Of a DNA stretch of 44,677 nucleotides, positions 1-44,677 are shown piece after piece. The position numbers were made by a program, and so were the translations under genes. Source of the stretch: Lachnospiraceae bacterium (GTDB lineage: Bacteria; Bacillota; Clostridia; Lachnospirales; Lachnospiraceae). Location: assembly GCA_900199595.1 (NCBI GenBank), contig FZRB01000022.1, positions 20,851 through 65,527 on the forward strand, given 5' to 3'. How positions within the stretch are numbered: the first letter of the stretch is position 1; every line of letters starts with the position of its first letter. Below the pieces are notes generated by a model. The model was not told the DNA's origin. It saw only the letters and a list, made by a program, of their open reading frames with translations, and ran no database searches.

Positions 1-2078
1 GATGGTGTTACTACCGGCGTTGCACTCGCTTCTAATGATGGTGTTACTACCGGCGTTGCACTTGCCTCTGGTGTTGCGCTAGCTGAAGGTTCTACGGTTG
101 GTGTCTCTGTAGGCTCTGCCGTAGGTTCTGCAGTTGGTGTTGCACTCGGGCTTGCCGTAGGTTCTGGAGTTGGTGTCGGAGCATCACCAATTCCATACAT
201 TTTTCTCAATTCAATATTCTTTATATCATCTGTTGTCATTAATGTTTTAGGGACATTATCATCTTCTTTATGAAGTAAATATAATGCAGCTGCAGATCCA
301 ACCAGACATGCATTATAGTCTAATGCAACTTCATTACATTGATAATTACCTTGATTATCTTCATAGCTTCCACTCGCATCACTCGGTCCACCCACCAATG
401 CACCTAAGAGTATATGATGATTGTCTGATAAAGCAGCTGCATCATTTGAAGCAGATGCCGCTCTATGATGAGGATATTGGGCCGAATAATCATTGTATCC
501 AACAATAAAACAATTCTTATTTGAATTATTTCCTAATAAATAATTCATTTGATTTGTTGACCAATTCTTGTAAACAAATTTATCACTTACCTTGTCATAT
601 AAAAGTCCTAAAAACTGTGTATTACAGTTATATCTCGCACTTCCCCATTCTAAAAGAAAACTATATCCATCTTCACTTTTTTTCATATTGTTAGCACACG
701 AAAGTAGTGATTCAGCATTATCTGCTCCATAATAATCAGCTAAAGCACTTATATCATCCCATGAAACCCATGCATATATATTGAATTTACCAGCAGCATC
801 AGATTTTGCACTGTTAAACTCTGTCAAATAACCAGCATCTTTAGTTGCTTTATATAGAAGTGCTGCCGCCATGCAGTAATCATCTGCCCAGGATGTTGAG
901 TTATACATAAATTTCCCATTATTATCGATCAGAGCATTGTTATTACAGCATTTTTTATTATTAAATGACTTTGCATAATCAAACAGTTTTTTAGCATAAT
1001 CCAGAGATGCCTTATCTCCAAAATTTAAATAATCAAGAGTAAGTGCTGCAGCAGAAATAGAAACCTGATCTGTAGCCGGATTATCACTACTTGTAACATA
1101 TGCAATCCTGTCTAATGTAGTCTGGCTTTCCGGAGAGCTCCAAGTATTATGATCATCTCCATCTCCAACCTGATATACAAAGTATTTTACAGAATCGCCT
1201 TCAAGTATTGTACACTTCTTTAAATAGTCTGCTATATAGTTTGATATAGTCTTTAAATGTTCTTCTGAATCAGTATCTATAAACGCCTGTTTAAATTCCA
1301 TATAGGATATACCAAGAATAGTTCCGGCATATCCGTTAGTAAGCGAAAACTTTATATGATCACCGGCGTCGTGCAGACCACCACTGACATCTACTTCAAC
1401 ACCAGATAATACTGCGCTATCCCTATCACCGGTCTTAATTTTTGCATGTGAATCCTGAGTATGACAATCATCTCTCCATGAAAATGCAGATGTTTCTCCA
1501 ACTTTATCTCCACACATGTTGGCATCATAAAAATACAAAGATTCCTGAAGAAGCTTTGCGTAGTTATATTCTATATCTTTATTAATAATTTCACCGGTTC
1601 CACTACCAGAACCTGATGAACCAGACTTGATTTCTTTAAAAGCATCAGCAGTTGTACTGTAGTAAACATCAATAGATTTAGCTTTCTGCCCGCTATAGCA
1701 AAACTTTTCCAAACTTACGGACTGACCATTTTGTATAGAGCTGCCGTTTTTAGCGTATACATACAATGTATCTCCCTCATAAAAATATGAAAGATTATTC
1801 CAGGAAGCTGTAGCATTCGATATATTATTAATTGAACCTTCTGTTTTAACAACCGCTATCCAGTCATTAATAGTTGAACCACTGCTATTAGTTACAGTTA
1901 ATGTATATTCAAAATAATCTTCGGTACTACTGGTAGAATAAGATCCGGTAACCTTACTCGAATCGCACGTTCCCAATTCACTAATATCTGCCGCTTTCGC
2001 CTGAAGAGGCATGATAACAACCAATGACAGAATCATTGCTATTGATAAAACTACGCTAATAAACTGTTTTGACTTCAT
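1..2078 (-). CDS. Secreted GH9 endoglucanase (cellulase), 3' end outside window
   Basis: Open frame of 692 codons from ATG at 2078 running off the left edge. The N-terminus is a Sec signal peptide (basic MKSKQ, hydrophobic core, likely cut after AKA near residue 29). Residues about 31-140 form a beta-sandwich resembling a CBM2-type cellulose-binding module, followed by a Ser/Gly linker. Residues about 170-600 are a GH9 catalytic domain, with the DAGDHIKF motif (catalytic Asp region, D237/D240), PHHRAAS near residue 535, and NEVALDYN with the catalytic Glu near 580. From about residue 630 the protein becomes a Pro/Thr/Ser/Ala-rich repeat, a typical linker to a further binding or anchoring module that lies outside the window. 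The SD AGGAG is about 13 nt from the start. Expected role: extracellular hydrolysis of beta-1,4-glucan. The family is clear from motifs; substrate preference cannot be read. Confidence 0.93.
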   Translation of the reverse strand, partial: MKSKQFISVVLSIAMILSLVVIMPLQAKAADISELGTCDSSKVTGSYSTSSTEDYFEYTLTVTNSSGSTINDWIAVVKTEGSINNISNATASWNNLSYFYEGDTLYVYAKNGSSIQNGQSVSLEKFCYSGQKAKSIDVYYSTTADAFKEIKSGSSGSGSGTGEIINKDIEYNYAKLLQESLYFYDANMCGDKVGETSAFSWRDDCHTQDSHAKIKTGDRDSAVLSGVEVDVSGGLHDAGDHIKFSLTNGYAGTILGISYMEFKQAFIDTDSEEHLKTISNYIADYLKKCTILEGDSVKYFVYQVGDGDDHNTWSSPESQTTLDRIAYVTSSDNPATDQVSISAAALTLDYLNFGDKASLDYAKKLFDYAKSFNNKKCCNNNALIDNNGKFMYNSTSWADDYCMAAALLYKATKDAGYLTEFNSAKSDAAGKFNIYAWVSWDDISALADYYGADNAESLLSCANNMKKSEDGYSFLLEWGSARYNCNTQFLGLLYDKVSDKFVYKNWSTNQMNYLLGNNSNKNCFIVGYNDYSAQYPHHRAASASNDAAALSDNHHILLGALVGGPSDASGSYEDNQGNYQCNEVALDYNACLVGSAAALYLLHKEDDNVPKTLMTTDDIKNIELRKMYGIGDAPTPTPEPTASPSATPTAEPTAEPTETPTVEPSASATPEASATPVVTPSLEASATPVVTP
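4..62 (-). repeat. Direct repeat in Pro/Thr linker of the GH9 gene
   Basis: A 23-nt block (4-26) recurs identically at 40-62, encoding the repeated peptide SATPVVTPS. The flanking linker has looser ATPTAEPT-type repeats. Such in-frame repeats commonly vary in copy number between strains. Confidence 0.85.
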
Positions 2079-2125
2079 TTTATTTTTACTGCTCCTATAA
2101 GTAAAATTGTATTTCTCAAACATTG

Positions 2126-2131
2126 ATTATA
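2126..2131 (-). promoter_or_regulatory. Putative -10 box of the GH9 gene
   Basis: TATAAT on the minus strand about 48 nt upstream of the start codon. No good -35 hexamer is seen at 16-18 nt. An imperfect palindrome (GAACATATCGT with its partial complement, 2162-2183) lies upstream and could be an operator; this is inference. Confidence 0.45.
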
Positions 2132-2299
2132 CAATAAAACATAAGATAATTACACAAAAAAGAACGTTTTATACGATATGTTCTCGTTTCATTATTGAAA
2201 AATAAATTCCTCGTTAAGGATTACTTAAGCTTTTGTGGAATATATAGAAAGATAAATTTGATAACTTGTAATTATCAAAAAGAGAGGAATCTTAAAAAA

Positions 2300-2977
2300 A
2301 TGACTGAGAACAAAAATGTTAAGATTCAAATGGGCATATTCTTTTGTGCATACCTGCTGTTTTATCTCACAAAAATAGTTTTGATGGAATGCTTAGGTCT
2401 TTTTGAAAACTTTAGAAACATAATCACTGTCCCCTTTTACATAATAGCAGGACTAGCCGGATTATATATTATCAGAAAGGATTTTCTTGATGGACTTAAG
2501 CAGTGGAAGGAACATCCAAAGAAGAATATAGCTGTATTCATCGGACTTATTATACTGAATCCGATTCTTGGTGCAGTGGCAGATATACCGGCATATATTT
2601 TATGGCCGGATGCAACTACAATTAATTCATCAAATATTGAAAATATGGCTGCAACTACTAATCCAATTTTGGTTATTTTAGCAGCCGGAATCTTAGGTCC
2701 AATCGTCGAAGAGATTATATTCAGAATACTCTTTATTAAGAAGGCATCTTCTAAGGTTAATTCAGTGATTTGTATAATTATTTCATCAATTCTTTTCATG
2801 CTGCTTCACTGTCATGCTCTTACTCCGCTTGAAATTATGATGAATATGGACAAGTTAGTAACAGGACTCTTATTTGGTACAGCACTTGTAATGACAGATA
2901 ATCCTACGAATCCTGCTTTTGTACATATATTAAACAACACATTTGGACTTACATTATGTATGCTGACACTTAAATAA
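2300..2977 (+). CDS. CPBP family intramembrane metalloprotease
   Basis: 225-residue polytopic membrane protein. It carries the three CPBP (Abi) motifs: EExxxR (E137, E138, R142 in VEEIIFR), a following F-x3-H (FMLLH), and an H-x3-N near the C-terminus (HILNN). The family are glutamic-type intramembrane proteases used in protein processing, bacteriocin self-immunity and related roles. I start at ATG 2300 behind AGAGAGG (2281-2287); an in-frame TTG at 2195 would extend the protein by 35 uncharged-poor, atypical residues and has no SD. An 8-bp hairpin (TTTGATAA/TTATCAAA, 2257-2279) precedes the SD. It stands alone on the plus strand, and its last 24 bp overlap the 3' end of the convergent hydrolase gene. 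Partner or substrate unknown. Confidence 0.85.
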   Translation: MTENKNVKIQMGIFFCAYLLFYLTKIVLMECLGLFENFRNIITVPFYIIAGLAGLYIIRKDFLDGLKQWKEHPKKNIAVFIGLIILNPILGAVADIPAYILWPDATTINSSNIENMAATTNPILVILAAGILGPIVEEIIFRILFIKKASSKVNSVICIIISSILFMLLHCHALTPLEIMMNMDKLVTGLLFGTALVMTDNPTNPAFVHILNNTFGLTLCMLTLK

Positions 2978-3907
2978 TGTTTGGGTTATCCAATTAATAC
3001 GTCTTTTCATACATTTACGAACAATGGAGCTTTTTGTTGCGGTTTCGTAGCCGTGACAGGCTCCTTTTATATTATGAACTTCAGTACTGATCCCTTCTGC
3101 CTTTAATCTGTCCGCAAATGCTATTCCCTCATCATGAAGGCAATCGAACTCCGCTGTTTCAACATATGTTTTTGGAAAGTAAGCCAATGAGTCAATCTCA
3201 GAGATTGAAGCATACTTCGCCTTTTCCGGATCCTGTACTTTTAAATACATATCCCAAAACATTTTGTTACAGCGTGAATCCCAGATAGGTGTATCAGTAA
3301 ATCTTTTCATAGATCCAGTGATCATCCGCTTATCAAGAACAGGATAAATAATCATCACTCCCGTAGGGAGAGGCTCATTTCTATCATTCAGCATTGCTAC
3401 AACTGCACCGGAAATATTACCACCTGCACTATCTCCTGTCACAATCATCTTATTTGTATTTATTCCAAGCTTATTGGCATTTCTTAATACCCACATATAA
3501 GTATTATAGCAATCCTCGATTGCAACAGGATATGTATATTTCGGCATAAGTCTGTAGTCCGGCATAATTACTTTAGCGTTTAATATATATGCATACCACT
3601 TTGCTATCTTGTAATGGGCTCCTGAAGCACTCATCAAAAAACCACCCCCGTGAAAGAACATAATGCACGGAAGGTTTTCATCAGACTCTATTGAATTTTT
3701 AGGTTCAAAGATAAGTGTTGGTATCTTTGAACCCTGATACCCGGGAGTCATTATCTTCTTTACACTAACAACTCTGTCGGACCTGCATTTATTAAGTCTA
3801 TAACCTATATTTACCAGCGGATACAGACGCCCTACCATTGAACCACTGTATATAGAAATGCTTTTTAATTCTTTATCAATATTATACTTCATATTCTTAT
3901 CACCCAT
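2954..3907 (-). CDS. Alpha/beta hydrolase, HSL-type esterase/lipase
   Basis: 317 residues. Carries the hormone-sensitive-lipase family oxyanion motif HGGG (FFHGGGF), the nucleophile elbow GDSAGG, and late Asp and His (CHGYE context) positions completing the triad. Probably cytoplasmic; hydrolyses short acyl esters. The ATG follows the TAA of the upstream hydrolase gene with no gap (TAAATG), so the two are almost certainly translated from one mRNA. Specific substrate unknown. The 3' end overlaps the convergent CPBP gene by 24 bp. Confidence 0.85.
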   Translation of the reverse strand: MGDKNMKYNIDKELKSISIYSGSMVGRLYPLVNIGYRLNKCRSDRVVSVKKIMTPGYQGSKIPTLIFEPKNSIESDENLPCIMFFHGGGFLMSASGAHYKIAKWYAYILNAKVIMPDYRLMPKYTYPVAIEDCYNTYMWVLRNANKLGINTNKMIVTGDSAGGNISGAVVAMLNDRNEPLPTGVMIIYPVLDKRMITGSMKRFTDTPIWDSRCNKMFWDMYLKVQDPEKAKYASISEIDSLAYFPKTYVETAEFDCLHDEGIAFADRLKAEGISTEVHNIKGACHGYETATKSSIVRKCMKRRINWITQTLFKCQHT

Positions 3908-4771
3908 TTATTTCAAAAAAAATGTTCTGATCATTTCCTTTTCTTCATCTGTCATATAATGCAAATGGCCACGTCCCTTAATAAGATAAGTCGTACAGTC
4001 AGGGATAATCTCCTTTGCCCTCTTTATAACACCTTCACCCGGAAAGAGACAGTCTTTCTCAGCCGCCATAACAAGTGTTGGCGCCTTACATCTCTTCATC
4101 ATTTTACCGGATACATTACTGGGCATACCCGTTTTTACTTTACTATAAGTAATGCTAAGCTTTGCAGTCTGATACATATCATCGGAAATGTTATCTTCAG
4201 TAATCGCAATCGGCATTATAGTTTTTCTGAGCCATTTATCTTTCTTGGTAATCCAGTACATTATCATCGGAAACAGCATTGAAATACTATTAATTGCAGG
4301 TGCATTTTTTATTCCTGAAGGAACATAGAGAAGCGCCTTCTTTATCTTTTCAGGCGCCACGCACATCGCTTTCGCAACAATACCTGAACTGAAGGAACCC
4401 GAACAACATGCAATACTATCAAATCCCAGAGCTGTAATAACCTCACTAAGCCACTCACCATAAGCATATCCATTGGGTGAAAGACTTGTCTCCGCACTTT
4501 TTCCCGGATGTCCGATGGTATCGACAGCATAGATATGATAATCATCCAGCATGAAATCAAAGCCTATAAGATTATACGCTGTGGTTGCATTTCCTCCGTG
4601 AAGTACAAGAAGAGGCTCTCCATCCATATTACCTGTCTCCACTAAATGAGTCTTTCCAAATGTTGTCTCAACAAATATGTCTTTAAATGGAACTCTTAGA
4701 CCAGCCAGCTGACTATCATAAAGCTCAAGTATTTTATTTTTCCCTTCAACAGATTTATATATCGTCTTCAT
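3908..4771 (-). CDS. Alpha/beta hydrolase with atypical nucleophile elbow
   Basis: 287 residues in the alpha/beta hydrolase fold, of the YbfK-like/carboxylesterase type: LVLHGGNATT oxyanion loop, VDTIGHPGKS strand-turn, and a C-terminal CLFPGEG Asp region and GRGHLHY His region. The usual G-x-S-x-G elbow is replaced by S-G-S-F-S; alignment by spacing to the downstream PEKIK helix puts the nucleophile at the second Ser of SGSFSS. ATG 4771 is preferred because GAAGGA lies about 10 nt upstream, whereas a TTG at 4789 would place that SD inside the gene. Co-transcribed with the downstream HSL-type esterase. Substrate unknown; activity plausible but not assured given the altered elbow. Confidence 0.75.
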   Translation of the reverse strand: MKTIYKSVEGKNKILELYDSQLAGLRVPFKDIFVETTFGKTHLVETGNMDGEPLLVLHGGNATTAYNLIGFDFMLDDYHIYAVDTIGHPGKSAETSLSPNGYAYGEWLSEVITALGFDSIACCSGSFSSGIVAKAMCVAPEKIKKALLYVPSGIKNAPAINSISMLFPMIMYWITKKDKWLRKTIMPIAITEDNISDDMYQTAKLSITYSKVKTGMPSNVSGKMMKRCKAPTLVMAAEKDCLFPGEGVIKRAKEIIPDCTTYLIKGRGHLHYMTDEEKEMIRTFFLK

Positions 4772-4812
4772 TTTATTATTTTCCTTCAAAAAGCTGTTTT
4801 ACCAACTCTTTT

Positions 4813-4873
4813 GTGCATGTCACCTTTACAAAACTATTAACTATTTTATCATATATGTAAAAGTGACAGGCAC
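4813..4873. repeat. Long imperfect inverted repeat downstream of rtcB
   Basis: Arms 4813-4829 and 4857-4873 (GTGCATGTCACCTTTAC against GTAAAAGTGACAGGCAC) pair at 15 of 17 positions around a 27-nt AT-rich loop, starting 6 nt after the rtcB stop codon. On the minus strand no U-tract follows, so it is not a classical terminator of rtcB. It shares the TGTCA/TGACA core with other intergenic repeats in the window. Confidence 0.7.
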
Positions 4874-4879
4874 ATTTTT

Positions 4880-6040
4880 TTAGTTTTGTCCGCCGGCTTT
4901 GTAGTTATATACCGGCTTTATAATCTTATCGATTCTTACTGTGTCTTTTATAACTGCTGCAATGTCGTCTATACCTCTATAGGCAAATGGGCTTTCATCC
5001 AGTGTATTTTTATTGATACATATGGAATATATACCATCCATTGCTTTCTTGAAGTCAGAAACTGTATGGTGTTCAGCAACCTCAGAACGCTTATAGATTC
5101 TGCCAGCTCCATGGGGTGCCGAATAGTTCCAGTCAGGATTACCCAGTCCGGTTCCGAGAATGATTCCGTCACGCATGTTGATTGGGATGATCACTCTTTC
5201 CCCCTCTCTAGCGCTGATAGCTCCTTTTCTGAGAATAGGCTTATCCTCGTCTGAAGTCCTGTCATCAACCCCTGTGAAATCCACATAGTTATGGATGCAG
5301 GTAAATGTATCCTCTATCTTCCACTTCATTCCATTTACTATTGAATCGATGATTGCATCTCTGTTGAGACGAGCAAACTCCTGGATAATCTTTATATCAT
5401 AAAGATAATTCTCCATTAGTTCACCGGAAAGGCAGGTCATCTCGTAAGAAGCATAGCCCTGCTTTTTCATTTGCATTTCCTTCTGGCCTGTTCTGAGATA
5501 AAAGTCTACAACTTCCATTCCCAGATGTCTGCTTCCGGAATGTACAACAAGATATATATTTCCTTCCTCATCCTTATCTACTTCAATAAAATGGTTTCCG
5601 CCACCAAGAGTACCGACACTTCTGTTTGCTTTTCTTGGATTGATTCCCTTATAGCATCTGAGCAAAGAGAGGTCTATCCTGTCAGCATATTTATGTTCCT
5701 TCTCGCGTATCCTCGGGCCGACAGGTACATTTTCCCTGATAACAGAGTCAAGCTGCTGGAACTGAAGTCCCTTGGTCTTAACCTTAGCCATAGTCATTCC
5801 ACAACCGATATCAACACCTACCAGACTTGGCAGGATGCAGTCTCCCACTGTCATTGTAAGTCCTATAGTTCCCACCTTGCCGGGATGAACATCCGGCATA
5901 ACCCGAACGCTGCTACCCTCAGCACTTGGATGGTTACAGATCATCTGTAACTGTTTTCTTGCATAATCCTCAAGAGCGTAAAGTTCATTCTCTACTGTAT
6001 AAACTAAAGCATTTGTATATTTGCCATATATTGTAATCAT
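4880..6040 (-). CDS. rtcB: RtcB family RNA ligase (3'-phosphate/2',3'-cyclic phosphate to 5'-OH)
   Basis: 386 residues, near full length for RtcB (about 400). Characteristic motifs in order: MPDVHPGKVG (48-57), metal-binding GVDIGCGM (75-82, Asp77/Cys80), GTLGGGNHFIE (His150), VHSGSRHLG (167-174), CIHNYV (His250), and SAPHGAGR with His310 at the place of the guanylylated histidine. Uses GTP and Mn2+ to join RNA ends with a 3'-phosphate or 2',3'-cyclic phosphate to 5'-OH ends, as in tRNA or rRNA repair. SD AAGGA 8-9 nt before ATG. No archease, RtcA, RtcR or PrfH gene is visible nearby; the gene follows a 67-codon Cys-rich ORF by 21 nt and an apparent attenuated leader. Confidence 0.95.
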   Translation of the reverse strand: MITIYGKYTNALVYTVENELYALEDYARKQLQMICNHPSAEGSSVRVMPDVHPGKVGTIGLTMTVGDCILPSLVGVDIGCGMTMAKVKTKGLQFQQLDSVIRENVPVGPRIREKEHKYADRIDLSLLRCYKGINPRKANRSVGTLGGGNHFIEVDKDEEGNIYLVVHSGSRHLGMEVVDFYLRTGQKEMQMKKQGYASYEMTCLSGELMENYLYDIKIIQEFARLNRDAIIDSIVNGMKWKIEDTFTCIHNYVDFTGVDDRTSDEDKPILRKGAISAREGERVIIPINMRDGIILGTGLGNPDWNYSAPHGAGRIYKRSEVAEHHTVSDFKKAMDGIYSICINKNTLDESPFAYRGIDDIAAVIKDTVRIDKIIKPVYNYKAGGQN

Positions 6041-6061
6041 AAAATAATTCCTTCTTTCTAT

Positions 6062-6265
6062 CTAAAACTTATCCTTTTTCCATTGATCGTGCCTGTCCTT
6101 ATCTTTCTGTCTCTTATCCCTCACAGATTCCTTCTTCTGATTATTCTTACGAGGTCTGTACTTCGGACAATTCTTGCATTTCTTCAAATCAACTTTTACA
6201 AATCCCTTTTTGCAATCTGCATCCTTACAGACGTAATAGATGCAGGGTTCTAATCTATCTCTCAT
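6062..6265 (-). CDS. Small basic Cys-rich protein upstream of rtcB
   Basis: 67 residues. N-terminal half has five cysteines (C8, C13, C18, then C30-x2-C33), which could bind zinc or an Fe-S centre; the C-terminal half is very rich in Lys/Arg and likely flexible, suited to RNA contact. It has a clear SD (AAGGAG) and sits 21 nt upstream of rtcB in the same direction, so the pair probably forms one operon. I do not recognise the family. A role as an accessory or RNA-binding partner of RtcB is inference from context and composition only. Confidence 0.7.
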   Translation of the reverse strand: MRDRLEPCIYYVCKDADCKKGFVKVDLKKCKNCPKYRPRKNNQKKESVRDKRQKDKDRHDQWKKDKF

Positions 6266-6287
6266 TTTAATCTCCTTATTTTTTGCA

Positions 6288-6337
6288 ACAGAAAAACACC
6301 CCTGTCATCACAATTACTGTGATGACAAAAGAGGTGT
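6288..6337 (-). terminator. Strong rho-independent terminator between sORF leader and rtcB operon
   Basis: RNA of the minus strand pairs ACACCTC with GGGGTGT, then after a 3-nt bulge TGTCATCAC with GTGATGACA: 16 bp around a 7-nt loop, directly followed by TTTTT. It ends about 10 nt before the SD of the 67-codon gene, leaving no room for another promoter. It therefore looks like an attenuator for the rtcB operon as well as the end of the short upstream transcript. Confidence 0.85.
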
Positions 6338-6377
6338 CAGTTATCCTAAATATATATCAAAAAATAAGAGTACTCTT

Positions 6378-6455
6378 CTATTTACTCCACAGACTCCTTA
6401 GGACAACTACTGCCTCTATGTTACGTATTGAATTGTTTAATCTAGTACTTCGCAT
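6378..6455 (-). CDS. 25-residue small ORF (possible leader peptide or small protein)
   Basis: ATG at 6455 follows a full AAAGGAGG Shine-Dalgarno with 5-6 nt spacing; TAG at 6378-6380. The peptide begins MRSTRLNNSI and ends VLRSLWSK: a basic polar N-terminus, a short hydrophobic AVVVL stretch, and a Trp near the C-terminus. It is preceded by a near-consensus promoter and a hairpin-rich 5' UTR, and followed after about 40 nt by a strong terminator. A second, weaker palindrome (AAGAGTACTCTT then T6) lies right after the stop. No known family recognised. It could be a leader peptide controlling rtcB readthrough, or a stand-alone small protein. Confidence 0.65.
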   Translation of the reverse strand: MRSTRLNNSIRNIEAVVVLRSLWSK

Positions 6456-6650
6456 ATTGTCCTCCTTTCGTACCAATCCTTCGCTTCACGAAGTCTTGCA
6501 TTCGCTTCGCGACTGCTCCGCGCTTCACGCGGGTATCCTTCGAACTTCGTTCTCAGGATGCTCGCCTCTGCATAGCAGAGCCTAGCACTGGTTCGTCCTG
6601 GGTTAATAGTTACTGAAGCCTTATGCTTCGGGAGATTCGTGCTTTCTCCA
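6456..6650 (-). ncRNA. Hairpin-rich structured leader RNA
   Basis: About 195 nt between the predicted start of transcription and the small ORF, clearly more GC-rich than its surroundings. Six separate hairpins can be drawn: 6615-6629, 6566-6580, 6535-6559, 6518-6532, 6502-6512 and 6479-6493. The last four have GAA apical triloops on the RNA strand closed by C-G or U-G (for example TCGC-GAA-GCGA and CCGCG-TGAAG-CGCGG). I cannot match it to a known riboswitch or to a T-box leader. It may be a regulatory RNA, or a dispersed repeat element. Confidence 0.55.
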
Positions 6651-6657
6651 AGTTCGT

Positions 6658-6686
6658 AGTATATATAGGTGTTTTTAAAATGTCAA
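6658..6686 (-). promoter_or_regulatory. Near-consensus sigma-70/sigma-A promoter of the sORF/rtcB leader
   Basis: TTGACA (6681-6686) and TATACT (6658-6663) on the minus strand with an exact 17-nt spacer. Expected start of transcription near 6650. This is one of the best promoter matches in the window and lies just downstream of the DUF4143 ATPase gene. Confidence 0.8.
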
Positions 6687-6707
6687 TCAGAACTTGTTTT
6701 TTTATTC

Positions 6708-8003
6708 TTAAATGCAGAAAGATGCATATAGCGGTACTGACTTTATATTGTTTGCCATTCCAAAATTACTCTCCGATATACGGATCACATACTCAGGCTT
6801 ATACTTTTCCACATAATTGTTTAAACTGGTCGACTTCTTATGACGGCCCGATTTAATCTCAATAGGAATTACCTTTTCATCTATAATTGTAATTATATCT
6901 ATTTCCATATTAACAGCTGGCTTGAAATAATATAAGTATTTACCATTTGCAATCAACTGCTCAATTACATAGTTTTCAATAACCGCTCCCTTATATATGT
7001 TGTGATTATCCGGAAGCAGATCATGTGAATTAATGCCACATACTCGAGATAATAACCCTACATCAGAAAGATATATCTTAAAACTATCTGTATTCTCATA
7101 TGCTTTTATAGGTGATTCCGGTGAATCGAGTTTATTGATCTTATATATCATTTGTGATGCTGCAAGCCAATCAATAGGGCCATAATAATCTCTTTTTATT
7201 GCCGTTCCCTTTATTTCATTATATTTGAACTTTGGATTTTCCTTTGCAAGCTGTCTCGGAATTGAGTCATACACTGCAGTTATCTTGGCCGTCTCGGTAA
7301 CATTTGTCACATACTTAGACATATCTGCAAGATATGCAAGTCTTAGGAAGTCCAGTAATTCTCTGTTAAATGTCAAAACACTCTTTCCGTTTTCAAGGTA
7401 GCTCATAATCACCTGTGGCATACCACCTGTTATCAGATAATCGTGATAAAGAGCAAGCGCTTTATTATGTATCGCCTCCGGAAACTGGGACATCTTACTG
7501 TATGCTTCCTTTATTCCATCTCTTAAGATATCTTCTCCCGATGCAAGAAGGAATTCTTCAAAGTCCATAGGATACATATTCTTTATATATACCTTTCCTA
7601 CCGGAAATGAGCTTTCAAATCTTTTTACTTTGATACCTAGCAGGCTACCCGCGCAAATGATACGATAATTCTCTTCTGCTTCGCAGAAATATTTAAGTGA
7701 TGTGATGGCTCTCTCGCTTTGCTGGATCTCATCAATTACAATAGCGGTATTATAATCAATATTTCTTCCAAAAAGAATGCTGAGCTTTTTCAATATATCC
7801 TCCGGAGTCAGATTTCCATCAAATATTGAGATTATATCTTTTCTCTCCTCTAGATTGATATATATATAATCCTTATATGTATCCTCACAGAACTGTTTTA
7901 TCAGCCAGGTTTTTCCCACCTGTCTGGCACCAATAACAAGAAGTGGTTCCTGAACCTTATCCTCTTCCCATTTTTTTAGCACTTCATAGAATTTTCTATA
8001 CAT
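6708..8003 (-). CDS. AAA ATPase with C-terminal DUF4143 (PD-(D/E)xK-like) domain
   Basis: 431 residues. N-terminal P-loop domain with Walker A GARQVGKT (about 24-32) and Walker B IVIDEIQ; C-terminal DUF4143 with DVGLL, a GAVIENYVIEQL helix, and the nuclease-like core EIDII...VIPIEIKSG. These stand-alone ATPases are frequent in gut anaerobes; their function is not established. SD CGGAGGA 6 nt before ATG. No partner gene is evident. It is separated from the YcaQ-like gene by a terminator. Confidence 0.9.
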   Translation of the reverse strand: MYRKFYEVLKKWEEDKVQEPLLVIGARQVGKTWLIKQFCEDTYKDYIYINLEERKDIISIFDGNLTPEDILKKLSILFGRNIDYNTAIVIDEIQQSERAITSLKYFCEAEENYRIICAGSLLGIKVKRFESSFPVGKVYIKNMYPMDFEEFLLASGEDILRDGIKEAYSKMSQFPEAIHNKALALYHDYLITGGMPQVIMSYLENGKSVLTFNRELLDFLRLAYLADMSKYVTNVTETAKITAVYDSIPRQLAKENPKFKYNEIKGTAIKRDYYGPIDWLAASQMIYKINKLDSPESPIKAYENTDSFKIYLSDVGLLSRVCGINSHDLLPDNHNIYKGAVIENYVIEQLIANGKYLYYFKPAVNMEIDIITIIDEKVIPIEIKSGRHKKSTSLNNYVEKYKPEYVIRISESNFGMANNIKSVPLYASFCI

Positions 8004-8069
8004 AACGAATCCTCCGTTATATTGTAATTCTTAATTTGAATATTATCACTTGCGCCGTCCTTGGTCAAA

Positions 8070-8131
8070 CAAAAAAAAATGAATTTCTTCAGGTTTTTGT
8101 GCATAAAAAACTGAATTGATTCATTTTTTTG
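8070..8131 (-). terminator. Terminator of the YcaQ-like gene (probably bidirectional)
   Basis: A long hairpin with AAAAAAATGAAT pairing with ATTCATTTTTTT, an inner TTCAG/CTGAA helix and an 18-nt loop. On the minus strand it ends in a run of T. Its first arm overlaps the last codons (Lys-Lys) of the YcaQ-like gene. It could also work on the other strand. Confidence 0.65.
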
Positions 8132-9323
8132 TGCAGTCATTGAAGTCTGCAAAGTTTTTAAGTGTTCTTTCCAAGGCATTATTCAGCTTTTTCGTTACGC
8201 GTACATCATCCTCCCACCAAAGACCTTTTACAGAAAGGATACCATTTTTTCTGTCCGGAATGGCTTCGATACGACCGACAAAACGATCACCGAAAATGAT
8301 TGGAAGTGTATAATATCCATACTTACGTTTTACCGCCGGAGTATATATCTCCCATGAATACTTAAAATCCCACAAAGCAAGGATCAATGCCTTATCCCAC
8401 ATCAGCGGATCCAGCGGAGCGATAAATGACATCCTCTCCTTCAGATCGGCCGTGCCTTCAAGAACCATCTGCATAAGCTCATCATCTTCTGATTGATAAT
8501 AAAACAGTGTCTTTATTCCTTCCACAGAAACACAGCATATCTTACTTTCCTCCATCAGCTCAGAAAGAATCTGTTTTCTTTGTTCAGCCTTCAGATATAA
8601 TCCGAGAAATGCGGTACTGTTTTTATCCCACAGAAGTCCCACTGCACCGATTCTTCGAAGCACACGCCATTTCATGAATTCCTCATCATCTTTACAGGGA
8701 TTCTCTGCTTCCAAAAGACTTTTAGGAAGATACCTCTCAGCCAGGTCATAATATTTCCTGCTTCCCTTCTTATGATGAATGATAAGTACTCCGTCAGTAT
8801 ATAACTGTTCCAGAACTGACCTTGCAGCCGGAGACTTCTTATCCCAGTTGCCACTCCAGTGCATGGAAGAATGCCAGAAGATTTCCCCCTCAATAGGCAG
8901 CGTATCACTGCATACCGGTCCATTCTCTCTAATATATTCTATAGCTTCTTCTTTCAGTTCTTCCAGACCCTCAAAGGTTTCACCCAGATCAAGACTTCGC
9001 TTTCTGTAAGAAGAAAAATAAGGCCAGTCCTCTGCCGACCATATGGACAGTTCTTTATCAGCATAATCCACCAGCTTCCTGTCTTCATAAAGAAGCTCAT
9101 GGAGCATAGTTTTCTTAAAACCCTTAACCCTAGACTGCAGAGTAAGCTCTGCATTCTTTCCGCATACATCCACAGGATCATACTGTATGCATCCTGCCTG
9201 TCGGATATAACCATAGGCGCCGTCCTTGCCGATAAAACGATAAGGTCCTATTAGGCCTTGTTTTAAAAGGATGAACTGCCTCGCCTGTTGTTTTGTTATT
9301 TGTTTAATATCCATTTGACTCAT
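8121..9323 (-). CDS. YcaQ/AlkX-like winged-helix DNA glycosylase family protein (HTH_42)
   Basis: 400 residues matching the winged-helix DNA-binding family that includes E. coli YcaQ (AlkX) and Streptomyces AlkZ, which unhook DNA interstrand crosslinks and remove bulky alkylated bases. The catalytic motif in AlkX is Gln-x-Asp, and here QYD is seen at residues 47-49 (CIQYDPVD), followed by the family's ELTLQSR and ELSIW segments. It overlaps the upstream phosphatase gene by 4 nt (ATGA), so it is translationally coupled. Start could also be Met4 at 9314, which has better SD spacing. Expected role: repair of crosslinked DNA, inferred from family. Confidence 0.85.
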   Translation of the reverse strand: MSQMDIKQITKQQARQFILLKQGLIGPYRFIGKDGAYGYIRQAGCIQYDPVDVCGKNAELTLQSRVKGFKKTMLHELLYEDRKLVDYADKELSIWSAEDWPYFSSYRKRSLDLGETFEGLEELKEEAIEYIRENGPVCSDTLPIEGEIFWHSSMHWSGNWDKKSPAARSVLEQLYTDGVLIIHHKKGSRKYYDLAERYLPKSLLEAENPCKDDEEFMKWRVLRRIGAVGLLWDKNSTAFLGLYLKAEQRKQILSELMEESKICCVSVEGIKTLFYYQSEDDELMQMVLEGTADLKERMSFIAPLDPLMWDKALILALWDFKYSWEIYTPAVKRKYGYYTLPIIFGDRFVGRIEAIPDRKNGILSVKGLWWEDDVRVTKKLNNALERTLKNFADFNDCTKK

Positions 9324-10033
9324 TCCACATAAAACTCTTCACCATCATCTAACCTTATCGCAGCAAGGCGGCCATCAGGATGACATGCTCCGCAGTCGAT
9401 GGCGATGTGGTTGTACTTTCGATAGATTAAGCCTGGTTTATCGTTGGCTTCTATATACTGTGTCGGGGTGTGGCCGGATATTACGTAGATATCATCGAAG
9501 TATGCTTCTTCATAATCCGGTCTTGTCCAGACTATCTCGTCTATGGTGTAATCCTCGAGTTTCTTGTCTTTCGAGAAATTGCCGAGACCTCCATGTACGA
9601 GAATATATCTTGTATTGTTTATCTCTAAGGTTTCGAAAAGACTGAACTCGCCAAGATAATCCAGCACTATCTCTCTGTCTTCTTCCGACAGGTCTCTGAA
9701 TTCTTTTATAGTAGTGTCGCAGCCGTTATTCATCCAGTCCAGAAACGCAAAAAACAGCTCAGGTTTCTGAGCTAAATCAGTAACAAAATCATCGGTTATC
9801 TCATTCAGGAGAAACTTTAGACAAGGAAGCCCCATAACTTCATGATTACCAATCATAGGAATAATGTTGGGATACTTCATCATCTCGAAAAGGATCTTCA
9901 TCGGCTCCGGACCTCTGTCCAGGATATCACCCAGGACATACAGAGTGTCCTCATCTGAAAAACTGATCTTATCAAGCATTCTTATGAATTTGTCATATTC
10001 TCCGTGGATGTCGGATAAAACATAAGTACTCAT
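9320..10033 (-). CDS. PPP-type metallophosphatase (serine/threonine phosphatase-like)
   Basis: 237 residues with the bimetal phosphoesterase signature: DIHGEYD (D8, H10), GDILDRGP, GNHE, then VHGG and SGHTPT. The order and spacing fit bacterial PPP/ApaH-like phosphatases, acting on phosphoproteins or Ap4A-type nucleotides; which one cannot be read. Its last codons overlap the start of the YcaQ-like gene (ATGA), and an acyltransferase gene lies 33 nt upstream, so all three are likely one operon. Confidence 0.9.
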   Translation of the reverse strand: MSTYVLSDIHGEYDKFIRMLDKISFSDEDTLYVLGDILDRGPEPMKILFEMMKYPNIIPMIGNHEVMGLPCLKFLLNEITDDFVTDLAQKPELFFAFLDWMNNGCDTTIKEFRDLSEEDREIVLDYLGEFSLFETLEINNTRYILVHGGLGNFSKDKKLEDYTIDEIVWTRPDYEEAYFDDIYVISGHTPTQYIEANDKPGLIYRKYNHIAIDCGACHPDGRLAAIRLDDGEEFYVE

Positions 10034-10066
10034 AGTGATTCTTTCTTAAATTTCCTAATTACTTAG

Positions 10067-10831
10067 TTAAAATCCTCTCTGGCTAATTGGTTTTCTATGT
10101 TTCTCACATAGTTTTGGAGGTCGTGCTTCAGGGTTACTGATGGAATCCCTGAGTTCGAGTTCTCTTTTTAGCCATTCACCGCCAAATTCTTTTTTATCAC
10201 CGCAACTTATAGGTTCACCAAATACGATTCTGGTTGGATATTCGGTTGATATCTGTTCAGCATAAACCGGAATGATCTGGGCACCGGTTCTCTTTGCTAT
10301 AAAACATGCTCCTGATGCCACATCTTCGGGTGTTGTATTATCTATATCTGCTATCGTCTGTTGAACAAATATTGTTACCGCACCATCCTGTAAACCTTCC
10401 AGATGTCTAACGCAGTTTTTTAATACGGTTATTCCACTTGAGCTTTCTTTTCTAACAACTCCAACCACTGAAAAATATTTTTCAACAAAGCTGTTCAGGT
10501 GTGGATTTGTTACCCAGTCGGTCTTTGCAACCACCATCATATTGGAAAGGATTGTACCAAACAACATGCCGTCAAATTCGCTGACATGATTCGGAACAAG
10601 AATATACTTTCCGCTTAGATATTTGTCTCTGTTAGTTATCTCAAGATTAAAAATAGAGCAGACTCCTTCAAAGAATTCTGATCTTATATCAGGATTATAT
10701 CCGAGTTCACTTACCATCTTACAAAGCAGTCCAAAGATAGTTGCAGCCTGCTCAGTTGTATAACTGTCTACACCGCCATATTCTTTTATAAGAGCATTAA
10801 GCTGTGAGCAGTCTATATTATTATCATTCAT
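10067..10831 (-). CDS. PlsC-like lysophospholipid acyltransferase family protein
   Basis: 254 residues. Acyltransferase motif I is clear as NHVSEFD (H-x4-D, H82/D87), with motif II near KTDWVTNPHLN and the later IIPVYAEQ strand before the GEP substrate motif. Transfers acyl groups to a glycerophospholipid precursor at the inner membrane face. Unlike canonical PlsC, it has about 60 extra N-terminal residues. ATG 10831 is preferred over the TTG at 10846. A good promoter lies 40-68 nt upstream. Confidence 0.8.
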   Translation of the reverse strand: MNDNNIDCSQLNALIKEYGGVDSYTTEQAATIFGLLCKMVSELGYNPDIRSEFFEGVCSIFNLEITNRDKYLSGKYILVPNHVSEFDGMLFGTILSNMMVVAKTDWVTNPHLNSFVEKYFSVVGVVRKESSSGITVLKNCVRHLEGLQDGAVTIFVQQTIADIDNTTPEDVASGACFIAKRTGAQIIPVYAEQISTEYPTRIVFGEPISCGDKKEFGGEWLKRELELRDSISNPEARPPKLCEKHRKPISQRGF

Positions 10832-10870
10832 TTCCTCATCCACCAATTATTTAATGTAAATATCATACGG

Positions 10871-10899
10871 ATTATATACATAATTCCATGAATATTCAA
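10871..10899 (-). promoter_or_regulatory. Promoter of the acyltransferase-phosphatase-glycosylase operon
   Basis: TTGAAT (10894-10899) and TATAAT (10871-10876) on the minus strand with a 17-nt spacer, upstream of the acyltransferase gene. Confidence 0.7.
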
Positions 10900-10929
10900 C
10901 ATTATTATAATTATGCTTTATTAAACACT

Positions 10930-11562
10930 TTAGAATTCAACAAGTATAGCTCTGCAGGGTGCACCGTCTGAATTACCGAGATTTATTGGAGCAGCCGATA
11001 GGAAATATACTCCATCTTCTACCTCTCCCAGTCTTATTCCTTCCAGAAGAACTATCTCTTCTCCAAGCATTATCAGATGCACAGCCATCGGAGCATCCTC
11101 GGGACCTACCGTCTGGAACTCATTTCCAAACAAAAGGATCTTATTTTCAGCAAAAATCTTAGCTGCATCCTCAGTCATTACAGCCTTACCTTTTATTAGT
11201 ATTCTGTTATATGCGTCGCAGGATTCCTGGTCTGCTTTTAAACTGTTCTGTTTCTCTTCTGCTGCCCGTCTTGCTTTCTCAAGAATAGATGTTGCATCCT
11301 CAGCTGTGATATCACCCTCATGGGAAGCAACATAGGCATATCCCACAAACCTTTTCATGTCAACTTCATCGATAGTCTTTCCTTTATCAATAAAATGATA
11401 AGGTGCGTCGACATGAGTCCCGTTATGGGCGCACATTTTAAATGCAGTAAGATTACAGATTGCACCTTCATTTATTTTCATCATCTCTATTCTTTCAGGA
11501 GATGGATCCCCCGGAAAAACTGCACAACTAAAAACTTCCTGGGAAATATCATATACTTTCAT
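10930..11562 (-). CDS. Cyclase family protein (kynurenine formamidase-like)
   Basis: 210 residues. Contains the metal-binding HxGTHxDxPxH motif of the cyclase/KynB family as HNGTHVDAPYH (H46-H56), plus DISQE near the start and a final FLSAAP-x-NLG segment typical of the fold. Family members hydrolyse N-formylkynurenine or related amides and esters. No tryptophan-catabolism genes are nearby, so the physiological substrate is unknown. A lipoprotein gene ends 46 nt upstream in the same direction. Confidence 0.85.
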   Translation of the reverse strand: MKVYDISQEVFSCAVFPGDPSPERIEMMKINEGAICNLTAFKMCAHNGTHVDAPYHFIDKGKTIDEVDMKRFVGYAYVASHEGDITAEDATSILEKARRAAEEKQNSLKADQESCDAYNRILIKGKAVMTEDAAKIFAENKILLFGNEFQTVGPEDAPMAVHLIMLGEEIVLLEGIRLGEVEDGVYFLSAAPINLGNSDGAPCRAILVEF

Positions 11563-11608
11563 TTTAAAACCTCATTTCTATCAAAAAAACTTCTTAAAGC
11601 ATCTTCTG

Positions 11609-13258
11609 TTAAAAAATCATAGCGTCCAAAATCTCGCCATTCATGGCATTAACAACCACTCTTCCGGATTTTCCATTTATATCAGGCGAATTCATACTAA
11701 AAGCCCAGGCCGGAATCACAGTAAAATTATTCATATCAAACCAACTTTGTTTGCCCTGTTTTATATAAGGACAATATGTAAGCTCCAGCTCTGATACGTA
11801 TAAATCAGAATTCACATCATCCATATTAAGTCTTTCCGGAAGCTGCTTTTTTACACTCTTCATTAATGAATCAAAGTCCATAAGTTTAACATCCGTGGTG
11901 ACGGTTTCAATCTCATTTATTAATTTCAGGTCAACTCCAAATACACCGGAATCATTTACCTTTATCGTTCCATAATTATTCAGATAAAACCATAAACTAT
12001 ACTGGGTATCTATATTGAATTCGGATCCTAGATATACCGCGTAACCATTTGGTGTGAAATTTGCCTGATCCGCCTCAGGAATATCCATAGTATAGATGAA
12101 TTCGCCGACGTATTCTTTTCCTTCTTCCATTTGCTGTCTATAAATATCCTCCTGCTCAGCAAGAATCTGATAATCGACCAGACCATCTGTCATTTTACCT
12201 GAGCTATTATATTTTATCAGCTTATTGAATGAAGTTATATAATCCTTATCAGAATACAGGATCATCGACATTTCACTATCATCATCATTGACAATATTAT
12301 AATGTCTCATATCATAAAATGGAGATAATGTTTCTGAGAAAAACTGGTTCTGGTAAGAAAGGGAATCTGTTGTTATCACGTTATCTGCCTGATTAATTCC
12401 GAGTTTTTCCGCCAAAAAATCAGACGCTTCCTGAGTAACTTCCGTTTTACTCTTTTTACAGCTGTTTTGACTGTATTCCTCAGGATCATCTTCCTCTTTA
12501 TCCCTTATAATAAGTGTTTTATACTCTCCTCCGGGATACTGTTCATTTATATTTATCGGATTAAAAAAAATATATCTGCTGTGCGTAAAGCCGTCATAAG
12601 CAAGTAACAGACCATATTTCATTCCATTATAGACTCCCTCATACATGTGGATGTAGAATTTGTCTTCATCAAGCCATTTATATTCTTTGTTAAAGGAAGA
12701 ACTGATTATCAAGTATCGTTCTTTATCTTCTCCAAGATACTGCCCCTCATCATCAAAAACATCCCCTCGCGGCATTACATTTCCATTACTATCCTCAGAA
12801 TAACTGGTTGCAAGGATATCCCTGTACTTATACATAAGGGGCATATATTCTTCTTTATTCTTATATTTTAGAGTTTCTATCTTCTTGGCCGTGTCACCAA
12901 AAAGTGCTTTTACAATCTTTTCTTCCTTATCCTTTTCGTCTTGTGATAATCGTATTTCATAAACATTCAGATAATCTGTTTCAGGGATGTCATAAGTGAC
13001 ATTTGCCTTTATTATTTTTCCGTCTACAGCAAATTCATCACTCCAGGCAACTGTTTTACCGAATATATCCTCGAGGGTTTCGCCGGTACCAAGAGGAATC
13101 TCCAGATCATCAACCCGTTCACTCTTTCTTTCATCTGATGAAGAATTATCTCCATAATCTTCTATTACTATTTCTTTCTTACCACAGCCGGCGGCAGTGA
13201 TACATAAAGCTGTAATTAAAACACAGCTTATAAGTCTTTTTACACTTTTAACCCTCAT
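11609..13258 (-). CDS. Large secreted lipoprotein, DUF6034-like
   Basis: 549 residues. Type II signal peptide with lipobox TAAG-Cys (Cys25), so lipid-anchored on the outside of the membrane. The body is acidic and rich in Tyr/Asp, with no cysteines forming motifs I recognise. It resembles large Lachnospiraceae lipoproteins annotated DUF6034; this match is from memory and tentative. SD AAAGGA. It is the last of three same-strand genes at 23-73 nt spacing (DUF4317, DUF2804, lipoprotein). Function unknown. Confidence 0.8.
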   Translation of the reverse strand: MRVKSVKRLISCVLITALCITAAGCGKKEIVIEDYGDNSSSDERKSERVDDLEIPLGTGETLEDIFGKTVAWSDEFAVDGKIIKANVTYDIPETDYLNVYEIRLSQDEKDKEEKIVKALFGDTAKKIETLKYKNKEEYMPLMYKYRDILATSYSEDSNGNVMPRGDVFDDEGQYLGEDKERYLIISSSFNKEYKWLDEDKFYIHMYEGVYNGMKYGLLLAYDGFTHSRYIFFNPININEQYPGGEYKTLIIRDKEEDDPEEYSQNSCKKSKTEVTQEASDFLAEKLGINQADNVITTDSLSYQNQFFSETLSPFYDMRHYNIVNDDDSEMSMILYSDKDYITSFNKLIKYNSSGKMTDGLVDYQILAEQEDIYRQQMEEGKEYVGEFIYTMDIPEADQANFTPNGYAVYLGSEFNIDTQYSLWFYLNNYGTIKVNDSGVFGVDLKLINEIETVTTDVKLMDFDSLMKSVKKQLPERLNMDDVNSDLYVSELELTYCPYIKQGKQSWFDMNNFTVIPAWAFSMNSPDINGKSGRVVVNAMNGEILDAMIF

Positions 13259-13281
13259 AATCCTTTCCCTTATAATATTAT

Positions 13282-14304
13282 CTAGTACTTATTGTGAACC
13301 TTTTCTGCGAAGCACATTATATCCTTTACTTCAATCACTTTACCATCATCCAGCACGGCTTTACCCGACATGCGCCCGAATACCTGATGCTGATCCGACA
13401 CGATGAGCTTATAATCAAGACATGCCGCTCTGTCCAGCACAGGAACAAAGTCCATCTCGAACCGTCCGTCTGAAGAAGTAAATGTCCACTTGTCCATTAT
13501 ATTATCAGGGATATGGAACTCTACGTCATCCAGCTTATGAACCCTGCCATTGTAGAAGATCACATTTTCCGTGGCAGCACTTGTGTTACCAAAGCCGTAG
13601 CCTATATTGAATCCAAAGCTGTTTCCATCGATATCTGCATTTCCTGAACCCCACAGCCAGGTATTGTCATAGGTCCACACGCCGCGTCCCCAGTCAAGCG
13701 TTCCGAAATCGGTCTTTGGATTAAACTCATAGAGCTTACCGTCAAACTTCATATAGCCGCTGGCACGCATGGTGTTAATCTTCTGATTATAGTAAAATGC
13801 GTGCTTCTTATCCCATGGAGTCGCTATTACCATTGAGTCCATTTCAGGCTGCTGAAGCTTTATATCACACTCAAAGGGCTTGCCGTCACAGAAATTCCTG
13901 AACCTGCATCTGATGCGTCTCCAGCCGTCTCCTACGCTGAACTTCATCTTCAGACGCTTGTCCATATACTGGGTTGGACCGGTAGACGAATTCTCCGGAA
14001 GTTTTATTTTACCCAGAGGAAATGAGTTCAAAACGGTTTCTGTGTGCTCCCATGGTTCCTCGCCGAAGGTCAGCAGCGACACCGACTGAAGGCCAATATA
14101 GCCGTCATCAGAGATGGTAAAGGCGCCAGCGAAGCCATCACTCAGAACCATATAATAATCCCATTCCTTTATTCTCCACTTAGGAGCCTTTATCATAGAT
14201 CTTTTATACTTCTGTACCTGACTTCTGGACCAGCCGGGCTCTCTCAATTCCCCGCTCTCATCCAGAAGAAGCTGACTGTTTGTAACCTCATGATTTCTTC
14301 CCAT
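13282..14304 (-). CDS. DUF2804 family protein
   Basis: 340 residues. Matches DUF2804: LLLDESGELREPGWS near the start, RIKEWDYY, and later WTYDNTWLWGSGN and IGYGFGNTSAATEN. The family is predicted to be a beta-rich protein of unknown activity. Start at ATG 14304 behind AGGGGGGA; a TTG at 14349 would bury this strong SD inside the gene. Lies between DUF4317 and lipoprotein genes in a probable operon. Confidence 0.85.
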   Translation of the reverse strand: MGRNHEVTNSQLLLDESGELREPGWSRSQVQKYKRSMIKAPKWRIKEWDYYMVLSDGFAGAFTISDDGYIGLQSVSLLTFGEEPWEHTETVLNSFPLGKIKLPENSSTGPTQYMDKRLKMKFSVGDGWRRIRCRFRNFCDGKPFECDIKLQQPEMDSMVIATPWDKKHAFYYNQKINTMRASGYMKFDGKLYEFNPKTDFGTLDWGRGVWTYDNTWLWGSGNADIDGNSFGFNIGYGFGNTSAATENVIFYNGRVHKLDDVEFHIPDNIMDKWTFTSSDGRFEMDFVPVLDRAACLDYKLIVSDQHQVFGRMSGKAVLDDGKVIEVKDIMCFAEKVHNKY

Positions 14305-14377
14305 ATATTGTATCCCCCCTATATCGTTTGTCGTTTCATTATTTTCCAATCTGTTTTTTCTTTTTCCGGTTTATTTT

Positions 14378-15622
14378 TTACCCCTCAACCGGAATTCCGT
14401 TCACTGTAAGATCTTCGGTAAGCTCGATTACAAGACACTTCTTTCCATCGATTACCCTTGTGTCTATTATGTCCGTATGCTTGCTGCTTACACGAAGCAC
14501 CATGTTCTTATTTCTTACCTCAATATTTCTCACCGGTGCCACATTGTCTGCGAAGAGTTTTTCCTCAACCTTGATATTGGGCACATAACTGCTTCTTCCC
14601 ATTGTATCGCCGGAAGCAGCTGAGTCATTGGAATAATCCCCATCATCTTCACCAATCTGCTTCTTACGAATCTTCTGCATATCAAACTGCTCATCGAACT
14701 TTTTATCAAAGACCTGAAGCTTCTCACCGGATACACCGCTCTTCTCGAAGACATCCCTCATGGCATTCTTATCAAGAAAAACTGTCTCGCCTGCCAGCTC
14801 TGATTTTTTGTTATTTACTGTTTCCTTCAGATTCTCCTGTATGGAAAGTACTGTCTCGAAGCTGGACTCTTCCCCAAGAACCTCAGAAACAAATTCATTG
14901 AAGCCTTCCTTCTGCTGCTTTGCAGGAAGTGTGGCCGAAACGTCCAGTACATTTTCGAGAAATGCACTCTGAAGTGAATCAGTCTTTCTGCTTGAGTAAA
15001 GGATTGCATTTTCGTCTGTGCTCCTGTCGTTAAATGCAGGGAACAGGAAACCGTTATCCGGAAGTTCCACAGCAAATATCTGTCTCAATGTATGTATCTC
15101 ACCCAGATCATCATCAAAACCAAGTCCCGGTTTAGTCAGCTTCATTGGACATATACTGCAGAGCACATAGCTGTATACCTCATCCGAAGCATCATCCATC
15201 TCGATACCGTCAGTGGTCATTCCGGGAATATCATAGGATTGATGAATAAGAAGTATCAGATAATTGCCCACGTAATCATAACTACTTATTACCTTGTCAT
15301 AGAAATCCTCCAGTGTTGCATCGTCCTTAAGCTCTGTCCTTCTCAGCTTCTGCAAAAGCTCCTTACCTGATGCAGTACTGTCACTTTCAGGATTTACAAA
15401 GCTCATATCCTGAAGATTCTTTCCGGGAGTTCCTGAAAGAGTCTTTCTGAATATCTCCAGGTATTTGTACATTTCCTCCTCAGGAAGATTATAGAAGGAC
15501 TCGCTGAAGGTTTTAACCTTGCTCTTATCTCCATTCACATAACAGCCCGCAAGCTTTGTTATACCGCAGTCCTGTACGGTATCAAAAAGTGATTTGATCT
15601 CGTTAATTTCTTTTTTAGTCAT
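14378..15622 (-). CDS. DUF4317 family protein
   Basis: 414 residues, matching DUF4317 from its first residues (MTKKEINEIKSLF, then GITKLAGCYVNG) and the middle SSYDYVGNYLILL. Soluble, no signal peptide, acidic. The family is common in Clostridia and has no known function; its C-terminus (LVIELTEDLTVNGIPVE) resembles a nucleoid-like beta hairpin but I would not assign a role. First gene of the apparent operon with DUF2804 and the lipoprotein. Confidence 0.85.
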   Translation of the reverse strand: MTKKEINEIKSLFDTVQDCGITKLAGCYVNGDKSKVKTFSESFYNLPEEEMYKYLEIFRKTLSGTPGKNLQDMSFVNPESDSTASGKELLQKLRRTELKDDATLEDFYDKVISSYDYVGNYLILLIHQSYDIPGMTTDGIEMDDASDEVYSYVLCSICPMKLTKPGLGFDDDLGEIHTLRQIFAVELPDNGFLFPAFNDRSTDENAILYSSRKTDSLQSAFLENVLDVSATLPAKQQKEGFNEFVSEVLGEESSFETVLSIQENLKETVNNKKSELAGETVFLDKNAMRDVFEKSGVSGEKLQVFDKKFDEQFDMQKIRKKQIGEDDGDYSNDSAASGDTMGRSSYVPNIKVEEKLFADNVAPVRNIEVRNKNMVLRVSSKHTDIIDTRVIDGKKCLVIELTEDLTVNGIPVEG

Positions 15623-15675
15623 CTTAGTTTTTTCCTTTAATTACTTTTTCGTTTTTTCGGTGAGCGTTTCTGTAT

Positions 15676-15694
15676 CATGTTCGACCATAACATG
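15676..15694. promoter_or_regulatory. Inverted repeat upstream of DUF4317, possible operator
   Basis: CATGTT and AACATG flank a 7-nt centre, about 55-70 nt upstream of the DUF4317 start. Short, and no T-tract follows, so a protein-binding site is more likely than a terminator. Weak evidence. Confidence 0.35.
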
Positions 15695-15765
15695 TACTCC
15701 GTGTTTATATGAAATAACGCAAACATTTTGTAATCTTATACAATGAAGATTAATCCAAAAACATA

Positions 15766-16644
15766 TTAGACTAAATGCAACTGACATAAGGCGGCCATAT
15801 CATTCTCAGAAAGCCCAAGCCCTTCTCTAATAAAGTTCCCGAAGTCTCCGTACTTTTCTTCTATCGCCTTATAATATGACTCTATATAGTCTTTGTCGGC
15901 TCCGAAGAGTAATCTTAATGCCTCGTCAGCCATAGAGCTTTCGATTCCTGCCTGTTCTTTTACGAAGTTGGTAAGAAAGTGTATGTCAGCTTCAAGGTAT
16001 ATATTGGTTGAGAGATAATCCTCAATTATATCTTTTCGGGATACTCCGAGTATCTCCTCAATTATAACTGAAGCTATTCCCGCTCTGTCCTTTCCTGCGG
16101 TACAGTGCCAGAGAACTGCCCCTTTCGATGATGAAACTGAATCATCTGAACTCTCAGCTTTTTCTCTACATGCATCCAGTATAAGTTTTATGAACTTACT
16201 ATATTGTGATACAGAGTAGTCACCTGCAAATGCGATATACATCTCGCACAAGTATTTCTTTGCAGTCACCGGATCCATAGCAAGTCTTGCAATGATATCT
16301 TTATCCGACCTTTTCTCTCTGGTTACACCTGCAGTCAGACTGTCTACTATGGGGATATGTACATATGATATTCCCTCGATCACTTTATCCGGCTTTTCTT
16401 CTCTTTCTTTATCTGATCTGAAATCAACTATTATATCCACCAGTTCCTGAAGCTTCTTCTCATCGCTTGCAGATATCTCCGATAAATGTCCGCATCTGAT
16501 GAAACAGCCTTCTTTTATAGCTTTGCCTGAGGTTGTTTTCATCCCTCCTAGATCCCTGATATTATGAAGACTCTGGAAATCTAACCGTTTACTCAATTGT
16601 TCACCTATGAATTCATTATTATGTTTATTTGATAATCCACTCAT
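15766..16644 (-). CDS. Tyrosine/serine phosphatase, Y_phosphatase3 type
   Basis: 293 residues. Contains the Cys-based phosphatase P-loop HCTAGKDRAG (C181, R187) and the N-terminal NIRDLGGM segment typical of bacterial PTPs of the Y_phosphatase3 family (LipA/IphP/MptpB-like). No signal peptide, so probably cytoplasmic, acting on phosphotyrosine, phosphoserine or phosphoinositides. I start at ATG 16644: the open frame continues to 16746 but that extension reads through the terminator of the upstream VWA gene. A TATAAT at 16675-16680 fits a promoter just after that terminator. Confidence 0.85.
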   Translation of the reverse strand: MSGLSNKHNNEFIGEQLSKRLDFQSLHNIRDLGGMKTTSGKAIKEGCFIRCGHLSEISASDEKKLQELVDIIVDFRSDKEREEKPDKVIEGISYVHIPIVDSLTAGVTREKRSDKDIIARLAMDPVTAKKYLCEMYIAFAGDYSVSQYSKFIKLILDACREKAESSDDSVSSSKGAVLWHCTAGKDRAGIASVIIEEILGVSRKDIIEDYLSTNIYLEADIHFLTNFVKEQAGIESSMADEALRLLFGADKDYIESYYKAIEEKYGDFGNFIREGLGLSENDMAALCQLHLV

Positions 16645-16674
16645 CTGTTTTCTCTCAAAATAAATAATTACTTT

Positions 16675-16680
16675 ATTATA
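16675..16680 (-). promoter_or_regulatory. Putative -10 box of the Tyr phosphatase gene
   Basis: TATAAT on the minus strand, between the VWA terminator and the phosphatase ATG. The -35 (TTATGT at 17 nt) is a poor match. Confidence 0.45.
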
Positions 16681-16701
16681 CAACCATAAATACAATAACA
16701 T

Positions 16702-16740
16702 AAAAACCGGCAAGAACCAAATTCTTTTGTTCCTGCCGGT
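16702..16740 (-). terminator. Terminator of the VWA gene
   Basis: ACCGGCAGGAAC pairs with GTTCTTGCCGGT (11 of 12 as perfect pairs) on the minus strand, followed by TTTTTATG. It sits 33 nt after the VWA stop and before the phosphatase gene. Confidence 0.85.
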
Positions 16741-16772
16741 AATCAATCACATTTTATATCATTTCTTATGTC

Positions 16773-17447
16773 CTATGCTCTGTGGCGTCTCTTATAATCC
16801 TTCTGTATATCTTCGAGTGCGTTTGATTCTTCAAGCATGTCACTCATAGCCTTTGCTGAACCACATTTACGGGCGCCGGTTATAATGTTGGACATTACGT
16901 TGAAGTTGAGAGCTGTACCTTCGCTGTCGCATTCGTACCTTACTGCACGACTTGCAGAAACACCGAATCTGCCTGCAACTTCGATGGCATCGATATTTGC
17001 TCCGAGGAAAATGAACTCCCAGTTGTACTTATCCTTCTGATGCTCCACCATCTTCTTAACCTTCCTGTAATCATAACGTCTGCTGGCATTTTCCATGCCA
17101 TCTGTTGTGATTATGAAGAGTGTCTTCTCAGGAACATCCTCAGGTCTTGCGTACTTATGTACATTTCCGATATGGTGGATGGCTCCGCCTACAGCATCCA
17201 GAAGAGCTGTGCAGCCACGTACATAGTACTGATTGTCATTCATTGGCTCTACTTTGCCTATCGGTACTCTGTCGTATAGAACCTCTGTCTGATCATCGAA
17301 CAAAACGGTTGAGATATAAGCCTCTCCCTCTTCCTTCTGCTGCTTCTCGATCATGGAGTTGAAACCTCCGATGGTATCTGCCTCAAGTCCACTCATTGAA
17401 CCACTTCTGTCAAGTATAAAAACTATCTCTGTCAATCCTTTACGCAT
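16773..17447 (-). CDS. von Willebrand factor type A (VWA) domain protein
   Basis: 224 residues, one VWA domain. MIDAS motif DRSGSMS (D13, S15, S17) close to the N-terminus, then the conserved Thr and Asp (TTDGMENAS) positions. No signal peptide or membrane segment, so a cytoplasmic adaptor. Such proteins often work with AAA ATPases or in tellurite-type (TerY-like) stress systems, but no such partner is adjacent. ATG 17447 with AAGGAGG at 7-8 nt is chosen; the longer frame from 17504 starts on top of a TATAAT box. Ends in a basic tail and a strong terminator. Confidence 0.88.
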   Translation of the reverse strand: MRKGLTEIVFILDRSGSMSGLEADTIGGFNSMIEKQQKEEGEAYISTVLFDDQTEVLYDRVPIGKVEPMNDNQYYVRGCTALLDAVGGAIHHIGNVHKYARPEDVPEKTLFIITTDGMENASRRYDYRKVKKMVEHQKDKYNWEFIFLGANIDAIEVAGRFGVSASRAVRYECDSEGTALNFNVMSNIITGARKCGSAKAMSDMLEESNALEDIQKDYKRRHRA

Positions 17448-17502
17448 ATTATTGTCCTCCTTTTTCTCTACTAACCTTTCGGTTTTTTTATTTGTTGGAC
17501 TC

Positions 17503-17508
17503 ATTATA
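17503..17508 (-). promoter_or_regulatory. Putative -10 box of the VWA gene
   Basis: TATAAT on the minus strand about 56 nt before the chosen VWA start; no clear -35. Its position rules against the upstream ATG at 17504. Confidence 0.45.
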
Positions 17509-17561
17509 CCTAAAGAATTTTTAAAACAGGTCTCTCGGAAAGCGACCCTTATTTAATCTAT

Positions 17562-18188
17562 CTACTTACCATCGGGAAAGCTTGTAAATACTCCGCTTTC
17601 AACCTCCGGATAGCCGTACTTTTCTTTTCCATCTGCAAATGCCTTCATCATGAAAACCATATTTCTCGCAAGATTTCTCATGGTCTGAAGACCTTCCAGA
17701 TCCTTCTTCACGTCCTCAGCCGTATGACCATGGACCTGATTCCAGTAAGTACTCGGCGCAAGGGGCATGCCACTAATTAAAAAGTATTTATTCAGCACAT
17801 CAAAGGATGCAGTGTTGCCTGCACGTCTGCAGCTTACAACCGAAGCCCCTACCTTCATGTGCTTTGAAAATGAAGTGCTGTAGAAGAGCCTGTCAGCTAA
17901 TGCAAGCAAAGTTCCATTTGGCGAACCGTAATAAACCGGACTTCCCAGAACCACGCCGTCTGCTTCCTCGAACTTCTTTGCAACCTCATTAACTATATCG
18001 TCTATAACGCATTTTCCGGTGGTACCACAAGTTCCACAGGAGATACATCCGCGGATATCCATATTACCTACATGAATGATTTCGGTCTCCACCCCTTCGG
18101 CTTCAAAAACCTTAATCATCTCTTCAAATGCGGTGGCTGTACAACCATTTGCACGCGGGCTGCCATTGATCAATAATACCTTCGACAT
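17562..18188 (-). CDS. Flavodoxin-fold NAD(P)H-dependent reductase (iron-sulfur-flavoprotein-like)
   Basis: 208 residues. FMN phosphate loop SPRANGCT (9-16), a C-x2-C-x2-C-x5-C-type cysteine cluster (CISCGTCGTTGKC, about residues 48-60) as in iron-sulfur flavoproteins and related NAD(P)H oxidoreductases, and GSPVYYGSPNG for the flavin ring. Cytoplasmic redox enzyme; electron acceptor unknown. SD AAGGAGGAG. It follows the macro-domain gene by 22 nt, so both are probably on one mRNA. A possible redox/NAD link between the two is inference. Confidence 0.85.
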   Translation of the reverse strand: MSKVLLINGSPRANGCTATAFEEMIKVFEAEGVETEIIHVGNMDIRGCISCGTCGTTGKCVIDDIVNEVAKKFEEADGVVLGSPVYYGSPNGTLLALADRLFYSTSFSKHMKVGASVVSCRRAGNTASFDVLNKYFLISGMPLAPSTYWNQVHGHTAEDVKKDLEGLQTMRNLARNMVFMMKAFADGKEKYGYPEVESGVFTSFPDGK

Positions 18189-18210
18189 AATAACTCCTCC
18201 TTCTTAAGTA

Positions 18211-19434
18211 TTACGAAATGATACATGGGAGGCCATGCTCCTCCAGCTGGATATCCAGCTCTATCATGTCATATATCTCATTTTCTATAAAATACGAAAA
18301 AATGATATCAGTCATATCACAGGGCGACAGCGCATAACCGGCTCTGGCAAGAAGGTCCCTGGACTCGTCCAGATTCAGCCTTGCACCGACACAAAGACAA
18401 AGCGCCGTCAGCTTCTGCGGATGATAATTCACGTTATTCTTTATCTTTGAAAATGTCTTCTTATCCACTATGGCTCTCTTGTAGACATCAGCATTCTCCA
18501 TTTTTTTGTCCTGTATCAGATAAAGCAGGTACTGGGAAAATGTATCCGACAGATGCTTCATCCTTTCTTCCAGTTTGCTCGCATGCTCTGCTTCGAAATC
18601 GACACACTCATCGACCGCATCTTCCTTTACAGGTTCTTTATAAAAGCTGACTGAATCTTCCAGACACTCTGCTTCTTCTTCCGACCACTTAGCACCGGAG
18701 AAAGCCATAGATGCCATCCCGGCTGTATAGTCCTTTTTATTAGGAGTTGAAGACTTCAGATTCTTACCAAAGAATCCACCCAGTCTGCGCCTTTTATCTC
18801 TCGAACTGGCTCCATCTATGCCGGAGTTCATCTCATAAGACACCGAGAGCTCGCTTGCACCGAAGTACTCTTCTCTCTGCTTTTCCTCCACATAGTTCTT
18901 ATCTATGTACTGCTGGAGGTCAGGATATATCTTTCCACCCAGGGCTGTGGTCTTCTCATCAAAGACAACCAGATAGATCTCCATGTCATTCTTCAGAAGA
19001 AAAGCATTTATCTCATCTACCGCTATTCGCATTCCCTCTTCTTTAGGATATCCGAAGCTTCCTGTGGATATCAGTGGAAATGCAATGGATGTGATGGAAT
19101 GCTCCAGCGCCAGATTAAGACTTTTCTGATAACAGGAACGAAGCTTCTCCTCTTCACCCTGATCACCGTTTTTATACAGTGGACTCACCGCATGAATGAT
19201 ATACTCAGCCTTTAGATTAAAGCCCGGAGTAATAAAAACCTCGCCCTCCGGAACCTCACCTATATGCTCTTTTCTATAAGCCAGAAGTTCACTGTAACCG
19301 GCCGCATTATAAATAGCACTGTCGCAGCCTGTATCCACGGCAACGTGCTCATTTGCGGTATTTACAATCGCCTGAGTATTCATTTTTGTAATGTCGTTAC
19401 GAACTATTTTAAAAGACATCCTTCTCATCCCCAT
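18211..19434 (-). CDS. Macro domain protein with C-terminal helical domain
   Basis: 407 residues. N-terminal macro domain (about 6-175): IVNTANEHV, a modified glycine loop VDTGCDSAIYNAAG, FPLISTGSFGYP. It likely binds or removes ADP-ribose. The glycine triplet typical of MacroD-type hydrolases is replaced, as in a Clostridia subfamily I recall with a GxGTDSA loop. A low-complexity link (about 185-270) leads to a helical domain (about 275-407) with KRAIVDKKTFSKI and ARAGYALSPCD, a recurrent tail in Firmicutes macro proteins, resembling a helix-turn-helix core. Start may also be the Met at 19419. Followed by a flavoprotein in the same operon. Function unknown beyond ADP-ribose recognition. Confidence 0.85.
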   Translation of the reverse strand: MGMRRMSFKIVRNDITKMNTQAIVNTANEHVAVDTGCDSAIYNAAGYSELLAYRKEHIGEVPEGEVFITPGFNLKAEYIIHAVSPLYKNGDQGEEEKLRSCYQKSLNLALEHSITSIAFPLISTGSFGYPKEEGMRIAVDEINAFLLKNDMEIYLVVFDEKTTALGGKIYPDLQQYIDKNYVEEKQREEYFGASELSVSYEMNSGIDGASSRDKRRRLGGFFGKNLKSSTPNKKDYTAGMASMAFSGAKWSEEEAECLEDSVSFYKEPVKEDAVDECVDFEAEHASKLEERMKHLSDTFSQYLLYLIQDKKMENADVYKRAIVDKKTFSKIKNNVNYHPQKLTALCLCVGARLNLDESRDLLARAGYALSPCDMTDIIFSYFIENEIYDMIELDIQLEEHGLPCIIS

Positions 19435-19536
19435 CTTTTATCCCATTTTTTTGACATTTATAATCATTATTGCTATATTATAAATACAAAAAAGGTGTTG
19501 CCGACTATTCGTTAACCCTTTACTTTAGAAGCAAAC

Positions 19537-19575
19537 AACAACCGCTGCTATTTGGACGTAGGGCGGTTGTTTTTG
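19537..19575 (-). terminator. Terminator after sfsA
   Basis: AACAACCGC (19537-19545) and GCGGTTGTT (19563-19571) pair perfectly around a 17-nt loop just after the sfsA stop codon. The T-tract is better on the plus strand, but the only gene ending here is sfsA on the minus strand, where it continues GTTGTTTGC. Confidence 0.6.
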
Positions 19576-19582
19576 CGTCTGT

Positions 19583-20263
19583 CTAAATTATTTCCAAACT
19601 GTCCGGTTCTACATGACAGCTGAGGAACAATATCTCCACCCCGGCATTTTTTGCTTCATCCATTGCGACTCCAAACTCTGGATGTGTATCTATATTGGCA
19701 CGAACCTCCATCACTCCATCCATCTGTATCACAAATGCTAGAATCGCATTGTAGCCTTCCTTCTTAGCTTTTATCAGTTCTCTTATATGCTTTACTCCCC
19801 GCTCTGTGGGAGCATCAGGAAAATAACCTATTCCATCAAATTCCAAAGTGCAGCCCTTGACTTCCATCAGATATTTATCTACTACATCAGGAGCACTATC
19901 AAAACCGGTTTCAGCTTTCTCCATATAAAAGTCTATTCGTGAATCTCCATAAGTGTATTCAGGAATAACTCTTGTATAATCCCTTTTTAAAAGCCATTCC
20001 TTTACCACCTTATTAGGAGCCTGACTGTCTATATTAAAAAGAACTCCGTTTGATTTTCTTACAGCAACCAGATCATATCTTGTCTTCCTGTTTGGAGAGT
20101 CCGGAGCCGTCAGCCATACTTCGCTTCCGGGAATCAGCAGTTCCATGCATCTTCCCGTATTCTTTACATGGACGATTTCTCTTACTCCATCTATCTCGAC
20201 TTCAGCTATAAAACGGTTAGGTCTCTTAAGAAAAGTTGCTTTTGTTATATTCTCATATTTCAT
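19583..20263 (-). CDS. sfsA: SfsA family DNA-binding/nuclease protein
   Basis: 226 residues, the normal SfsA length. Recognised from the N-terminal OB-like part (FLKRPNRFIAEV, VHVKNTGRCMELL, GSEVWL) and the C-terminal PD-(D/E)xK-like core (SRIDFY, LMEVKGCTL, TERGVKHI). The E. coli protein was named for sugar fermentation stimulation and binds DNA. Stands between a CPBP gene and the macro-domain operon, single gene with its own terminator. Confidence 0.93.
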   Translation of the reverse strand: MKYENITKATFLKRPNRFIAEVEIDGVREIVHVKNTGRCMELLIPGSEVWLTAPDSPNRKTRYDLVAVRKSNGVLFNIDSQAPNKVVKEWLLKRDYTRVIPEYTYGDSRIDFYMEKAETGFDSAPDVVDKYLMEVKGCTLEFDGIGYFPDAPTERGVKHIRELIKAKKEGYNAILAFVIQMDGVMEVRANIDTHPEFGVAMDEAKNAGVEILFLSCHVEPDSLEII

Positions 20264-20294
20264 CAGCTTATTATTTCCTCAAGTTTACTATAGC

Positions 20295-21167
20295 TTACTG
20301 TCCGCTCCATTTTTCTTCCCATACTTCCATAATCTCAGGGAAGTATTTCTTGCGGACAAGCATAAGACCGATTACAGCTGCAACAACTGATGCTGCAACA
20401 GTGATCCAGTCGCCAACACCCATGGCCTGCATGGTTCCTCCTGAAGAAGCCAGATCCGAACGAATCATCTCCAGAAAATCAAGTGAAAAATGAGCAATTA
20501 TAGTCGGAAGAATACTACCAGTTCTAAGATAAACCGCACCAAAAAGCATACCGATTCCGATTGCATATACAGTCTGTATCAAAACTGATGACAGCTGTCC
20601 TCCCACCAATATATTGGATAAATGAGCCAGTCCGAAAACTATCGATGACAACCAGAATATAACCATAATCTTTTTTTCGTCTTTTATGGTACGCATATAA
20701 TTGGCAACACCCAGTCCACGAAAAGTGATTTCTTCACCAACACCTGGAGCAAGCGCATTGAGGAAAGCAATAAAAACACTTCCTGTTCCCAATGTTACTA
20801 TACTTACAACACTTCCTACCCAATGGATAAGAAGAACCGGAAGCATTACAATAAATGCCCATTTCATACCTTTAATCTTAAGAGCACCCTTAAATTCAGG
20901 TTTAAAAATCAACCAGAAAATTCCGAGTGCTACTATTGAACCTAAAGCAGAGAATGGTCCTGATGCCTGAGTCATTTTCATGCCGGGAAGCACTTCTACC
21001 TCTGTTCCGAAACCAGGAACAACCTTAGCAAGAGCTCCATCCAGGCCACTAAAAAAACTAATTATAACCGAAACAAATATCATCAACAGAAAATAAGCCA
21101 TAAACGTATGATTCAGTACAGTATGATCCTTCTTTTTCTGATGAACCGGTGTAGTTTTGTCTTCCAT
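20295..21167 (-). CDS. CPBP family intramembrane metalloprotease
   Basis: 290 residues, about eight membrane segments. CPBP motifs: GEEITFRG (EExxxR), FGLAHLSN (FxxxH) and the C-terminal IIAHFSLD. The N-terminus is cytoplasmic and basic. ATG 21167 is chosen for its AAGGAG SD; the longer frame from 21236 has none. Second CPBP protein in the window and not closely similar to the first. Substrate unknown. Confidence 0.85.
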   Translation of the reverse strand: MEDKTTPVHQKKKDHTVLNHTFMAYFLLMIFVSVIISFFSGLDGALAKVVPGFGTEVEVLPGMKMTQASGPFSALGSIVALGIFWLIFKPEFKGALKIKGMKWAFIVMLPVLLIHWVGSVVSIVTLGTGSVFIAFLNALAPGVGEEITFRGLGVANYMRTIKDEKKIMVIFWLSSIVFGLAHLSNILVGGQLSSVLIQTVYAIGIGMLFGAVYLRTGSILPTIIAHFSLDFLEMIRSDLASSGGTMQAMGVGDWITVAASVVAAVIGLMLVRKKYFPEIMEVWEEKWSGQ

Positions 21168-21220
21168 TTTTCTTCTCCTTTTTCTTTTAAAAAATATATG
21201 ATATGGGTGTAAAAAGTACA

Positions 21221-21249
21221 TTTTGACTTTTGACACTTATGTCATATGA
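21221..21249. repeat. TGACA-type intergenic repeat, copy 1
   Basis: TTTTGACTTT followed by TGACACTTATGTCATATGA, between the metallophosphoesterase and CPBP genes. Nearly the same 29-30 nt occurs on the opposite strand at 36890-36919. The core TGACA-N4-TGTCA is an inverted repeat, consistent with a protein-binding site or a small dispersed repeat. Confidence 0.65.
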
Positions 21250-22023
21250 CTATCTTGAATAAACGCCTGTCATAACCTCTGTCTTATAGGCTTCTTTATT
21301 TGGCAGATCATAATCATCTGCGACCTTTGCAGCAAGTTCGTTATCATAAGGTATACTTAGAATACTCATATTAATCGGAGTCAGTTCTTCAGCTCCCAGA
21401 TTTCCTTCGATCAAAAGAGCATGGCATCGTGGCACTCCAAGGGAATTACCAACACTTCCCGTATTTATAGCATAGCCCATATTGTGTGCACGGATATATG
21501 GCATGTGACAATCTGCCGATATAAAACCGCCATGAAGTTTCCCTTTTGTATCTGTAAATCCGGGATTAAGCTCATCCATTGAAAGATATGGATGAAAGTT
21601 AATATCAATAGGCCGGCCATGAACTAATCTGAAGCTTATACCGCTGATCATCACCTCATCTTCCATGGGTAGAGATTTCAGCCATTCAAGTCGCTCCTGC
21701 CCCAGCTGTTCAACATAAAATGAAAGAGTTCCGAGCCATTCAAGATATTCCTCACTTACTTGTTCTGCATTTATAGCATTTTTATCATTGTATGAAGATG
21801 CATAAATGTAACTCTGAACAATTCCGTCATCCCAGTTACCTGCTATAAAATGATTGCAATTTTTCCGAACCCAATCAAGTGTTTTGTCATTTTCCGGTCC
21901 TTTGCCTACAGCATCACCCAAAAACCACACGTCGTCCGGTTTAATCTTTTCCATCTCTTTTTCAAGCGCACGTGTTGCTGGCATATTACCATGCAAATCC
22001 GCTAAAAACAAAATCTTAGACAT
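21250..22023 (-). CDS. Calcineurin-like metallophosphoesterase (YfcE/MJ0936-type)
   Basis: 257 residues. Motifs DLHGN (D8, H10), GDAVGKGP, GNWDD (replacing the usual GNHD/E), then RLVHGRP and NTGSVG. Typical of small cytoplasmic phosphodiesterases. Overlaps the upstream oxidoreductase gene by 8 nt, SD AAGGA inside that gene. Substrate unknown. Confidence 0.87.
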   Translation of the reverse strand: MSKILFLADLHGNMPATRALEKEMEKIKPDDVWFLGDAVGKGPENDKTLDWVRKNCNHFIAGNWDDGIVQSYIYASSYNDKNAINAEQVSEEYLEWLGTLSFYVEQLGQERLEWLKSLPMEDEVMISGISFRLVHGRPIDINFHPYLSMDELNPGFTDTKGKLHGGFISADCHMPYIRAHNMGYAINTGSVGNSLGVPRCHALLIEGNLGAEELTPINMSILSIPYDNELAAKVADDYDLPNKEAYKTEVMTGVYSR

Positions 22024-22570
22024 TACTAATTTCCTTTATCTTATCCTCTATTATCTTATCTGCATCTGCCCCGGCTAAGTCCAGTCCCACAGCTTTTATT
22101 AATTCGACTTCATTTATTCCATAATAATTCTCGGCCAAAGCTTTTATATACCCAAAACCATACTCATCAGGAGCAAAATTTCCTCCCGCTGTAGTCACAT
22201 AGGTCAGTTTATCAGCCCGACATAACCCTTTAGGGATTCCTTCATCCGTATAGATAAATGTTACTCCCAATACATTTATCAGCTCTATATATTGCTTTAA
22301 AGCTGCCGGAAAAGAAAAGTCCCAGTATGGAGCTGCTATAAGAATCCTGTCAGCTTCTGAAAACTGTTTTGCAAGATCAAACATAGGATCATCATATTTT
22401 CCTGCATAGATCAGTGAATCTCTTTTCTTCAAAAAGCCTTCATCAACTATTGGAAATTTAAGTTCCCACAACTTCAGCTCTGTTACCGGCTCACCTAATA
22501 TTTCTATCACAGAATCAGCCAGCCGCATTGTTCTTGAATCAGATCTGACACATCCATTAATAAACAGCAT
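22016..22570 (-). CDS. Flavodoxin-like NAD(P)H oxidoreductase
   Basis: 184 residues with the flavodoxin-like fold of the azoreductase/NQO family: INGCVRSDSRT phosphate loop, AAPYWDFSFPAALKQYIE ring-binding segment, and VTTAGGNFAPDEYG. Reduces quinones, azo or similar compounds with NAD(P)H. SD GAGGAGAAG. Overlaps the phosphoesterase gene by 8 nt. Confidence 0.85.
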   Translation of the reverse strand: MLFINGCVRSDSRTMRLADSVIEILGEPVTELKLWELKFPIVDEGFLKKRDSLIYAGKYDDPMFDLAKQFSEADRILIAAPYWDFSFPAALKQYIELINVLGVTFIYTDEGIPKGLCRADKLTYVTTAGGNFAPDEYGFGYIKALAENYYGINEVELIKAVGLDLAGADADKIIEDKIKEISNV

Positions 22571-22583
22571 ATATCTTCTCCTC

Positions 22584-23222
22584 CTATACCTTGAAATTAA
22601 TCTTCTGATAAAAAACTCTAATTATCAGAGCCATGATCCAGTTTATTATAACAACCCCTGCAAAGATACCGAGCCCTACCGGAAAGCCCCAATTAAGAAA
22701 ACCGTACCAGTCATTTGTATCAGGCCACACACCCCTGCCATTTATCAAAATATTTATTAGATATCCAAATCCATATATAACGGATGGAATTGCTGCGATA
22801 AATGTATATCTGAGCGATATTTTTTCTTCGCGACTCTCTTTTTCAAAGACAACAAACTCCACCATAGCTAGTAGAGGAACTATAAGGTGAAAAAACAGAT
22901 TACCGCCTTTATACATATTTAACTCTCTATACATAGGCTGAAGGAAAAATGCGATGATTGCAAATGTAAGCCCTACCGATGTTGCAGCCATATATTTCAG
23001 GTATCTGGAGACTACATTTTTACCCATACATTTTCTTATAAGGTCTATAAAGATAATAATGCCGCAAAATTCATTTGATAATACAGTAAAGTATTTTAAA
23101 TTATATAAACCTGATGAAGTAAGACCTGTTTCATCCGCCGCCCCATTAAACATTATAATTGTACCGATGATAACCAACACTACAATCAAGGATTCAATAA
23201 TTATCGCAATTTTCTTCTTCAT
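22584..23222 (-). CDS. Pr6Pr family six-helix membrane protein
   Basis: 212 residues, about six transmembrane helices, matching Pr6Pr: LKYFTVLSNEFCGII, FHLIVPLLAMVEFVVFEKE, and a late GFLNWGFPVGLG-like segment. Role unknown. The start is ambiguous: ATG 23228 overlaps the upstream TGA as ATGA, but GGAG spacing favours ATG 23222. Either way it is coupled to the preceding membrane protein gene. Confidence 0.78.
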   Translation of the reverse strand: MKKKIAIIIESLIVVLVIIGTIIMFNGAADETGLTSSGLYNLKYFTVLSNEFCGIIIFIDLIRKCMGKNVVSRYLKYMAATSVGLTFAIIAFFLQPMYRELNMYKGGNLFFHLIVPLLAMVEFVVFEKESREEKISLRYTFIAAIPSVIYGFGYLINILINGRGVWPDTNDWYGFLNWGFPVGLGIFAGVVIINWIMALIIRVFYQKINFKV

Positions 23223-23224
23223 AA

Positions 23225-24085
23225 TCATTTCTCCAGAAATGTCCTTAAATAGGCAGCATCGGAATCCGATAACAGAGCATAATCTCCGTAGTCTTCCACT
23301 ACCAGACCATCCGCTGTTTCCATGCAACTAAAGGATATATAGTACATGGCATCTTCCGAATAGAAATACAGATAGAATCTATCTTTGATCTCACTTTCCT
23401 TAGGACCATAAGGCCTGCCTTCAGCCTCTACATAATCCCTGATGGCTCTGACCTTGTCTGAATCAACGGTATACACAGTCGTATTCTCTTCATTAAAATC
23501 CTCTGAGACATCACAGATATATGCCGCCTCATTCCTATAATAATCAATTATATCATCTACTTCATCCACGGCTATATATGGATCATCTACAAGTCCCAGT
23601 ATGAATATATCCGAGTCACGGTTATTTTCAACCTTTTCTATTAAGTAATGCTTACCATTATCAAATACGATGGCACCTTCCTTCGTGGTTTTGAAGTGTT
23701 CATCTCCTTTATATGAATTAAAATCATTTCTTTTATAATGAATCCCCTCAAAATGCTTTCCCTTATAATCAAAGCCGTTATCCAGATCTTCGTATTCTTT
23801 TAAATGAATAACTGAATCCTTCGGAAGGGAAGAAACCTCATGACGGTAATCCAGTTTGCTTTTTATGGACATTCCCGCAACTATGGCAAGAGGACCTATA
23901 CCCTGAAGTACGCCCCAAATAGTAAATAATAGAGCAAAAACCTTTAGTACAACAGGAACATTCTCTTCTTTTTTCTTTCTTACTCCCCAGATGATATCCA
24001 GTATCACGCCTAGAAGTAATATTGCCAGTCCGATCACTACCACTATGATAAAACCGGTAGCAATCACCATTGCCATAAATGCCAT
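23225..24085 (-). CDS. Membrane-anchored protein of unknown function
   Basis: 286 residues. Two N-terminal membrane helices (about 5-30 and 43-65), then an acidic, Tyr/Asp-rich soluble domain without motifs I recognise. SD AAGGGGA. Lies between a DUF5104 lipoprotein and the Pr6Pr gene on the same strand; the three may be an envelope-related operon. Family not recognised. Confidence 0.7.
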   Translation of the reverse strand: MAFMAMVIATGFIIVVVIGLAILLLGVILDIIWGVRKKKEENVPVVLKVFALLFTIWGVLQGIGPLAIVAGMSIKSKLDYRHEVSSLPKDSVIHLKEYEDLDNGFDYKGKHFEGIHYKRNDFNSYKGDEHFKTTKEGAIVFDNGKHYLIEKVENNRDSDIFILGLVDDPYIAVDEVDDIIDYYRNEAAYICDVSEDFNEENTTVYTVDSDKVRAIRDYVEAEGRPYGPKESEIKDRFYLYFYSEDAMYYISFSCMETADGLVVEDYGDYALLSDSDAAYLRTFLEK

Positions 24086-24108
24086 ATCAATCCCCTTTTT
24101 CTATCTAA

Positions 24109-24615
24109 TCATTCTATGTAGTCTCCGACTGTGTAATACATGTGCTTTGTAAGCTGTACCGTAAAAAGGTTTATCCCCTGTCTGTCAGGTTTTTTAGTAT
24201 CGATTCTGGTTTGATAATAACCAAATTGTTCATATACTGCACCGGTATCTGTTTTTACATTATTATAATTTATTGAGAGATGGGAATCATATATATTCCC
24301 ATCCTTATCTACGTCCATTCCCTCTCCCGGAAATGATATACTGTCATAGCTTACAACCTTACCGTCTATCTTTTCAAAGAATCTCTTCCACTCATGCTCC
24401 AGATCATGAGTATCCTTTACATCATCAGAAAAAAAAGCCACAAGACTGGGAATATCTTCATTCTTTATATATTCAAAGATTTCTTCTGCTTCCTTCTTCG
24501 CAAGCTTCTTGGGATGCCACCTTTCCATATCAGCCGTAGATGTAGAACCGCATCCACATACCCCCCCTGCAATCATGCAGAGTACCATTATCATTACTAT
24601 AAGTTTATTTCTCAT
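24109..24615 (-). CDS. DUF5104 family lipoprotein
   Basis: 168 residues. Signal peptide with lipobox GGVCGC (Cys23 or 25). The exported part, with EIFEYIKNEDI, FFSDDVKD and a WKRFFEKIDGKVVSYDS core, matches DUF5104, an NTF2-like domain in Firmicutes lipoproteins. ATG 24615 preferred over TTG 24639. Function unknown. Confidence 0.82.
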   Translation of the reverse strand: MRNKLIVMIMVLCMIAGGVCGCGSTSTADMERWHPKKLAKKEAEEIFEYIKNEDIPSLVAFFSDDVKDTHDLEHEWKRFFEKIDGKVVSYDSISFPGEGMDVDKDGNIYDSHLSINYNNVKTDTGAVYEQFGYYQTRIDTKKPDRQGINLFTVQLTKHMYYTVGDYIE

Positions 24616-24686
24616 TTTTCTTTCACATAATCCTCTCAAACCACACTTATTTTATTATACAGTTGAAGATATATCATTACAATAAA

Positions 24687-24734
24687 AAGATGACAGTTTG
24701 AACCTGATTCAAACTGTCACAAACTGTCATCTTG
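24687..24734 (-). terminator. Terminator/duplicated inverted repeat after the ABC exporter operon
   Basis: AAGATGACAGTTTG (24687-24700) pairs perfectly with CAAACTGTCATCTT (24720-24733); on the minus strand a T-rich stretch follows, giving a terminator 6-53 nt after the exporter operon. A third copy of the arm (24709-24719) also pairs perfectly with 24691-24701, so two exclusive hairpins are possible. About 35 nt are almost identical to 27541-27575 at the other end of the operon. Confidence 0.75.
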
Positions 24735-24739
24735 GGGAA

Positions 24740-25558
24740 TTATGAACCTGTAAAATCATATTTTCTTACACCCAGCATCCAGAATTTATAGCTGAGGTAA
24801 AAGAAAAATGCGCCGATAACCGGGGAAAGCCATGAAAGCAATGGCACGCTGTCCGGCGTTACGAATACCAGACTCGGATAATATGCCACAAAAGCTATCG
24901 GAATGATAAATGTAAAAATAAATTTAAATACTCCGTTGAAAATACTTGCTGGATATTTTGCAAAATCCTTAAACCTGAACATTATTACCATTACATAACC
25001 TGAATTAATGATCCAGAAGCAGGTTGCCGCCGCTGCATTCATGATTGCTATCATAAATAACGAAGCGGTTATCAGAAACAGCACTGCCTGGGCGATGGTA
25101 ACTACAGTTACAGGTATCCCTATGTGATACCATGCGTATACAAAGGTCACCAAACCAAATATAAACTGACCTATGCCCTTTACATCAAAAACTTCAGATA
25201 TGAAATAAAAGAATACATTTATCGGTCTGAAACAATACTTTATGAAATCTCCTGAACGGACCATAAATCTTAAATTCCAGTTATTGTCAAAGAAACACTG
25301 TACAGGCGTAAGTGCTATAAGAGAAAAACCGTACAGAAACAGCATGTGATAATAATCCCATCCATTTATACTTGGAAAGTTATGAAAAAGAATCATGAAC
25401 GTCACAAAACCTGACAGATTAGTCATAATCATTCCGAAGGTCGATATGATAAAGTCTGCACGATAACTCATCTTGCTCTTCAGATCCTGAATCAGTATCT
25501 TCCTGTATATCGATGTATAGAATAAGAAGCCACGCTTCTTTTTTATATTTTTTTCCAT
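24740..25558 (-). CDS. ABC-2 type exporter permease (ABC2_membrane_6 type)
   Basis: 272 residues, six predicted transmembrane helices. Resembles the DUF990/ABC2_membrane_6 permeases that work in pairs with one ATPase (for example viologen-type exporters). Third gene of the operon; starts 7 nt after the second permease gene. Transported substrate unknown. Confidence 0.82.
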   Translation of the reverse strand: MEKNIKKKRGFLFYTSIYRKILIQDLKSKMSYRADFIISTFGMIMTNLSGFVTFMILFHNFPSINGWDYYHMLFLYGFSLIALTPVQCFFDNNWNLRFMVRSGDFIKYCFRPINVFFYFISEVFDVKGIGQFIFGLVTFVYAWYHIGIPVTVVTIAQAVLFLITASLFMIAIMNAAAATCFWIINSGYVMVIMFRFKDFAKYPASIFNGVFKFIFTFIIPIAFVAYYPSLVFVTPDSVPLLSWLSPVIGAFFFYLSYKFWMLGVRKYDFTGS

Positions 25559-25565
25559 GACAGTT

Positions 25566-26378
25566 CTAACCTCCGTTTACTGTGATACGTTTAACTGCAT
25601 GATTCCAGAACAGATTTCCGGCGATAGTCAGAACCACACACCAGATAAGCTGGATTCCAAGCAGCTGAAGGAGTCCCTCCGCACTGTCCGAACCATTTTT
25701 CTTTAATAATATTGTAAGCGGTATATCATACACTGCACGAAACGGCATATATTCTACTGCTCTCCTAAAGCCTTCCGGGAAAAATGCGAGTGGTATGGTT
25801 GCACCTGAAAGAAGAAGAACTATAGTTTCCTTCACGATATTAATTCCCCAGGTCGACTCAGTATAAAGACATATAGGAGCCACAAGCATCTCTATATTGA
25901 AGTTTATTATCAGCGCAAGTATCAGTGAAATAACAAACATAAAGAGATTCCAGCCCACAGGCACCGCTCCTTTTGTGATAATCATTACTATGAGAAATGT
26001 AGGCAAAAATGTAAGTGCAAATGACATCACATGCGAACCTGAATAACTCCAGAAAGTATATTTTCTATACCTCATAGGCTTTAGCAGATGCATTATGATT
26101 TCTCCCGACTGAATCGCGCGGCTCATATCCCATACTATAAACATTTCCAGAAAATTAAATATAGCCGTGGCAAGGATCAGATAAATCATTGTGTCATAAA
26201 AAGTCATTCCATTTACTGTATCCGTCCCGCAGGAATCATATATTGCCTTCCATAGAAAATACACCAAAGCAAGATATATCAGATTTCCAAAAAGCGTTAC
26301 CGCAGTTCCCAGCCTGAACTGGAGCGATTCCATTACACCGGCTCTTGTAAGTGCCGTAAGTTTTCTGGCATTTTTCAT
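25566..26378 (-). CDS. ABC-2 type exporter permease (first of pair)
   Basis: 270 residues, six predicted membrane helices, same family as the neighbouring permease (RAIQSGEIIMHLLKPM is a typical cytoplasmic loop). Its ATG overlaps the end of the ATPase gene (ATGA). Confidence 0.82.
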   Translation of the reverse strand: MKNARKLTALTRAGVMESLQFRLGTAVTLFGNLIYLALVYFLWKAIYDSCGTDTVNGMTFYDTMIYLILATAIFNFLEMFIVWDMSRAIQSGEIIMHLLKPMRYRKYTFWSYSGSHVMSFALTFLPTFLIVMIITKGAVPVGWNLFMFVISLILALIINFNIEMLVAPICLYTESTWGINIVKETIVLLLSGATIPLAFFPEGFRRAVEYMPFRAVYDIPLTILLKKNGSDSAEGLLQLLGIQLIWCVVLTIAGNLFWNHAVKRITVNGG

Positions 26379-27319
26379 GACGCCTTACTCCCTTCATATA
26401 TTTTTCGGATAACCTCTTCTGTTGATATCTCCTCAAGCTGAATATCCTTGATCTTATGCTTCTTCTGGGTCTCCTGAATTACATGCATTACATCGGTCTT
26501 TTTCTCATCGATTACCTGCTCATTCCATGACCCATCCTCGAGACGCATACGAAGAGTTCTGTAAGAACCAAAATATGTCTTCAGATGATCTATATCATTG
26601 TCATAGATTTTCTTTCCTTCATCTATTATTACTATTCTGCGGCAAAGTGCATCCACATCCCCCATATCATGAGTTGTCAGAATAACCGTTGTTTCCTTTA
26701 CCTCATTAAGACCACGTATAAGCTCTCTTATCTTTCCCTTCATGGATACATCAAGACCAATGGTCGGTTCATCCAGGAAAACTATTCCGGGATTATGGAG
26801 AAATGCGGCCAATATATCACTAAGTGTTCTCTGCCCCAAAGACATCTGACGGACAGGTTTATGAAGAATCGGTTTTATGTCAACCAAAGAACTGTAAAGC
26901 TCCAGCATATCCTTATAATCCTTCTCTTCCACCATATAGATATCCCTTAACAGCTTAAAAGACTCAATAAGCGGAAGATTCCACCACAGCTGACTTCTCT
27001 GTCCGAAAACAACACCTATATTCTCAGAGTTTCTGGTTCTATCCTTATATGGTACAAGCCCATTTACCATGATGCTTCCTGAGGATGGTTCCAGAACTCC
27101 TGTCATCATTTTTATGGTAGTAGATTTGCCGGCACCGTTTGGTCCCAGATATCCAATTATCTCACCCTTCTCTACAGTCAGAGACACGTCATTTACAGCC
27201 TTTACACTTTTATAGTCTCTTGAAAAAAGATCCTTAAAGCTGCCCTTCAGACCTTCATGACGATTGAGCACCTTGAACTCCTTGCTTACATTTTTCATTA
27301 CAACAACTTCATTTGCCAT
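26375..27319 (-). CDS. ABC transporter ATP-binding protein
   Basis: 314 residues. Walker A GPNGAGKST, Q-loop GQRSQLWW, signature-like LGQRTLSDI, Walker B IVFLDEPT, H-loop TTHDMGD, then a C-terminal tail of about 80 residues as in DrrA/DUF990-linked ATPases. The signature LSGGQ is degenerate (MSLGQR). ATG 27319 is chosen: GGAGG is 6 nt upstream, whereas ATG 27325 touches it. First gene of the exporter operon. Confidence 0.9.
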   Translation of the reverse strand: MANEVVVMKNVSKEFKVLNRHEGLKGSFKDLFSRDYKSVKAVNDVSLTVEKGEIIGYLGPNGAGKSTTIKMMTGVLEPSSGSIMVNGLVPYKDRTRNSENIGVVFGQRSQLWWNLPLIESFKLLRDIYMVEEKDYKDMLELYSSLVDIKPILHKPVRQMSLGQRTLSDILAAFLHNPGIVFLDEPTIGLDVSMKGKIRELIRGLNEVKETTVILTTHDMGDVDALCRRIVIIDEGKKIYDNDIDHLKTYFGSYRTLRMRLEDGSWNEQVIDEKKTDVMHVIQETQKKHKIKDIQLEEISTEEVIRKIYEGSKAS

Positions 27320-27387
27320 AGTCATCCTCCCTGCTCATTTCAAATAAGCCTGTATAAACACTTGCAATTTATTACAATAACAAGTAT

Positions 27388-27417
27388 ATTGTATATTAAA
27401 GGAAAGATATAGGTCAA
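27388..27417 (-). promoter_or_regulatory. Promoter of the ABC exporter operon
   Basis: TTGACC (27412-27417) and TACAAT (27388-27393) at 18 nt, or TATACA (27390-27395) at 16 nt, on the minus strand. Faces away from the AraC gene. Confidence 0.55.
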
Positions 27418-27430
27418 AACTTATATATTT

Positions 27431-27499
27431 TTATAACAATCTTTCACGGATATGTAATATTGTTATAAAATTCGCTATATAAACAACATATTGTTATAA
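27431..27499. promoter_or_regulatory. Three copies of ATTGTTATAA between exporter operon and araC
   Basis: Identical 10-mers at 27431-27440 (minus), 27459-27468 (plus) and 27490-27499 (plus); the first two form an inverted repeat with extended arms, and steps of 28 and 31 nt are near three helical turns. The third overlaps a TATAAT (27495-27500) that could be the araC -10. Reasonable operator for the adjacent AraC protein; inference. Confidence 0.5.
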
Positions 27500-27532
27500 T
27501 AAAAAACATGACAAAAGTAAACCTGGTTCACT

Positions 27533-27585
27533 ACTGTCACAAAAAAGATGACAGTTTGAACCTGATTCAAAGTGTCATCTTTTTG
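27533..27585 (+). terminator. Terminator in the araC leader, with a possible antiterminator
   Basis: AAGATGACAGTTTGA (27545-27559) pairs with TCAAAGTGTCATCTT (27567-27581) except at one position, followed by TTTTTG, only 6 nt before the araC SD. Upstream ACTGTCA (27533-27539) can instead pair with TGACAGT (27549-27555). About 35 nt match the terminator at 24687. Confidence 0.6.
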
Positions 27586-27597
27586 TGAGGTGTGGAA

Positions 27598-28500
27598 ATG
27601 AAACGTGAATTGATGGGATTAATCGTAAAAAGGGAAGATGGTTCGGAGCAGGTCAATTACGACGATGATTCCTTTCCATCATATATCTACGATGGATGGA
27701 TCAAGCCAAATGTAACCTGGGAGAAGGTCCCTCATTTTCATGAGGATATAGAAATGTTGACGGTAAAGTCCGGACGAATGGCTTACTCTGTCAATGGAAA
27801 GCTGGTCACTTTGAACGAGGGTGATACTATTTTCGTGAATTCCAATCAGATTCACTACAGTCTTTCACTGGACAACCAGACTGCTACTTATGTTATTTTT
27901 ATAGCTAATCCGAGTATACTCAACTCTTCTGTTGCTGTTGAAATGCAGGCATTGCAGCCGATACTTAACAACCCGAATCTCAGCTATCTCCGTTTCAGAA
28001 ACATAAATGAAAATACAGAGGCCATACGTAATATCATGCTGACTCTGCCAGATCTGAGAAGGGATCCTTTTCAGATTACAAAGAAGTTCTTTGATATATG
28101 GGAAGTAATTCTAAATCAAAGCAAAACCTATGGAATGCTGGATGAAGAGGCTGAAACTGATATCCATACCAGATCTTTTAAAGCAATGATGTACTATATC
28201 CAGCAGAATTATCGCGAATCCATAACTCTTGATGATATAGCTGCCAGCGGTAATATCAGCAGATCACTTTGCAACAAAGTCTTTCATAAATACGTAGGAG
28301 ATAGTCCTGTGAACTATCTCCTGAATTACCGCGTAAGAAAGGTGGCCGAACTTCTTCGAACCACCTCTCATACTCTGTCTGAAATTGCATCACAAACCGG
28401 TTTCAACGGAACCAGCTATATGTCAGAAATGTTTAAAAAATCATTCGAAATGTCACCCCGGGACTATAGAAAGACCTGGGCAGACAACGACAATACTTAA
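27598..28500 (+). CDS. AraC family transcriptional regulator
   Basis: 300 residues. N-terminal cupin sensor domain (PHFHEDIEMLTVKSG, EGDTIFVNSNQIHYS) and C-terminal double HTH (SITLDDIAASGNISRS...; LSEIASQTGFNGTSYMSEMFKKSF, then SPRDYRKTW). Divergent from the ABC exporter operon and convergent with GH43. Likely controls the exporter and/or itself. Start at ATG 27598 with GAGG 7 nt upstream; an in-frame GTG at 27592 is less likely. Confidence 0.9.
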   Translation: MKRELMGLIVKREDGSEQVNYDDDSFPSYIYDGWIKPNVTWEKVPHFHEDIEMLTVKSGRMAYSVNGKLVTLNEGDTIFVNSNQIHYSLSLDNQTATYVIFIANPSILNSSVAVEMQALQPILNNPNLSYLRFRNINENTEAIRNIMLTLPDLRRDPFQITKKFFDIWEVILNQSKTYGMLDEEAETDIHTRSFKAMMYYIQQNYRESITLDDIAASGNISRSLCNKVFHKYVGDSPVNYLLNYRVRKVAELLRTTSHTLSEIASQTGFNGTSYMSEMFKKSFEMSPRDYRKTWADNDNT

Positions 28501-28530
28501 CTCAGCTCAATATATTTTTTGATGTGTCTG

Positions 28531-29913
28531 TCATTTCATGAATACAAAGCTTTCCAGCTCGAACAGACTTCTTCCTTTGAAATAGTCAGCCATCCATCCG
28601 CTATAATCAGTTTCAAAGGTAAAGAATACTGAATGTCTGCCTGTCACGGCTTCTATCACTTCAGTGATCACAGAATCATCATGACCTATAGTTATACTAC
28701 CTATCTTCTTACCAATAGTATTGACTGATTTAAGTCTGTCAGCAGTATCAACACCATCTATATAAATGTTCATCCTGCAGTCAGTTCCCATACCGCGTAC
28801 TTTAGCTGCAAATTCCATTGTTTTGCTTCCAAAGTCATCTCCAAAATCAAAATACTTATAACCAATAACAGTCTCAGTAGTTATATTCCTGATAACCCTT
28901 GAGAAAACATTTCTCTCGGTTACAAAAGCACCTCCAGTAAGGATACATGCTATATCTGCATCTGTTATCTGGTATGGATTGAGTGAAGTTTCAAATCCAA
29001 GTGAAGTAGTTTCAACCATAGGAATAGTTCCATCAGGAAGTATTTCTATTCTCTCAACACAGCCACGTCTGGACATAATGCTTCCATTGGTCATGCGGTG
29101 ATAGAAAATGTACCACTGTCCATTTACATTTATGATAGAACCATGATCATTTCCATCCGGATAATCAGCTCCACTGTCTACGATATAACCTCTGAACTTA
29201 AAAGGTCCAACCGGACTGTCAGAGGTTGCATAAGCAAGCTTCGGGCAGTCATTCGGAGAATAGATCATATAATATGTATCTCCTACCTTACGCATGGATG
29301 CTGCTTCAAAGAAAAGCTTCTCCTTTGAATCAAAACCATCCTCAGGTCTGAGTTCGCTCGGAATAAAATCCTCGATAAGAGTATCATCGAGTATTTCATA
29401 CATATTATCAGGATTCAGTTCTGCCAGAAATGATTTCAGGTATCCGCAGTATATATATGCCCTGCCATCATCATCCACAAAAACTGCAGGATCTATAAAT
29501 ATACCTCCGTTGCACACCTCTTCGGGAATATTATACTTATATTGTGATAAAACCTTAAAGGGACCTTCAGGATGGTCACTAACAGCAACACAGCCCTTTT
29601 TACCTTCTATATATGCATATAAAAAATATTTTCCGTCCTTCTCTACTACATCAGGAGCAAAAAGCTTAGCCTTGTCTCCAGTCCAGTCAGTATCAGATTC
29701 GTGATCTCTGGTTTTGCCAACTCTGAAAATATCCCCATGACATACCCACTGATTTGGATTATCAACAGGAGCACTCCAGCATTTTAAGACACAGTCACAG
29801 AAGCTTCCCGAACCGGCCTTATCATGTGAACCGTATATATATACCCTGTCGCCGAAAACCCTTGGTTCCCCATCAGGTATATATTCCCACTTTGGTAAAT
29901 ATGGATTTGCCAT
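28531..29913 (-). CDS. GH43 family glycoside hydrolase
   Basis: 460 residues, no signal peptide, so cytoplasmic. Five-bladed GH43 propeller with YIPDGEPRVFG at the start (catalytic base region), FAPDVVEKDGKYFLYAY (pKa-modulating Asp), and LFFEAASMRKVGDTYYMIYS (general acid Glu). The last about 130 residues form a beta-sandwich like a CBM6. Expected activity is arabinofuranosidase or xylosidase on oligosaccharides brought into the cell. It lies 14 nt downstream of a DUF4867 gene, and that pair is divergent from a second AraC regulator. Confidence 0.9.
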   Translation of the reverse strand: MANPYLPKWEYIPDGEPRVFGDRVYIYGSHDKAGSGSFCDCVLKCWSAPVDNPNQWVCHGDIFRVGKTRDHESDTDWTGDKAKLFAPDVVEKDGKYFLYAYIEGKKGCVAVSDHPEGPFKVLSQYKYNIPEEVCNGGIFIDPAVFVDDDGRAYIYCGYLKSFLAELNPDNMYEILDDTLIEDFIPSELRPEDGFDSKEKLFFEAASMRKVGDTYYMIYSPNDCPKLAYATSDSPVGPFKFRGYIVDSGADYPDGNDHGSIINVNGQWYIFYHRMTNGSIMSRRGCVERIEILPDGTIPMVETTSLGFETSLNPYQITDADIACILTGGAFVTERNVFSRVIRNITTETVIGYKYFDFGDDFGSKTMEFAAKVRGMGTDCRMNIYIDGVDTADRLKSVNTIGKKIGSITIGHDDSVITEVIEAVTGRHSVFFTFETDYSGWMADYFKGRSLFELESFVFMK

Positions 29914-29927
29914 TTACGTGGTCTCCT

Positions 29928-30548
29928 TTAAATACTAATATTCTCACCTATAAGTCCAACATATGCACCCTGTCCCGCCTCTGCTGCATCAGGATGAGCT
30001 ATGAGCCACTTGTTTCTTGCCCAGAGCATTTTATCTTCAAGATTCTTCTCAGGTGCCTTATCAAGGTCTGTATTTGTGTTTCTCGGAAGAACAACTGCTA
30101 CTCTGAAGCCATCATCACTAACCATACAAGGAGCATAATGAAGTGATGTTGCATATACTTCAACAACTGCACCTGCAGGAGCCTTAAAAGCTACTACATC
30201 AGATGTATCAAGTTCGCCGCTGATTATATTTTCCTGCTTTGCAAGAAGAAGAACAAAATCAGTTGCACCGATATTAATCTCACTATTTCTGTGATATTCA
30301 AGACAGTTAAGTGCTTTATTGTATCCCCAGCACATTCCCAGCTCTACAGGCATTCCTCCGAACGCATTATCACCAAGCTCTTTAAAAATACCACAAGCCT
30401 CAAGTGAATCGATCCATGGTTCATAAGCAACACCCTCTGCAGGCATTTCAACCTTATTCATAGCTTCGATAAGCTCAGCGGTATCATAACCCTCAAGAAC
30501 CTTTCCAAACTCATTAAACTCAGGATCAAATACAGAATAAATTGTCAT
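29928..30548 (-). CDS. DUF4867 family protein (cupin-like)
   Basis: 206 residues, matching DUF4867 from EGYDTAELIEAM to LWARNKWLIAHPD. A cupin-like barrel is suggested by CLEYHRNSEINIG and a late APAGAVVEVYATSLHYAPC, with possible metal-binding His/Glu, reminiscent of sugar isomerases. Starts at ATG 30548 with GGGAGG. In operon with GH43, so a role in pentose or uronate handling is likely; exact reaction unknown. Confidence 0.8.
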   Translation of the reverse strand: MTIYSVFDPEFNEFGKVLEGYDTAELIEAMNKVEMPAEGVAYEPWIDSLEACGIFKELGDNAFGGMPVELGMCWGYNKALNCLEYHRNSEINIGATDFVLLLAKQENIISGELDTSDVVAFKAPAGAVVEVYATSLHYAPCMVSDDGFRVAVVLPRNTNTDLDKAPEKNLEDKMLWARNKWLIAHPDAAEAGQGAYVGLIGENISI

Positions 30549-30590
30549 GTCAAATACCTCCCATAAATACTTTATTTTTAACACTTTGTA

Positions 30591-30636
30591 ATTATATCAC
30601 ACTAATAACATTAACAAAAGTTATTGTTTTTTGACT
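30591..30636. promoter_or_regulatory. Divergent promoter region of DUF4867-GH43 and araC
   Basis: Minus-strand TATAAT (30591-30596) for the DUF4867 operon and plus-strand TTGACT (30631-30636) for the regulator gene. An AATAAC/GTTATT inverted repeat (30604-30625) sits between and could bind the AraC protein. Confidence 0.5.
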
Positions 30637-30684
30637 ATTTTTTGTTATCATAGAATTAAGTTATAAAAAAGGAAATAAATATAT

Positions 30685-31551
30685 ATGGATAGAGAAATAA
30701 TTAATTATTCTTATATACATGGTGTAGCATTTGCAAAGGAAAATGTACCCACATCTTTCCCACCTCACTGGCATGATTCCGCCGAATTCACACTTATTCT
30801 GAAAAAAGGATGCGAATATAAAATAGGTGAAGAAATATATCGTCCGGATCCGGGAGATATTCTCTTTGTATGGTCACGTGAGCTGCACGAAATAAAGAAA
30901 GCACCTGAAGAGGGATATATACTGCTTCAGTTTTCTTCAGGTCTTGTAGAAAGCAGTACTGATATTGCTACTGCCATAAGATTTCTCAGTAAATTCCATC
31001 ATATTTCAAGTAAAAAAGAGCCGGAGCTCTCAAAAAAAATATCAGATTATATCTATGATTTTATGAATATCTATAACAGCAGCCAGCACTTCATCGAAAC
31101 CAGATGTAAGATAATCATTTATAATATTCTTCTTCTGATCGGTGAATATATCATGGAAGAACATAAAGAGCTGATCGGCAATGAACAGTTTTCTGATGTT
31201 ACATGGAACTATATCCGTACTGCCTGCAGTTATATATCCGAGCATTCTTCCGAGGATATTACACAGACAGACGTTGCTTCAGTAACAGGAATAAGTCCCT
31301 TTTATTTTTCAAAGATCTTTAAGGAATATACCAAGCTTACATTTCCTGCATATCTTGCAAATATCCGCGTACAGAATGCTATCAATCTATTATCGAATGA
31401 GCAGCTTTCTATTACTGACTGCGCTTTTATGGCAGGATTTCAGTCAACTACCACCTTTAATAAAATATTCCGGGAAGCAACAGGCTGCACTCCCCGGGAT
31501 TATCGTAAGCTTCATTCCTCTTCATCTACAACATCATCCTTCAGTGTATAA
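30685..31551 (+). CDS. AraC family transcriptional regulator
   Basis: 288 residues. Cupin sensor (FPPHWHDSAEFTLILKKG, PGDILFVWSRELHEI) and C-terminal AraC HTH pair (DITQTDVASVTGISPFYFSKIFKEY; SITDCAFMAGFQSTTTFNKIFRE, TPRDYRK). Divergent from DUF4867-GH43, the usual arrangement of a sugar-sensing activator and its target operon. SD AAGGAA. Convergent with the condensation-like gene, with only 3 nt between stops. Confidence 0.9.
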   Translation: MDREIINYSYIHGVAFAKENVPTSFPPHWHDSAEFTLILKKGCEYKIGEEIYRPDPGDILFVWSRELHEIKKAPEEGYILLQFSSGLVESSTDIATAIRFLSKFHHISSKKEPELSKKISDYIYDFMNIYNSSQHFIETRCKIIIYNILLLIGEYIMEEHKELIGNEQFSDVTWNYIRTACSYISEHSSEDITQTDVASVTGISPFYFSKIFKEYTKLTFPAYLANIRVQNAINLLSNEQLSITDCAFMAGFQSTTTFNKIFREATGCTPRDYRKLHSSSSTTSSFSV

Positions 31552-31554
31552 CAC

Positions 31555-32781
31555 TTATGATTTCTTAACCCTGTGAACAGTCATTACTGTAGAGTCACCC
31601 AGGGTAGATAATCCTATAATGTTTTTTCCATAGGAAATAACAGGAGGAATAAAAGAGAAATAATCTATTTTCAGTTTTCCATCATCATAGGTGTCAGGTA
31701 TATCGAGTCTTGTCAGATTTGTGATAGAAAGATCCTTTGTCTTTCCCGTATATCCAAGTATTCTGGCAAGCTTTTTTGATGTTTTACTTCTAAATGTTCC
31801 GGCATGTTCAAGATTTATAGCATCCACAAGTGTCGGCTCAAATGCCGCCATAAACGGAAGTATAAAATTGCGGGAACCATCATCCTCCAGCTTATTTGTC
31901 ATAAGCTTCTGAACCTTCTCGGCATTTTTTCTAAAAGGTTTATTATAATTATATGCATACTTTATGGATATACCCGTAGCCTGATTGCCCATACTTCTGT
32001 TCTTGTTTTCTCTAGCATCTACAGCATATCCTATATCCAGCTTTCTTCCCATTCTTCTTAAAAACGCTGTTGTGATATATGCTGTAAAACCTACATTCCA
32101 TTCTTTACAACGGGCTAATTTTTTTGAAACCATAGCCGGAGATATAACATATTCATTTATTACAGAAGCTCTGTCCTTCCAGTATTCTTCATACGCAGCA
32201 TCCATATCTTCGAATGAAAATGTTCTCTTCTCTTCATCCTTAAGCCATTTCTTATTATATGACTTCGGAAAAACCGCCAGCGGGCCTATGCGGTCCTTAA
32301 GTGCTTCATCACTCAGATCACCTGCAGGTATCGTCCTCATTTCCAATACTTCCGGAACATTACCCGAAAGACAGTTCATAAAGGTCTCAATAAAGTAAAC
32401 CAGTGATTTACCATCTCCTCCAAGATGATGAAGAAGAAAGAGTATGCCACAGCCTTCAGCGTCTGACTCATATACGAAGGCCTTCAGATATTCCCCATCT
32501 TCTATCCTGAATCTGTTTTTTTCTTCTCTATGAATTATGTTCTTCCAGGAATTATTCTCGAAGAAAATCCTGTTATTCTCATATGAGCCACTCTCATAGT
32601 ATGCAGAACCATCCTCATCTATAAAGACTCTTGTTCCAAGTATCTCATGGCTCTTCACTGCACACTCGAACGCTTCACGAATAGAATCCTCTGATAAAGC
32701 TCCACATATATGAATTCTCATTGCTATTAATATACTTACATCAAAAAGATCACTTCTTTCAGTCTCTATATTTACCCTCAT
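31555..32781 (-). CDS. Condensation-domain-like (HHxxxDG) acyltransferase
   Basis: 408 residues. Has the chloramphenicol-acetyltransferase/condensation-fold motif HHLGGDG (H118-G124), with a matching DFG-like region not evident. Homologues include NRPS-type condensation domains, alcohol acyltransferases and papA-like enzymes, which join an acyl-thioester to an amine or alcohol. Last gene of a five-gene same-strand cluster. No carrier protein or adenylation domain is visible, so the donor is likely a CoA ester. SD GAGG. Confidence 0.8.
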   Translation of the reverse strand: MRVNIETERSDLFDVSILIAMRIHICGALSEDSIREAFECAVKSHEILGTRVFIDEDGSAYYESGSYENNRIFFENNSWKNIIHREEKNRFRIEDGEYLKAFVYESDAEGCGILFLLHHLGGDGKSLVYFIETFMNCLSGNVPEVLEMRTIPAGDLSDEALKDRIGPLAVFPKSYNKKWLKDEEKRTFSFEDMDAAYEEYWKDRASVINEYVISPAMVSKKLARCKEWNVGFTAYITTAFLRRMGRKLDIGYAVDARENKNRSMGNQATGISIKYAYNYNKPFRKNAEKVQKLMTNKLEDDGSRNFILPFMAAFEPTLVDAINLEHAGTFRSKTSKKLARILGYTGKTKDLSITNLTRLDIPDTYDDGKLKIDYFSFIPPVISYGKNIIGLSTLGDSTVMTVHRVKKS

Positions 32782-32810
32782 AATGATCAGCCTCTGTTTA
32801 GTAATGATTT

Positions 32811-33572
32811 TTAATTAATATATTTACTGATACCTTTCATCCACTGCTTCATAACCAGGCTGTTAGGCATCAGCTTACCATATACATGGAGAAACTTTGC
32901 ATAACCGGTACAAACAGACATTTCCTTACCACGGCTGCTGTCCTTAAGTGCCTTTGTAACCACATTCTCTGCAGTAGTAAGTCCAGGAAAATGTATCTTC
33001 TCTCCGTCTTTATCATTCTGAAGCATTTCTGTATCAACCCAGCCCGGACAAACTGCTGTAACCTTTATTCCTTTATCCTTAAGCTCCTCGTTAAGAGCTC
33101 TGGAATAATACCTTAGAAATACCTTTGTTGAAGAATAAAGATTTATATAAGGAGTAGGCTGAAAAGAAGATGCCGAAGACACATTAAGTATACGGCCTTC
33201 ATCCTCCATATGTGGAAGACACATCTGGATCAGTGTAACAGCTGCTTTACAATTAACATCAATAGTATCTGATATTTCATCTATACTGAACTCATCAGAC
33301 CTCTTAAAAGCCGCAACTCCGGCATTATTGATCAGATATTTTATTTTCTTTCTTGATGATGCAACCTTCTGCTTAACAGAAAAGAGTCCCGAAGACTTAC
33401 TTAGATCTGCAACAACAGGTATGATCTTCTCACCATATTCATCTTTTAACTCCTTAAGCTTAGCTTCGTTTCTTGCAACCGCCCAGACCTCACTTACATC
33501 TTCATCCATAAGTATCTGACGTACAAATTCTCTGCCTATGCCTCCTGTGGCACCTGTTATTAATGCTACCAT
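32811..33572 (-). CDS. Short-chain dehydrogenase/reductase
   Basis: 253 residues. Rossmann TGATGGIG (6-13), NNAGVA, catalytic SSASSFQ...YSSTK (Ser, Tyr-x3-Lys), and PGWVDTEM, typical of classical SDRs of the DltE/YqjQ type. NAD(P)-dependent oxidoreductase, possibly acting on the acyl or alcohol part of the cluster's product. Gap of 20-29 nt to neighbours. Confidence 0.9.
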   Translation of the reverse strand: MVALITGATGGIGREFVRQILMDEDVSEVWAVARNEAKLKELKDEYGEKIIPVVADLSKSSGLFSVKQKVASSRKKIKYLINNAGVAAFKRSDEFSIDEISDTIDVNCKAAVTLIQMCLPHMEDEGRILNVSSASSFQPTPYINLYSSTKVFLRYYSRALNEELKDKGIKVTAVCPGWVDTEMLQNDKDGEKIHFPGLTTAENVVTKALKDSSRGKEMSVCTGYAKFLHVYGKLMPNSLVMKQWMKGISKYIN

Positions 33573-33592
33573 CTCTTTTCTTCCATCCTTTA

Positions 33593-33955
33593 CTACTCAT
33601 TTATTTCTTTTTTTATGGAAATAAAACCATACTGCTCAAGCATTCGCATATATTCTGATAATCTTTCATATAAAGGCTCAGCCTCATCACCATAATGTTC
33701 TTTTACCTTAATACCAAGATCATATATACTTGTCTCTCCATCAATAAGAGGCCAGACAAAGTTCCCTATTCCCTGAAGATGAATCTGTGATACTTCAGGT
33801 TTTTTCAGAGTCTTTTGTGCGATCCTATTGAAAATGCCTTTATTCTCCACAAATATAGTTACATTTCCTTCTTTATCCTGATCCCATTTATAACTTTCTA
33901 TTCTCTGCGGTATGTAATCAAGATAATTAGTGGATTTATTCTTTTTATTACTCAT
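33593..33955 (-). CDS. PqqD-like (RiPP recognition element) protein
   Basis: 120 residues. C-terminal about 85 residues resemble the PqqD winged-helix fold: GNFVWPLIDGETSIYDLGIKVKEHYG is the typical core, preceded by the KNKGIF-type strand region. In RiPP pathways such domains bind a leader peptide and present it to a modifying enzyme. Here its start overlaps the end of the OPT transporter gene by 8 nt, and no radical SAM gene is present, so the partner is unclear. Confidence 0.78.
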   Translation of the reverse strand: MSNKKNKSTNYLDYIPQRIESYKWDQDKEGNVTIFVENKGIFNRIAQKTLKKPEVSQIHLQGIGNFVWPLIDGETSIYDLGIKVKEHYGDEAEPLYERLSEYMRMLEQYGFISIKKEINE

Positions 33956-35858
33956 TTTTATCAGAAACTATCTTTTTATTCTTTGAATATGCAACCTTTA
34001 TGACTGCTACCATCATAAGAATCAGTAAAATGATTCCTCCAATTGTTCCGGTATTCATTGTAGCTGAAAAGTCCATTTTGTCAGCCACGTTAACGACTGC
34101 AAGAATAGCAAGAAGTATTCCAACAAGTCCCTCTCCTGCTATCATACCTGAGCAGAACAGCACACCTGCGCCTGCATCTGATTCTTTATTCTTTTTATCA
34201 GCAAAAAATCTGATTATTCCACCTATCATAATTGTTGAACTGAGCTCTAAAGGAAGGTAAAGACCAATTGCAACTGGAAGAACCGGAATACCAAGTATTT
34301 CAATAACAAATGCAATAAATATACCTATAAAAACAAGTGACCATGGAAGATTTCCATTCATAACACCTTCAACAATCATCTTCATAAGTGTAGCCTGCGG
34401 AGCAGCAAGGTCCTTAGTTCCAAAGCCCCATGCTGAATCAAGAAGAATGAGTACGCCTCCTATGGTAAAGGCTGAAACCAGCGCTCCAATAAGTTCACCT
34501 ATCTGTTGCTTCTTAGGTGTTGATCCCAGAATAAATCCTGTCTTTAAATCCTGTGAAGTATCACCGGCCATAGCTGCTATTATACAAATAATAGAACCGA
34601 TAGATATGGCACCAACCATTCCATGTGCTCCAACATCTCCTGTAGCCTTCAGACAGAGTGTTGTAAAAAGCAGTGTAGCAATAGCCATTCCGGAAACAGG
34701 ATTGTTACTGCTTCCTACTAGTCCAACCATTCTAGAAGAAACAGCACCGAAGAAGAATCCGAATATTACTATGAGAATTGCTCCAAGAAGTGATACAGGA
34801 ATCTGAGGAAGAACCCAGATAAGGATTGCTATCAATATTACTCCGCCAATGACAAGGCGCATATCCATATCCTGTTCTGTTCTTTTTGCACTGTTTCCGC
34901 TTCCACCCTTTATTCCTTTGACCGCATTTGCAAAAGTAGAAATAATAAGCGGAAGAGATTTTATAAGGCTTATAATACCACCGGCTGCAACCATACCTGC
35001 GCCGATATATCTTAAGTAGCTGCTCCAGATAGCTCCGGCACCTCCGGATGCATACATATTCTGAATCGTATCAGCTCCCGGATATAAAACTGTATCACCA
35101 CCAAAGGTTACGATAGCAGGAATAAGAACAAACCAGCCAAGTATACCACCGGCAAACATATATGAAGATATCTTGGCTCCGCATATATATCCAACACCTA
35201 AAAGAGCCGGGTAAACCTCAGTTGAAAACTCAGTTTTAAGAGCTTTTATTGGAATAGTCACTACTCCGGGAACTATCTTAATTCCATCAACAATAAACTT
35301 ACAAAGTGCAGCAAGTCCCATTCCGAAGAATACACTTTTTGCACTAGAACCACCTTCCTCACCGGCAAGAAGAACCTCAGCACACGCCGTTCCTTCAGGA
35401 TAAGGAAGTATACCATGCTCTTTTACAATCAGAGCATTACGAAGTGGAACCATGAATAAAACTCCAAGGACACCTCCACAAAGGGCAATAAGTGAAATCG
35501 TTATAAGATTCGGTTTATCTGTTACACCTTCCTTTGCCCAAAGAAACAGTACCGGCATGGTAAAGATGGCACCTGCTGCAAGGGATTCGCCAGCCGAACC
35601 TACCGTCTGTACAATATTACTCTCAAGTACCGAATCCTTCCTCATGATAACACGGATGACACCCATAGAAATAACAGCTGCGGGAATGGATGCCGATACG
35701 GTCATTCCTACTCTGAGTCCAAGATATGCATTTGCCGCTCCGAAAATGACTGCAAGAAGGATACCCATAATTACAGATGTAGCTGTAAATTCCGGTGTTA
35801 TCTTATCAGCCGGGATATAAGGTTTAAATTCTTCATTTGATTTTTTCTTTTCGTCCAT
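33948..35858 (-). CDS. OPT family oligopeptide transporter
   Basis: 636 residues, about 14-16 transmembrane helices. Matches bacterial OPT proteins: NAYLGLRVGMTVSASIPAA, ESNIVQTVGSAGESLAAGA, LPYPEGTACAEVLLAGE and VGLVGSSNNPVSGM. Expected to move oligopeptides or metal-chelate conjugates across the cytoplasmic membrane using ion gradients. Start at ATG 35858 (GGAGG at 6 nt); GTG 35870 lies within the SD. Overlaps the PqqD gene by 8 nt. Confidence 0.93.
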   Translation of the reverse strand: MDEKKKSNEEFKPYIPADKITPEFTATSVIMGILLAVIFGAANAYLGLRVGMTVSASIPAAVISMGVIRVIMRKDSVLESNIVQTVGSAGESLAAGAIFTMPVLFLWAKEGVTDKPNLITISLIALCGGVLGVLFMVPLRNALIVKEHGILPYPEGTACAEVLLAGEEGGSSAKSVFFGMGLAALCKFIVDGIKIVPGVVTIPIKALKTEFSTEVYPALLGVGYICGAKISSYMFAGGILGWFVLIPAIVTFGGDTVLYPGADTIQNMYASGGAGAIWSSYLRYIGAGMVAAGGIISLIKSLPLIISTFANAVKGIKGGSGNSAKRTEQDMDMRLVIGGVILIAILIWVLPQIPVSLLGAILIVIFGFFFGAVSSRMVGLVGSSNNPVSGMAIATLLFTTLCLKATGDVGAHGMVGAISIGSIICIIAAMAGDTSQDLKTGFILGSTPKKQQIGELIGALVSAFTIGGVLILLDSAWGFGTKDLAAPQATLMKMIVEGVMNGNLPWSLVFIGIFIAFVIEILGIPVLPVAIGLYLPLELSSTIMIGGIIRFFADKKNKESDAGAGVLFCSGMIAGEGLVGILLAILAVVNVADKMDFSATMNTGTIGGIILLILMMVAVIKVAYSKNKKIVSDKNE

Positions 35859-35889
35859 TGTAACCTCCACATTTTTAGATACATTCAGC

Positions 35890-36831
35890 TCATTCGCTGA
35901 TCTCCCTTATTAACCTTCTTCCGTATTCTTCAGTTCCAAGACTATTTGGATGAAGATTATCCAGATAGTATTCCTCCAAATGAGGAACAAGTTTAAAACC
36001 ATCGATTACACGAATATTCTTATAACTTCCGGCTATCTTTTTAATGTTTTCACAAAATCTTATAAAAATATCTATCTTATCCGGACAGTCCCCACGCCAT
36101 ATTGGGGAAATACATATAATCGGTATCTCATTTCCGTATATACCGATCAGTGTTTCATAATACTCTTCAACGTCTGTCATGGTTTCTGACTCAAACTGAT
36201 TGGTACCAAGAGATACTATTATCTTATCCGGAGTACAACCTTCCATCTTCATAAGAGATTTCTTGTCATAAATATATCCGCCTATACCCTGATTTATTAT
36301 ATCATAATTCATGATACTATTTGTGATACTTACATAGGTAAGTGATGAACGAAGAGGTCCAAAGCCCTGGGTAATTGAATCACCCAGCCACAAAACCTTT
36401 TCATTTTTACTTACCGGTTCAACTTCCGCATTAATGGAAAAGCTCTTGATAAGTACTGTGGCATCCACCGGAAGATATATTACAACCTTCTTCTGTCCTT
36501 CAGGTAAAGACCAGCTGATTGTCCCTTCATCCTCCAGATCCTTCACATACTCTATGCCGGATATAAGACCATCTATCATCAGTTCAAATGAATCCTCCGA
36601 CCCCTTCCATATGATTTTATAATCAAAAGAAAGCTCCGTAGCTGAAGTCACAAATTCTAGAGTTTTGGCCGTAGATGCCATACATCTGTCATACCAGAAA
36701 TCAAATGCCTCTCTAAAGTATTCCATCTGTGCCTTACTATACTGGAAGGCCTGAAGATATCCATCACTTGTCTCTTCAAAAAAATACGCTCCATAATAAA
36801 AGCTTTTAAGTTCATTATTTGTAATAATCAT
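35890..36831 (-). CDS. SGNH/GDSL hydrolase, CE2-like two-domain esterase
   Basis: 313 residues. N-terminal half is a beta-sandwich; C-terminal half is an SGNH domain with WLGDSITQGF (Ser), a Gly block (GGYIYD), SLGTNQF (Asn) and DNLHPNSLG (Asp-His). This layout is that of CE2 acetyl-xylan esterases of Butyrivibrio and relatives. No signal peptide. SD GGAAGGAG. First gene of the OPT-PqqD-SDR-condensation operon, 31 nt before the OPT gene. Confidence 0.85.
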   Translation of the reverse strand: MIITNNELKSFYYGAYFFEETSDGYLQAFQYSKAQMEYFREAFDFWYDRCMASTAKTLEFVTSATELSFDYKIIWKGSEDSFELMIDGLISGIEYVKDLEDEGTISWSLPEGQKKVVIYLPVDATVLIKSFSINAEVEPVSKNEKVLWLGDSITQGFGPLRSSLTYVSITNSIMNYDIINQGIGGYIYDKKSLMKMEGCTPDKIIVSLGTNQFESETMTDVEEYYETLIGIYGNEIPIICISPIWRGDCPDKIDIFIRFCENIKKIAGSYKNIRVIDGFKLVPHLEEYYLDNLHPNSLGTEEYGRRLIREISE

Positions 36832-36872
36832 TTACTTCTCCTTCCCGTAGTTCATATGGCATCAAAAGACAT

Positions 36873-36919
36873 TTATGACACACTTATCATTATATGACAT
36901 AAGTGTCATAAGGTCAAAA
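36873..36919. repeat. TGACA-type intergenic repeat, copy 2
   Basis: TTATGACAC (36873-36881) and GTGTCATAA (36903-36911) make an inverted repeat. Read on the minus strand, 36919-36890 matches 21221-21249 with two mismatches and a one-base indel. Lies between the SGNH and ABC-F genes, followed by no T-tract on the minus strand. Confidence 0.65.
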
Positions 36920-36925
36920 CAGTTT

Positions 36926-38521
36926 CTATAGATCAATAACCCTGGTGGCAAGCTTTTCACGGAATCTGACATCATGTTCAACCAGTATCATGGTTGGTTT
37001 ATAGGTTTCAATCAGCTTTTCTATCTGCATTCTGGAGAATACATCGATATAATTTAGCGGCTCATCCCATATATATAAATGTGCTCTGGTCAGAAGACTA
37101 GCAGCAATCAGGACCTTCTTTTTCTGCCCTTCCGAATAATCCTCTATATTCTTTTCAAATTGTACTCTGTTCATGTCAAGCTTTCTTAACAGCGTAAGAA
37201 ACAGACTATAATCAAGCCCACGTTTTTCTGCATATTCCTTCAAACCTCCACTTAGATGTGACGTATTCTGATTGATATAGGATATGATCAGTCCACTGGC
37301 CGTTTCAAGTTTTCCTGAGGTAATCATATTATCTGTTTCAGCCAGTTCTCCTGATATATGAAATCCATTCATTTCATATGAGTTCTTTTTATATATGTCA
37401 CTGAGAACCGCCTTTATCAAGCTGGATTTTCCACATCCGTTTTCTCCATTAAGAAACAGAATATCACCCTGCATCAACTGAAAACTAACTCCATCCAGCA
37501 CTCTTTTTTCACCCATTGCTCCGGATTCATCAAAAAGCTCTGAAAGATAACCGATAGTAAAATCCTTACACTCAACAAGACACTTTTTGTGATGCTTAAG
37601 AGGCATGAGCTTCAGATCATCAACTGATTCAATATCGTTTAAAAGTCCTTCCTTTTCCTCTATCTCACGATCAATACGTTTTTCAAAATTCTTCACTCTT
37701 GACTGCATTTTCTTTGTTTTGGAACCAATATAGCTTCTGGTAGAAATACATCTGTCAGGCTCCTTTATGGGATCATAACCTATCTTGGTACTTTCATTCT
37801 TATCAGCCCATCTGCCGGCACGATCTGCAGAAGCACGAAGTTTTCCAATCTCCTTCATATGCTTTTCATTTTCCGCCAGGGCAAATGCATCCGCTTTCTG
37901 TTTGTTTTCCCACCAGGAAGTAAAATTCCCGGATACCACTTCTATAGATTCTCTGTTAAGGACCAGCATATGATCAGCTACGCTGTCAAGCAGATCCCTA
38001 TCATGAGAAACCAGTATAAACCCTTTCTTATCAGCCAGATATTTTTTTATAATTTCCCTGCCACCTTTATCCAGATGATTCGTAGGTTCATCGATCAGAA
38101 GGAATTCATTTTCACCGGAGAAAAGAACTGCAAGCATAGCCTTTGTTCTTTCCCCATGACTGAGAGTTCTGACCGGTCTATACAGTATCTCAGGATCAAC
38201 ATCCATACTGTTCAGTTCGCATATGATGCGCCAGTTCTCTACTCCCGGCTTCCACTTGCTGCTTAACTCATCGATAGTCTTTTCCATATCATTTTCACCT
38301 ATCTCATATGGAAAATAATCAAAATACATATCTGTGGATATACTTCCTTCATATTCATATTTTCCTAGAAGAAGATTCAAAAATGTAGTTTTTCCTTTAC
38401 CATTTCTGCCGATAAAGCCCATCCTCCAGTTTGTATCTATAGAAAAGGAAATTTTATCAAATATATTATCAAAGCTGCCTTCATAACAGAAGGTCAGTTC
38501 AGATACCTGTAACAATGACAT
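36926..38521 (-). CDS. ABC-F ribosomal protection protein, Lsa/CplR-like
   Basis: 531 residues with two ABC domains and no membrane segment. First domain: GRNGKGKTT (38-46), LSHGERTKA signature, FLLIDEPTNHLD; second: NGENGCGKSS (about 357-366), YSEGQKKKV, YIWDEPLNYID. The N-terminus SLLQVSELTFCYEGSFDNIF resembles Lsa/CplR-type proteins, which bind the ribosome and displace lincosamides, pleuromutilins and streptogramin A. A long charged linker lies between domains. The leader (38522-38880) carries a 7-codon ORF and an attenuator, as known for several antibiotic-induced ABC-F genes. SD GGAGG. Confidence 0.88.
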   Translation of the reverse strand: MSLLQVSELTFCYEGSFDNIFDKISFSIDTNWRMGFIGRNGKGKTTFLNLLLGKYEYEGSISTDMYFDYFPYEIGENDMEKTIDELSSKWKPGVENWRIICELNSMDVDPEILYRPVRTLSHGERTKAMLAVLFSGENEFLLIDEPTNHLDKGGREIIKKYLADKKGFILVSHDRDLLDSVADHMLVLNRESIEVVSGNFTSWWENKQKADAFALAENEKHMKEIGKLRASADRAGRWADKNESTKIGYDPIKEPDRCISTRSYIGSKTKKMQSRVKNFEKRIDREIEEKEGLLNDIESVDDLKLMPLKHHKKCLVECKDFTIGYLSELFDESGAMGEKRVLDGVSFQLMQGDILFLNGENGCGKSSLIKAVLSDIYKKNSYEMNGFHISGELAETDNMITSGKLETASGLIISYINQNTSHLSGGLKEYAEKRGLDYSLFLTLLRKLDMNRVQFEKNIEDYSEGQKKKVLIAASLLTRAHLYIWDEPLNYIDVFSRMQIEKLIETYKPTMILVEHDVRFREKLATRVIDL

Positions 38522-38602
38522 AGTATCGCCTCCATTCCTTTATACGCATCCTTAACGTATATTATGATGTGGGTATCAAAAGAACCTTTTGACACCATAT
38601 AA

Positions 38603-38630
38603 CAAAAGAGCCGCAGGATAATCCTGCGGC
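38603..38630 (-). terminator. Attenuator terminator before the ABC-F gene
   Basis: GCCGCAGGA (38610-38618 as complement) pairs perfectly with TCCTGCGGC around a 3-nt loop, followed on the minus strand by TCTTTTGTT. It lies 82 nt before the ABC-F start and 200 nt after the leader ORF. An upstream GCAGGA (38747-38752) is complementary to the 3' arm and could act as an antiterminator. A second hairpin (38572-38596) follows. Confidence 0.78.
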
Positions 38631-38829
38631 AATTCTTATACAACCAACGATATGTAAATATCTGAAATAAATCTGCTTCAATCAAAAACAGAAGCTATAA
38701 CAGACTTACACCTATGTCAAAAATAAAAGACCCACTATGAATTATTTCCTGCACTCTGCAGTTCGGACAATACAAATAATAAACATGACACCATGTTGCT
38801 TGTTAAGTCCAGATCTGCTTATTCAAAAA

Positions 38830-38853
38830 CTATCTGCAAGAAATATTTCTCAT
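38830..38853 (-). CDS. Leader peptide MRNISCR of the ABC-F gene
   Basis: Seven codons and TAG after a perfect AAGGAGG Shine-Dalgarno with 6-nt spacing, which is hard to explain for so short a frame except as a regulatory ORF. About 25 nt into the transcript predicted from the promoter at 38886-38914. Likely used to sense antibiotic-stalled ribosomes. Confidence 0.65.
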   Translation of the reverse strand: MRNISCR

Positions 38854-38885
38854 CGGTCTCCTCCTTATATTCTTAATCCTTTCGT

Positions 38886-38914
38886 AAAATAACATTTTTT
38901 TGTAAAATATGCAA
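38886..38914 (-). promoter_or_regulatory. Promoter of the ABC-F leader transcript
   Basis: TTGCAT (38909-38914) and TATTTT (38886-38891) on the minus strand, 17-nt spacer. A 7-bp palindrome GTTATTT-N3-AAATAAC (38915-38931) abuts the -35. Confidence 0.6.
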
Positions 38915-38956
38915 GTTATTTTTCAAATAACCGTTTTTGTATTTTTCCAATGTTAT

Positions 38957-39613
38957 TCAAGAACCCTTTCTGCCTGTCAGGTAATATACGGCCAGCGCTG
39001 TTCTATGAGAAAGATTCTCCTTTGACAGAATATTAGTGATATAGTTCTTCACAGTTCCCTCAGAAATAAACAGCTTGGCTGCTATCTCTTTATTTGACAG
39101 CCCTTCTGCCACTGCTTTAACTATGTCCAGCTCTCTTTCAGAATACCCTGACGGATCAAATCCATTTCCATCATCCTTTGTATTTTCTACCTTCGACAGA
39201 TTAGAATTTGTAAGCGTTTCCAGTATACTCCCTTCCATTACTCCGGTTCCGTTATAAACAGATTTGATCATCTGCTTAAGATGATCGGGGGTATGGTTCT
39301 TGATAAGATATCCCTTTGCACCGCTCGAAAGAGCCTGCTTAACCAGATCATCATCGTCAAATGTAGTCAGAATCAGAACTTTTCCGAGGTCATGTTCTAC
39401 TATATACCTTGTGGCCTCGATTCCATCCATTTCCGGCATCTGAATATCCATGAGGAATACATCCGGTTTATTCTTTTCAGCAAGCTCTATGGCTTCCCGT
39501 CCGTTGGAAGCCGAACCAAGAACCTCGAAGTCATCATCAACATCCAGGATTATCTTCATTCCGTCACGAACAAAATTGCTGTCATCAGCAATTATAACCT
39601 TAATCTTATCCAT
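38957..39613 (-). CDS. NarL/LuxR-type response regulator
   Basis: 218 residues. Receiver domain with acidic pocket DD (about 9-10), phospho-acceptor in VFLMDIQMPEMDG (D about 54), T/K positions in LTTFDDDDLV and GYLIKNH; C-terminal LuxR HTH (SERELDIVKAVAEGLSNKEIAAKL). Immediately follows its kinase gene. ATG 39613 is preferred for AAAGGA spacing. Probably activates the upstream ABC exporter genes. Confidence 0.9.
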   Translation of the reverse strand: MDKIKVIIADDSNFVRDGMKIILDVDDDFEVLGSASNGREAIELAEKNKPDVFLMDIQMPEMDGIEATRYIVEHDLGKVLILTTFDDDDLVKQALSSGAKGYLIKNHTPDHLKQMIKSVYNGTGVMEGSILETLTNSNLSKVENTKDDGNGFDPSGYSERELDIVKAVAEGLSNKEIAAKLFISEGTVKNYITNILSKENLSHRTALAVYYLTGRKGS

Positions 39614-39636
39614 ACAACCTGTCCTTTCCATTCAGT

Positions 39637-40833
39637 TTATACTACAAAGGGAAGAAGCATATTGACCTTGAATCCCTTCACGGTTCCGGATTCATTCTTA
39701 CTCTCAAAATCAATAGTTCCACCTGACTCACGAATCCTCTTCCGCATTCCGGAAATTCCCATTCCGTCTTCAATCTTATCACAGCCTATTCCATCGTCGG
39801 TGATAGTACACCTTACCATTTTATTCATCACTACTATACCAATATCTATGTGATTACATTTTGAATACTTCATAGAATTGGTAACTGCTTCAAAAGCATT
39901 ATCCAGAATAACCTCCCACATGCTGTCAGTAATTCTTGAAAGGTCTCCCTCACTCTCAAACTCGGCCTCAACCCCCTTATTATTGCAGTCCTCACAGAGC
40001 TCATAGAGCTGGAGAAGAGCCATCTGCTTTTTCTCCGGTCTTTCCTTTCTGAGAATCGCACGGATCTCATCCATTCCGGTTCGAAGCTGATCTATTACTG
40101 CCTGAATCATGCCACGAGCCTTTTCAGGATCCTTATCCATAATAACCTTAGATGCTTCAAGCTGATATATAGAACCATTGATATTATGTCCCAGCTTATC
40201 ATGAAGTGTCTGGGAAAGTGCTGATCGTTCTTCAAGAATTCTGTTTTCAGACATAAGAAGATTTTTTTTCATCTGCTCTCTTGCTGTAGACTCCTGAATA
40301 CGCATATCTCTTTTAAGCCCCTGCTGAGCTATAGTATCCTGCATCATCTGCTTTTCGTAATCAGTAACAACAAACTCATGCTGCATATAAAAAACAAGCA
40401 TGAATGTAAGAACTATTATTTGAATTATGTAAACCACAGGTGGTTCATCAAAAATCTGAACAAGAAAAAATCGTTCTATTAAAACAGTCAGATATATCAG
40501 ATAATACCAATATCTGTTTACCTTAAAGCATAAAAGTATCTCATAATATAAATATGCCCCTAGAAAAATGAAACTGAGTCCTCCCAGAAAAAGGAGACCT
40601 GCGAAAGCTAAAGCAGCTACAACTATAAAGATAAGTACCTTCTTTCCCTGTGTGAATTCCTTAAAACAGATCATAGAAATGTAAATCGAAATAAGCAGGA
40701 GTATCCATACAGATACTCCTGTTTCCTTTTCAATCTCTATTATTCCATACATGCAGAATAAGAGCATGATTATTATACGTGTTACTAGAAAGTATTTCTC
40801 TTTAAGGATTTTTTCGCTTATGAAACTCCCCAC
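39637..40833 (-). CDS. Sensor histidine kinase, HisKA_3 type
   Basis: 398 residues. About six membrane helices (1-150), a coiled segment, then LSQTLHDKLGHNINGS (phospho-His) and an HATPase_c domain with N-box NAFEAVTNSMKYSK, DDGIGCD and GMGISGM. GTG start at 40833 with AAGGAG 6 nt upstream, inside the 3' end of the permease gene. Small or no extracellular domain, as in LiaS/DesK-like intramembrane sensors that detect envelope stress. Confidence 0.9.
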   Translation of the reverse strand: MGSFISEKILKEKYFLVTRIIIMLLFCMYGIIEIEKETGVSVWILLLISIYISMICFKEFTQGKKVLIFIVVAALAFAGLLFLGGLSFIFLGAYLYYEILLCFKVNRYWYYLIYLTVLIERFFLVQIFDEPPVVYIIQIIVLTFMLVFYMQHEFVVTDYEKQMMQDTIAQQGLKRDMRIQESTAREQMKKNLLMSENRILEERSALSQTLHDKLGHNINGSIYQLEASKVIMDKDPEKARGMIQAVIDQLRTGMDEIRAILRKERPEKKQMALLQLYELCEDCNNKGVEAEFESEGDLSRITDSMWEVILDNAFEAVTNSMKYSKCNHIDIGIVVMNKMVRCTITDDGIGCDKIEDGMGISGMRKRIRESGGTIDFESKNESGTVKGFKVNMLLPFVV

Positions 40834-42095
40834 TCTTCGCTCCTTCTAACTTTCAGTCCAATACTTCCGATACTTAAAGTCACAGCTAAATATGCTACTG
40901 TTATACATAATACCATACCAAAAGCCTTATTGTCTCCAACAAATATCATTTCTGTTCCATCCAGGAACCATTTCTGCGGCATGAGTGAAGATAATATCTT
41001 TATTCCATCAGATGCACTATCCAGAGGGAAGTAAGCCCCACTGAAAAGTGAAGACATACACCAGAGTGTAAATGAAGCAATACTTGCACTGAATACATCA
41101 TTAAACATTATTCCCATAAACATACTTATGGTACTGAATATAAGTCCCATCATGAAGATAAGGAATAAAAATGTTATTCTGTTCATCCCCAGGTCTTCCA
41201 TATCAAGCATCAGACTGCATATACCAACTATTCCTGTCATAACAAAAGATACAAGTAATGTGGAAATAAATTTAGAAGCAAAATAGTAAAGGGTATTTGT
41301 CTTCGAAAGAGTTATTCTTGTGAACACTCCGTTCTTCTGCTCCTTGATGGCACCATTTGCAACAAAGAAACCTGCAAATACGAATCCAAGTGTAAGGAAT
41401 GCAAATGCATATCCCATCTGTGCTTTCTGGTTAGTCTGCTCTTGTGAAAGATGTCTTTCATTGCTGCTGGATACTGATACTATTTCCTTCTCAGGACTCA
41501 TTTCATCAACAGACTTCAGACTATCAACCATTTCCTCTGCTTTTGAATCAGATTCTGCTATATAACCCTTAAATGCATCCATTCTTGAAAGTTGAAGATT
41601 GATTTCATTTATAAAAGCCTCTGTTCTTGCATCATCCGAAAGTTCATACAGAATAAGTGCACTGGTATATTCCCCATTCATTACCTTTTTATCAAAATCA
41701 GCCGGTATATAGAGAGCCGAACCCATTCTGTCTTCATGTCCATCAAGGTCAATACGATTCTTTAAAAATTCGTCAGTAACTTCTTCTTTTGAAATATCAG
41801 CTCTGCACAGAATAAACATTCCGCTATTAGCCATCCTGTCTAAAAGATAGTTGGACATTTCGGAGTCTGAAGCATCATATACCTTTACTACGTAGTCTCC
41901 TTTTTCTGCATTATATGCAACTTTTTCATCAGCATCATTCAGTTCTATAAGACGTTCTACATCATCCATATAAGCTGTATATGTTGTATTACTTTTCAAA
42001 ATCACAGTTGATAGAATTGGCATAAGTACTATAAAGAGCCAGATAATCTTTGTCCTGATCAAAAGCTTAATACTTGATTTTACTAATGTTTTCAT
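40818..42095 (-). CDS. ABC-2 type exporter permease
   Basis: 425 residues. One N-terminal membrane helix, a long external domain (about 40-230), then five more helices, the ABC2_membrane_3/YhgE-like layout. Overlaps the upstream permease gene by ATGA and the downstream kinase gene by 16 nt. Exporter of unknown substrate, perhaps a peptide antibiotic or lipid. Confidence 0.85.
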   Translation of the reverse strand: MKTLVKSSIKLLIRTKIIWLFIVLMPILSTVILKSNTTYTAYMDDVERLIELNDADEKVAYNAEKGDYVVKVYDASDSEMSNYLLDRMANSGMFILCRADISKEEVTDEFLKNRIDLDGHEDRMGSALYIPADFDKKVMNGEYTSALILYELSDDARTEAFINEINLQLSRMDAFKGYIAESDSKAEEMVDSLKSVDEMSPEKEIVSVSSSNERHLSQEQTNQKAQMGYAFAFLTLGFVFAGFFVANGAIKEQKNGVFTRITLSKTNTLYYFASKFISTLLVSFVMTGIVGICSLMLDMEDLGMNRITFLFLIFMMGLIFSTISMFMGIMFNDVFSASIASFTLWCMSSLFSGAYFPLDSASDGIKILSSLMPQKWFLDGTEMIFVGDNKAFGMVLCITVAYLAVTLSIGSIGLKVRRSEEWGVS

Positions 42096-43165
42096 GCTAC
42101 TGCTCTCCTTCTGATTTTTCCGACTATTACTGATATAATAGAAGTTACTACTATGATTAACCCTGAATAACCAATTGCATTTTTTACATAATCACTATGT
42201 CCCATACATGATAATTCAACAACAGCTCTATCGATATGGTATATAGGTGAGATATTCTTCAGAAACATTGGATGTGATGAGAACATATAGGTTTCAAAGG
42301 ATCCGCCCCAGAAACCAAAAACCCAGACTATTGCAAACATAAGTATGATTGTTGCCACCATGTTATCTGTAATGCAGTAAATCATTATACCCAGTGCGGA
42401 AGCAGCCATTACAGATGCCACAAGAATAAGCATTGAAAGTAGTGGATTACCCCAGTGAACTCCCAGAAGCACAACTGTTAATAATGCTGCGATAACTGTT
42501 CCGAGAGATGCAACTATTGCTATCGGAATAAATCTGCCCAGATAATCCTTTATCGGTGAAAGATTAGCTACCTGGTACCTCTTTCTGATCTTATACTTCT
42601 TCTCGTTCATAAATATTCCGGCACCGGCAACTATGGCACACCATCCAAAGTAGATGATTTCAACTATCCCGTAATAATCCGTTGCATCTATTGATTTTAC
42701 AAAATCCGGATGTTCAACCCTTATCTTAACTGAATCAGTATCGACTCCCATAGCGGCGGCTGTACCATTTTCATAGAATGCATTTACAAAATATTCGAGT
42801 ACCTTTCCCAGAGCGGCATTATCTGAATCTTCATATACTTTATAGGTATCATCCTTGAATACAATGAATCCTGTAAGTTCATTCTCCTGTATCAGTTTCT
42901 CAGGATTACCTGTAGGATATTCATTTAGAGTAATGTTGTTATCTTCCGCCACTTCGCACATGGTTTCTATCATTTCAGCGGTTATACTGTCACCTTCTAT
43001 CCTGTATCCTGCTGTCATCTCAGTATCTTCATATTTACTCATCAATGTACCAAATGCACTTGATAGACAGAACACCAGGATTACCGGCATGATTATAAAG
43101 AGAAGGATATTTCCCCAGCTTCTGCACATCAGCTTTACATTATTTTTTATTACATATCTGTTCAT
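42092..43165 (-). CDS. ABC-2 type exporter permease
   Basis: 357 residues, same layout as the next permease: one helix, external domain (about 40-165), five or six C-terminal helices. Same operon. Confidence 0.85.
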   Translation of the reverse strand: MNRYVIKNNVKLMCRSWGNILLFIIMPVILVFCLSSAFGTLMSKYEDTEMTAGYRIEGDSITAEMIETMCEVAEDNNITLNEYPTGNPEKLIQENELTGFIVFKDDTYKVYEDSDNAALGKVLEYFVNAFYENGTAAAMGVDTDSVKIRVEHPDFVKSIDATDYYGIVEIIYFGWCAIVAGAGIFMNEKKYKIRKRYQVANLSPIKDYLGRFIPIAIVASLGTVIAALLTVVLLGVHWGNPLLSMLILVASVMAASALGIMIYCITDNMVATIILMFAIVWVFGFWGGSFETYMFSSHPMFLKNISPIYHIDRAVVELSCMGHSDYVKNAIGYSGLIIVVTSIISVIVGKIRRRAVA

Positions 43166-43177
43166 ATTATTTTCCTC

Positions 43178-43930
43178 TTAATAATCTCTAAGTTTCTTAC
43201 CTGTAAGTGTGAGGAATACTTCCTCAAGTGTGATAGTCGAAGTATCTTCAACAACCATCTTCTTAAGCTCTTCACTGGTTCCGGTTGCTATAACCTTACC
43301 GTTATCCATAATAGCGATTCTGGTACATATAGCTTCAACCTCTTCCATGTAGTGGCTGGTATAAATTACCGTAGCGCCATTTTTATTGGATTCCTTAATC
43401 TTCTCAAGGATGAAGTTTCTTGACTGAGGATCGATACCAACTGTTGGCTCATCAAAGATAAGCAGCTTGGGATGATGACCTATAGCACAAGCAATATTGA
43501 GTCGTCTCTTCATACCTCCTGAAAATGTCTTTGCAAAATCGTTTCTTCTGTCAAGAAGGCCAACATATTCCAGAGATTCATCTATTCTCTTTTTAAGCTC
43601 AGCTCCCTTTATTCCGTAAAGTGAAGTAAAGAGTTCAACATTTTCCCAGGCTTTCAGATTACCGTGAATTGCCAGATCCTGTGGAATATAACCAAGCTTA
43701 TCTACTAATTCTTTTCTATTTCTCTGGAAATCCTTTCCGTAAAATTCAACATTTCCAAGAGTAGGTTTAACCAGATCACAGACCATATTCATCGTTGTAC
43801 TCTTACCTGCTCCGTTAGGACCAAGAAGCCCGAATACTTCACCTTCCTGAATTTCGATATTTACATTATCAACAACAACTCTGTTTCCGTACTTTTTAGT
43901 AAGATCATTTAGTTTTAATATTGTTCCCAT
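43178..43930 (-). CDS. ABC exporter ATP-binding protein
   Basis: 250 residues. Walker A GPNGAGKST, Q-loop IPQDL, signature FSGGMKRR, Walker B LLIFDEPT, H-loop TSHYMEE. First gene of the ABC-ABC-ABC-HK-RR operon, which parallels B. subtilis yvfRSTU in content. Confidence 0.93.
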   Translation of the reverse strand: MGTILKLNDLTKKYGNRVVVDNVNIEIQEGEVFGLLGPNGAGKSTTMNMVCDLVKPTLGNVEFYGKDFQRNRKELVDKLGYIPQDLAIHGNLKAWENVELFTSLYGIKGAELKKRIDESLEYVGLLDRRNDFAKTFSGGMKRRLNIACAIGHHPKLLIFDEPTVGIDPQSRNFILEKIKESNKNGATVIYTSHYMEEVEAICTRIAIMDNGKVIATGTSEELKKMVVEDTSTITLEEVFLTLTGKKLRDY

Positions 43931-43964
43931 GATTTCTCTCCATTATATATATTAAACTGTTAAA

Positions 43965-44006
43965 AGCATGTCACTGAAGATTATGTCTATCTCCATCTGA
44001 CATGCT
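43965..44006. repeat. Inverted repeat in the ABC-TCS operon leader
   Basis: AGCATGTCA (43965-43973) and TGACATGCT (43998-44006) pair perfectly around 24 nt, followed on the minus strand by TTTTAACAG. May be an operator or a weak attenuator in the 5' UTR. Confidence 0.55.
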
Positions 44007-44007
44007 C

Positions 44008-44072
44008 ATTATATAATCTGGATATTTAGTTTTGTAGTGAAGAAAGATACTATTTCAATATGACTTTAGTCA
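44008..44072 (-). promoter_or_regulatory. Promoter and putative response-regulator site of the ABC-TCS operon
   Basis: TATAAT (44008-44013, minus strand), with no good -35. TGACTTTAGTCA (44061-44072), a palindrome, is centred about 56 nt upstream of the -10. It fits the ACT(A/T)nAGT pattern described for VraR/LiaR-type regulators. Confidence 0.5.
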
Positions 44073-44100
44073 CATTAGAAACGTGAAACGTCAGGCGAAT

Positions 44101-44140
44101 AAGAAAAAACCATGTAAACAAATATACTGTTCACATGGTT
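44101..44140 (-). terminator. Terminator of the rRNA/tRNA transcript
   Basis: AACCATGTGAACA (44128-44140) and TGTTTACATGGTT (44108-44120) pair on the minus strand with one G-U, then TTTTTCTT. Ten nt after the tRNA 3' end. Confidence 0.88.
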
Positions 44141-44149
44141 TATATACTC

Positions 44150-44220
44150 CAGGGGGTGAGGGAATCGAACCCCCTCCAAAGGTTTTGGAGACCCCTATCA
44201 TACCGGTAGACCAACCCCCT
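44150..44220 (-). tRNA. tRNA-Trp (anticodon CCA)
   Basis: 71 nt. Acceptor AGGGGGT/ACCCCCT, anticodon stem GGGGT/ACCTT around CTCCAAA (anticodon CCA), T-arm GGGGG-TTCGATT-CCCTC, discriminator G, 3' CCA not encoded. The D-arm is weak: only CTA/TAG pairs readily, and anticodon and T stems contain G-U pairs. Confidence 0.9.
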
Positions 44221-44228
44221 ATTATAAA

Positions 44229-44256
44229 GACTCGATTTGCCGAAACAAATCGAGTC
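44229..44256 (-). terminator. Hairpin between 23S rRNA and tRNA-Trp
   Basis: GACTCGATTTG and CAAATCGAGTC, an 11-bp perfect stem with a 6-nt loop, followed on the minus strand by TTTATAAT, then directly the tRNA. Acts either as a terminator or as a processing signal. Confidence 0.6.
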
Positions 44257-44337
44257 CTTGTTTATGAAGTTATATTATACACTCAAAACTTCATACATTG
44301 AACAAATCATTTTATCTGATGTATCTTCTTAATTAGG

Positions 44338-44677
<340 letters not shown>

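Follow-up and report, generated by a model that had tools for sequence, protein, structure and literature searches.

The question raised by this locus is what controls rtcB, the RNA ligase gene that follows a highly structured mRNA leader on the minus strand of the analysed DNA. The window is the whole 44,677-nt stretch of Lachnospiraceae DNA that was analysed. The original prediction placed a TTGACA-17-TATACT promoter, a leader with six hairpins (four of them capped by GAA triloops), a 25-codon ORF with a Shine-Dalgarno (SD) sequence and a terminator upstream of the rtcB operon. It suggested that rtcB is transcribed by readthrough of this terminator under control of a structured RNA and/or a leader peptide, with a mobile or single-stranded-DNA element as a second option. 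The promoter, hairpins, ORF and terminator are all present on the minus strand, with descending coordinates:

6658..6686, minus strand: promoter TTGACA-17-TATACT, sigma-70-like, 11 of 12 matches; similar boxes at a comparable place in most of the 37 leaders compared (by eye)
6631..6649, minus strand: hairpin P1 (GGAGA, loop AAGCACGAA, UCUCC); two-sided changes in 5/5 pairs of a 17-sequence alignment
6615..6629, minus strand: optional hairpin P2; two-sided changes in 4/5 pairs of the 17-sequence alignment
6600..6613, minus strand: conserved motif GUAAC-n3-UAACCC, whose AACCC is able to extend the SD-sequestering helix
6472..6591, minus strand: 120-nt multi-hairpin insert with four GAA triloops and ACGAA at both ends; relatives join the flanks directly
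6461..6468, minus strand: SD sequence AAAGGAGG of the leader ORF
6456..6463, minus strand: strand A (AGGACAAU), which can pair with strand B and hide the SD sequence (swap test, 14 representatives)
6378..6455, minus strand: leader ORF of 25 codons, MRSTRLNNSIRNIEAVVVLRSLWSK; homologous ORFs in relatives
6400..6416, minus strand: strand B (GAGGCAGUAGUUGUCCU), 5' half of the antiterminator, inside the ORF (codons 14-19 in the window); B:C duplex, swap test
6331..6347, minus strand: strand C (AGGAUAACUGACACCUC), 3' half of the antiterminator, overlapping the 5' arm of the terminator; B:C duplex, swap test
6292..6337, minus strand: intrinsic terminator with a U-run; the stretch 6350-6270 folds with z -4.35
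6062..6265, minus strand: 67-aa Cys/Lys-rich protein, first gene of the operon; similar gene starts in relatives (by eye)
4880..6040, minus strand: rtcB, RNA ligase, 386 aa (PF01139, E 7e-57)

The predicted promoter (6686-6658), the ORF (6455-6378) with its SD sequence at 6468-6461, and the terminator (6337-6292) were thus recovered. Shuffled sequences yield 1.5 sites of the promoter's score by chance, so this score alone is no evidence. No second promoter-like site was found within 6200-6800. An AAA_14/DUF4143 ATPase gene (6708-8003) is located just 5' of the promoter on the same strand. The RNA between 6660 and 6370 folds with -87.1 kcal/mol (z -3.19), and none of 200 shuffles was equally good. 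The predicted fold contains P1, P2 and five hairpins in the insert; the hairpin count is slightly higher than predicted, and four GAA triloops, each in one of these five hairpins, are indeed present.

All four GAA-capped hairpins lie inside 6591-6472, downstream of the 5' hairpins and ahead of the SD sequence. A BLASTN search of 61 genus genomes gave matches to the leader or the insert in 23, and in several relatives the bases equivalent to 6592 and 6468 are directly joined. The insert was seen in none of the other 36 leaders compared; the ACGAA on both of its sides is a possible target duplication. Partial copies with E below 1e-3 are found at nine other places in six genomes of the genus, and these are not rtcB leaders. 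Among the four copies read, two (L024, L026) comprise several hairpins whose loops are similar and whose arms differ in part, and two (L032, L033) match one hairpin only. We take the insert to resemble palindromic repeat elements. It parts the 5' hairpins from the SD sequence and leaves strands A, B and C and the terminator unbroken. The structure in the window is two stacked things, a conserved rtcB leader and a stray inserted DNA element, and the GAA hairpins were rejected as a regulator since they are part of the insert. A mobile or single-stranded-DNA element unrelated to rtcB is therefore the favoured reading for 6591-6472 only, the piece that is missing from other leaders and has partial copies elsewhere. 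As an account of the whole structure it is highly improbable and, for the leader, refuted by the conservation of the remaining sequence at rtcB across genera. The window leader had one match at E 0.3 and otherwise none in phage and plasmid collections, and an insert-free leader had no match in the phage collection. Short BLASTN matches were also observed in other genera (five, L042-L046), as were ten weak ones in the window's own genome.

Homologues of the leader were found in relatives, as the original prediction had proposed to check. A covariance model built from 17 leaders (R1) matched 25 of the 61 genus genomes. Among 397 genomes of the family it matched seven, of which five are real, including the window's own, and two (L077, L078) are not. 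A DNA pattern search over 84,980 species, each represented by a single genome, returned 25 stretches; the 13 inspected comprise eight leaders and five ordinary gene starts from other lineages, and the remaining 12 were taken as genus loci already found. The second model (R2), built from 33 leaders and not containing strand C, matched 23 of 392 genomes of the order, with ten real leaders including the window's own (all from the same family) and 13 matches that are not leaders. In 371 genomes of the class it matched 11, with no leader except the window's own. The large searches were run under strict filters, and the leader counts are therefore lower bounds. Besides L077 and L078, the matches judged not to be leaders, either by eye or from a long ORF behind the SD sequence, are L111, L113, L115, L119 and L132; L178, L180, L183-L185, L189 and L196-L199; L186-L188, L200, L201, L203 and L205-L208; and L190, L191, L193, L194, L202 and L204. 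Judged by its sequence homologues, the leader is conserved within one family of Clostridia, across genera.

The rtcB gene is located downstream of 42 of the 45 tabulated leaders, a set that includes close relatives and is not independent; the first aligned base of rtcB lies 140-916 nt after the leader ATG. Three of these leaders (L091, L093, L094) were first found via rtcB itself, and without them the linkage is 39/42; a 46th leader, L166, was likewise found via rtcB. The 67-aa protein has no Pfam or NCBIfam match; in several members of the genus its gene was seen, by eye, to separate the leader from rtcB. Second leader copies precede other genes. One in G335 (L080) is followed by a MoxR-type AAA ATPase and a DUF2201 protein, one in G662 (L195) by an ASCH-domain protein gene, and one in G037 (L072) by a disrupted remnant of the gene for the 67-aa protein (by eye). 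Proteins looking like Cas1 and Cas2 (by eye) were observed near L080/L164 in G335. At L195 a C-like strand adjoins the SD sequence of the ASCH gene and no terminator was seen; this copy may act on translation. Among 200 sampled genomes of the family there are 22 short-RtcB places, of which only seven have the leader (L101 not counted). Two close rtcB relatives (L082, L083) keep the terminator without the leader and have another gene upstream.

The conserved switch is composed of the SD sequence, the strand within the ORF and the strand before the terminator. B:C duplexes of -17 to -33 kcal/mol can be formed in 37/37 leaders, with a mean z of -4.3 (range -6.7 to -2.3) against 300 shuffles of B. 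When B and C were swapped between 14 distant lineages, cognate pairs averaged -23.5 kcal/mol and swapped pairs -14.6 kcal/mol, a difference for which none of 20,000 permutations was as low; the cognate strand ranks first in 9/14 lineages, and the values for all 37 leaders are -23.9 and -17.5. Six leaders from R2, the model without C, have B:C energies of -21.3 to -29.5 kcal/mol, two pairs among them being close relatives, and extension of the test to 18 lineages gave -24.0 vs -15.6. The terminators were chosen by eye in 18 of the 37 leaders and in the six later ones. For A:B, the swap in 14 lineages gave -14.9 vs -13.1 (p=3.5e-4), and the SD helix is nearly invariant in the genus alignment. 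The AACCC extension of this helix, tested alone, gave p=0.005 in 14 representatives and p=0.03 in 36 leaders. The swap tests reveal a mutually exclusive antiterminator and terminator that are kept by B/C covariation. Readthrough control of rtcB by the leader, as originally proposed, is supported by homologues, stem covariation and synteny, with the GAA hairpins falling outside the conserved regulator.

The architecture of a leader-peptide attenuator, a short ORF with an SD sequence between promoter and terminator, is present, and we consider it probable that the leader is a ribosome-mediated transcription attenuator for rtcB. Transcription from the promoter would give a leader RNA with the short ORF and the terminator before the rtcB operon. 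Two partners would be open to strand B: the SD region (A) upstream of it and, further downstream, C, which forms the terminator's 5' side. During smooth translation of the leader, ribosomes would cover B, C would fold into the terminator, and rtcB would be off. A ribosome stalled between the start codon and approximately codon 10 would block A and leave B free; the B:C duplex would then form, and RNA polymerase would read into rtcB. The untranslated leader could be off, as in trp, or on; either way, efficient translation would mean off and stalling would mean on.

Folding of 43 leaders bears on this proposal. When the stretch under a stalled ribosome is left out and the RNA is cut off at the terminator's 5' arm, this arm pairs with B in 43/43 predicted folds, consistent with antitermination if a ribosome is held up early in the ORF during synthesis of the terminator. 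Once the RNA extends to the full terminator, the partner of the arm is B in 21/43 and the terminator in 21/43. The complete leader without a ribosome adopts the terminator fold in 27/43, and SD:B pairing is predicted in 24/43 complete and 10/43 nascent folds. These energies leave the default state unsettled, so that a part for A:B and for stalling as in trp would depend on the order in which the RNA folds.

The proposed attenuator leaves the conserved P1 loop and the GUAAC motif without a role. The 5' domain (P1 loop GCACGA and GUAAC motif) could instead be the real sensor, of a metabolite or a protein, with the ORF as part of the expression platform; P1 covaries in 5/5 pairs, and GCACG of its loop is invariant in the 17-sequence alignment. 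We regard this as unlikely, given that four insert-free loci had no Rfam match up to E=1, that L091 and L094 lack the motif yet keep the ORF, B and C, that L076, L079 and L080 lack a GCACGA loop of the standard form, and that in the window the 120-nt insert parts the domain from the switch. Hairpin P2 is absent in L030, L031 and L040. A search of window positions 6200-6760 against Rfam 15 up to E=10 gave two matches only, to a microRNA (E 1.5) and a snoRNA family (E 3.8), with no credible match of the leader to riboswitch or T-box families; at gathering thresholds the window contains only rRNA and tRNA at its end. Resemblance of the GUAAC motif to the 16S rRNA around the decoding site and to the tRNA-Asn anticodon arm was considered and dropped, as the middle bases vary.

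The leader ORF carries a coding bias. Of 37 leaders, 34 have an ORF of 22-30 codons, two have one of 14 codons and a single leader has one of 58. Within codons 2-13, the 18 distant leaders together contain 42 Asn (null 21.7), 33 Thr (16.7) and 12 Lys (28.1) codons. Asn and Thr are about twofold over-represented, and none of 2000 shuffles was as high for either. Four held-out leaders, found after the Asn idea arose and counted among the 18, have seven Asn codons vs 4.9, which is not significant, and ten Thr codons vs 3.8; two leaders, L134 and L173, lack Asn throughout codons 2-13. Sixteen of the 18 distant leaders, on part of which the pattern was noticed, carry the motif N-x-[I/T] (null 3.9; 0/1000 shuffles as high), which is present in 41/45 overall. 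It was seen by eye in five of seven distinct later-found leaders (L166, L177, L181, L192 and L195, not L173 or L174). In 11 of the 16 motif-bearing distant leaders, 15-23 nt separate the motif's Asn from the downstream start of B:C (range 9-31), and this Asn would be approximately the last place where a stalled ribosome leaves B free. These codons suggest a residue- or codon-specific signal. Codons for His, Tyr and Asp (queuosine tRNAs) were considered as the signal and are not enriched.

The 25-aa peptide might alternatively be a functional small protein. The ORF is kept across genera, and the 14 representatives have 35 AAY triplets in frame against a single one in frame +1, although frame +2 has 25. 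We find this very improbable in view of L114 and L117, where a stop at codon 15 precedes B, and of L134, which is frameshifted relative to L112; strand B is still kept as RNA in all three. The same stops and frameshift reject the C-terminal peptide as the signal.

The conserved architecture, the B/C covariation, the rtcB linkage and the biased codons are directly supported. From them we infer control by the ribosome, the direction of the response and a signal of translation stress, in which tRNA-Asn or tRNA-Thr might be lost by cleavage. It is possible, if rather doubtful, that the leader is a tRNA-integrity sensor: cutting of tRNA-Asn or tRNA-Thr by a toxin or an anti-phage nuclease would stall ribosomes at the Asn/Thr codons of the leader, the terminator would be bypassed, and the ligase that repairs the cut tRNA would be made. 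A precedent for stalling made by a nuclease is the PARIS effector AriB, a defence tRNA nuclease studied in E. coli that is reported to cut tRNA-Lys, tRNA-Thr and, less, tRNA-Asn (PMC12409363). The toeprints in that study place stalled ribosomes at AAA and, more mildly, at ACA codons, with no clear stall at Asn codons (PMC12409363); Lys codons are depleted in the rtcB leaders.

The same attenuator could respond to general translation arrest, caused by an antibiotic, a damaged ribosome or an arresting nascent peptide, with tRNA identity irrelevant; we hold this reading tentatively. The prfH gene, reported as the partner of rtcB in protection of E. coli from colicin E3 (PMC9223846), is found behind the leader-bearing rtcB, beside or near it, in G172, G242 and G148 and probably also in G175 (a 66-aa fragment) and G021 (by eye). 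Leader-ORF attenuators of antibiotic-resistance genes are known, e.g. that of HflXr (PMC6310831); the held-out Asn count is not significant, and N-x-[I/T] could be a peptide motif. However, the Asn/Thr excess and Lys depletion over 18 lineages argue that codon or residue identity matters, and the leader-bearing rtcB genes of L126, L134, G211, G093 and G179 showed no prfH behind them. An RtcB-PrfH operon in the window's genome was rejected: of its two prfH matches neither reaches the curated cut-off, and both come from other contigs.

The proposed attenuator shares with those of the trp/his type a promoter, a short ORF, a terminator before the structural gene and biased codons before the switch, and probably also the set of exclusive A:B, B:C and C:D pairings. 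It differs from them in its target, an RNA-repair ligase and not an amino-acid pathway, in the SD sequence itself lying within A, in having Asn and Thr and not one end-product amino acid, and in the conserved 5' hairpin domain. In leader-ORF attenuators of antibiotic-resistance genes, ribosome stalling on a short ORF reportedly gives antitermination. The rtcB leader is likened to such attenuators in its proposed stalling, by description and not by sequence; the genes differ, and possibly the signal. The published control of rtcB that was found is by RtcR, according to Hughes et al. 2020 (PMC7790460) a protein that senses tRNA fragments and induces rtcBA on broken tRNAs. Both systems would induce rtcB; RtcR as described there (PMC7790460) is a protein sensor, whereas the leader promoter is sigma-70-like. 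No RtcR match was found in the window's genome, and E. coli, among the control genomes, did match.

Titles and the openings of abstracts, from a search with most subscription journals outside its reach, contained no report of an rtcB attenuator, leader peptide or antitermination. Neither "leader" nor "attenuat" occurs in the text of an article from 2006 about rtcB and prfH as a gene pair (PMC1586002). The rtcB leader, a probable attenuator, is real, conserved, and not found described in the literature searched.

RtcB induction in bacteria without RtcR appears to be an open question, and the leader suggests that cells make RtcB when the protein-making machinery stalls. If tRNA integrity is what the leader senses, repair would be switched on when its own substrate stops functioning, with no protein sensor. 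The MoxR ATPase/DUF2201 unit and the ASCH protein are further candidate members of the response. As a conserved mRNA leader, it is a simple reporter of when RNA repair is called on, and could be used to test whether the trigger is damaged tRNA or a damaged ribosome.
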